From Bacillota bacterium (lineage in GTDB: Bacteria; Bacillota; Dethiobacteria; DTU022), in NCBI GenBank assembly GCA_029552125.1, contig JAKPEE010000159.1, forward strand, positions 1 to 35,925: a stretch of DNA of 35,925 nucleotides. Direction: 5' to 3'. This document shows, piece after piece, positions 1-35,925 of this stretch; the stretch's first letter is position 1; each line of letters begins with the position of its first letter. The position numbers were made by a program, and so were the translations under genes. The notes beneath the pieces were generated by a model. It searched no databases, was not told where the DNA came from, and worked only from the letters and a program-made list of their open reading frames with translations.

Positions 1-31
1 AAATACGTTCGGTTGGTGGTATGCTTGTCAT
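1..31 (-). CDS. possible start of a gene running off the window edge
   Basis: An ATG at 31-29 on the minus strand opens a frame that stays open for the ten codons up to the window edge (MTSIPPTERI). AAGGAG lies at 47-42, about ten bases upstream of it, at acceptable spacing for a ribosome binding site. Ten residues are too few to assign a family. The reading is tentative; the main support is the placement of the start right after the structured element at 34-103. Confidence 0.22.
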   Translation of the reverse strand, partial: MTSIPPTERI

Positions 32-33
32 AA

Positions 34-103
34 GGTCTGGGCTCCTTACTGCCCTTCACGGGGCGGTGGTTTTTTGGCAATTACCACCTTTGACGCCCAG
101 GCC
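34..103 (-). promoter_or_regulatory. candidate structured leader RNA (three-way junction), class unknown
   Basis: Read on the minus strand, this stretch can form a closing stem P1 (GGCCTGGGC at 103-95 with GCCCAGACC at 42-34, one mismatch). It encloses hairpin P2 (GGTGGT 88-83 with ACCACC 70-65) and hairpin P3 (GCCC 64-61 with GGGC 54-51). The purine-rich joining segment between P3 and P1 contains the only Shine-Dalgarno-like sequence, and an ATG follows P1 by two bases. This geometry would suit translational control of the next gene. I do not recognise it as a known riboswitch. It could equally be the end of a mobile element, given the truncated kinase next to it. Confidence 0.3.
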
Positions 104-126
104 TTTATTTCCTTTTTACAGACATT

Positions 127-1164
127 TTAAGTCATGACCGTCACCTCTACCCGGCCGGCAGCCGCATGTTGCTGAATATTGGCCAGGGCTTCCTGGACAA
201 TACGGTAAACCGCCGCTTCCTGGTCAGGCAGCAAGCCGCCACTATAGTCTAACGTAACCTGCAGATCCATCTTCTGGCGCCGGGCAAAAAGATCGCAGTG
301 TAACCGCAGTGCCTCCACCAGGTCATGTTCTTCCAGGGGAGATGGTGAGAACTCCACCACCAGCCGACGCAACTCTTTTAAAGTACCGGCCGCGGTTTCT
401 TCCAGGTGCCCCAATATTTCCAGGCCCTGTTCATGGTCTTTTAGCACAGGGCGCAACGTACGCAGGGCATAAACAATACCATGCATCCCCTGGGAGATGG
501 AATCATGCAGTTCGCGGGCCATGCGATTGCGCTCTTCAGCCACGGCCAGGTTACGGGCGGCTTCACGCAGCAGCTCTTCCCGGGAGGCCAGCTCGGCCAG
601 GTGGCGATTCTCTAACTCCAGCAAATTTACCTTCTGGCATATCATTTCGGAACGGTAGCTGAACAGGGCAAAAATTGCTCCGAAAGCCAGCCCCGCCAGC
701 ATACCCCAGAGGGTAAAACGTTGCAGTCCAGGATCCGGAGGGATGATGCCGAAAACAGTAATGCCCGTATAAATGATGGAGAAGGTCACCAGGGCTACAA
801 CCATAAAACTGATCGCAGCCCGGAGCGGTGCATTTTTAAGACCCCAATGAAGCAGGCGGGCGTCCAGGTAGGTGCCGGCCAATCCTGCCAGCCCGGATAA
901 AAAGCCGGACAGCAGGCTAAGGGCAATAGCAAAAAGGGGAGTCGGCCAGGGGGGGACAGCAAAACGGGAAAAAACCAGGGATGCAGCCAGACCGAAGATC
1001 AGACCGATCGCAGCAGTGTTGAAAAAAGATTTGGCATACTCTGACTTTTGGAAAGGAGTTATTAAACCTTCTGCTATAGCCGTTTGTTCTGTCAGATGGC
1101 AGTTGTTTTTAGATACCTCTTCATGTTCAACCTTTATTCCACTAACCTTATTATTATTTTTCAT
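127..1164 (-). CDS. NarL/DesK-type sensor histidine kinase, C-terminally truncated
   Basis: Membrane sensor kinase of the HisKA_3 class, expected to phosphorylate the response regulator encoded just upstream. The 345 residues show four hydrophobic segments (about 48-68, 76-97, 113-138, 150-170), a short coiled linker, and the dimerisation/phosphoacceptor helix with the ELHDSISQ motif (His220). The N-box follows (EALANIQQH, 325-333). The frame then ends at residue 345, so the DxGxG (G1) and GxG (G2) parts of the ATP-binding domain are absent; relatives usually carry some 60-90 more residues there. The 126 bases beyond the stop do not encode the missing part convincingly in any frame. It begins 4 bp after the regulator gene. 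It is probably inactive as an autokinase unless ATP binding is supplied in another way. Confidence 0.85.
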   Translation of the reverse strand: MKNNNKVSGIKVEHEEVSKNNCHLTEQTAIAEGLITPFQKSEYAKSFFNTAAIGLIFGLAASLVFSRFAVPPWPTPLFAIALSLLSGFLSGLAGLAGTYLDARLLHWGLKNAPLRAAISFMVVALVTFSIIYTGITVFGIIPPDPGLQRFTLWGMLAGLAFGAIFALFSYRSEMICQKVNLLELENRHLAELASREELLREAARNLAVAEERNRMARELHDSISQGMHGIVYALRTLRPVLKDHEQGLEILGHLEETAAGTLKELRRLVVEFSPSPLEEHDLVEALRLHCDLFARRQKMDLQVTLDYSGGLLPDQEAAVYRIVQEALANIQQHAAAGRVEVTVMT

Positions 1165-1168
1165 GGCT

Positions 1169-1843
1169 TTACTCTCCCGTGACCAGGTTTTCCCGCATGG
1201 CGTAAAGGGCGGCCTGGGTGCGGCTTTTTACATCCAGTTTTTGCAAGATGTTGGCCACATGGGTTTTTACTGTCTTTTCACTTAAAAATAAGCGCGCCGC
1301 AATTTCGCGGTTGCTTAATCCGGCGGCAACCAGCGCCAGCACCTCTTTTTCCCGCTCGGACAGCTGATCCATCGTTCTGGCTGATGTGCTCTCCCCCGGG
1401 TGCTCTTTCTTACCGGACCCCACATATTGTAAAAGCTCCGCCGCGGCCCGGGCACCCAGGTAGCTGCCTCCCGCACCAACAGCCCTGATGGCCGCCGCCA
1501 GTTCTTCAGGCTCGGCGTCTTTGAGAAGATACCCGGAGGCGCCGGCCTTTAAAGCGCTGTAAACTTTTTCCCAGGTGCCAAAGGAGGTCAGCATTAATAC
1601 TTTGGTCTCCGGCCGCAGCGCCAGAATGCGCCGGGCTGTTTCCACCCCGTCAAGATCCGGCATTTGCAGGTCCAGTAATACTACATCAACTTCTTCATGC
1701 TCAAGAAAAGCCAGGGCACTTTCGCCACCATCACTTTCTCCGGCTATGATTAGACCGGGCACTGTCTGCAGGTAAAGCTTAACTCCCCGCCGGAACAGCG
1801 GGTGATCATCTACGATCAATAACCTTATTGGCTGTTCGGCCAT
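1169..1843 (-). CDS. NarL/FixJ-family response regulator
   Basis: Two-component response regulator of 224 residues that probably controls the adjoining ABC exporter genes. The N-terminal receiver domain has the acidic pair D12-D13, the phosphoacceptor Asp58 in LLDLQMPDLDG, the conserved Thr in VLMLTSF and the Lys in GYLLKDAE. The C-terminal LuxR-type helix-turn-helix starts at QLSEREKEVL and includes LSNREIAARLFLSEKTVKTHV. AAAGGAGG lies a suitable distance upstream of the ATG. It sits between the permease gene and the kinase gene, all in the same direction, so the four genes 3854-127 look like one operon. Regulators of this class with DesK/LiaS-type kinases often respond to membrane stress, but no ligand can be read from the sequence. 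Confidence 0.92.
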   Translation of the reverse strand: MAEQPIRLLIVDDHPLFRRGVKLYLQTVPGLIIAGESDGGESALAFLEHEEVDVVLLDLQMPDLDGVETARRILALRPETKVLMLTSFGTWEKVYSALKAGASGYLLKDAEPEELAAAIRAVGAGGSYLGARAAAELLQYVGSGKKEHPGESTSARTMDQLSEREKEVLALVAAGLSNREIAARLFLSEKTVKTHVANILQKLDVKSRTQAALYAMRENLVTGE

Positions 1844-1904
1844 AAAAGCTGCCTCCTTTAGCCTTTATAACGTGGGGCCCTTATCCCGGGACGGCAATCT
1901 TCTT

Positions 1905-1934
1905 CCCGGCGCCGGATCAGTAAACGGCGCCGGG
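1905..1934 (-). repeat. perfect 10-bp inverted repeat between permease and regulator genes
   Basis: CCCGGCGCCG (1905-1914) and CGGCGCCGGG (1925-1934) are exact inverted copies separated by ten bases. In RNA they form a very stable hairpin inside the 146-bp gap between the permease stop and the regulator start. No U-run follows it on either strand, so it does not look like an intrinsic terminator. It may instead be an mRNA processing or stability element that sets different levels of transporter and regulator, or an operator. Confidence 0.6.
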
Positions 1935-1989
1935 CATTTACCTATAGTTTTCCTCACTCGCCGGTTAAATCCTTTTAGCTATGGCCTTT

Positions 1990-2805
1990 CTACACCAGAA
2001 ACAGGGTCCCCAGCAGATAAGGCAGCTGGGCCAGAAAAGCAAGGGCAGGGTGGCCGCGCCGGTTATTGTTACTGCTGTCCCAGTTAAAGAGATATCCAGC
2101 CAGAGCAAAGGCGAGGACTGTTCCCGCCAGCAGGACGAGAGCTCCCATGAGCGGGTTATACAAAGATTCCCGCCCGTAAGCTAGCCCCAAAAATGATTGC
2201 ATGGCATAGGTGGCCGGCAGCAAGTGGCTGATTTTGACAAATGCCTCCGGCAGAAGATCGGCCGGAACCATCATCCCGCTCAGCATCATGGAAGGCAGGT
2301 AAATTAACTGGGACCAGAGAACCGTAGAGCGGCTGCTGCCTGAAACAACGCCAATCAACAGGCCCTGACTGCAGCAGGTCAATAAAAACAGCACCAGAAT
2401 AACCACATAAGACAGCCAGTTCTCGGGCAGGGGCGAAGAAAAAAGTAGAGGCGCAGCAATTGTAATGATTGCCGCCACCACCAGCATGTGCAATATGGTT
2501 GACAGCGCCGGTATTGCCAGCAGAGAGAGCGCCGGCACTCCGTTAGTTTTAAAACTGCGTAAAATCCCCGCTTCCCGGGCATCCACCAGGGGTGCCGGTA
2601 AACCGAGAATGGCCCCGGAGAGCACGGCAAAAGTAACCATGGCCGGGATCATCTGATCTCCAAAATAAGGATTAATGGCCACCATCATGCCGCCAACAAG
2701 CCCGAAAAATCCCAGGGGCAGGAGGTAATTCATTAAAAGCAGGGTCCTGTTGCGCAGGGCTGCGCAAAACTCAAATGAGAAATGAAGACTAAAAGCTTTC
2801 ATCAT
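1990..2805 (-). CDS. ABC-2 type transporter permease
   Basis: Integral membrane half of an ABC exporter, 271 residues with about six transmembrane segments. It starts with a short cytoplasmic amphipathic stretch and ends with a helix near VLLAGTVLAFALAGYLFNW, as usual for the ABC-2 membrane family. The pattern SSRSTVLWSQLIYLPSMMLSGMMVP resembles the conserved core of DrrB/NatB-like permeases, in which the last periplasmic hairpin carries a Pro/Gly-rich kink. GAGGAGG precedes a double ATG start. It is downstream of the matching ATPase gene (84 bp gap) and upstream of the two-component genes. The substrate is unknown; drugs, lipids, peptides or Na+ are all known for this family. Confidence 0.88.
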   Translation of the reverse strand: MMKAFSLHFSFEFCAALRNRTLLLMNYLLPLGFFGLVGGMMVAINPYFGDQMIPAMVTFAVLSGAILGLPAPLVDAREAGILRSFKTNGVPALSLLAIPALSTILHMLVVAAIITIAAPLLFSSPLPENWLSYVVILVLFLLTCCSQGLLIGVVSGSSRSTVLWSQLIYLPSMMLSGMMVPADLLPEAFVKISHLLPATYAMQSFLGLAYGRESLYNPLMGALVLLAGTVLAFALAGYLFNWDSSNNNRRGHPALAFLAQLPYLLGTLFLV

Positions 2806-2888
2806 CTAAAACCTCCTCGTAATATGGTAAACACCCGGAAACCCTAGACCTCAATGACATGGCCAGCGAAGGATAAAGACTATTCCCG

Positions 2889-3854
2889 CTACAACATCAG
2901 TTGATCATTGCGTACTTTCCATGCCTGGCCATTATTTTCATCCCTCTTCATCACTTGCTTCCCGGTAAGCTCCATGAACCGTTCTTCCAGCGAGGGACGT
3001 TCCACCCTTAAATCGATAAGCTCATCACCGGCGCTGTCAATCCGGCTGATTAGTTCCGCTACAGTGGGGCCCGGTGAGGCGGTGAAGAAAACGTCATATT
3101 GATCCTGCTCTGCTTTGTGGACCACGCCGGGGAGAGAAAGTCCTGCCAGGCTGTTTCCGCTTGTGCAAACAGAAACCTTGGTCAACCCTTCACCGGCCGA
3201 AGTAAGCTCTCGCGGCGTGCCTACGGCGACCAGCTTGCCGGCAAGTAGAATGGCGACCCGGTCGGACAGCGATTCAGCTTCGGCCAGATCGTGGGTGGAG
3301 AGGAGAATGGTCGTTCCCTCTGCCCGCAACTCTGCCATCAGTTCGTGCAGGGCAATACGCGTTGATACATCCAGTCCCGCCGTGGGCTCATCCAGAAATA
3401 GAACCGCAGGCCGGTGGACCATGGCCAGCGCCAGGGCCAGGCGGCGCTTCTGTCCGGTGGAAAGGGCATGATACTGGACATTTAACTGCTCTTCAAGACC
3501 AAGGCGCTTTAAAAGCGCATAGTCCGGTTCAACGCCATGATAGGCACTGAAGAGACGCATCGCCTCGCCTACCCTGATGTAGCCCGGCAGCGATCCTGTT
3601 TGCAACTGCACGCCAATAAGAGCCAAAAGCCGGCGCTGTTCGCGGGCCGGATCCACCCCCATGACCTTAAGCGTGCCGCCATCGGCGCGGCGCAAACCTT
3701 CCAGGCATTCCAGGGTGGTGGTTTTCCCGGCGCCGTTTGGCCCCAGCAAGCCGAAGATCTCTCCCCGGTACACATTGAAACTAATCCTGTCTACAGCAGT
3801 AATTGAGCCGTATCGCTTGGAAAAGTTCTTAACTTCCACTGCCAGATTATTCAT
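2889..3854 (-). CDS. ABC transporter ATP-binding protein (DrrA/NatA type)
   Basis: Nucleotide-binding subunit of the ABC-2 exporter, 321 residues. It contains Walker A (GPNGAGKTT, about residue 38), the Q-loop (GVQLQTG), a signature variant LSTGQKRR in place of LSGGQ, Walker B (AVLFLDEPTAGLD) and the H-loop (LLSTHDLAEAE). After residue 220 there is the extra C-terminal domain common in DrrA-like ATPases. ATG start with a G-rich run AGGGGGGAAAG upstream. It is first in a likely operon with the permease and the NarL-type two-component pair. A TATAAT lies 34 bp upstream of the start. The substrate cannot be inferred. Confidence 0.92.
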   Translation of the reverse strand: MNNLAVEVKNFSKRYGSITAVDRISFNVYRGEIFGLLGPNGAGKTTTLECLEGLRRADGGTLKVMGVDPAREQRRLLALIGVQLQTGSLPGYIRVGEAMRLFSAYHGVEPDYALLKRLGLEEQLNVQYHALSTGQKRRLALALAMVHRPAVLFLDEPTAGLDVSTRIALHELMAELRAEGTTILLSTHDLAEAESLSDRVAILLAGKLVAVGTPRELTSAGEGLTKVSVCTSGNSLAGLSLPGVVHKAEQDQYDVFFTASPGPTVAELISRIDSAGDELIDLRVERPSLEERFMELTGKQVMKRDENNGQAWKVRNDQLML

Positions 3855-3887
3855 TTCTTTCCCCCCTAAATTTTCTGAGTTGATAAC

Positions 3888-3893
3888 ATTATA
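3888..3893 (-). promoter_or_regulatory. possible -10 element of the ABC exporter operon
   Basis: TATAAT on the minus strand, 34 bp upstream of the ATPase start codon. The region 17 bp upstream of it (TTACTG) is a poor -35, which would suit a promoter that needs an activator such as the adjoining response regulator. No convincing regulator-binding repeat was identified. The rest of 3855-4036 holds no gene. Confidence 0.4.
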
Positions 3894-4036
3894 GAAGCCT
3901 GAGGGCAGGACAGTAATCGGGCATTGGAAGTATTTTGATGTAGGTATTTAGGCTGAATCTTTTTTAGCCTTTCGGCCGACAGGCAAGCTTAAAGAATGGG
4001 CGGAGGCGGGTTATAAGAGGGGCCCTGATGAGCGAT

Positions 4037-4072
4037 GAAAAAATGCGGCAAAATAAAAGGGCCATCCCGCAT
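4037..4072 (-). terminator. intrinsic terminator of tRNA-Thr
   Basis: On the minus strand ATGCGG (4072-4067) pairs with CCGCAT (4048-4043) across an 18-base loop and is followed directly by a run of six T. It lies about 20 bases beyond the CCA end of the tRNA gene and would separate it from the exporter operon downstream. Confidence 0.6.
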
Positions 4073-4089
4073 GAGGACGACCCTGCAAC

Positions 4090-4165
4090 TGGAGCCGGCA
4101 AGAGGACTCGAACCCCCAACATGCTGATTACGATTCAGCTGCTCTACCAATTGAGCTATGCCGGC
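4090..4165 (-). tRNA. tRNA-Thr (anticodon CGU)
   Basis: A complete cloverleaf can be drawn: acceptor stem GCCGGCA/TGCCGGC, D-arm GCTC-AATTGGTA-GAGC, anticodon arm GCTGA-ATCGTAA-TCAGC with anticodon CGT, a five-base variable loop, and the T-arm with TTCGAGT. The discriminator base is U and CCA is encoded (76 bases with CCA). G1-C72, C2-G71 and anticodon bases G35-U36 agree with threonine identity. It reads codon ACG. It stands alone between the gamma-carbonic-anhydrase-like gene and the ABC exporter operon. Confidence 0.95.
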
Positions 4166-4274
4166 ATGGCAACACATATTATAACCGATGCGGCTAAATT
4201 TCTCAAGAGCATTTTGCTTGCTGTTTAAAGCCCGGTAAGGCGGCAAAGATCTGCAAAAGCGCCGACCAATCTTC

Positions 4275-4790
4275 TTATGCAAATTGATGGCGATAATCCC
4301 GGCTGAGCGCCGCATAGTGGCGGTACATTCCTTCGGCCGCCGGAAGCTGATCTGCGGTTAGTTCGCGCACCTTTTTGGCTGGAAAACCCATGACCAGGGA
4401 GCGCGGCGGTATTACTGTCCCCGGCGTAATTAAACTTCCCGCAGCGATAAGACTGCCGTGGCCGATTACAGCGCCGTTAAGAATAATCGCGCCCATGCCT
4501 ACCAGTACTTCATCTTCCACTATACAGCCATGCAAGATGGCATTATGCCCCACGGTAACCCGGCTGCCGATACGCACCGGCTGATCATAATCCACATGGA
4601 CTGTTACATTATCCTGGATATTGGTTTCTGCCCCAATGATAATTTCAGCCATATCCCCGCGAATCACAGCGTTGAACCAGACGCTGGAACCGGTGCCGAT
4701 GGTAACCCGTCCTATAACATGGGCACCTGGCGCGATAAATACATCCACTGCCAGAGAGGGGTAATACTGCAGATAGGGCAAAACGGCCAA
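4275..4790 (-). CDS. gamma-carbonic anhydrase family (YrdA/PaaY-like hexapeptide repeat) protein
   Basis: Left-handed beta-helix protein of 171 residues built on hexapeptide repeats, from VFIAPGAHVIG to about GSLITPGTVIPPRSLVMG. The three histidines that bind the metal between subunits of the gamma-carbonic anhydrase trimer are present (H65, H82, H87; motif TVGHNAILHGC). A short C-terminal helix follows, as in the YrdA/CaiE group. The start is TTG with a weak AGGTG seven bases upstream; no better start exists near the usual N-terminus. The gene follows the UPF0280 gene by 31 bp and may be the last gene of the homocysteine operon. Real carbonic anhydrase activity is uncertain, since many members of this group are inactive or act on other substrates. 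Confidence 0.85.
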   Translation of the reverse strand: MAVLPYLQYYPSLAVDVFIAPGAHVIGRVTIGTGSSVWFNAVIRGDMAEIIIGAETNIQDNVTVHVDYDQPVRIGSRVTVGHNAILHGCIVEDEVLVGMGAIILNGAVIGHGSLIAAGSLITPGTVIPPRSLVMGFPAKKVRELTADQLPAAEGMYRHYAALSRDYRHQFA

Positions 4791-4821
4791 GAGCTGACAC
4801 CTACTTTCAGATTAGACACAA

Positions 4822-5568
4822 TTAAGGCTTAAGCGGCAGCAGCGATACCTCTCCCCAGGCGGCCATTCTATCGCCGCAGATCAATACGGCCCCGGTTACC
4901 CCTGCAATGTTTTTCGCTTGCCCCACCGCCGCTTCCAAATCCCCGGGTCCCTGCACCAGGTTGCCCAGCGCCGTAGCCGCGGCATCGGCCAGAGGCACAG
5001 ATGGAGAAAGGACTACGGCGGCGTCCGCCTGACCCTTGCTAAAAGAAGGGCCCACAGTACCTGAGGATGTACAAATGCCCAGCGGTGTTTGTTCCGGCCG
5101 GATAAGAAGGCCAAGCTTTCCACTTAAAGGCGATTGGCCGGCATAAATGGACACAGAAACCGGTTCGTTGACCTTCACGAAAAGGTCGCCACCGTTTTCC
5201 ACCAGGACTTCAGGAGCATGCTCCAGCAGGACTAATCCCACTATCTCTGCAAAAGCCCCGGCTACAGCGGCCATCGGCCCCACCCCGGCCAGATTACCGG
5301 CCCGGGCCATGGCAAAGGCAATGGGCGGGGCCGAGCTGTCAACAAGACAGGGCTCCAGGGATACGGCAAAGTAGGGATTCTGCTTAAGATAGCGCTCCAA
5401 ATCTTGCCTCTGTCTCCAGACCAGTTGTTCTACCAGCTCCGGCAATTGCTCGCGGCTGCGGCAACTTCTGGAGACGGCAATCCAGAGGTCTGTCTCCTTT
5501 ACCGTAACGGTAAAATAATAAAAGCGGCTGCCTTCCGGAGGAAGCCGGTAAAAGCGACGGGAGTTCAT
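4822..5568 (-). CDS. UPF0280 family (ApbE-like) protein
   Basis: Protein of 248 residues recognised as UPF0280 (ApbE-like fold) from the N-terminal pattern RRFYRLPPEGSRFYYFTVTVKETDLW and the central block GVGPMAAVAGAFAEIVG. The latter block is shared with the ApbE flavin-transferase fold, although this protein lacks the usual ApbE lipoprotein signal. The ATG overlaps the ferredoxin stop by 4 bp (ATGA), so translation is probably coupled. A UPF0280 protein of Methanosarcina has been tied to sulfide-dependent cysteine/homocysteine synthesis together with DUF39 and NIL-ferredoxin proteins. Direct linkage to both partners here supports the same role. Its chemistry remains unknown. Confidence 0.85.
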   Translation of the reverse strand: MNSRRFYRLPPEGSRFYYFTVTVKETDLWIAVSRSCRSREQLPELVEQLVWRQRQDLERYLKQNPYFAVSLEPCLVDSSAPPIAFAMARAGNLAGVGPMAAVAGAFAEIVGLVLLEHAPEVLVENGGDLFVKVNEPVSVSIYAGQSPLSGKLGLLIRPEQTPLGICTSSGTVGPSFSKGQADAAVVLSPSVPLADAAATALGNLVQGPGDLEAAVGQAKNIAGVTGAVLICGDRMAAWGEVSLLPLKP

Positions 5569-5984
5569 ATGGCACTATCCAGCAGCGTTTCCATGGCCCT
5601 GGCCGGGCAGGCGCGCAGGCAGAGTTCGCAGACTACGCACTTTTCTTCCATAAACCTGATTGTCATTTCCGGGCGATTTAAAACCAGGGCGCCGGAAGGG
5701 CAGATCACAGAACAGGCGCCACAATGAGTGCAGCGATCTTCCTGCCAGATGATTTGCTGTTTTAACTGCATTACCTCTAAGCCCTTCTTTTGCAGCCATT
5801 CCAGGGCACGGCGAAAGTTTGATTCATCGCCGCTTAGCTCCATCATGAGCCGCCCCTCTTTTTTAGGGTTAATATCGGCGCGTAAAATATTGACCATGAG
5901 GTCAAAATTTTTAATCAGGTTATAGATAACCGGCTGCTCCACCAGGGAAGAAGGGAAACGAAGAACAAGCTTTTGTTTAACCAC
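5565..5984 (-). CDS. NIL domain / 2x[4Fe-4S] ferredoxin-like protein
   Basis: Protein of 139 residues with an N-terminal NIL domain (about 1-75, also found at the C-terminus of MetN methionine importers) fused to a bacterial 8Fe ferredoxin domain. Both cluster motifs are complete: CTHCGACSVICP and CVVCELCLRACP. The start is GTG, eight bases after a strong AAGGAGG that overlaps the stop of the upstream gene. It is translated between the DUF39 and UPF0280 genes. In methanogens the equivalent pair (DUF39 protein and NIL-ferredoxin) is needed to make homocysteine from aspartate semialdehyde and sulfide. This subunit would supply electrons to that reaction. Confidence 0.92.
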   Translation of the reverse strand: MVKQKLVLRFPSSLVEQPVIYNLIKNFDLMVNILRADINPKKEGRLMMELSGDESNFRRALEWLQKKGLEVMQLKQQIIWQEDRCTHCGACSVICPSGALVLNRPEMTIRFMEEKCVVCELCLRACPARAMETLLDSAI

Positions 5985-5997
5985 TAAAACGGCCTCC

Positions 5998-7203
5998 TTA
6001 TTCTAAAACCCGCTGGGGCATGGGTTTTAAAGTTAGATCAGACTCCACAGACGGAAGGGGCGCCGCCGGGCGGGACAAAAGAAATTTGCCCGCCTGGATC
6101 CATCCCTTTAGTGTCTGCGCAATTTCCCGGGCGCCGGCATAACTGGAAAGGGGTGCAGTTGGGACTGTACGACCATTGATGTTAATCTGGCCGCTTTTCA
6201 ATTCGGCATAACTAACAAATCCAAGGTTTCCCGGCTCCCGCTGCGGATAAGCGCCACTGTAATCAACAATCGGCGCGACAATATCTTCGTCTTTGACCGC
6301 GCAGAAAGACATGATCTCTTCATTGAGAATCGGGATGGGGATACCCAGGCCAACCTGCAAGGTGGCGCCGTAGCCCAGGTAACTGAGGCCCCGCAGCCAC
6401 TTCGGGCTCATCTGTTTTAAATCGCCCATTACAGCCAGCGTACCGGCCGGTACTTTCGGCGTGCCGTTAGGCGTCCTTTCCACTCCCGGATTATGCTGGG
6501 TGCCGTGCCAGGCCACGTAGCCTATGCCGCCGCCCAGAAAAATGCGAGTCCCTACCCCGATGGTTCGCAGCAGGGGATCATTCAGCAGTGGGCTCAACTG
6601 GCCGGCCGAGCAATAATTGGCATTACCCAGCCTGGGTTTTAAAATACCCATGTAGGTATAAATAGTCTTATCACCCAAATTAACCGCCACGTTGTAATTC
6701 TGGTAACCGTTGCGCGGGTTAAAGAGAATGGCTTCGTTTATTTCACTCAGCCGGAAAGTAGTTTCAATCTTTTTCCGCGGGTAACAATCCGTGCCGTACG
6801 CGGAGGCCTCAAGCTTTATTTCGCGACCGGCTACCAGATCTTCAATAACATGGCCTCCCCCGTATTTAAACTGGCCAGGATAATCCGCGTTGGCCGGGTC
6901 ATGGGGCGGTAAAGCTGTTGCTCCCAGGTAGATATCTACAGCAGCCAGACCGGTATAGGCAGGAACGCCATTTAACCGCGCCTCTTCAATTTTCATCCGC
7001 GGACGGGGATGGCCCAAATTGATAAAAACACCGGAGGAACACATGGGGCCAAAAGTTCCCGTGGTCACTACGTCCACTTCAGCAGCAGCTTTGGCCAAAC
7101 CTTTTTCTTCTGCCAGGGCGATAACCTCTTCGGCAGTCATAACCACAACCTTGCCATCCCTAATTTTTTGGTTGATCTCTTCGTAGGTTCTCTGTACACT
7201 CAT
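5998..7203 (-). CDS. homocysteine biosynthesis protein (DUF39/HcyBio)
   Basis: Protein of 401 residues of the DUF39 (COG1900) family, which converts aspartate semialdehyde plus sulfide to homocysteine in methanogens and many strict anaerobes. Typical blocks are TTGTFGPMCSSGVFINLGHP, GLAAVDIYLGATALP, SAYGTDCYPRKK, FLGGGIGYVAWHGTQHN and LGYGATLQVGLGIPIPIL. Cys55 and Cys140 lie in the two conserved motifs that supply the sulfur-handling cysteines in studied relatives. It is first in the operon, has an extended -10 promoter about 95 bp upstream of the start and GGAGGTG near the ATG. The enzyme would bypass O-acylhomoserine-dependent methionine synthesis. Confidence 0.92.
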   Translation of the reverse strand: MSVQRTYEEINQKIRDGKVVVMTAEEVIALAEEKGLAKAAAEVDVVTTGTFGPMCSSGVFINLGHPRPRMKIEEARLNGVPAYTGLAAVDIYLGATALPPHDPANADYPGQFKYGGGHVIEDLVAGREIKLEASAYGTDCYPRKKIETTFRLSEINEAILFNPRNGYQNYNVAVNLGDKTIYTYMGILKPRLGNANYCSAGQLSPLLNDPLLRTIGVGTRIFLGGGIGYVAWHGTQHNPGVERTPNGTPKVPAGTLAVMGDLKQMSPKWLRGLSYLGYGATLQVGLGIPIPILNEEIMSFCAVKDEDIVAPIVDYSGAYPQREPGNLGFVSYAELKSGQININGRTVPTAPLSSYAGAREIAQTLKGWIQAGKFLLSRPAAPLPSVESDLTLKPMPQRVLE

Positions 7204-7295
7204 AAAAGCACCTCCTCCGGGGATTTAGGGGTATTTCTTTTGGAATTACCAGTGAAGAACAGGCTGTTTTACAGCCCTGAACAAGAGCTACCAAA

Positions 7296-7325
7296 ATTAT
7301 AGCATTACTACGCTAAATCTGCCAG
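7296..7325 (-). promoter_or_regulatory. sigma-A-type promoter of the homocysteine operon
   Basis: TATAAT (7301-7296) preceded by TGC, an extended -10, with CTGGCA (7325-7320) 18 bp upstream as a moderate -35. The resulting leader of roughly 85 bases contains a small hairpin GGCTGT-TTT-ACAGCC (7263-7277). I saw no S-box, T-box or other methionine riboswitch core in it. Confidence 0.6.
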
Positions 7326-7440
7326 TGGGTTTTTTACAAGCTTAACGTAACCAAGGCGTCCTTGCCCCTGTACCTGGCCTGATCATCCCGCACCCGGGAA
7401 GTTCACCCGTTAGACTGCGCCCGTACTGGACGCACGACAT

Positions 7441-7481
7441 AAAAAGGGGCCGTCCCAATTGACTTTTGGGTCAGCCCCCCC
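7441..7481 (-). terminator. intrinsic terminator after the cupin PGI gene
   Basis: On the minus strand GGGGCTGACCCAA pairs imperfectly with TTGGGACGGCCCC around AAGTCAA, followed by TTTTT (7445-7441). It lies about 20 bp after the stop of the phosphoglucose isomerase gene. Its sequence closely resembles the murA terminator at 14900-14939, but with the loop in the opposite orientation. Confidence 0.75.
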
Positions 7482-7502
7482 AACCGGAAGCTACGTTTTC
7501 GT

Positions 7503-8318
7503 TTAGGAAGAAGTCAATTCCCGGATATACTCGTCGAAGATACTCTGATAATTTTCCGGCTCAATCAAAAAGTCAAAAGCGTTAACATTCTCTTTAAAAA
7601 CCCGGTAAAGCGGCAACCCGGTAATCAGGTTAAGCTGGGACACGGGCGTTACCGGGCACCGCTGCAGTGCGGGCAAAATACTATAGTTCTTATTGCCTAT
7701 AAATTCAGGTCCATCGGGTGAATGCAGTTCAAAGTAGGCGCCGCCTCCCATTTTGCGGATTGGTTCATAGATTGACGAGAAGTGACGGGCTACCCAGTTA
7801 CTCATAATTAGATAATCGTCGCCGGGATTTATGGTAATATGACCATAATGCGGTGGAATTAACACTTTATCTCCCGGTTTAGCGGCAATAAAAATTACCG
7901 ATTCCAGCTCATCAAAACGCTCAGAAAAAGGTTTCTGCAGCAAGTAATGCGCCCGGCCATGCAGCACCTCGTACACTTCAGGGTAAGTGATCTTCTTTCC
8001 GGGCTTTTCAGGGTGGTAATGCCCCGCTGTTTTAATATATTCCCGGCCAATTACTCCCGGGCAGATTACGGTGATATCATAACGCAATCCCTTGTTTTCA
8101 ATGGTATTCTCATCCCCGGCAAGAGAAACACCGCGGTACATATAGTAAAGCTCATCCACGCCCTCCGCCCGCTCATCATAAAGCACATCGAGCATATCCC
8201 CTCGCCGGCGAATATCCGGCCGGGCTTCGGGAGTACTCATTTTTTCCCCGAAAACGAGTCTTTTTAGGGTTGAATCCCACTTCAAATCCAACCCGCTTTG
8301 TTTTGACAGATCAATCAT
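7503..8318 (-). CDS. cupin-type glucose-6-phosphate isomerase
   Basis: Interconverts glucose 6-phosphate and fructose 6-phosphate using the metal-dependent cupin fold known from Pyrococcus and other archaea, which is unrelated to the common Pgi. The cupin core shows the metal ligands H100 and H102 in TAGHYHPE, a Glu in ITYPEVYEV (E114) and H160 in PPHYGHITINPGD. The 271 residues exceed the roughly 190 of the archaeal enzymes because of an N-terminal extension of about 50 residues and a C-terminal tail. AAGGAGCG precedes the ATG. It follows gap by 82 bp in the same direction and ends at a terminator, so the two glycolytic genes are probably co-transcribed. Confidence 0.88.
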   Translation of the reverse strand: MIDLSKQSGLDLKWDSTLKRLVFGEKMSTPEARPDIRRRGDMLDVLYDERAEGVDELYYMYRGVSLAGDENTIENKGLRYDITVICPGVIGREYIKTAGHYHPEKPGKKITYPEVYEVLHGRAHYLLQKPFSERFDELESVIFIAAKPGDKVLIPPHYGHITINPGDDYLIMSNWVARHFSSIYEPIRKMGGGAYFELHSPDGPEFIGNKNYSILPALQRCPVTPVSQLNLITGLPLYRVFKENVNAFDFLIEPENYQSIFDEYIRELTSS

Positions 8319-8400
8319 TGAAAAACGCTCCTTCCCCGGAATGCCGGTTTATAGCGACGGGCTAACATATCCGGAGTAAAACATGTCTGTCATAGCTAAT

Positions 8401-9393
8401 TTATTCAGCAGCAGCCATCATGGTGACCAGATCTACCACCCGGTTTGCATAGGCCCACTCGTTATCATACCAGGCCAGAACACGGACCAGGTTTCCCCCT
8501 ACCACCATTGTGGACAGTCCATCCACTGTTGCCGAGTAAGGATTTCCTTTATAATCGACAGATACCAGTGGTTCATCGGAAAAAGCGAGGTAACTGGATC
8601 CGGCCGCTGCTTGTTTAAAAGCTTCATTAACAGCAGCAGGCGTTACTTCGCGCTCAAGCTCTGCCACAAAGTCCACCAGTGAAACCGTAGAAGTAGGAAC
8701 CCGCACAGCCAGGCCGTCAATCTTTCCTTTAAGCTCGGGAATCACTTCACCCACCGTTTTCGCTGCTCCTGTAGATGTGGGGATAATAGACAGCGCCGCT
8801 GTCCTGGCCCGGCGTAAATCCGGGTGAGGCTGATCCACCAGAGCCTGATCGTTAGTATAGGCATGCGTGGTATTCATTAAGCCTTTCTTAACGGTAAAGT
8901 GGTCATGCAGCACTTTTACCACCGGTGCGAGGGCATTGGTAGTACACGAGGCGTTAGAAACCAGAAAGTGTTTGGAAGGATCATAGAGATGTTCGTTTAC
9001 ACCCATGACAATAACTACATCGGCTTCCCCAGGCGCCGTAATAACTACCCTTTGAGCGCCGGCTTGCATATGCAGACTGGCGGTTTCCCGCTTGCGAAAA
9101 CGTCCGGTAGATTCGATAACCAGGTCTACGCCGCTTTCTTTCCAGGGAATTTTAGCCGGGTCTTTTTCCGAAAACACTTTCACCATTTCTCCATTTATGA
9201 GCAGGTGGTCCTGGCCGGCTTTAATTTCCCCTTCCATTTGACCATAGTTGGAATCATACTTGAGCATATGTGCCAGAGTGGCGCTGTCCACGAGATCGTT
9301 AATCGCGGTTATTTTAAAATTTTCCCGCCCGACAGCATTGCGAAAGACCAGGCGTCCAATCCGGCCGAAACCATTAATACCGACGTTCAACAT
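8401..9393 (-). CDS. gap: glyceraldehyde-3-phosphate dehydrogenase, type I
   Basis: Phosphorylating glyceraldehyde-3-phosphate dehydrogenase of glycolysis/gluconeogenesis, full length at 330 residues. The N-terminal Rossmann fold begins VGINGFGRIGR, with Asp33 in INDLVD favouring NAD. The catalytic Cys150 sits in SNASCTTNALAPV and His177 in MNTTHAYTNDQ. The phosphate-binding part SIIPTSTGAAKTVGEV and the C-terminal WYDNEWAYANRVVDL are standard. An AGGAGGG ribosome binding site precedes the ATG. Unlike the common gap-pgk-tpi cluster, pgk and tpi are absent here and the next gene is the cupin isomerase. A leader of about 150 bases precedes it; no CggR-type regulator is seen nearby. Confidence 0.95.
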   Translation of the reverse strand: MLNVGINGFGRIGRLVFRNAVGRENFKITAINDLVDSATLAHMLKYDSNYGQMEGEIKAGQDHLLINGEMVKVFSEKDPAKIPWKESGVDLVIESTGRFRKRETASLHMQAGAQRVVITAPGEADVVIVMGVNEHLYDPSKHFLVSNASCTTNALAPVVKVLHDHFTVKKGLMNTTHAYTNDQALVDQPHPDLRRARTAALSIIPTSTGAAKTVGEVIPELKGKIDGLAVRVPTSTVSLVDFVAELEREVTPAAVNEAFKQAAAGSSYLAFSDEPLVSVDYKGNPYSATVDGLSTMVVGGNLVRVLAWYDNEWAYANRVVDLVTMMAAAE

Positions 9394-9516
9394 TAAATAA
9401 GCCCTCCTAACCTAGATTTACTGTTATTGTTATATACAAAAAATTTTTTATGCGAACTCATGTAATCTCTGGTTTTATCCCCTTCTTGCGATAGGGCGGG
9501 GCAGTACGCTGCAATA

Positions 9517-9576
9517 ATTAGCCAAAAAGCTAATGTCCCTGGCACTTATAGTATAACATTTCCTTAACGTGCGCAA
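9517..9576 (-). promoter_or_regulatory. possible gap promoter and leader hairpin
   Basis: TATACT (9555-9550) is a good -10. The -35 is either TTGCGC at 15 bp or TATTGC at 17 bp, so it is only moderate. Near the predicted transcript start lies the hairpin ATTAGC-(N6)-GCTAAT (9517-9534), which could stabilise the mRNA end or bind a regulator. The rest of 9394-9748 shows no gene. For the plus-strand ydcZ-like gene I see a good ribosome binding site but no convincing promoter. Confidence 0.35.
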
Positions 9577-9748
9577 TACATTTATGCAGGCGCGATGGGC
9601 CATATCAGATGTGGACGTTTTTTTTGGCCCGAATTTTTCATAGAATAAAAACTCTGCCGGCGCGTTTTTCCTCCAAACCGTATAAAAATACCCTTCTTAC
9701 CAACAATAAAAGGGCAGATTAAAAATCCGAGGAAGGGGAACCCCCATT

Positions 9749-10195
9749 ATGAACACCATTATCATCGCCCTGCTGGTGGCGGCTCTTGCCGGCGTAGCCA
9801 TGGCCGTCCAGGGGTCGCTCAATGCTGTTCTCGGAAAATATATCGGTTTCCTGGAAACCACACTGGTGGTTCATCTAGTGGGGACTGCCATAGTGCTGCT
9901 GGCCCTCTATGTCTTTCGGCTCGGTTCGGGAGATCTGGCCCAGTTTAAAGAAGCCCCCTGGTATACTTACCTGGGCGGCGCCCTCGGTGTAATAATCATC
10001 TTTGCTGTGGCTTTTACTCTGCCCCGGGCCGGAGTAGCAAACGCTACCACGGCCATTATTATCGGCCAGGTTGCCACAGCGATGCTAATCGACCAGTTGG
10101 GACTTTTTGGCCTGGAGAAAGTGCCAATTAGCTGGTGGAAAGGGCTCGGCCTGGGGTTTCTCGCCGCGGGTGGCTACTTCATGCTCTGCAAATAA
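9749..10195 (+). CDS. DMT-superfamily small transporter (YdcZ/DUF606 family)
   Basis: Small integral membrane protein of 148 residues with five predicted helices. It matches the DUF606/YdcZ family of the drug/metabolite transporter superfamily by the start AALAGVAMAVQGSLNAVLGKYIG, the central YTYLGGALGVIIIFAVAFTLPRAGVA and the end GFLAAGGYFML. It has GAGGAAGGGGAA before the ATG. It is one of only two plus-strand genes in the window. Its last 22 bases overlap the end of the convergent PHP gene. Members often work as pairs or homodimers and their substrates are mostly unknown, so none is proposed here. Confidence 0.85.
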   Translation: MNTIIIALLVAALAGVAMAVQGSLNAVLGKYIGFLETTLVVHLVGTAIVLLALYVFRLGSGDLAQFKEAPWYTYLGGALGVIIIFAVAFTLPRAGVANATTAIIIGQVATAMLIDQLGLFGLEKVPISWWKGLGLGFLAAGGYFMLCK

Positions 10196-11244
10196 ATGGG
10201 GTTGGAAAAAAGCCAGGGGCGCGCCCGGCCCCAGAGGGAGCGGTAATAGACCTCAACCCGGTATACTCCGGGAGCCTCCGGTACATGAGAGAAGGTACCG
10301 CCTTTTTGCTGCACCAGCAGGCGTCCATTATGAATCAAACGGATCAGGGAGCGTGAACTGGGAGCCTGTACTTTTAACCTTAAGCCCTCTTCGTAATTCA
10401 GCGCTTCTCCCATCAACACATCTTCTGACGGATTTTGCCGCCGGCGGGCGGTAAAGCTAAATCCTTCGCCGGGATGAATTTGGTCGAAGGCCACATAACA
10501 GCGGCCTTCGCTCAGAGCGGCATAAATTTGTTTTTTGGCCTGAGCAAAATCTTCATGAAGCTGTTCCCGCAGGCAAATGTAGGTATTGATCGTGCGAAAA
10601 AGAAAACGGTAAGGGAAAATTTCTACAGGGATCAATGCTACGCGGCGCCTGACTGCGTGGGCGTCTAGACCGCCTATGGCCACAACAGCCTGTCCGGCGG
10701 CGGTATAGCAGTCCCATAATCTAAGGCACTCCGGCGGAGGGCCGTCCATGGCGGCCTTTCGATTGAGTAAAAACCAGTAAAGGGCTCGGGGGATGGAAGT
10801 GGCGCGGCCGCGCCAGTAGGAGCTGTAGTTCCAGATCTCCATACCGGTAAAACCAAAAACAGGCCAGTTATTCCAGGGGAAAGCAACACCACCGTCAATA
10901 TAGGGAGAACCTTTTTCAAAGGGATGGGCTATAAAACCGAAGCCTTTGGCCGCGTTAACCGCATTGATTAACTGTTGTGGATTTTCATCGTTGCACGGCA
11001 ACAGATCTGAGAGCCCCAAGGCGAGATAGTGGCAGCATTTTTTGTTAAATTCAACTCCTGCCAGCACGGCCACACTGCCGTAAAAACCTTCTTCCCTAAA
11101 GGCTTGCAAGGAATTATGGTCGGTGATGATTATATAACGCATTCCCGCTGCAGCTGCTGCAGCGGCAATCTCGGGCACACTGCCGCTTCCGTCGGAATAA
11201 ATACTATGTATATGAATACTGCCAGGGTAAGTATAGATCATCAT
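10174..11244 (-). CDS. PHP-domain metal-dependent phosphoesterase
   Basis: Protein of 356 residues with an N-terminal PHP domain of the polymerase-and-histidinol-phosphatase superfamily. Metal-binding motifs visible are HIHSIYSDGSG (residues 10-20), ITDHNSLQ, the Glu in LAGVEFN, FIAHPFEKG and GGLDAHAV. About 130 extra residues follow with a beta-rich domain like that in YciV/CehA-like proteins (VQAPSSRSLIRLIHNGRLL). The ATG overlaps the mbl stop by one base (TAATG), implying coupled translation with mbl. There is no signal peptide, so a cytoplasmic protein is likely. The substrate is unknown; trinucleotide or nucleotide phosphate hydrolysis would be typical of the group. Confidence 0.8.
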   Translation of the reverse strand: MMIYTYPGSIHIHSIYSDGSGSVPEIAAAAAAAGMRYIIITDHNSLQAFREEGFYGSVAVLAGVEFNKKCCHYLALGLSDLLPCNDENPQQLINAVNAAKGFGFIAHPFEKGSPYIDGGVAFPWNNWPVFGFTGMEIWNYSSYWRGRATSIPRALYWFLLNRKAAMDGPPPECLRLWDCYTAAGQAVVAIGGLDAHAVRRRVALIPVEIFPYRFLFRTINTYICLREQLHEDFAQAKKQIYAALSEGRCYVAFDQIHPGEGFSFTARRRQNPSEDVLMGEALNYEEGLRLKVQAPSSRSLIRLIHNGRLLVQQKGGTFSHVPEAPGVYRVEVYYRSLWGRARPWLFSNPIYLQSMK

Positions 11245-12272
11245 TAGAAAGATGAGGCAACTTTCCGGCTGGAAATAAGCGATTCTTGGAGCTGGTTCAT
11301 GTTATCAAGCACAATGGCCGTCCCCTTAACCACACAGCTAATCGGATCTTCAGCCAGATAAAAAGGCACTTCTGTTTCCTGTGAAAGAAACCGCGTAAAG
11401 CCATCCAGCAGCGCTCCGCCGCCGGTCAACACAACTCCCCGTTCAATAATGTCACCGGCCAGTTCGGGCGGGGTCCTTTCCAGGACCTGTTTTACTCCCT
11501 GAAGAATAATTTGGAGAGGCTCTTCCAGGGCCTGTACTACTTGCTGGGTGGTGACGGTTAGGGAGCGAGGCAGCCCGGTAACCAGGTCACGCCCGCGCAC
11601 TTCGGCCTGCAGGGAACGGCTTCCCGGGTGTGCCGAACCAATGGCAATTTTCAGTTGTTCGGCAGTACGCTCGCCGATTAAGACATTATACTCTTTTTTG
11701 ATATAGCGGACGATGGCTTCGTCAAACTTGTCCCCACCGACCCTGACGCTGGTGCTTTCCACTATTTCACCCATGGAGATTACGGCTATATCACTGGTTC
11801 CCCCGCCGATATCCACAACCATATTGCCGCTGGGTTCAAAAACATCAAGGCCCGCACCCAGGGCGGCGGCACGGGGTTCTTCGATCAGGTAGGTTTCCCT
11901 GGCGCCGGTACGGGAAATTGCTTCAATAACCGCTTTCTGCTCCACCGTGGTAGTGCCGGCGGGTATGCAGACGACGACCCGGGGACGGAAAAAGCGCCTC
12001 TTTTGGCAGGCCTTGGTGATGTAATGTTTAAGCATGATTTCAGTAATATCAAAATCGGCAATAACCCCCTCCTTCAGGGGACGGACCGCCACGATATTGC
12101 CGGGAGTTCGTCCCAGCATTCTTTGCGCCTCAGCGCCGATGGCAAGCACTCTCTGAGTCTGCTGACCTATGGCTACAACAGAAGGCTCGTTTAAAACAAT
12201 GCCTTTACCGCGGACAAAAACAAGTATCGTTGCCGTCCCTAAATCGATGCCGATATCTGAGGATAAGGCCAT
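11244..12272 (-). CDS. mbl: MreB-like rod-shape protein Mbl
   Basis: Actin-like cell-shape protein that guides side-wall peptidoglycan synthesis. The 342 residues from the chosen start contain the nucleotide-binding blocks DIGIDLGTATILVFV, VVDIGGGTSDIAVIS and GVVLTGGGALLDG. The start at 12272 is preferred because GGGGGAGG stands eight bases upstream and the product then begins like other Mbl proteins. An ATG at 12353 would add 27 unrelated residues and has only a weak site. The position directly after spoIIID matches spoIIID-mbl in Bacillus. The next gene, the PHP phosphoesterase, overlaps its stop. Confidence 0.93.
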   Translation of the reverse strand: MALSSDIGIDLGTATILVFVRGKGIVLNEPSVVAIGQQTQRVLAIGAEAQRMLGRTPGNIVAVRPLKEGVIADFDITEIMLKHYITKACQKRRFFRPRVVVCIPAGTTTVEQKAVIEAISRTGARETYLIEEPRAAALGAGLDVFEPSGNMVVDIGGGTSDIAVISMGEIVESTSVRVGGDKFDEAIVRYIKKEYNVLIGERTAEQLKIAIGSAHPGSRSLQAEVRGRDLVTGLPRSLTVTTQQVVQALEEPLQIILQGVKQVLERTPPELAGDIIERGVVLTGGGALLDGFTRFLSQETEVPFYLAEDPISCVVKGTAIVLDNMNQLQESLISSRKVASSF

Positions 12273-12386
12273 TGACAATCCTCCCCCGGTTGTCCGTAAC
12301 GGCTGCCGGGTATTAAGCAGACGTTTTCCAGCAAATACAGAATTCAACATCATTTAGGTTTTTCCTTTTTTCGTGTAAATTTTATA

Positions 12387-12644
12387 TTATTTTGACTTCA
12401 TCGCCAGGTATTTACGACGGGTTGCTTCGCCGCCCCGGAGATGACGTTCAGCCTTATTTTTATCCAGAATTTTCTTTACCTGCCGGGCCAGGTGCCGGTT
12501 TATTTGCGGCAGCCTTTCCGTAACATCCTTGTGCACCGTGCTTTTGCTTACTCCAAAATTACGGGCAACCTGGCGAACAGTCGCCCTGGTTTCCAGGATG
12601 TAATTACTGATTTCTAGTACCCGTTGATGAATATAATCATGCAC
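12387..12644 (-). CDS. spoIIID: stage III sporulation transcriptional regulator SpoIIID
   Basis: Small DNA-binding protein that tunes sigma-E genes and switches the mother cell towards sigma-K. The 85-residue product (GTG start at 12644) carries the HTH VRQVARNFGVSKSTVHKDVTERLP and the basic C-terminal block HLRGGEATRRKYLAMK of the family. AAAGGGGG lies seven bases before the GTG. An ATG at 12674 would extend the protein by ten residues, but it has no ribosome binding site and lies only three bases after a likely -10 element, so it is probably not in the mRNA. It sits upstream of mbl as in Bacillus. Confidence 0.93.
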   Translation of the reverse strand: MHDYIHQRVLEISNYILETRATVRQVARNFGVSKSTVHKDVTERLPQINRHLARQVKKILDKNKAERHLRGGEATRRKYLAMKSK

Positions 12645-12676
12645 CGCAGGGCCCCCTTTACTTGGGTTTTCCATAA

Positions 12677-12705
12677 ATTATATGAGGGGGCTACAAAAAA
12701 AAGAC
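12677..12705 (-). promoter_or_regulatory. sigma-E-like promoter of spoIIID
   Basis: GTCTTTTT (12705-12698), 13 bp, CATATAAT (12684-12677), compared with the Bacillus sigma-E consensus GTCATATT and CATACAnT. spoIIID is a sigma-E gene in Bacillus. The implied transcript start near 12670 supports the downstream GTG start. Confidence 0.55.
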
Positions 12706-12741
12706 CTTGGTAGTTACGGTGCAGGGCGAATTTCCTTCGGT

Positions 12742-13599
12742 TTACTGAAACAAATACTCTACCGGGTTAACTACCCGCCCATCTTTAATAATTTCCATAT
12801 AAAGGTAATCGGGCTCAGGTTCAAACCCGGCAGCTACAAGGCCGATGGTTTGTCCGCGGGACACCCTATCTCCGACATTAACCGATACTTTTTGCAGGGC
12901 CCCGTAATATGAAACCAGCCCGTTGTCATGCTCAATCATCACTGATTGACCATGCGGCTTGTCCAGCGACATGGTTTTAACTACAATTCCATCCCAGGAG
13001 GCAAACACTTCGCTGCCACTTTTAGTTTCAATGGCAATACCCTTCGAAATATAGTAAAGGGGATAACCAAAACCATTTTGAATTACGGTTTCGTGAAAGC
13101 CGTAGAAAAGATCTCCTTTAACTTTTACCGGCCATTCCCCTTTAACAAACGGAGCTGGAGCGTCCGCTTCTTCAGAAGGGGTTTCTGTTACAGTATCCGG
13201 CTTAACTTCAGTTGCAGGCTCGTTAGTGTTACTGCCCTCAATATTGTTTTCAGGCAGCTCGTTATTAGAATTATTTAAGTCTGGCTCAGTGGGAGAGTAG
13301 GCGCTCCAATCGAAAGGAGGTTCTGCCACAGGAGGTTCAGCGACCCGCAGCATGGAAAAACGCCAGATAAATATGCTTACGGCTACCATAACCACGAGAG
13401 CATAAATAGCAACAATACGCAAACTTGCGGGCAAGCCCCGATAAAAAGCAACCAATTTCTGGCACCCTGCAGTGACGACACCCAAACCTTGTCGGCAGGT
13501 ATGCAGAAACGATGTTTTAAACCGCATAAAGTTAGTGCTGATAACACTAAATTTTGATTTTTTATGCTTTACTTGATAATTTTTCTTCCTCGTGGCCAA
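12742..13599 (-). CDS. spoIIQ: SpoIIQ-like forespore membrane protein, degenerate M23/LytM domain
   Basis: Forespore protein that, in other spore formers, pairs with SpoIIIAH across the intermembrane space. The 285 residues comprise a basic cytoplasmic tail, one transmembrane helix (about 61-80), a Pro/Glu/Asn-rich linker (85-150, with repeated VAEPP) and a LytM-like beta domain (165-285). All four metallopeptidase positions look lost: the HxxxD site reads SKGIA (S185, A189), the HxH site reads YLY (265-267), and the AH before it is YYG. The domain should therefore be structural. The start is TTG at 13599 after GAGGTGA. It follows spoIID by 50 bp and precedes spoIIID, as in Bacillus. Confidence 0.82.
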   Translation of the reverse strand: MATRKKNYQVKHKKSKFSVISTNFMRFKTSFLHTCRQGLGVVTAGCQKLVAFYRGLPASLRIVAIYALVVMVAVSIFIWRFSMLRVAEPPVAEPPFDWSAYSPTEPDLNNSNNELPENNIEGSNTNEPATEVKPDTVTETPSEEADAPAPFVKGEWPVKVKGDLFYGFHETVIQNGFGYPLYYISKGIAIETKSGSEVFASWDGIVVKTMSLDKPHGQSVMIEHDNGLVSYYGALQKVSVNVGDRVSRGQTIGLVAAGFEPEPDYLYMEIIKDGRVVNPVEYLFQ

Positions 13600-13607
13600 A
13601 GCAAATC

Positions 13608-13647
13608 ACCTCAACGGATATTATATCCAGTTGAGGTAAATGTATAC
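13608..13647 (-). promoter_or_regulatory. sigma-F-like spoIIQ promoter overlapping an inverted repeat that covers the ribosome binding site
   Basis: GTATA (13647-13643) and GGATATAAT (13628-13620), 14 bp apart, match the sigma-F pattern GYWTA / GGnnAnAnT; the -10 is complete and the spacing slightly short. The -10 sits inside an inverted repeat, ACCTCAAC (13637-13630) with GTTGAGGT (13615-13608), plus an inner GGATAT/ATATCC. The 3' arm contains GAGGT of the Shine-Dalgarno. A transcript started here would lack the 5' arm; a read-through transcript from spoIID would contain both arms. Confidence 0.6.
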
Positions 13648-13649
13648 TC

Positions 13650-14663
13650 CTATGGCGGTGCTGAAGCAACCTCCGCCCCGGTATAATAGTACGCAATAAT
13701 ATCCCGGTAATTCAGGCCTTGGGCGGCTGCGCCATCTGCACCATACTGGCATAAACCGACACCGTGGCCATGACCGCGGATAAAGAACAGCACTCCGTCT
13801 TCTCTAAACTCCCAGGAAAAATCTGTAGACGGAAGTTCCAGCAGCCGGCGCACTTCTTTGCCTTCCAGGCGTGTATTGTTAACTTGAAGGATTGCTACTC
13901 TCTCCCCGGGGGTTGTCTCTACAACCTGGAGGGGAATTTCACCGCTGGGTCCGGCCGGCCAGGCCAGCTCCTGCTGGAAAGCAGCTTCCAACTGATCATA
14001 TGGTATTAATAACTCGGAACGGTAATAAGGCGAATGGCTGCAGTACGGGCAGCGGATACTCTGCAAATAAGGCACCGGCCCTCCGCTCCAAATGGCCGTA
14101 GAGGTTTCCGTTTTCCCGCCGCAGGTGGAATGATAAACTGCCTCTACAAGCGCACCCCCGAAAACGACTACTTCGCCCGCAGTATCAGCAACTGCCTGCC
14201 GGATGCGCTGCAGATTTTCCTCTCGCCGATCTTCAGGCCATCGGGCTACAGCCTGGACAGGATCAACCCAGGCCTGGCAGTGGGTACTGTCAGAACAGAG
14301 ATCAGCCGGTTGAAAGCTGCGATCGCATCCGCTACCGCCATAAGAACGCAGACGATGCATGGCATAGGTCCGCGCTACTACAGCCTGAGCTTTTAAAGCT
14401 TCCAGGGCAAAGGAGGCCGGCATTTCAGCCATAACCACCCCAACCAGATATTCTTCAAGATCCACTGTAATTACTTCTTGCTTTTCAGCAATATAAAGGC
14501 TAATTGGAGATAAACCCTCTTTCTGATCAGACGATTCATCTTCTTCTTCCAGAACACCAGGCAAAAAAGGTTGTAATTGCCGCCCCAGGCTCACCGCTAC
14601 CGCGGGCAGGCAGATCACAACCAGGGCAATGGCCAAGAACAGCAAGGCCGCGGTTCGGGTCAT
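13650..14663 (-). CDS. spoIID: stage II sporulation protein D (SpoIID lytic transglycosylase)
   Basis: Mother-cell peptidoglycan hydrolase that works with SpoIIM/SpoIIP during engulfment. The 337-residue protein has an N-terminal membrane anchor (about 4-27), then the SpoIID domain. That domain begins VDLEEYLVGVVMAEMPASFALEALKAQAVVART, and its second Glu is the catalytic residue of the family. Further family marks are YHSTCGGKTE, CPYCSHSPYY and the ending GHGHGVGLCQYGADGAA. AAGGGAG precedes the ATG. A strong sigma-E-type promoter lies 30-60 bp upstream, in keeping with mother-cell expression. The gene lies between murA and spoIIQ as in Bacillus. Confidence 0.95.
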   Translation of the reverse strand: MTRTAALLFLAIALVVICLPAVAVSLGRQLQPFLPGVLEEEDESSDQKEGLSPISLYIAEKQEVITVDLEEYLVGVVMAEMPASFALEALKAQAVVARTYAMHRLRSYGGSGCDRSFQPADLCSDSTHCQAWVDPVQAVARWPEDRREENLQRIRQAVADTAGEVVVFGGALVEAVYHSTCGGKTETSTAIWSGGPVPYLQSIRCPYCSHSPYYRSELLIPYDQLEAAFQQELAWPAGPSGEIPLQVVETTPGERVAILQVNNTRLEGKEVRRLLELPSTDFSWEFREDGVLFFIRGHGHGVGLCQYGADGAAAQGLNYRDIIAYYYTGAEVASAPP

Positions 14664-14692
14664 GGTTACAACTCCCTTGCGATTTCACCAGA

Positions 14693-14722
14693 AATATATG
14701 AAGTGAGTTATTTTTTTATGAC
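14693..14722 (-). promoter_or_regulatory. sigma-E promoter of spoIID
   Basis: GTCATAAA (14722-14715), 14 bp, CATATATT (14700-14693). This agrees closely with the sigma-E consensus (GTCATATT-N14-CATACAnT). The -10 ends 29 bp before the ATG. Together with the murA terminator it accounts for most of the 333-bp gap 14664-14996; the piece 14750-14895 shows nothing recognisable. Confidence 0.75.
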
Positions 14723-14899
14723 TTATTCTGCATCACCAGCGTATAAAATATTTTGAATAATAAAAATAAACATGTTTGTGAGCATTGAAATGATGCTAAA
14801 ATTTGTTAAAAAGGGATGGCAGCGCTCTGTGCACGGGCCAAAAATCTTATGGCGGGTGATCATCATGAAAATCTGCAGGGTTAGAGTTTTAACCTACTG

Positions 14900-14939
14900 A
14901 AAAAGGGGGCTGCCCTAAAAGTCAGTTTGGGCAGCCCCC
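14900..14939 (-). terminator. intrinsic terminator after murA
   Basis: GGGGGCTGCCC and GGGCAGCCCCC form a perfect 11-bp stem around a 13-base loop (14905-14939), followed on the minus strand by TTTTT (14904-14900). It lies about 58 bp after the murA stop and insulates spoIID from read-through. The loop sequence AAAAGTCA(G)TTTGGG also occurs in the hairpin at 7441-7481. Confidence 0.85.
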
Positions 14940-14996
14940 GCTTTGTTAGGATGAAGGCAGGACATTTTAAAGCACCCTGCCCATCGTTTTGTCCGT

Positions 14997-16289
14997 TTAA
15001 CCCCCTGTGCTGATCAACTGTTCAGGCTCCGGATAAACGCGCTTAACCTTTGCACCCAGTTCTTGCAAACGTTCTACCAGGCGATAGTAACCGCGCCATA
15101 AATGATAGGGATCAGAAATTACTGTTTGTCCCCGGGCCCCCAGGGCTGCCAGCAACAGGGCCGCTCCTCCACGAAGATCAGAGGCGCAAACCGGGGCCCC
15201 GGTTAATGCAGATACACCGTGCACAATGGCATGGCGCCCGTCTACCTGGATCTGAGCGCCCATACAGGATAGCCCTTCAACATGGCGGAAACGGTTTTCA
15301 AAAACTGTTTCCGTAATCACACCCGTGCCGAGGCAGGTGGCCAACAAAGCCATAAATTGAGGTTGCAAATCGGTGGGAAAGCCGGGATACGGCAGCGTTT
15401 TTAAGTCTACCGCTCTCAACAGGCCGCTGCGCCCTGCCCTAATGGCAGAGTGCCCCAACTCTTCCACTTCGGCCCCTGTCTCCCGAAGTTTGGCCAGCAA
15501 AGGTTTAAGATGATCTGACAGCACATTTTCTACAATAACCTCCCCGCCGGTAATGATGCCAGCCAGCAGGAGGGTTCCTGCTTCGATACGGTCAGGTATG
15601 ACCTTATAGCGTGTTCCTGTGAGGCGGGAGACACCCTCAACCCGGATAGAGGTTGTCCCGGCGCCGCTAATTAATGCACCCATGCTGTTTAAAAAGTTGG
15701 CCAGGTCGACAATCTCCGGTTCGGTAGCCGCATTCTCCAGTATAGTTGTTCCCCGGGCCAAAACAGCGGCACTGATAATATTTTCCGTGGCCCCCACACT
15801 GGGATAATCCAGGTATATACGGGCCCCTTTTAGCCCGTCCGTTTCCCCTTCAATACACCCGTTAACCATGCTAAAGTGCGCTCCCATAGCGGTAAGCCCT
15901 TTTAAATGCAAATCTACCGGGCGAATGCCAATCGCGCAACCCCCTGGTAAAGAAAGCCGCACCCTGCCGCACCGGGCTAACAGCGGCCCTAAAACTAAAA
16001 AGGAAGCACGCATCTGCTGTACCAGCTGTAGCGGTGGCTCGTTCCCGCGCAGCACCTCCGCAGAGATGTTCATAATGCCGTCTACGGGATCAAATCTGAC
16101 CGAAGCGCCCAGCGCCTGCAACACCGCCGCCATGGTCCGCACATCCATTAAATCCGGCACGCCTTCAATGATCACGGGCTCCGCAGACAATAGCGCCGCT
16201 GCCATTATCGGCAGGGTGGCATTTTTTGAGCCATTGGCTTTTACGCTTCCATGCAGGGGTACTCCCCCTTGAACTAGCAATTTATCCAT
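14997..16289 (-). CDS. murA: UDP-N-acetylglucosamine 1-carboxyvinyltransferase
   Basis: First committed enzyme of peptidoglycan synthesis; it transfers enolpyruvate from PEP to UDP-GlcNAc in the cytoplasm. The 430 residues show the two-domain EPSP-synthase fold: K22-N23 in NGSKNATLP and the PEP-binding loop with Cys118 in LPGGCAIGIRPVDLHL. Because this residue is Cys, not Asp, fosfomycin sensitivity would be expected. The C-terminal blocks include PGFPTDLQPQFMALL and DLRGGAALLLAALGARG. GGAAGGAAAA precedes the ATG. It lies 20 bp after ywmB and before spoIID, the Bacillus murAA context, and ends at a strong terminator. Confidence 0.96.
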   Translation of the reverse strand: MDKLLVQGGVPLHGSVKANGSKNATLPIMAAALLSAEPVIIEGVPDLMDVRTMAAVLQALGASVRFDPVDGIMNISAEVLRGNEPPLQLVQQMRASFLVLGPLLARCGRVRLSLPGGCAIGIRPVDLHLKGLTAMGAHFSMVNGCIEGETDGLKGARIYLDYPSVGATENIISAAVLARGTTILENAATEPEIVDLANFLNSMGALISGAGTTSIRVEGVSRLTGTRYKVIPDRIEAGTLLLAGIITGGEVIVENVLSDHLKPLLAKLRETGAEVEELGHSAIRAGRSGLLRAVDLKTLPYPGFPTDLQPQFMALLATCLGTGVITETVFENRFRHVEGLSCMGAQIQVDGRHAIVHGVSALTGAPVCASDLRGGAALLLAALGARGQTVISDPYHLWRGYYRLVERLQELGAKVKRVYPEPEQLISTGG

Positions 16290-16309
16290 CTTGCCGGTTT
16301 TCCTTCCAG

Positions 16310-16960
16310 TTAAATCTTTTCATAATGAGATAGGGTTAACAAGACAGGGATACCAGCCTGCAAGCGAATAGAGCCGCTTGCAGGGTCATATTTCAACTCC
16401 AGGTTCAAATTGACCGGTTTTCCTTCAAGCAAAAATGATTCCTTATACCAGCGGACGTACGCCAGGAGATGTACAGATTCATGATAGCGCTGAATGCTAA
16501 AAAGCTCTCCTTCCAATAAATTTACCAGCGCGAGACTCAGATCTTCCAAATCATCGGCTCTGCCCTGCAGGTAGCATTCAAGATGATAGGCCTGTGACAG
16601 CAAATCCTCTTGCGCCAACAGATCAGACAGGTCATCAGCCAAGATTTTACTGGCCAGGCAGTCTGCGCCACTGACCTGAAGAACCACATAATTTTCTTCC
16701 AGGCCGCTGCTTAGCCGCCAGCCAGCAGAAGTTGCACTGCGCAACACCGGTGTATTTTCCAACCGGCCCTTTAACTGATCCAGATCTGCGGAAACGGTGG
16801 AAATAAAAAAGTGGCGGTGATAAAAGATATTTTCTGCTCCCAGCAGCTTTACTCCTCTTGCCAATTTATAGCACGGGTCTTCCTGGAAGGAGAGGACTGA
16901 CCAGGGGATGGTTAAAAGAAAACCTAATAGCACCGCTAATAGAACATGACGACCAAACAT
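16310..16960 (-). CDS. ywmB: YwmB family protein
   Basis: Secreted or membrane-anchored protein of the YwmB (TATA-box-binding-like fold) family, function unknown. With the start at 16960 the 216 residues begin with a hydrophobic signal/anchor (about 4-22), followed by a mixed alpha/beta region with GAENIFYHRHFFIS, VSADLDQLKGRLE and the ending DPASGSIRLQAGIPVLLTLSHYEKI. This start has GGAAGGTGG six bases upstream; an earlier ATG at 17005 has poorer spacing. Placement immediately before murA is the same as in Bacillus, where ywmB follows the atp operon. That context is the main support for the call, along with length and N-terminal anchor. Confidence 0.75.
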   Translation of the reverse strand: MFGRHVLLAVLLGFLLTIPWSVLSFQEDPCYKLARGVKLLGAENIFYHRHFFISTVSADLDQLKGRLENTPVLRSATSAGWRLSSGLEENYVVLQVSGADCLASKILADDLSDLLAQEDLLSQAYHLECYLQGRADDLEDLSLALVNLLEGELFSIQRYHESVHLLAYVRWYKESFLLEGKPVNLNLELKYDPASGSIRLQAGIPVLLTLSHYEKI

Positions 16961-17073
16961 TTGCGGCCACCTTCCCGCCAACGGGCTAAGGAATATTATG
17001 GCCATATTTCCTTTATTTTATCCTGAACAAGGTCTTGTCCGGGATGCGGCAAAGTAAGCCCGGCAAAAGCTCG

Positions 17074-17108
17074 AAAAAGGATTGGGGAAACCACCCCTGT
17101 GGCCCCCC
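17074..17108 (-). terminator. possible terminator of the V-ATPase operon
   Basis: GGGGGGCCAC (17108 downward) can pair with GTGGTTTCCCC (to 17084) with one bulge and G-U pairs, then AATCCTTTTT. It is the best terminator candidate between atpK and ywmB. The same gap (16961-17230) also holds the hairpin at 17133-17159. Confidence 0.4.
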
Positions 17109-17132
17109 ATGATATGATCACGCGTGCCCTAT

Positions 17133-17159
17133 GCAGGCACTAAACCGGCCAGTGCCTGC
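17133..17159. repeat. inverted repeat between atpK and ywmB
   Basis: GCAGGCACT (17133-17141) and AGTGCCTGC (17151-17159) are exact inverted copies separated by nine bases. No U-run follows on either strand, so this is more likely an mRNA 3'-end stabiliser or a protein site than a terminator. Confidence 0.5.
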
Positions 17160-17230
17160 CGGTGGCAATATTTCTTCAATCTTCGGGTAGTTATACCCAA
17201 TGATCGGTTTATCCGAGCCGGGTTTTTCAT

Positions 17231-17680
17231 TCAGGCGGCCATAGCGCTGATAATATTCATTAAGAAAACCATGGCCAATAACGCCACCGATTCGATGATA
17301 CCTAGAACAAGGACATATTGAGCAAACCCCTTGCCCGTCTCCCCAAAAGCGTCGCAGGCACTGGCCGCAGCTTTCCCCTGTAAATAAGCGGAGGCGCCGA
17401 TAGCGAGGCCGCCAAAAATGCCTATACCCAAAATGGTCCCGCTGTTTAAAGCAGCCAGGGAGCCAACAATGGTATTCATTAAAATCAAACCGTAGAAACT
17501 CTGTGACAGGGGGAACCCGGTTAAAGCTACCAGCAAAAAAGAAGCCGGTCTATTTTGCATAAACGCCCTCTTCCAGGCTCCCACGGCAGCCATGGCCGCT
17601 ACCCCGGTGCCCAGGGCGGAGCCACAGGCAGACAGTGCAAACGAAGCCCCAATACCGATTAATCCAAAATCAAAAGCCAT
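17231..17680 (-). CDS. atpK: V/A-type ATPase subunit K (membrane rotor ring)
   Basis: Proteolipid that forms the ion-carrying ring. The 149 residues from the ATG at 17680 form four helices, a duplicated two-helix hairpin. AAGGAG lies ten bases upstream. A longer frame opening at 17797 would add 39 basic residues overlapping atpI and is unlikely. Only the second hairpin has the ion-binding acid, Glu130 in GIIESVALL; the first has PLSQSFYG instead. Ser59, Gln60, Gln101 and Glu130 line up with Thr64, Gln65, Gln110 and Glu139 of the Enterococcus hirae Na+ ring, and the Gln-to-Glu distance is 29 residues in both. Na+ coupling is inferred. It is the last gene of the operon, 49 bp after atpI. Confidence 0.92.
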   Translation of the reverse strand: MAFDFGLIGIGASFALSACGSALGTGVAAMAAVGAWKRAFMQNRPASFLLVALTGFPLSQSFYGLILMNTIVGSLAALNSGTILGIGIFGGLAIGASAYLQGKAAASACDAFGETGKGFAQYVLVLGIIESVALLAMVFLMNIISAMAA

Positions 17681-17729
17681 TACTCTTCTTACTCCTTGTC
17701 GTATAAATTTTTTTCCGTCCCGGTTGGAT

Positions 17730-19661
17730 TTAAAACCCGCTATTGATAGCCGTACCGGCAGGTGAAGAGAGCCTTTTCTCTTCAGGATTCGCCTCATACG
17801 AGCTAACCGGGTTTTGAAAAGGCGTAAACCGGTGGCCGGACCATTCTATACCCAGCCGCCCGGAAAACTCCAGCATGTTCAAGCGAATACCATGCACTAA
17901 AACACCCAGGCAACAGAGAATAAAGTTTAAAGTGTGACCCAGCAGCAAGACCAGGGCGCCCAGAACAAAGGTATTGCCTTCTAAAAGCCCGCCAACCATT
18001 TGATTAAAGCTCTTGGCAATTTCAGCACCAGCCAGCCCCACCGCAAAAAGTCGAATATAGGAAATAAGATCGCCAAAAGCGTTGACTGTTCCCAGGGCTG
18101 TGGGCAGCAAGTCTTTCAGGCCACCCAATACCCCCTTGATAAAGTTGCCTTCCTGCGAACCGAACAAGAGAGCCAGGCCCAATCCGCTCAGGATTAATAC
18201 AATACTGATCCGGCCGATCAGGCCACCGGTAGCGAAAGCTCCATCAAGGTCAAAATACATGACCATGCTTAAAACCAGATAAAACAGGCCGAAATTGACC
18301 GCTATCCAGCCAAGCTGGGCCACGGCTTTAAGAGAGCGATTGGCCAGATCACGCAGAAAATTCCAGACCTGAGCGATGGTCAGGTGAACCAGGGCAATGC
18401 AAAAACACAACAGCTTGATTACATCTTGTCCTGATAACCTCTGGTATAACTCCCCGGCAGGAGTATAGACATCGACTCCTTCAATAAGCTGAACTACAAC
18501 CAGCTTCTCCAGGAAGGTCCCCCTGATCAGGTCAAAGCTGCCGAACCATTGGCCGTTCAGCGTACCCCATGCTACGGTAGCCAGCCCCAGGGTAGTAAAT
18601 AGCCAGCCAAGCAAAGGAGGCTTCCTTCTCCTGGCGATACTGAGTGTCACAGCCAGGAGCCCCCCCCCTAAAAAAATGACTCCGTAGGCAGCATCGCCGA
18701 TGATCATGGCAAAAAAGATGATAAAGAATACAAAGAAAAAGAAACTGATATCTAATTCACGGTAACCCGGCACAGTGCCCAGGAAATCAAAAACCGGTTC
18801 GATCATTTTAAGCCACCTGGGGTTGCGTACCAGGGTTGGCACGGCGTCATCCTCACCGGGGTCGGCAACGGCCAGGGCTACGGAATTTCGGCCGGCCCAA
18901 TCTTTCAAGCTCTTCACCTGGTCAGCAGGAACATAACCGGAAATGGCTGTAAGATTCCCTTCTTCCAGCATGTTTGCTTTAGCTACCTGGTATTCCAGTT
19001 CGTGTTCCAGTTCGGCCATGTACTGCTTAATAACCGGTCTAAGCGCATAACACTCAACCAATTTATCTTTTAGGCCATCAATGCGCTTTAACAACTCAAT
19101 TACTTCGGTTTTTAAAACTCGAAGGCTTTTAGCCGGAGGGACAAACTCCTCAAAGCCTTCCAGTCTGACGGGGCTGCGCGTAATGTGGGCAAAGATGGCG
19201 CAGTTTTTCCCCCTCTGCATCATGACTACATCTTCTTCGGGAATTTCTTCTACCTGATCCCCATAAGCAGTATAAATGCGCACATACCAGCCTTTCTGTG
19301 CCAGAAATTGAAAATCCCCGGGATCAAAATCTCCCCATTTTTCCAGTTCGGCAATCTGTTTATACAGAGAAACAACGCGATCCTTAAAGTGATGCAGTTC
19401 TTCGTTCAACTTTACAACTGTTTCCGTCGCCTGCCGTCCGTCCAGGGAGGCAGCAGGAGCTTCTTTTTTGGGTTTAAACTCGGCCAAGATAAGATAAGCG
19501 GCGGCCGCCCGGTTAAGCTCAGTAGAAACAGCTTCTACCTCGGGGGAAGAACACTGAAATTTTTCCAGGTGAACAAGACCAAGCTCCCTTAAAGAGTCAA
19601 GGGTAGAATCCTTGTCTTTGGCCTGGACAACCATGGTCACCTTTTTCATGGGTACAATCAT
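17730..19661 (-). CDS. atpI: V/A-type ATPase subunit I (stator membrane subunit)
   Basis: Subunit I (eukaryotic subunit a homologue) holds the ion half-channels and links the membrane part to the peripheral stalks. The 643 residues divide into a cytoplasmic N-terminal half with coiled coil (about 1-300, beginning MKKVTMVVQAKDKDSTLDSLRELGLVHLE from residue 5) and a membrane half with seven to eight helices. Membrane signatures include IIFFAMIIGDAAYGVIFL and GDLISYIRLFAVGLAGAEIAKSFN; the Arg in the latter helix is the conserved channel residue. It ends with HTLNFILCCLGVLVHGIRLNMLEFSGR, close to the normal family end. It starts three bases after the atpD stop. Confidence 0.94.
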   Translation of the reverse strand: MIVPMKKVTMVVQAKDKDSTLDSLRELGLVHLEKFQCSSPEVEAVSTELNRAAAAYLILAEFKPKKEAPAASLDGRQATETVVKLNEELHHFKDRVVSLYKQIAELEKWGDFDPGDFQFLAQKGWYVRIYTAYGDQVEEIPEEDVVMMQRGKNCAIFAHITRSPVRLEGFEEFVPPAKSLRVLKTEVIELLKRIDGLKDKLVECYALRPVIKQYMAELEHELEYQVAKANMLEEGNLTAISGYVPADQVKSLKDWAGRNSVALAVADPGEDDAVPTLVRNPRWLKMIEPVFDFLGTVPGYRELDISFFFFVFFIIFFAMIIGDAAYGVIFLGGGLLAVTLSIARRRKPPLLGWLFTTLGLATVAWGTLNGQWFGSFDLIRGTFLEKLVVVQLIEGVDVYTPAGELYQRLSGQDVIKLLCFCIALVHLTIAQVWNFLRDLANRSLKAVAQLGWIAVNFGLFYLVLSMVMYFDLDGAFATGGLIGRISIVLILSGLGLALLFGSQEGNFIKGVLGGLKDLLPTALGTVNAFGDLISYIRLFAVGLAGAEIAKSFNQMVGGLLEGNTFVLGALVLLLGHTLNFILCCLGVLVHGIRLNMLEFSGRLGIEWSGHRFTPFQNPVSSYEANPEEKRLSSPAGTAINSGF

Positions 19662-19664
19662 TGC

Positions 19665-20264
19665 TTATATTGTCCCCCTGACCAGTTTATTCTTGGCCAT
19701 CTTGCCCCGTACGACGGCAGCGGTCTGCTGATCTCCCAGGAAAATATTGATCATGCGGATGTTTTCTTTCGTCTCGGGAATCTTTACCTTTTCAAACAAG
19801 TTCACCCGCTGAGCGGTGACTCTTAATTCGGCCGCCAGCAAGGCCGCCTGTTTTTCTAAAAACGATAGAACCATATCCAGTGTGGCCAGCTCCTGAAGCT
19901 TTTTAACGGCGGCGTCTACCCAGAAGGGGTAAGCCAGCAGGTCATAGGCAACCGCTTCAAACTTTACCTCCATTAAAATGGGTAGATCCACCCCGGCGAT
20001 ATTAGTCGAACTTGTACAAACTTCTTTTACCTGAACCAGATGCGCAATGGCAATGTTTTCCCCAAAAACATCGACCCATTCCAGCAGTTCCTCAAAGGCT
20101 TCTTGCCGCTGTAGCCGCTTGTCTTCAATTTGCCGCTCCACATTGCGGACCTCGGTTTGAAGAAGCTGCTTCTTTAATACCAGGGTAGGCAGGTAACGTT
20201 GAAACCGCTTGAGCTGGTCCTTTTGTCTTTTTAGCTCATTTTTGGTCAGCTTTATTTTTGCCAT
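19665..20264 (-). CDS. atpD: V/A-type ATPase subunit D (central rotor shaft)
   Basis: Central shaft subunit that turns inside the A3B3 head. At 199 residues it is of normal length and consists mainly of two long helices for the coiled coil: an N-terminal one starting KIKLTKNELKRQKDQLKRFQRYLPTLVLKKQLLQ and a C-terminal one with VTAQRVNLFEKVKIPETKENIRMINIFLGDQQTAAVVRGKMAKNK in pieces typical of NtpD. The RVN.FE motif and the KxK-rich C-terminus are family hallmarks. The ATG lies four bases after the B-subunit stop. Symbol follows the bacterial V-type naming and is not the F-type beta subunit. Confidence 0.93.
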   Translation of the reverse strand: MAKIKLTKNELKRQKDQLKRFQRYLPTLVLKKQLLQTEVRNVERQIEDKRLQRQEAFEELLEWVDVFGENIAIAHLVQVKEVCTSSTNIAGVDLPILMEVKFEAVAYDLLAYPFWVDAAVKKLQELATLDMVLSFLEKQAALLAAELRVTAQRVNLFEKVKIPETKENIRMINIFLGDQQTAAVVRGKMAKNKLVRGTI

Positions 20265-20268
20265 AAAA

Positions 20269-21567
20269 TCATACCTTAGTGGGCCAGTATTGAGACACCA
20301 GATCCGATCTTAAGCCGGTCTCGGCAGGCTCGAAACATTTTGCTAAGATTTCCCATCCTTTGTCCAACGCCGCTTCTAAAGGAATGTTAACAGACAGATC
20401 CATCATTTCCCGTTCAAACAGTTCTCCATAAGCCAAAAGCTTTTCGTCCCAATCGGACATCTTGAAGCCCATGGCTTTTTTCTCCAGGGATTCTTTATAA
20501 GAAGCATATAGCTTGATCATCCCGTCCATCAGGGCGCGGTGGTCCGGGCGGGTTTTCCCATTGACCAGCTGTTTCAGCCGGGACAGGGAGCCGAAAGGTT
20601 CAATGCGACCGTTGCGAAGATAAAACTGGCCCTCTGTAATATAGCCGGTATTATCCGGCACCGGGTGGGTCACGTCATCACCGGGCATGGTAGTTACGCC
20701 CAGGATGGTAATAGAGCCAGCCTGTTCAAAGTCGACCGCTTTTTCATAGCGGGCGGCCAGCTGGGAATAAAGATCTCCGGGGTAGCCCCGGTTGGAGGGG
20801 ACCTGCTCCATGGTAATGGCAATTTCTTTCATGGCATCGGCAAAGTTGGTCATATCGGTTAGTAAAACCAAGACCCGCTTGCCGCGGGTGGCAAACCCTT
20901 CAGCCACCGCCAGGGCAATATCGGGCACCATCAGACATTCCACCACCGGATCTGAAGCAGTGTGGACGAAAAAAATGGTCCTGGACAAAACGCCGCCCTG
21001 TTCCAGGCTCTCTTTAAAGAAAAGATAGTCATCATACTTGAGGCCCATGCCCCCAAGGATGATCAGATCTACTTCTGCTTGTAGAGCGATGCGGGCCAGC
21101 AGCTCGTTATATGGTTCTCCCGAGACAGAAAAGATAGGCAGCTTTTGCGATTCCACCAGGGTATTAAAAAGATCGATCATCGGGATGCCGGTCCGCACCA
21201 TGCGGCGGGGGATAATCCTCTGGGCCGGGTTAACGGAGGGGCCGCCAATTTCGATGAGAGAGTCGGTCAGTTCAGGGCCGCCGTCGCGGGGACGGCCGGA
21301 TCCGTCAAAGATTCTCCCCAGAAGATTATCGGAAAAGGAAACCATCATCGGGTGGCCCAGGAAACGCACCTCGTCGCCGGTCGATATGCCTCGAGAGCCG
21401 TTAAACACCTGCAAAGCCACCTCGTCATGCCTCAGGCGGATTACCTCCGCCAATGAAGGGCCATACTTTGTTTCCACCACAGCCAGTTCTTTATAACGAA
21501 CACCCGTGGCGGTCACAGTAATCACGTTTCCCGAAATTGATTCTATTTTGCTATAAATTTTCCGCAA
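20269..21567 (-). CDS. atpB: V/A-type ATPase subunit B
   Basis: Non-catalytic subunit of the A3B3 head. It has a beta-barrel N-terminus ([17 protein letters not shown]) and a RecA-like core with [19 protein letters not shown] in the degenerate P-loop position. The signatures [41 protein letters not shown] and [25 protein letters not shown] run through the core in family order. I take the TTG at 21567 as start, ten bases after AAGGAG; the GTG at 21576 would leave just one base of spacing. The N-terminus overlaps the end of atpA by about 17 bp, so translation is coupled. The product is about 432 residues, somewhat shorter than the archaeal-type B subunit. Confidence 0.93.
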
Positions 21568-23338
21568 GCTTTGCACTCTCCTTGCAGCTAACCTGGGTGC
21601 CGGCCCCGGCAGAGGCGGTCACTTTTTCAGCAAGCAGCCGGCGAATGGCCTGTTCCTGTTCCTTGAAATCATCACTCATCCATGGCTTGCCGTTATAGTC
21701 CAAAAAGCCCTGCCGCATCTGGTTAAACCAGCCGCGGGCTTCTTCCTTGCTGCCAAATTTTAATTCGGCAGTCAGCACTTCCATAATGAAATCATAAACA
21801 TATCGCTGGCGTTCGGGTTCAACAGCGCTATCCACGGGATCAAAGGAGTTTTGCTGCAGATAAACAGCATCTAAAAATTCTGCTTTAAGGTAGATTACAT
21901 AATCTTCTAAAGAAGTACCCTCTTCGCCGACCACCTTCATCATCTGGTCCACCTCGTCACCTTTAAACAGGATGGAACGCCCATACTCTGCCTTTGACGC
22001 ATCGATAATCCCCGGGTATTTGGACCAGGATTCCAGAGGGTGGATGGCCGGGTATTTCCGGGCATCGGAGCGCTGGCGTGAAAGACCGTGAAACGCTCCG
22101 ACCACCTTTAAAGTAGCCTGGGTTACCGGCTCTTCAAAGTTGCCACCGGCCGGGGAAACAGTGCCGCCGATGGTTACCGAGCCTAGAGCACCATTTTTCA
22201 GGCGGACCAGGCCGGCCCGCTCATAGAAGGCGGCGATTATTGATTCAAGGTAAGCAGGGAAGGCCTCTTCGCCCGGGATCTCCTCCAGCCGGCCGGACAT
22301 CTCGCGCATAGCCTGGGCCCAGCGTGAAGTCGAATCGGCAAGCAACAGGACATGCAAGCCCATCTGGCGGTAATATTCGGCCATAGTAACGGCAGTGTAA
22401 ACAGAAGCTTCCCGGGCGGCCACAGGCATGGAAGAGGTATTGCAAATAATGATCGTCCTCTCCATCAACGAGCGGCCAGTTTTGGGGTCTATTAACTCGG
22501 GGAATTCTTTTAAGGTCTCCACGACCTCTCCAGCCCGTTCACCGCAGGCAGCCACAATGACAATATCCACTTCCGCATTCCGGGAAGTAATCTGCTGCAG
22601 CACAGTCTTGCCGGCGCCGAAAGGCCCGGGAATGCAGTAAGTGCCGCCTTTAGCCACCGGGAAAAAAGTGTCGATGATCCTGACCTTGGTAATAAGCGGT
22701 TCGCTGGGTTTGAGCCGTTCGGCATAGCACTTAACAGGCCGTTTTACGGGCCAGGAGAACACCATGGTTAACTGGTGCAGGTTGCCTTTTTCGTCTTCAA
22801 CTTCCGCGATTATATCACGCAAACGATAAAGGCCTGCCCCGGCTATACTCTTTACTGTCAGTGTTCCGTCTAGGTAAAAGGGAACCATGATCAAGTGGTT
22901 AAAAATTCCTTCCTTGACGGAACCGATAGGCATGCCTGCTTCAACTTTGCTGCCCTGGTTAACGGAAGGAGTAAAATCCCACTGGCGGGATTCGTCAAGG
23001 GGTGAAGGATAGATCCCCCGCTCCAGGAAGAACCCGCACCGGGCAGCCAACTGGGGCAAGGGGTTTTGCAGTCCGTCGAATACCTGGCCCAACAGCCCGG
23101 GTCCGAGCTGGACGCTTAATAACTCTCCGGTAAACTCGACCTCATCGCCTACGCCAATGCCTTTGGTAATTTCGAAAACCTGAACGTCGGCTACATTGCC
23201 CTTTACCCGGATAACCTCAGATTTAAGTTTTTTCCCACCGGTGACGATGTAGCATACTTCATTCATGGCCACTTCACCGGTGAATTCCACTGAAACCATA
23301 TTGCCGCTAACGCCAATTACCCTGTTAATGGTCTTCAT
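21551..23338 (-). CDS. atpA: V/A-type ATPase catalytic subunit A
   Basis: Catalytic ATP-hydrolysing/synthesising subunit, 595 residues. The order is a beta-barrel (1-75), the inserted non-homologous region typical of V/A-type A subunits (about 115-200), then the nucleotide-binding domain. Walker A is GPFGAGKT (238-245) with Lys244, one Ser-to-Ala change from the usual GPFGSGKT. Walker B and nearby catalytic blocks follow at [18 protein letters not shown] and [34 protein letters not shown]. The helical C-terminal domain ends normally. Start four bases after the stop of the small upstream gene; its ribosome binding site is poorly spaced, so translational coupling is likely. Confidence 0.96.
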
Positions 23339-23342
23339 TCCT

Positions 23343-23903
23343 TTACTGCATATTTTTCCACATACAGTGTTGATGCAAATTTTCCTTTACTTCTTCATAT
23401 ATTTTCTCAAATATTTCCTGGCCAGTAATTTTCTGGAATTTTTCCTGGCGCAAAGCAAGCTGGAGTTTTAAATAATAAGCAATTAAAGCCTCCAGGTTAA
23501 AATAATGGACCGCACTAACTTCCTCGACAAAGCTCCAGCGAAGATTGTTTAAATAGCTTTCCACAGCCAGGGGCGAATCCAGGGCCAGGGCTGTCTTAAC
23601 CTTTTCCAGTAGCAAATCGCGGCCATCTGATTCAGGCAACGGCTGAGGTGAAGAAAATTTCACTGTAGCAAGGCGCGCTTTGGCCAGTTCCAGTCTGAGT
23701 TCCTTTTCCCAGGAAAGAATACGATCCGCAAAAGGAAAACCGGTCGGCTCCAGCGAACCCCACCTGCTTTTGCATAAAACCCGGTAATGATCCGGCCGCA
23801 CAGTATCTGCCGCAAGCTGAATAAATACATCTTCCCTGATGGGAACTTTATCCCCCAGCCTGAGAGCCGGCAAAGCCGCGATGGTATAATAATATTGATT
23901 CAC
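23343..23903 (-). CDS. V-ATPase operon protein X (DUF2764-like)
   Basis: Protein of 186 residues between the E and A genes, the position taken by the uncharacterised X gene in E-X-A-B-D-I-K type operons of Chlamydiae, spirochaetes and Bacteroidetes. The N-terminal NQYYYTIAALPALRLGD resembles the start of DUF2764 proteins (YYYLVAGLPxL...). The rest is mostly helical, with a conserved-looking FNLEALIAYYLKLQLALRQEKF near the end. It may stand in for subunit C, which is missing, and connect rotor and ring; this is inference from context. Its ATG overlaps the atpE stop by 4 bp. The family call is from memory of the motif, not a search. Confidence 0.65.
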   Translation of the reverse strand: MNQYYYTIAALPALRLGDKVPIREDVFIQLAADTVRPDHYRVLCKSRWGSLEPTGFPFADRILSWEKELRLELAKARLATVKFSSPQPLPESDGRDLLLEKVKTALALDSPLAVESYLNNLRWSFVEEVSAVHYFNLEALIAYYLKLQLALRQEKFQKITGQEIFEKIYEEVKENLHQHCMWKNMQ

Positions 23904-24523
23904 CGCATTTCCTCCTGCTCCTCCAGGGCTTCTTTTAAGATCCCTGCAAGCTCAGGGGTAAGGAATTCTGCTAAAATATCGGCAATGCCTTCTCTGCTAA
24001 AATCATAAAGGGCCCCGTCTGAACCCCCGATACGAAACCCTTTAGCTACTTTGGGGGAAGGGATAATCTCTACACCCTCTTTAAAACGGCTGGCCAGCTT
24101 CGCTTTCAGGCCGGCGCCCAGTTCTCTGGCCTCCTTCGAGGAAAGAACAATTTGAATTCCCCCGGCACCCTTCTCCGACCAGGCCGCGGCCGCCTCCAGG
24201 ATCAATTTTTCCGTTAAAGCAGGCGACAAAGCGGTATCCACCGCCTGATTAATGACTGCCTTAAACTGGCTGATTATTTGCTTTTCCAGGCCAATTAAAA
24301 TATCCCGGGCTGCCTGCTTTAAGGCCTCCCGGCCGGCAGCTTCTTTCTTCTTAATTTCATTTTCGGCCTGTAATCTATACGATTCGGCTTCAGCAACGGC
24401 TTTTTTAACTATCTGTTCAGCCTTCTCTTCGGCGCCGGCAATTATCTTCTTGGCCTCATTCTCTGCAGAAATAACCCCTTCATTTTTAATTTTCTCAATT
24501 AGTTCTTTAACCTGAATATTCAT
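23900..24523 (-). CDS. atpE: V/A-type ATPase subunit E (peripheral stalk)
   Basis: Peripheral stalk subunit, first gene of the V-ATPase operon. From the ATG at 24523 the 207 residues form a long charged N-terminal helix (IKNEGVISAENEAKKIIAGAEEKAEQIVKKAVAEAE, roughly 13-50, Ala/Glu/Lys-rich coiled coil), followed by a globular C-terminal domain with GIQIVLSSKEARELG and GFRIGGSDGALYDFSREGIADILAEFLTPEL, as in NtpE/AtpE. AAGG lies nine bases before this ATG; in-frame TTG and GTG codons at 24532 and 24529 are less well spaced. A partner G subunit (second stalk helix) is not encoded nearby. Confidence 0.9.
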   Translation of the reverse strand: MNIQVKELIEKIKNEGVISAENEAKKIIAGAEEKAEQIVKKAVAEAESYRLQAENEIKKKEAAGREALKQAARDILIGLEKQIISQFKAVINQAVDTALSPALTEKLILEAAAAWSEKGAGGIQIVLSSKEARELGAGLKAKLASRFKEGVEIIPSPKVAKGFRIGGSDGALYDFSREGIADILAEFLTPELAGILKEALEEQEEMR

Positions 24524-24630
24524 GTTCACCAACCTTCGGCAATAATTCTTACAAAAACTGGTTCATTTGAGCTGAAATTGGCATAATCAAACGCTGTTCA
24601 GACGCTTGGTTGTTTCTTATCTAAGGTCAT

Positions 24631-24660
24631 ACCATACCACATGTTAAGAGGGAGTGTCAA
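24631..24660 (-). promoter_or_regulatory. sigma-A promoter of the V-ATPase operon
   Basis: TTGACA (24660-24655), 18 bp, TATGGT (24636-24631) with TGG before it, an extended -10. This perfect -35 lies about 100 bp before atpE, so the ATPase operon has its own vegetative promoter separate from glyA-upp-comEB. The leader of about 100 bases contains no structure I recognise. Confidence 0.72.
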
Positions 24661-24742
24661 TTCCGGGCTTGCTTAAACAACCACCGGCAGTGCGTAGTAT
24701 AAACAGAAAATATGATAAATGGCCAGATATCCACCGCACTAT

Positions 24743-25189
24743 CTAGCAAACACGGTATGCTACCATCTTGCCGTTAATATCCAAATATTTTACCTCTTCA
24801 ATCATGGCGTTTTTAATCATCCGCCGGCACATCAGGCAGGGCTCTCCCGAGGCAAAAGATCCGTCAGAGCTGAAACCGGCTATATAAATGGTCGAGCCTT
24901 TCATCATCACCGGGTCGCCGTTGATAATAGCATTCTGCTCGGCATGTACAGCTACACACAGCTCATAGCGCTCGCCTTTAGGCACGTTTAGCGCCTGGCG
25001 GGTACATATTCCTGTATCGAGACAATTTGCTTCCCCTCTGGCCGAACCGTTAAACCCGGTACTGACAATGACCCTATCTTTAACGATTATGGCGCCATAG
25101 CGCCTTCTTAAGCAGGTCGATCGTTTTGAGATCACCTGGGCAATCTCTAAAAAATAGTCATCCCAGCCAGGTCTGTTATTTGCGGACAT
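24743..25189 (-). CDS. comEB: dCMP deaminase (ComEB-like)
   Basis: Zinc-dependent deoxycytidylate deaminase that makes dUMP for dTMP synthesis. The 148 residues contain the zinc site His in AVHAEQNAIING (catalytic Glu beside it) and the two cysteines in GEPCLMCRRMIKN. The N-terminus WDDYFLEIAQVISKRSTCLRRRYGAIIVKD is typical of the ComEB/DCTD group, with an extra Cys/His set for a second zinc site. ATG start after a GGAG-type site. It follows upp by 14 bp, so the two pyrimidine-salvage genes are probably co-transcribed. The name ComEB comes from the Bacillus competence operon, but the biochemical role is nucleotide metabolism. Confidence 0.9.
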   Translation of the reverse strand: MSANNRPGWDDYFLEIAQVISKRSTCLRRRYGAIIVKDRVIVSTGFNGSARGEANCLDTGICTRQALNVPKGERYELCVAVHAEQNAIINGDPVMMKGSTIYIAGFSSDGSFASGEPCLMCRRMIKNAMIEEVKYLDINGKMVAYRVC

Positions 25190-25203
25190 GCGTACACTCC
25201 TTA

Positions 25204-25833
25204 CTATTCTGTCCCGAAGAGGCGGTCTCCGGCATCTCCCAACCCGGGAACGATATAGGCTTTATCATTCAACTTCTCGTCAATAGCTGTGAGAAATATC
25301 TGCACCTCGGGATGGTTATGCCGCAGCGTATGAAGTCCTTCAGGTGAAGCAATGAGGCTAAGCAGCTTGATCCGCCTTACTCCCCTCTTTTTTAGAGCGA
25401 CAATAGCATGGGCGGCTGAACCCCCTGTAGCGAGCATCGGTTCTAAAAGAAAACATTCGCCCTGCTCAACTCCATGGGGAAGTTTACAGTAGTATTCCAC
25501 GGGCTCAAAGGTCTCATGATCGCGGTAAAGGCCGATATGACCGGCTTTGGCATTGGGAAACATGCGCAACGCCCCGGTCAACATGCCCAGGCCCGCTCTT
25601 AACACGGCTATAAACACAGGCTGAGGGCCGCTTATGACTCGTCCAGTTGTGCCGGATACAGGTGTTTCCAGTTGAATTTCCTTTAGCGGCATGTCACGAG
25701 TGGCTTCATAGAGCATCAGGGCAGTAATCTCTTCTACCAGTTCACGAAACTTCCATGGTTCAGTTTCTTTCTGGCGGCACCGGGTCAGCTTATCCTGGAC
25801 CAGCGGGTGGTTTACAACAACAACATGCTCCAT
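25204..25833 (-). CDS. upp: uracil phosphoribosyltransferase
   Basis: Pyrimidine salvage enzyme: uracil + PRPP to UMP. At 209 residues it is full length. Family blocks are NHPLVQDKLTRCRQKETEPWKFRELVEEI, FIAVLRAGLGMLTG, the PRPP-binding loop EPMLATGGSAAHAI (the usual Asp-Pro-Met-Leu-Ala-Thr-Gly-Gly motif with Glu in place of Asp) and the uracil-binding C-terminus YIVPGLGDAGDRLFGTE. It lies between glyA and comEB; glyA-upp followed by the ATP synthase operon is the Bacillus arrangement. The ATG is about 20 bp after the glyA-side start region in the direction of transcription, consistent with co-transcription. Confidence 0.96.
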   Translation of the reverse strand: MEHVVVVNHPLVQDKLTRCRQKETEPWKFRELVEEITALMLYEATRDMPLKEIQLETPVSGTTGRVISGPQPVFIAVLRAGLGMLTGALRMFPNAKAGHIGLYRDHETFEPVEYYCKLPHGVEQGECFLLEPMLATGGSAAHAIVALKKRGVRRIKLLSLIASPEGLHTLRHNHPEVQIFLTAIDEKLNDKAYIVPGLGDAGDRLFGTE

Positions 25834-25853
25834 TATCAGTTTAGGCTCCCTCG

Positions 25854-27119
25854 CTAATATATTGGAAAATCACTGCATAACTGGCTTACCTGCTTTTTCA
25901 CCCGCTCCAGATTCCCGGGATAATGGCGGCTTTCCAAAGTTTCATGAATCAGGCGGCCGATTAACTCCATCTCCTGCGGTCCCATGCCCCGGGAGGTCAC
26001 GACCGGGGTCCCGAGACGCAAGCCGCTGGTAACCCGGCGATTCTGGGGATCGAAGGGAATCGCATTTTTATTGGCGGTAATACCAACCTGGTCTAAGAGC
26101 CTTTCCGCCTCCAAGCCGGTTATCCCTCTGGAGCGGAGATCCAGCAGGATCATATGGGTATCCGTACCCCCGGTTACCACGTGGTAACCATAATCCATCA
26201 GAATTTGAGCCAGAACCGCGGCATTTTCCAGCACTTTTTTTTGATAAGCAATAAATTCCGGAGTTTGCGCTTCTTTAAAAGCTACCGCTTTGGCGGCAAT
26301 AACATGCATCAACGGCCCCCCCTGCAGCCCGGGGAAAACGGCTTTATCAATAGCAGCAGCATATTCGCGCCGGCACAGGATAAACCCTCCCCTGGGGCCG
26401 CGCAGGGTTTTATGGGTAGTAGAGGTAACAACATGGGCCAAAGGAACCGGATTAGGGTGAAGCCCCGCGGCGATTAGACCGGCCACATGAGCCATATCAA
26501 CCATAAAAAAAGCGCCGGTTTCATGAGCAATTCCGGCAAAAGCGCTGAAATCAATGTGGCGCGGATAGGCACTGGCTCCGGCGATAATCAGCCGGGGCCG
26601 CACTTTTAACGCCAGAGACCTGACCTGATCGAGGTCGATTAAACCCGATGCCCGGTCCACGCCGTAACTGTAGGCCCGGTAATAGCGTCCGGTAATACTG
26701 GCGGGGGCTCCATGGGTCAAGTGGCCTCCATGGGCCAGATCCATGCCAAGTATAGAATCGCCGGGTTTTAATAAGGCCACATAAACAGCAAGATTGGCCG
26801 GCGCGCCGGCGTGGGGCTGGACGTTGGCATGCTCTGCTCCAAATAGGGCCATAGCCCGCCTGCAGGCCAGCTCTTCCGCGGCATCAACATACTCACAACC
26901 CCCGTAATAGCGGGCTTTGGGGTAGCCTTCCGCATATTTGTTGGTTAAAATTGAACCCTGAACCTGGAGTACCGCCCTGCTTGCTATATTTTCTGAAGCG
27001 ATTAATTCCAGGCGGGATTGCTGACGCAGTAATTCTTTCTCAATGATGGCGGCAATTTCCGGGTCAGTTTGACCCAGCGCGTCGGTACTGTCTTTATCCT
27101 GGTATGACAACCTGCCCAT
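25854..27119 (-). CDS. glyA: serine hydroxymethyltransferase
   Basis: PLP enzyme that interconverts serine and glycine and charges tetrahydrofolate with a one-carbon unit. The 421 residues include [41 protein letters not shown], the PLP-binding Lys237 in [15 protein letters not shown] and the C-terminal [17 protein letters not shown]. The usual QPHSGAQAN loop reads QPHAGAPAN here, two substitutions near the cofactor phosphate; all other catalytic positions that I can see are standard. It lies 25 bp after rpiB and 20 bp before upp. Confidence 0.96.
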
Positions 27120-27144
27120 TCCTTTGCTCCCTTCACCGCACTAA

Positions 27145-27600
27145 TCAATAAAAATTACGCTCGCTTTTTTCAATCATGGCTATTTTATTAATCCTGTTTT
27201 GATGGCGGCCCCCGGAAAACGGAGTTTTTAAAAAAATGTCGACTATCTCCAACGCCAGTCCGGGGCCGGTAACCCTGGCACCCAAAGTTAAAATGTTGGC
27301 ATCATTATGTTCCCTGGCGCACCGGGCGGTGTAGGAATCCCCACATAAAGCCGCCCTGATCCCGGTATATTTACAGGCTGCAATAGCCATGCCTACGCCG
27401 GTGCCGCAAATTAAAATCCCATATTGAAATTCGCCCGTTTTAATGCCCCGGGCTACAGGGACAACTATATCGGGATAGTCAACGCTGTTTTCACAAAAGG
27501 TGCCGAAATCGGTAAAATCAATTTCCTTCTCCCGCAGAAATGCCTTAACCTTTTCTTTTAAAGGAAAACCGGCATGGTCACTGCCCAGAGCGACCTTCAT
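27145..27600 (-). CDS. rpiB: ribose-5-phosphate isomerase B
   Basis: Sugar-phosphate isomerase of the RpiB/LacAB fold that interconverts ribose 5-phosphate and ribulose 5-phosphate. The 151 residues show MKVALGSDHAGFPLKEKVK, VDYPDIVVPVARGI, the active-site segment GILICGTGVGMAIAACKYTGIRAALCGD with its catalytic Cys, and REHNDANILTLGARV. ATG start after AGGAGG; the N-terminus overlaps the end of ywlE by 23 bp. The ywlC-ywlE-rpiB-glyA-upp series is conserved with Bacillus. The C-terminal tail (about 15 residues, basic) is longer than usual but not remarkable. Confidence 0.94.
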   Translation of the reverse strand: MKVALGSDHAGFPLKEKVKAFLREKEIDFTDFGTFCENSVDYPDIVVPVARGIKTGEFQYGILICGTGVGMAIAACKYTGIRAALCGDSYTARCAREHNDANILTLGARVTGPGLALEIVDIFLKTPFSGGRHQNRINKIAMIEKSERNFY

Positions 27601-28069
27601 CGACGCCGCCTCCTTTCAACCTGTTCATAAGTTTCGCGATACTTTCACGAATTTCCTCCAGGGTGTGCCGGTATTTTACTAAAGAGCAACCAAAAGGATC
27701 CGCTATGTCGAGGTTTGAAGCGTTAATGCCGGCATATTCTTTTAATAGATACGTTTTCGCTCTGGCTTGCGGAAAACGTGCCAGCAAAGCTTCCTTATGC
27801 CCGGCGGTCATGACCAGAATTAATTCTGCTTTCTCCACCAGCGCATCGTCCAGGAGGGCGGCTTCGTGGGCAGAGACATCCACCCCTTCTTCTGACAGTA
27901 ATGTATGGACATGCTCCGAAGCTTGATCGCCGGGAATGGCAGCCAGGCCTGCTGAAGAAATTTCCAGTTCGCGGCCGTCCCCTTCCTGCTCCCAGTAATG
28001 TCGCAACAAGGCTTCCGCCATAACGCTGCGGCAGGTATTCCCTGTGCAGACAAAAAGAATATTGGGCAT
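27578..28069 (-). CDS. ywlE: protein-arginine-phosphatase YwlE (low-molecular-weight phosphatase family)
   Basis: Phosphatase that removes phosphate from arginine residues placed by McsB and so counters McsB/ClpCP protein turnover. The 163 residues carry the P-loop VCTGNTCRSVMAEALL; the Thr after Asn (T in GNTCR) is the residue that marks arginine-phosphatase specificity, where tyrosine phosphatases have Ile or Leu. The general acid lies in DIADPFG. An unusual Val stands after CRS, where YwlE usually has Pro. It sits between ywlC and rpiB as in Bacillus. mcsB is not in the window, so the activity is assigned by motif. Confidence 0.88.
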   Translation of the reverse strand: MPNILFVCTGNTCRSVMAEALLRHYWEQEGDGRELEISSAGLAAIPGDQASEHVHTLLSEEGVDVSAHEAALLDDALVEKAELILVMTAGHKEALLARFPQARAKTYLLKEYAGINASNLDIADPFGCSLVKYRHTLEEIRESIAKLMNRLKGGGVDEGRSGQ

Positions 28070-28085
28070 CTAAATCTCCTTCCCT

Positions 28086-29099
28086 TTAAACACGAATTAC
28101 GCGAAAAGCGGCTTTCCCGAGCCGGTTCATTACCGCCACGCCAAGACCCCGGGAAGCGATCCCCTCGGCCAGGATAACACCGGCTTTAAGGGCATCACAG
28201 CGGCGCAAACTCCTGAAAAGATGGCGGGAAATGTTTTCGACATCATCATCCCCCTGCTGATTCAAAAAATCAGCGAGCAGGCATACTTTCAAACCTCTCC
28301 GCTCATAGAAATTCGCTAAAATATGCAGCAGGCGTCTTCGCCTGGAAGGCGGCCCGGTCACTAAAATTAACGGCGCCCGGGGGGCGTAATGGCGGTATTT
28401 CATTCCCGGGGAAGGCGGTATGCTAACTCCTTTCCAGGAGGCCTGAAAAACCGGTTCGCCCAGGGCGGAAGTCAAAGCTTCCCGCGTAATACCACCCGGC
28501 CGTAGAATTACGGCACGGGGGCCGGTTAAATCCAGCACAGTGGATTCCACCCCGATCCGGCAGGTTCCACCGTCCAGCACTGCATCAATCCGTCCGGCCA
28601 GGTCTTCCAGCACGCAGCGCGCACTGGTGGGACTGGGGCGGCCGGAACGATTGGCGCTGGGGGCTGCAATCGGGACCCCGGCAGTGCGTATTAGCTCGAG
28701 AGCTACTGGATGAGACGGCATGCGGACAGCTACAGTCGGCAGCCCCGCGCTGACCAGGTCAGGCACAGCGCTGCTGCGGGGCAGGACAAGGCTAAGGGGC
28801 CCCGGCCAAAACCGTTCCATTAAAAAATGAGCACGTTCCGGGACGGAAGAAGCAACCCGGTAGACCTGCTCCCTGTCCGAAACATGAACAATAAGGGGAT
28901 TATCCGATGGACGCCCTTTGGCTGAGAATATGCGGGCTACAGCGGCTGGATCGCTGGCAGAGGCGCCCAACCCGTATACAGTTTCCGTGGGGAACGCTAC
29001 CAGGCCGCCTGCGCGGATGATTTCAGCAGCTTTGCGTATAGCCGGGAAGTCCGATCTTAACCAAAGCGTTCCTTTTAGTGGCGATAAGGTCTTCTCCAT
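28086..29099 (-). CDS. ywlC: L-threonylcarbamoyladenylate synthase (Sua5/YwlC)
   Basis: Makes threonylcarbamoyl-AMP for the t6A37 modification of ANN-reading tRNAs such as the tRNA-Thr in this window. The 337-residue protein is the long Sua5 form: a YrdC domain (about 15-210, with GGLVAFPTETVYGLGASA, SAKGRPSDNPLIVHV and the SPTSARCV region) and a C-terminal Sua5 domain entered by SPGMKYRHYAPRAPL. I use the ATG at 29099; a GTG one codon earlier is nearly on top of the AAGGGG site. It is 16 bp before ywlE and downstream of the Na+/phosphate symporter gene. Confidence 0.94.
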   Translation of the reverse strand: MEKTLSPLKGTLWLRSDFPAIRKAAEIIRAGGLVAFPTETVYGLGASASDPAAVARIFSAKGRPSDNPLIVHVSDREQVYRVASSVPERAHFLMERFWPGPLSLVLPRSSAVPDLVSAGLPTVAVRMPSHPVALELIRTAGVPIAAPSANRSGRPSPTSARCVLEDLAGRIDAVLDGGTCRIGVESTVLDLTGPRAVILRPGGITREALTSALGEPVFQASWKGVSIPPSPGMKYRHYAPRAPLILVTGPPSRRRRLLHILANFYERRGLKVCLLADFLNQQGDDDVENISRHLFRSLRRCDALKAGVILAEGIASRGLGVAVMNRLGKAAFRVIRV

Positions 29100-29187
29100 C
29101 ACTACCCCTTTTGGAAGTCGCCGGCTGTAAACATGCCCTCACCTGATTACGATAACCGAAACCCGGGGAATTTATGAGACCATAATT

Positions 29188-30795
29188 TCAAAATTCTTCC
29201 ACTACCAGTTGGGCTATGTTGGTGGCATGGTCGGCAATCCGTTCCAGATTGCTGATTACATCCAGGTAAATTACTCCCGAAGAAGGAGAACATTTTTTAG
29301 AATTTATTCTTTCAATATGTTTTTTACGTAATATTTTCTCAAAGAGGTCAACAGCATCATCTTCTTTGATTACTTCCGCAGCCAGAGCTTTATCTTCGGT
29401 CTCCAGCGATATTCCAGATTTATCCAACATTTCGGAGACCTTTTCATAAAGCATCTCAATTTCGGAAATGGCTTCGTCGGAAAATGAGAGGCGTTCATCA
29501 TTACGTATTTCCGCCAGTTGCAGAATATTTTTGGCATGGTCCCCGATACGTTCATAATCATTGGCCGCAGACATAAAACCCCCGATGATCTTGGATTGCT
29601 GCTTGGTTAAAGAGTGTTGCGACAGCTCGGCCAGGTATACATTTAACTCTTTTTCCAGCCCGTCCAGCAAATCTTCCATCTGTTCGATATGCATAGATTT
29701 TTTTAGATCGTTTTTAATGAGAGTTTGAATTGAATCAGCGACCATTTCCCGGGCAATACCGGACATGCGCAATAGTTCCTTTTTGCTGCTGCTGATGGCG
29801 GCTGCCGGGGTTTTCAGCATGCGAGGATCAAGATACTTGGGACCTATATCCAGTTGTTCTTCGGGTCCTGGTGCTACGACGCATACCAGCCTGGTAAAAT
29901 ACCTTAAGAAAACCAAAAAGATGATACTGTTGAAAACGTTGAACAGGGTGTGCGCGTTGGCTATCTGCCGGGGCACAGAGAAGGCGGTATGCCTGACCAA
30001 ATCGGTAAAAGGGCCGATGAGCAGAAGGGCAAAGACGACACCGATCACATTAAAAAGAACATGGGCTATGGCAGTGCGGCGGGCGGCCAGGTTGGCGCCG
30101 ATGCTGGCCAGCATGGCGGTAATACAGGTGCCGATATTAGAGCCCAGAACCAGAGGGACAGCCGATTCAATTGAAAGGATACCTTCGCCGGCCATGGCGA
30201 TAATTATACCGGTAACGGCGCTGCTGCTCTGGATCAAGGCGGTAAAGAGGGTGCCGCAAAGTACGCCCAGAAGGGGAATATCAGCAAAGCGGACCAGGAG
30301 AAATTTAAATGACTCGAGGTCTTTCAAGGGGGACATGCCGTCCGACATAATCATCATGCCCAGAAAAAGCAGGCCGAAGCCAAGGATAGCCTGTCCAAGA
30401 TAACGCTGCAGGCGCCGGCGACCGAAGAAATTTAAAATAGAGCCTATTCCGATAGCAGGGAAGGTCATGGCATAAATATTAAAGGATACTATCTGGGCGG
30501 TGACCGTGGTGCCGATATTGGCTCCGATAATTACACTGATGGCTTGCGCAAGAGTCATAAAACCGGCATTGGCAAAACCGACCACCATTACTGCGGTGCT
30601 GCCGCTGCTTTGAATCAGCAAAGTAACTAACAATCCGGTTAATACGCCGATAACCGGGCGGTTAGTGAGAATTTCGAGAATGCGGCGAAGCCTGTCACCG
30701 GCCGCTTTCTGCATCCCCGAGGCCATCATTTGCATCCCGAACAAAAAAAGACCGAGACCTCCCAAAGTCTTGGCGGCAATTTCCCAGTACAACAT
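29188..30795 (-). CDS. Na+/phosphate cotransporter (NptA/PNaS type) with PhoU-like domain
   Basis: Sodium-dependent phosphate symporter, 535 residues. The membrane half (about 1-330) is an inverted repeat with the family motifs QSSGSTAVMVVGFANAG and QSSSAVTGIIIAMAGEG, plus GANIGTTVTAQI and GSNIGTCITAML. The cytoplasmic C-terminal part (about 340-535) is a helical PhoU-like domain (GGFMSAANDYERIGDHAKNI and VISNLERIADHATNIAQL, each with the E-R-I-x-D-H metal motif). GGGAGG precedes the ATG. It is inserted between spoIIR and ywlC relative to the Bacillus order and may be co-transcribed with them. A Na+ gradient made by the nearby ATPase could drive it; that link is inference. Confidence 0.92.
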   Translation of the reverse strand: MLYWEIAAKTLGGLGLFLFGMQMMASGMQKAAGDRLRRILEILTNRPVIGVLTGLLVTLLIQSSGSTAVMVVGFANAGFMTLAQAISVIIGANIGTTVTAQIVSFNIYAMTFPAIGIGSILNFFGRRRLQRYLGQAILGFGLLFLGMMIMSDGMSPLKDLESFKFLLVRFADIPLLGVLCGTLFTALIQSSSAVTGIIIAMAGEGILSIESAVPLVLGSNIGTCITAMLASIGANLAARRTAIAHVLFNVIGVVFALLLIGPFTDLVRHTAFSVPRQIANAHTLFNVFNSIIFLVFLRYFTRLVCVVAPGPEEQLDIGPKYLDPRMLKTPAAAISSSKKELLRMSGIAREMVADSIQTLIKNDLKKSMHIEQMEDLLDGLEKELNVYLAELSQHSLTKQQSKIIGGFMSAANDYERIGDHAKNILQLAEIRNDERLSFSDEAISEIEMLYEKVSEMLDKSGISLETEDKALAAEVIKEDDAVDLFEKILRKKHIERINSKKCSPSSGVIYLDVISNLERIADHATNIAQLVVEEF

Positions 30796-30870
30796 CTAAC
30801 CTCCCGGGTCTGTCCGGCTCATGGCCTATCTATATACCCATTCCCATTATAATTGAACCGGGAGACTTTT

Positions 30871-31533
30871 TCAATTGCTTCTAAACCAGCGCTCAATTCT
30901 TTCGCCGATAAATGATTTCCAGGCCCGCTGGTTTTTATGCTCAGACCCTGTTTGGCAAGAGGCATCGCTGTTTTCCGGTCCCTCCACCTGGCAGTCCGGG
31001 GATACTTTAACTTCGGCTGCAGCCGGCGCTTCGGCATAAGGAAGGCATAAAGGCGGAAATAAAAGGCACCACCAGTTGTCCCCTTGTCCTGCACCGATCA
31101 CTACTTTTAGCGCGTTATATTCACCGGGAGGATAGATAAAACGGCCGTAAGAACGCAGGGGAAAATGCTCCCGCCCCAGGGATACGGATATGGGGACAGG
31201 ACTGCCCAGCCTGGTATCAGCATATTGTTGCAACTGTTGCTCAAACTTTTCTTTATTCGCTTCAAGATAGAATAAGGGATTGCTGCCAACCCAGTTGGAT
31301 TTATCTTCAACAAGCAGGTTTTGCAATTTCCTTACCAGATCCATCTTGAACGATTGGCTGGCCGGATCATTGCTGTCGGCAATGACATGAAGTCGCACCG
31401 TAGAATGATCAACAGGCGCAACAGACCAAAAGTTTCCGCTTGCTTTATCCCCGAAAGCTTCCATCAGAGTTGTGGTAGAGAACAGCAAAAGAGTGATCGC
31501 GACGGCGCTAATTGCCTTAGTTACCGGATTCAT
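30871..31533 (-). CDS. spoIIR: stage II sporulation protein R (SpoIIR)
   Basis: Forespore-made secreted signal that triggers SpoIIGA to process pro-sigma-E in the mother cell. The 220 residues start with a signal/anchor helix (about 6-27) followed by the SpoIIR core: VRLHVIADSNDPASQSFKMDLVRKL, LGREHFPLRSYGRFIYPPGEYNALKVVIG and the hallmark GDNWWCLLFPPLCL with its Cys pair. The C-terminal 50 residues are variable. AAGGAG lies seven bases before the ATG, which overlaps the sigma-factor gene by 17 bp, so both are co-transcribed from the sigma-F-like promoter upstream. Expression in the forespore follows. Confidence 0.94.
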   Translation of the reverse strand: MNPVTKAISAVAITLLLFSTTTLMEAFGDKASGNFWSVAPVDHSTVRLHVIADSNDPASQSFKMDLVRKLQNLLVEDKSNWVGSNPLFYLEANKEKFEQQLQQYADTRLGSPVPISVSLGREHFPLRSYGRFIYPPGEYNALKVVIGAGQGDNWWCLLFPPLCLPYAEAPAAAEVKVSPDCQVEGPENSDASCQTGSEHKNQRAWKSFIGERIERWFRSN

Positions 31534-32335
31534 GTCGAACTCCTTCCGCTAAGCGCTCCTGCCTGTAATATCCCCGGATTAATTCCAGGGCCGCTTTCTC
31601 AATTCGTGATACCTGCGCCTGAGAAATGCCTACTTGCCTGGCAATCTCTACTTGTGTTTTGCCTTCAAAAAAACGGGCTTCAAGAATCTGTCGCTCCCGT
31701 GGTTGCAGCCGTGCCAGCGCCTCTTGCAGGGCCAGGTTTTCCAACCACTTTTCTGAACAGCTATCCTGATCACTAATCGTATCCATAACATAAACCGGGT
31801 CAGTGCTGTCATTAAAGACCGGATCGTAAAGCGATAAAGGCTCCTGGGTAGCGTTATAAGCAAATACAACCTCTTCCGGCGTTAAATCCAAAGCTTCAGC
31901 CAGTTCCCCTACTTTAGGCTCCCGGCAGTTTGTTTGGATTAGTTCTTCACGGGCCTGCTGGACCCGGTGGGACATATTCTTGATGGAACGGCTGATATGA
32001 ATACTGTTATTATCTCTCAGATAGCGCTTTATTTCTCCGATGACCATGGGTACGGCATAAGTAGAAAAATTTACTTCATGTTCCAGTTGAAAATTATCTA
32101 TGGCTTTCAGCAATCCGATGCAGCCAACCTGGAACAAATCATCCAGCGATTCTCCTCTGTTTTTAAAACGCTGTAATATACTTAAGACCAGCCGTATATT
32201 TCCTTCAACAAGGGCTTCCCGGGCCCGTTGATCGCCTTTTTTAACCCTCTTAAAAAGCGCCTTCATTTCCCGGCTGGAAAGAGTGGAAAGTTTATATGTA
32301 TTCACACCGCTCAATTGCACCTTATTGGTAAGCAC
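31517..32335 (-). CDS. sigG: sporulation sigma factor, SigG type
   Basis: Sigma-70-family factor of 272 residues, closest by eye to sigma-G. The N-terminus NKVQLSGVNTYKLSTLSSREM parallels the sigma-G start (NKVEICGVDTSKLPVL), which sigma-F lacks. Region 2 has DDLFQVGCIGLLKAIDNF and FSTYAVPMVIGEIKRYLRDNN; region 3 to 4 has DPVYVMDTISDQ and VEIARQVGISQAQVSRIEKAALE. GTG start with AAGGAGG ten bases upstream. The gene is normally found behind spoIIGA-sigE; here it overlaps spoIIR instead. It could be the only sigma-G or a second copy, which cannot be decided from this window. Confidence 0.85.
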   Translation of the reverse strand: MLTNKVQLSGVNTYKLSTLSSREMKALFKRVKKGDQRAREALVEGNIRLVLSILQRFKNRGESLDDLFQVGCIGLLKAIDNFQLEHEVNFSTYAVPMVIGEIKRYLRDNNSIHISRSIKNMSHRVQQAREELIQTNCREPKVGELAEALDLTPEEVVFAYNATQEPLSLYDPVFNDSTDPVYVMDTISDQDSCSEKWLENLALQEALARLQPRERQILEARFFEGKTQVEIARQVGISQAQVSRIEKAALELIRGYYRQERLAEGVRHESGN

Positions 32336-32358
32336 GGGCTTTCTCCCTCCTTACCCAT

Positions 32359-32387
32359 ATTATTGCCATTATCTGTATAAGTTAGAC
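32359..32387 (-). promoter_or_regulatory. sigma-F-like promoter of sigG-spoIIR
   Basis: GTCTA (32387-32383), 15 bp, GGCAATAAT (32367-32359). The -10 fully fits GGnnAnAnT and the -35 differs from GYWTA at one position. sigG and spoIIR are both sigma-F genes in Bacillus, so a shared forespore promoter makes sense. Confidence 0.6.
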
Positions 32388-32447
32388 ATATGGCAGTAAT
32401 CGTGGTTGAAAAAGTGAGTAGAATTCCGGAGGCAGGAGAGAGGAGGC

Positions 32448-32505
32448 AAAAAAAGAATAAACCCAAATGAGATCGGAGGAAGAGACCTTTATGCCTCCAC
32501 TTGGG
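32448..32505 (-). terminator. possible terminator for transcripts running antisense through nikR
   Basis: On the minus strand CCCAA (32505-32501) and GGAGG (32498-32494) pair with CCTCC (32479-32475) and TTGGG (32466-32462), with an unequal internal loop. TTTATTCTTTTTTT follows. It would stop prfA-prmC mRNA before the sigG promoter. The rest of the 390-bp gap 32336-32725 shows no gene of substance and no nikR promoter that I trust. Confidence 0.4.
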
Positions 32506-32725
32506 CTGAGAGAAGCTCTGTTATAAGGAAAAAATAAAAGTGAGCTAAGCGCAGCAGTGCCTAGGGCCACTACGCAGAAAGCATAGCGAAGGCCGAATGG
32601 GAGCATATGCTAGGAAAGCAATTCATGCCGCCAACTGAGGCAAAGTAAATACGGGAGAATTAATTCAAAGGCGGGCTAAAACACATAATTAACGCAACTT
32701 AATAGAAGGGAGGAAGTTGGAGAAG

Positions 32726-33145
32726 ATGAGTGAACTGGTGAGGTTTGGGATTTCCATGGACAGGGAGCTACTGGAGCGGTTTGACCGGGAAATTGTATCC
32801 GGTAATTATGCCAATCGTTCAGAAGCGATACGCGACTTAATCCGTAACCAGCTCGTAGAGTCCGAATGGTCGGGGGAAGACGCGGAGGTCGCCGGTACGA
32901 TTACCCTTGTTTACGACCACCATGTTCGCGGGCTGAATGATTTGCTCCTGGATGTCCAGCATCAATACCATAATCTTATCTTATCAGTGATGCATGTACA
33001 CTTGACTCACAATAACTGCCTTGAAGTTATGGTGATTAGGGGCCCAGCCCGGACAGCCCGGGAGGTGGCGGGGCGTTTGCTTGGTGTGAAAGGAGTAAAA
33101 CATGGAAAGTTGACCATAACTTCTACCGGTGAAAGGTTAAAATAG
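32726..33145 (+). CDS. nikR: nickel-responsive transcriptional regulator NikR
   Basis: Ribbon-helix-helix repressor that binds DNA when loaded with Ni2+. The 139 residues comprise an N-terminal RHH domain ([22 protein letters not shown]...[14 protein letters not shown]) and a C-terminal ACT-like metal domain. The nickel ligands can be seen: His in VYDHHVRG, the HxH pair in MHVHLTHNN and the Cys in [11 protein letters not shown] at 32726 is preferred to a TTG three codons earlier that sits too close to GGGAGG. It stands alone on the plus strand and overlaps the prmC end by 9 bp tail to tail. No nickel transporter or hydrogenase gene is in the window, so targets lie elsewhere. Confidence 0.93.
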
Positions 33146-34018
33146 CCCCAGGAGCACCCTTGGCCAGCCCTGATAGTCCCGTTGATAAGAAATGTTCTGA
33201 AAAAGATTGGTCTCCCGGCAGATTTCTTGAAGAAGCTCATATTGGCCCGCCCCGAATTCCAGCGCCAGAAGGCCTGGAGATTGGATGTGGCGGGACAAAT
33301 CTTGCAGGATTGCGCGGTATCCGTCCAGGCCGTCTTCTCCCCCGTCAAGAGCCAGGGCAGGCTCAAAATCTTTAACCGTGACAGGCAGCGAAGCCATGGC
33401 GCGGCTTTGGACATACGGTGGGTTCCCTACAACCAGGTTAAAACGGGGATAAGAGGAAAGCTTATGCAGAGCCTGAAAATAATTGCCACAGCACCAGGTA
33501 ATCCGCTCGGCCACCCCGTGACGTTCCGCATTTTGGATCGCTACTTTAAGGGCCCGCTCCGAAATATCCACCGCCCAGGCCCGGGCGGCGGGAAGCATGC
33601 AGGTAAGAGTTATGGCCAGGATACCGCTTCCGGTACCCAGATCAATCAGATTTATCCCTTCTCCAGAGGCCAGGCCCAGTTCCCTGGCCCAGGCTAGAGC
33701 TGCTTCCACTACAAATTCAGTTTCCGGCCGGGGCACCAGCACGTCCTGATTAACATAAAAATGGCGCCCGTAGAATTCTTTTTCTCCGGTAATATAGGCC
33801 AGGGGCTCACCTTGACAGCGCCGGGCTACCGCTTCTATAAAGTCTGATACTATTTCTACCGGCAGCGGTTGCTGACGATCCAGTAATAATTGTATTCGGC
33901 TTCGCCCCGTCAACCAGGATAGCAGCAGTTCCGCTTCCAAACGGGGCTGATCAATTTGTGCCCTGCGCAGGTAAAAAGAAGCTCTTTGCAGAGCTTCTCC
34001 AACGGTTAGTATAAGCAT
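33137..34018 (-). CDS. prmC: peptide chain release factor N5-glutamine methyltransferase
   Basis: Methylates the Gln of the GGQ motif in release factors. The product of 293 residues has an N-terminal helical domain (about 1-75 with REALQ-like [11 protein letters not shown] and [10 protein letters not shown]), then a Rossmann methyltransferase domain with [13 protein letters not shown] (SAM binding) and the catalytic NPPY (202-205 counted from an upstream TTG). I take the ATG at 34018, which has GGTGA nine bases upstream; the TTG at 34027 would overlap the prfA stop by 4 bp. It follows its substrate gene prfA, the normal pairing, and is convergent with nikR. Confidence 0.94.
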
Positions 34019-34023
34019 GGCTG

Positions 34024-35094
34024 TCAATCACCGGTTCTGTTGAGCTGTTCTGCTCTGGCTGAAGCGGCCAGCTGATCAATGATCTCATCAAGGTCTCCAT
34101 TAAGAACCAGGTCCAGTTTGTGCAGGGTCAACCCGATGCGGTGATCGGTAACCCGGTTTTGAGGGAAGTTATAAGTGCGGATTCGCTCGCTGCGGTCTCC
34201 GCTGCCAACCTGTTGTTTCCTGTTCTGGGCCAGTTCCGCTTCCTGTTCGGCCAGATATTTATTCATGAGGCGGCTGCGCAAAACGCGCATGGCCTTTTCT
34301 TTGTTCTTAAGCTGGGATTTTTCATCCTGGCAGCAGACAACCAGCCCGGTAGGCAGGTGAGTGATACGGACAGCCGATTGGGTCGTGTTTACACTTTGCC
34401 CGCCGGGACCGGTAGAGCAAAATGTATCGATGCGCAAATCCTGGGGGTTTATCTCCACTTCAACCTCTTCTACTTCAGGCAAAACGGCCACGGTGGCTGC
34501 AGAGGTGTGGATGCGCCCGCCCGATTCTGTGGTGGGAATCCGCTGGACCCGGTGGGCTCCGCTTTCGTATTTGAGCCGGCTGTATGCACCTTTCCCACTA
34601 ATATTAATGATTACTTCTTTATAGCCGCCGATGTCGGTGGGATGAGCATCAACTAATTCCACTTTCCATCTTTTTTCTTCGGCATAACGCGTATACATCT
34701 TTAGAAGGTCTGCGGCAAATAGGGCCGCCTCTTCGCCTCCGGTGCCGGCCCGGATTTCTAAAAATACACTTTTTTGGTCAAAGGGATCCTCCGGAATTAG
34801 TTTTTCTTTTAACTGGCCTTCTACCGCGGCTTTTTCCCGGTTAAGTCTTGCTATCTCTTCTGATAGAAATGCGGCCATTTCGGCGTCACCGTCGGTATTT
34901 AATAGTTCCCGGGCTTCGTCCAGATCGCGGTTGATCCGCTTATAGCGGCGGAAAAGTTCGACTAAATCGGTTAGATTGGCCAGCTCACGGGAATAATCCT
35001 GCCATAACTGGCGTTGTTCAATTATCGCCGGATTGCTTAATAGCTGCTCCAGCTCTTCGTACCTTTTTTCAATACTCTCCAACTTATCTAACAT
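34024..35094 (-). CDS. prfA: peptide chain release factor 1
   Basis: Class I release factor that ends translation at UAA and UAG. The 356 residues show the RF1-type stop-codon tripeptide PxT as PTT (187-189, in [15 protein letters not shown]), which separates it from RF2 (SPF), and the GGQ motif (231-233, in [20 protein letters not shown]) that enters the peptidyl transferase centre. The flanking acid-rich [15 protein letters not shown] block is typical. GAGGTGA precedes the ATG by six bases. It is followed by prmC, which modifies its GGQ Gln. Confidence 0.97.
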
Positions 35095-35475
35095 CGGCTG
35101 TCACCTCGGAATTGGTGCCTGGATCCCCATTTATGCCGGGGCCGTTTGCAGAGCCGCCACAGCTAGATCTCAGCTATGCCGGCATCTGGTGGTTCAGCAA
35201 CCGTGGCCACGTGGCAACCATAGCCTGTCAGCGGCCAGGGGCAGAGACAAGAAGCGGCTTTTACGGTTAGAACTCTGGCTTTACAATTAAAAAGGATATT
35301 AATCCCCTGACATAAAATCGGGTCAGGCGGGAGAAGCCTCCGGGACTCCCCGGCGGAGCACGTAGTAGCGGCAGATTTCAACCAGGGGGATGGTCCCGGT
35401 GGGTTATTTCAATTCCCGCACTGCTGGCCGGCGGCCGGTTGGGGTTTGGACACAGGCAATGCCCTTCGCAGAGTT
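35095..35475 (-). other. 380-bp stretch without a recognisable gene, between rpmE and prfA
   Basis: No frame here encodes a protein I recognise; the longest minus frame (35163-35381, 72 codons) has no family features. Bacillus has tdk at this place. Several hairpins can be drawn on the minus strand: CCTGAC/GTCAGG (about 35308-35329), GGATTAATATCC followed by TTTTT just downstream, and a GC-rich block at 35330-35360. It could be a prfA leader, the remains of a lost gene, or an untranslated RNA. No good promoter was seen. Confidence 0.4.
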
Positions 35476-35502
35476 AAAAAGAGCAGAGCATCTGCCCTGC
35501 TC
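35476..35502 (-). terminator. intrinsic terminator of rpmE
   Basis: GAGCAGGGC pairs with GCTCTGCTC (one G-U) around an AGAT loop (35502-35481), followed by TTTTT (35480-35476). It begins just after the rpmE stop codon and should make rpmE a single-gene transcript. Confidence 0.8.
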
Positions 35503-35504
35503 CT

Positions 35505-35705
35505 TTAATTCATCCCATACTTCCGTTTAAATCGTTCTACCCTTCCCCCGGTATCAACAAATTTTTGCTTCCCGGTAAAGAAAGGGTGGCATTTGGAACA
35601 AATCTCGACCCGCAGGTTTTCTTTAGTCGAACCGGTTTCAAAACTCTCGCCGCAGGCACAGGTTACCGTAGTACGATAATATTGAGGGTGTATTTTTTCT
35701 TTCAT
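35505..35705 (-). CDS. rpmE: 50S ribosomal protein L31, zinc-binding type
   Basis: Ribosomal large-subunit protein of 66 residues from the ATG at 35705. It begins [10 protein letters not shown] and has four cysteines (C16, C18, C36, C39) that make the zinc ribbon of the C+ form of L31, plus the tail [23 protein letters not shown] stands nine bases upstream; the frame stays open to 35750 but earlier starts are too close to, or upstream of, this site and the promoter. It has its own promoter and terminator. The C+ form is the one replaced by YtiA-type L31 under zinc starvation in Bacillus. Confidence 0.96.
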
Positions 35706-35740
35706 CTGCATAGGCCTCCTCGCCATCAATCCAGAACAAA

Positions 35741-35769
35741 ATGATAACATATTCCCTTGTTTTCTGCAA
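35741..35769 (-). promoter_or_regulatory. sigma-A promoter of rpmE
   Basis: TTGCAG (35769-35764), 17 bp, TATCAT (35746-35741) with TGT before it, an extended -10. The leader is about 30 bases. A TTGACA further upstream (about 35790) has no -10 at a proper distance. Nothing else is recognisable in 35770-35925. Confidence 0.65.
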
Positions 35770-35925
35770 CTGCGGGATTGTAGAACACTGTGTCAATACT
35801 TAGCGGGTATATTTCCTCGTTCCAGACAAATTAATTTAAAACCACCTTTGACTATTGCTTGGGATCAGCCTGGAACTACATAATTACTTCCATTTGATCA
35901 TAGATAGCCTTTATGAAGAACCACT

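Follow-up and report, generated by a model that had tools for sequence, protein, structure and literature searches.

A divergent branch of V-type ATPases from Chlamydia, Borrelia, Treponema, and Bacteroides is already known and is described as the only membrane rotary ATPase of most Chlamydia and spirochaetes (PMC2359735). The V-ATPase of Bacteroides fragilis (ptos_002482-88) is encoded by seven genes with few connecting subunits, the second encoding a DUF2764 protein without assigned function and none being recognised as subunit C, F, or G; this enzyme decides survival in deoxycholate and, as in the genome studied here, stands beside an F-type enzyme (PMC10790697). In Thermus thermophilus, subunit C (also called d) sits on the c-ring and holds a short helix of the central shaft D in its cavity (eLife 2020, PMC7367684). 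The Thermus enzyme additionally has F and an E subunit paired with G, and neither F nor G is recognised in the type studied here. Because C seemed to be missing, the coupling of ring and shaft has so far been unexplained for the whole branch.

Here we analyse an operon of this type from a Bacillota genome, located in a stretch of 35,925 nucleotides that we call the window, and focus on its one unexplained gene, X. We propose that X is very probably homologous to V/A-ATPase subunit C (the d subunit of eukaryotes and Thermus), though shortened and fast-diverging, and that it serves as the ring-to-shaft socket. The operon type as such is known, and the new part is our proposal that DUF2764 corresponds to subunit C; we found no title or abstract equating the two in the open-access literature, with most full texts outside the scope of that search.

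A seven-gene V-type ATPase operon

The V-type ATPase operon of the window comprises seven adjacent genes on the minus strand in the order E-X-A-B-D-I-K (Table 1). V-type NCBIfam models were assigned to the six genes other than X, with the best models for B, D, and K exceeding their cut-offs and those for E and I giving strong matches below them. PRK01558, PRK02118, PRK02195, PRK05771.2-2, and PRK06649 are, we assume, models of spirochaete-type enzymes. Subunit I also matches PF01496 (E 6.5e-6, under its cut-off), the D subunit aligns with Thermus D over residues 2-194 at E 0.006, and K found no match among PDB sequences at E 0.01.

The open reading frame of E begins with a TTG at 24532, though the ATG at 24523 is the likelier start. 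Since the GTG of X shares bases with the TGA that ends E (GTGA), the translational coupling of X to E proposed in the first-pass annotation is plausible, and the start of A follows four bases past the stop of X. The same annotation had credited the operon with its own promoter and a possible terminator; candidate sites lie upstream of E and downstream of K, but in number such sites are close to, or only somewhat above, chance expectation (9 promoter-like sites against a mean of 7.3 in shuffled sequence and 20 terminator-like sites against 11.2).

Table 1. Positions of the ATPase genes, the putative signals flanking them, and the segments of X discussed in the text.
Feature	Positions	Strand	Remarks
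Subunit E (peripheral stalk)	23900..24532	-	PRK01558, E 5.7e-51, under its cut-off
X, DUF2764 protein	23343..23903	-	186 aa, GTG start; proposed reduced subunit C (ring-to-shaft socket)
Subunit A (catalytic)	21551..23338	-	PRK04192, 773 bits (cut-off 470)
Subunit B	20269..21576	-	PRK02118, 766.5 bits (cut-off 431)
Subunit D (central shaft)	19665..20264	-	PRK02195, 241.9 bits (cut-off 189)
Subunit I (stator / ion channel)	17730..19661	-	PRK05771.2-2, E 1.6e-149, under its cut-off
Subunit K (rotor ring)	17231..17680	-	duplicated hairpin, ATG at 17680; PRK06649, 182 bits (cut-off 127)
Promoter-like sequence	24631..24660	-	TTGACA-18-TATGGT, TG before the second hexamer; upstream of E; 10/12 consensus matches
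Terminator-like hairpin	17085..17108	-	10 pairs, T-rich tail; downstream of K
N-terminal motif of X	23868..23894	-	YYYTIAALP, residues 4-12, present as YYYTIAALPALRLGD
Long helix of X	23664..23735	-	residues 57-80, pattern wE..LR.eLa..Ra
C-terminal part of X	23382..23579	-	residues 109-174; PF10962 match, profile positions 203-269

In our alignment, K shares Q60, Q101, and E130 with the K subunits of Bacteroidota. These presumably correspond to the Na+ ligands known in Enterococcus hirae, and their conservation is a hint that the enzyme may be a sodium pump. Upstream of the operon (24743-29102), we read genes for dCMP deaminase, upp, glyA, rpiB, a low-molecular-weight phosphatase, and a Sua5-like protein. 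In many Bacillota a cluster of the dCMP deaminase-upp-glyA-rpiB type precedes the F-type atp operon, so the V-type operon may occupy the usual place of the F-type genes. A full F-type gamma gene is encoded on contig 67 of the same genome (G000; L008, L025; E 8.4e-95), which indicates that the cell has an F-type enzyme too and thus two rotary ATPases. We also note that positions 7503-8318 of the window by eye resemble a cupin-type glucose-6-phosphate isomerase, a form better known from archaea.

Distribution of the operon type

Five aligned B subunits served as the query for related loci, and the best 80 of at least 558 were taken; by their titles these are 74 spirochaetes, three Bacillota, and three Aminicenantes. 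All seven genes are visible in 48 of these best 80 loci and colinear in each of the 48. Among the best 80 (of at least 558) loci, 66 extend beyond 700 nt upstream of A, and X is present in every one of them, detected by tblastn in 65 and with the X HMM in L041 (E 9.4e-57), and it invariably lies between E and A. One of these loci is that of Borreliella bissettiae (NC_015921.1, L101), which shares all seven genes and their order with the window and has a B subunit 78% identical to that of the window and an X of the short form that is only ca. 22% identical. Bacteroidota records filed as plasmids have the identical gene order with the second gene annotated as DUF2764, as in Bacteroides finegoldii (E, DUF2764, A, B, D, I, K), though the Bacteroides B subunit is only ca. 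47% identical to that of the window. The operon is thus a V-ATPase of the known spirochaete/Bacteroidota type and no peculiarity of this organism.

Within the phylum of the window, PF10962 (DUF2764) has matches at E 0.001 in 8 of 398 genomes, four of X type and four that are really subunit C, and X is therefore rare within Bacillota. Spirochaete B subunits share 78-83% identity with that of the window, which would fit a horizontal transfer into this Bacillota lineage.

Several loci deviate in their details. One spirochaete operon (L057:7392-9889) has ca. 2.5 kb between D and I, where elsewhere there are usually a few dozen bases or fewer, and in L041 (2793-3731) the spirochaete X lies inside a 313-residue open frame that is longer than the others and would add an N-terminal part if translated in full. 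Two Rhodobacterales plasmids (L140:10687-11513 and L141:10866-11555) carry the V-type order B, D, I, K, stalk, X-like, A; the X-like sequence is split over two frames on the Tateyamaria plasmid and matches PF10962 at only E 0.22 on the Qingshengfaniella plasmid.

Standard C, F, and G genes in X-bearing genomes

The first-pass annotation had found no recognisable C, F, or G in the operon, and our search of the genome for distant copies (assembly 87% complete) likewise detected no standard one. PF01992 (C) gave no match, PF01990 (F) gave none at E 0.001, either to X or to another gene (the best, at E 0.06, is a 349-residue frame below cut-off), and the coiled-coil matches of TIGR02926 and PF16999 (H/G), among them E itself, all fell below cut-off; the canonical V/A-ATPase gene set of C, F, and G/H is thus not seen over cut-off. 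Eight further X-bearing genomes show the same absence, including that of Borreliella bissettiae with its "complete sequence" record. Across the X-bearing genomes searched, C exceeds its cut-off in none of nine (with two sub-cut-off matches at E 0.05 and 0.31), F in none of 17, and H and G each in none of nine. The case is weaker for G because the H and G models have limited sensitivity, exceeding their cut-offs in only three and two of 14 control genomes, and give sub-cut-off matches in all nine X-bearing genomes, several to E itself. With this gradation, F and G look absent at the level of profile searches.

Among 40 related genomes, X is found in seven (that of the window included) and C in 22, never both. 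The chance of no overlap is 0.0017 if genomes are taken as independent, which they are not, so we use this exclusion as supporting evidence only. The two types can alternate between species of one genus (g6), with C in G006 and X in G021. The V-ATPases of such sister genera (e.g., G006 and L108), which come from the same family as the window, are canonical, with a C of ca. 335 aa matching PF01992 and no X.

The wider set of X-bearing genomes differs from that of the window in this respect. From the 80 loci we chose 32, with L057 not included among those tested, and of the 31 tested genomes with an X-type operon 15 have a standard C elsewhere (G430, G433, G434, and 12 others). An I-like gene adjoins C in four of ten such loci examined, a sign of a second V-type operon, and these genomes, many of them from spirochaetes, therefore probably hold two different V-type ATPases.

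X belongs to DUF2764, and DUF2764 is linked to subunit C

The suggestion that X might belong to DUF2764 is borne out by a PF10962 match at E 2.3e-11 (44.3 bits, curated cut-off 24.1), and all 64 members of the X alignment match the same profile at E up to 1. The small open frame with its N-terminal motif is as first described, and in the 64 sequences L11 of this motif is invariant while Y4, Y5, and P12 are conserved in at least 90%. X proteins measure 175-228 aa (65 sequences) versus 332-377 aa for C (33 sequences), and the DUF2764 proteins of three Bacteroidota records have a long form of 280-292 aa. The alignments of X omit loci without an X match, mostly cut by contig ends, as well as L030, L036, L052, and L064, which had no good start or were cut; the set used for hhalign has 65 sequences (the window, 63 loci, and one from L012), and L136 was excluded from the C alignment. 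X also weakly resembles DUF4835 (E 0.015) and the T9SS protein PorD (E 0.0065, 15.5 bits, cut-off 170), but these matches are far below cut-off and were set aside.

The link to subunit C runs through the family and its long form. PF10962 matches four C subunits (E 6.8e-7, 2.3e-5, 6e-5, and 9.9e-4; two of the four over cut-off) that are unmistakably C by their PF01992 matches (E 2.5e-60 to 3.3e-74). In the reverse direction, the DUF2764 protein of Bacteroides finegoldii (L138) matches PF01992 over profile positions 71-314 at E 4.4e-6, with 26.7 bits just under the cut-off of 29. Against the link stand the Parabacteroides DUF2764 protein (L139), without a PF01992 match at E 1, and X itself, which has none at E 10; the 64 X homologues likewise have none at E 1. 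Searches of PDB chains with X alone gave nothing at E 10, and the same result for the HMM of 64 X sequences also counts against the reading of X as C. X thus appears to be a C homologue that is expected to work like C, and not a member of PF01992.

A profile of three Bacteroidota DUF2764 sequences aligns end to end with that of X (hhalign E 2e-18); the alignment contains a large gap of ca. 80 residues and a smaller one. What X lacks is chiefly the segment that comes after the N-terminal motif of the long form and contains LFYLKFDNANVLKLLKDKEA, and this stretch of the long form pairs with the RYDVHNLK stretch of the C alignment; the pattern of the long X helix (Table 1) lines up with NLNINNIL..tcRK of Bacteroidota DUF2764. 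Compared with C, the Bacteroidota profile reaches E 2.8e-4 for Bacillota C and 0.0015 for all C, whereas its controls stay at 0.053 (best of 20 column-shuffled C alignments), 0.37 (reversed C), 0.3 (E), and 0.66 (D); against spirochaete C there is nothing (E 0.33), which counts against the link. Combining the Bacteroidota and X sequences gives a weaker match to C (0.035) than Bacteroidota alone. The direct comparison of the X alignment with C is not significant (0.07 for all C, 0.016 for Bacillota C, 0.021 for spirochaete C; controls 0.036 for reversed C, 0.34 for E, 0.71 for D, and 0.16 as the best of 20 shuffles).

As a ranking control, 2,482 open frames from the collected loci were searched with each HMM. 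With that of the three Bacteroidota DUF2764 sequences, the first unrelated frame appears at rank 94 (E 0.095) and all frames above it are DUF2764 or C, including seven C frames that represent four distinct genes because some loci overlap. With the C HMM, DUF2764 accounts for each of the five best-ranking frames other than C (E 0.056-2.0). The X HMM gave no significant match outside DUF2764, the best being the Tateyamaria fragment at the X position (E 0.89) followed by a C (E 1.5). A rank test on these open frames (p 1e-30) is confounded by frame length and relatedness and was not used as evidence.

This chain of significant matches from X over Bacteroidota DUF2764 to C argues computationally for homology within the subunit C superfamily, with X falling short of the ca. 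330 aa and the full first lobe of a complete C. Most likely, DUF2764 as a family is subunit C, with a long Bacteroidota form (ca. 280-290 aa) that keeps recognisable C signatures, while the spirochaetes and this Bacillota lineage seem to keep a form of ca. 175-228 aa that has lost most of the first lobe.

The same data bear on the idea that X is an assembly factor outside the finished complex. A small, fast-diverging protein that is translationally coupled to E could be one, and its presence in the complex is our inference. We consider this unlikely given that X is found in 66 of the 66 loci (among the best 80 of at least 558) reaching far enough upstream, always between E and A, that its family is homologous to C, and that none of the nine genomes searched offers another C candidate.

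Predicted structure of X

AlphaFold2 predicts an all-helical fold for the X of the window (64 homologues; pLDDT 91.8, pTM 0.83), in line with the helical body described in the first-pass annotation, and a similarly confident model for that of Borreliella (43 homologues; pLDDT 90.1, pTM 0.81). Both models are compact, multi-helix, and without strands; the two proteins are 22% identical, and as the models share most of their input sequences they are not fully independent. Among 566 chains compared using VIA-align, the top four rows for the window X are Thermus C at Z 6.4, 6.2, 6.2, and 6.0 (next 4.1), and among 352 chains the top four for the Borreliella X are again Thermus C at Z 6.0, 5.8, 5.5, and 5.5 (next 4.2), with a Z of ca. 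6 lying under the program's own caution level for helical folds. The alignments to Thermus C (PDB 1r5z, 1v9m, 6ly9, 8ywt; 312-322 residues) take in nearly the whole of X, with 159-165 residues at an rmsd of ca. 5 Å and 6-9% identity. Residues 1-169 of X are spread over 4-315 of C, i.e., nearly all of it, as expected for a shortened copy.

Foldseek returned no significant match to any family for either model, listing 1r5z at rank 4 for the window X (E 1.9, TM 0.22) and 1v9m at rank 15 for the Borreliella X (E 4.1). Taken with the non-significant direct X-C comparison and the modest Z of ca. 6, this could mean that the resemblance is fortuitous, of the kind that helical bundles and short profile matches can produce, and that X is something new with a role yet to be assigned. 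We regard such a coincidence as highly unlikely since profile matches run both ways via the Bacteroidota form, the shuffle and ranking controls speak for the link, and the two models retrieve identical top four entries. No unrelated enzyme gave a confident match in the structural comparison that the first-pass annotation had suggested as a check.

The models also speak to two other roles. As a helical protein encoded beside E in genomes where G and H exceed their cut-offs in none of nine cases, X might be a stalk part that replaces G; this is extremely improbable for a compact multi-helix protein, not a long coiled coil, with subunit C as its best structural match. It is equally hard to credit that X stands in for F beside shaft D within A3B3: F is over cut-off in none of the 17 X-bearing genomes, as such a replacement would have it, but F is an alpha/beta protein, neither X model has strands, and the homology of X is with C.

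A proposed reduced subunit C as ring-to-shaft socket

Among the roles that had been left open for X, i.e., connector, assembly factor, or stalk part, we thus favour the connector, in the form of a reduced C. The broader notion that X takes the place of C, F, and G together does not hold up, as the evidence points to C only and nothing suggests F or G. The shaft D and the ring are both kept in the window, and a socket derived from C is the simplest reading. X would rest on the cytoplasmic side of the K-ring and hold the lower tip of shaft D in a cavity, so that K-ring, X, and D would turn together as one rotor and X would do the job of C with about half the protein. The enzyme would then consist of A3B3, D, X, I, the K-ring, and stalks made of E only, probably paired with itself; G would be lacking and F would have been lost without a substitute.

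How far this extends is less certain, and our DUF2764 comparisons drew on spirochaete, Bacteroidota, and Bacillota sequences. We see roughly even chances that DUF2764 is the overlooked C of the entire Chlamydia/spirochaete/Bacteroidota branch and that the 186-residue X is the complete ring-to-shaft coupling of the smallest known V-type rotary enzyme, with seven kinds of subunits, E-only stalks, and no F. For Chlamydia trachomatis, we take CT309, the gene between atpE and atpA, to be the X gene of the V-ATPase operon. CT309 has been tested as a candidate secreted effector and was scored "Not secreted" (PMC12671076), and its expression is low (PMC3931295). If DUF2764 is subunit C, this score would have an ordinary reason. 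Apart from F and G, the parts list of the branch would then be complete, a family of unassigned function would gain a role, and the enzyme would be a natural test of the minimum protein needed for torque transfer.
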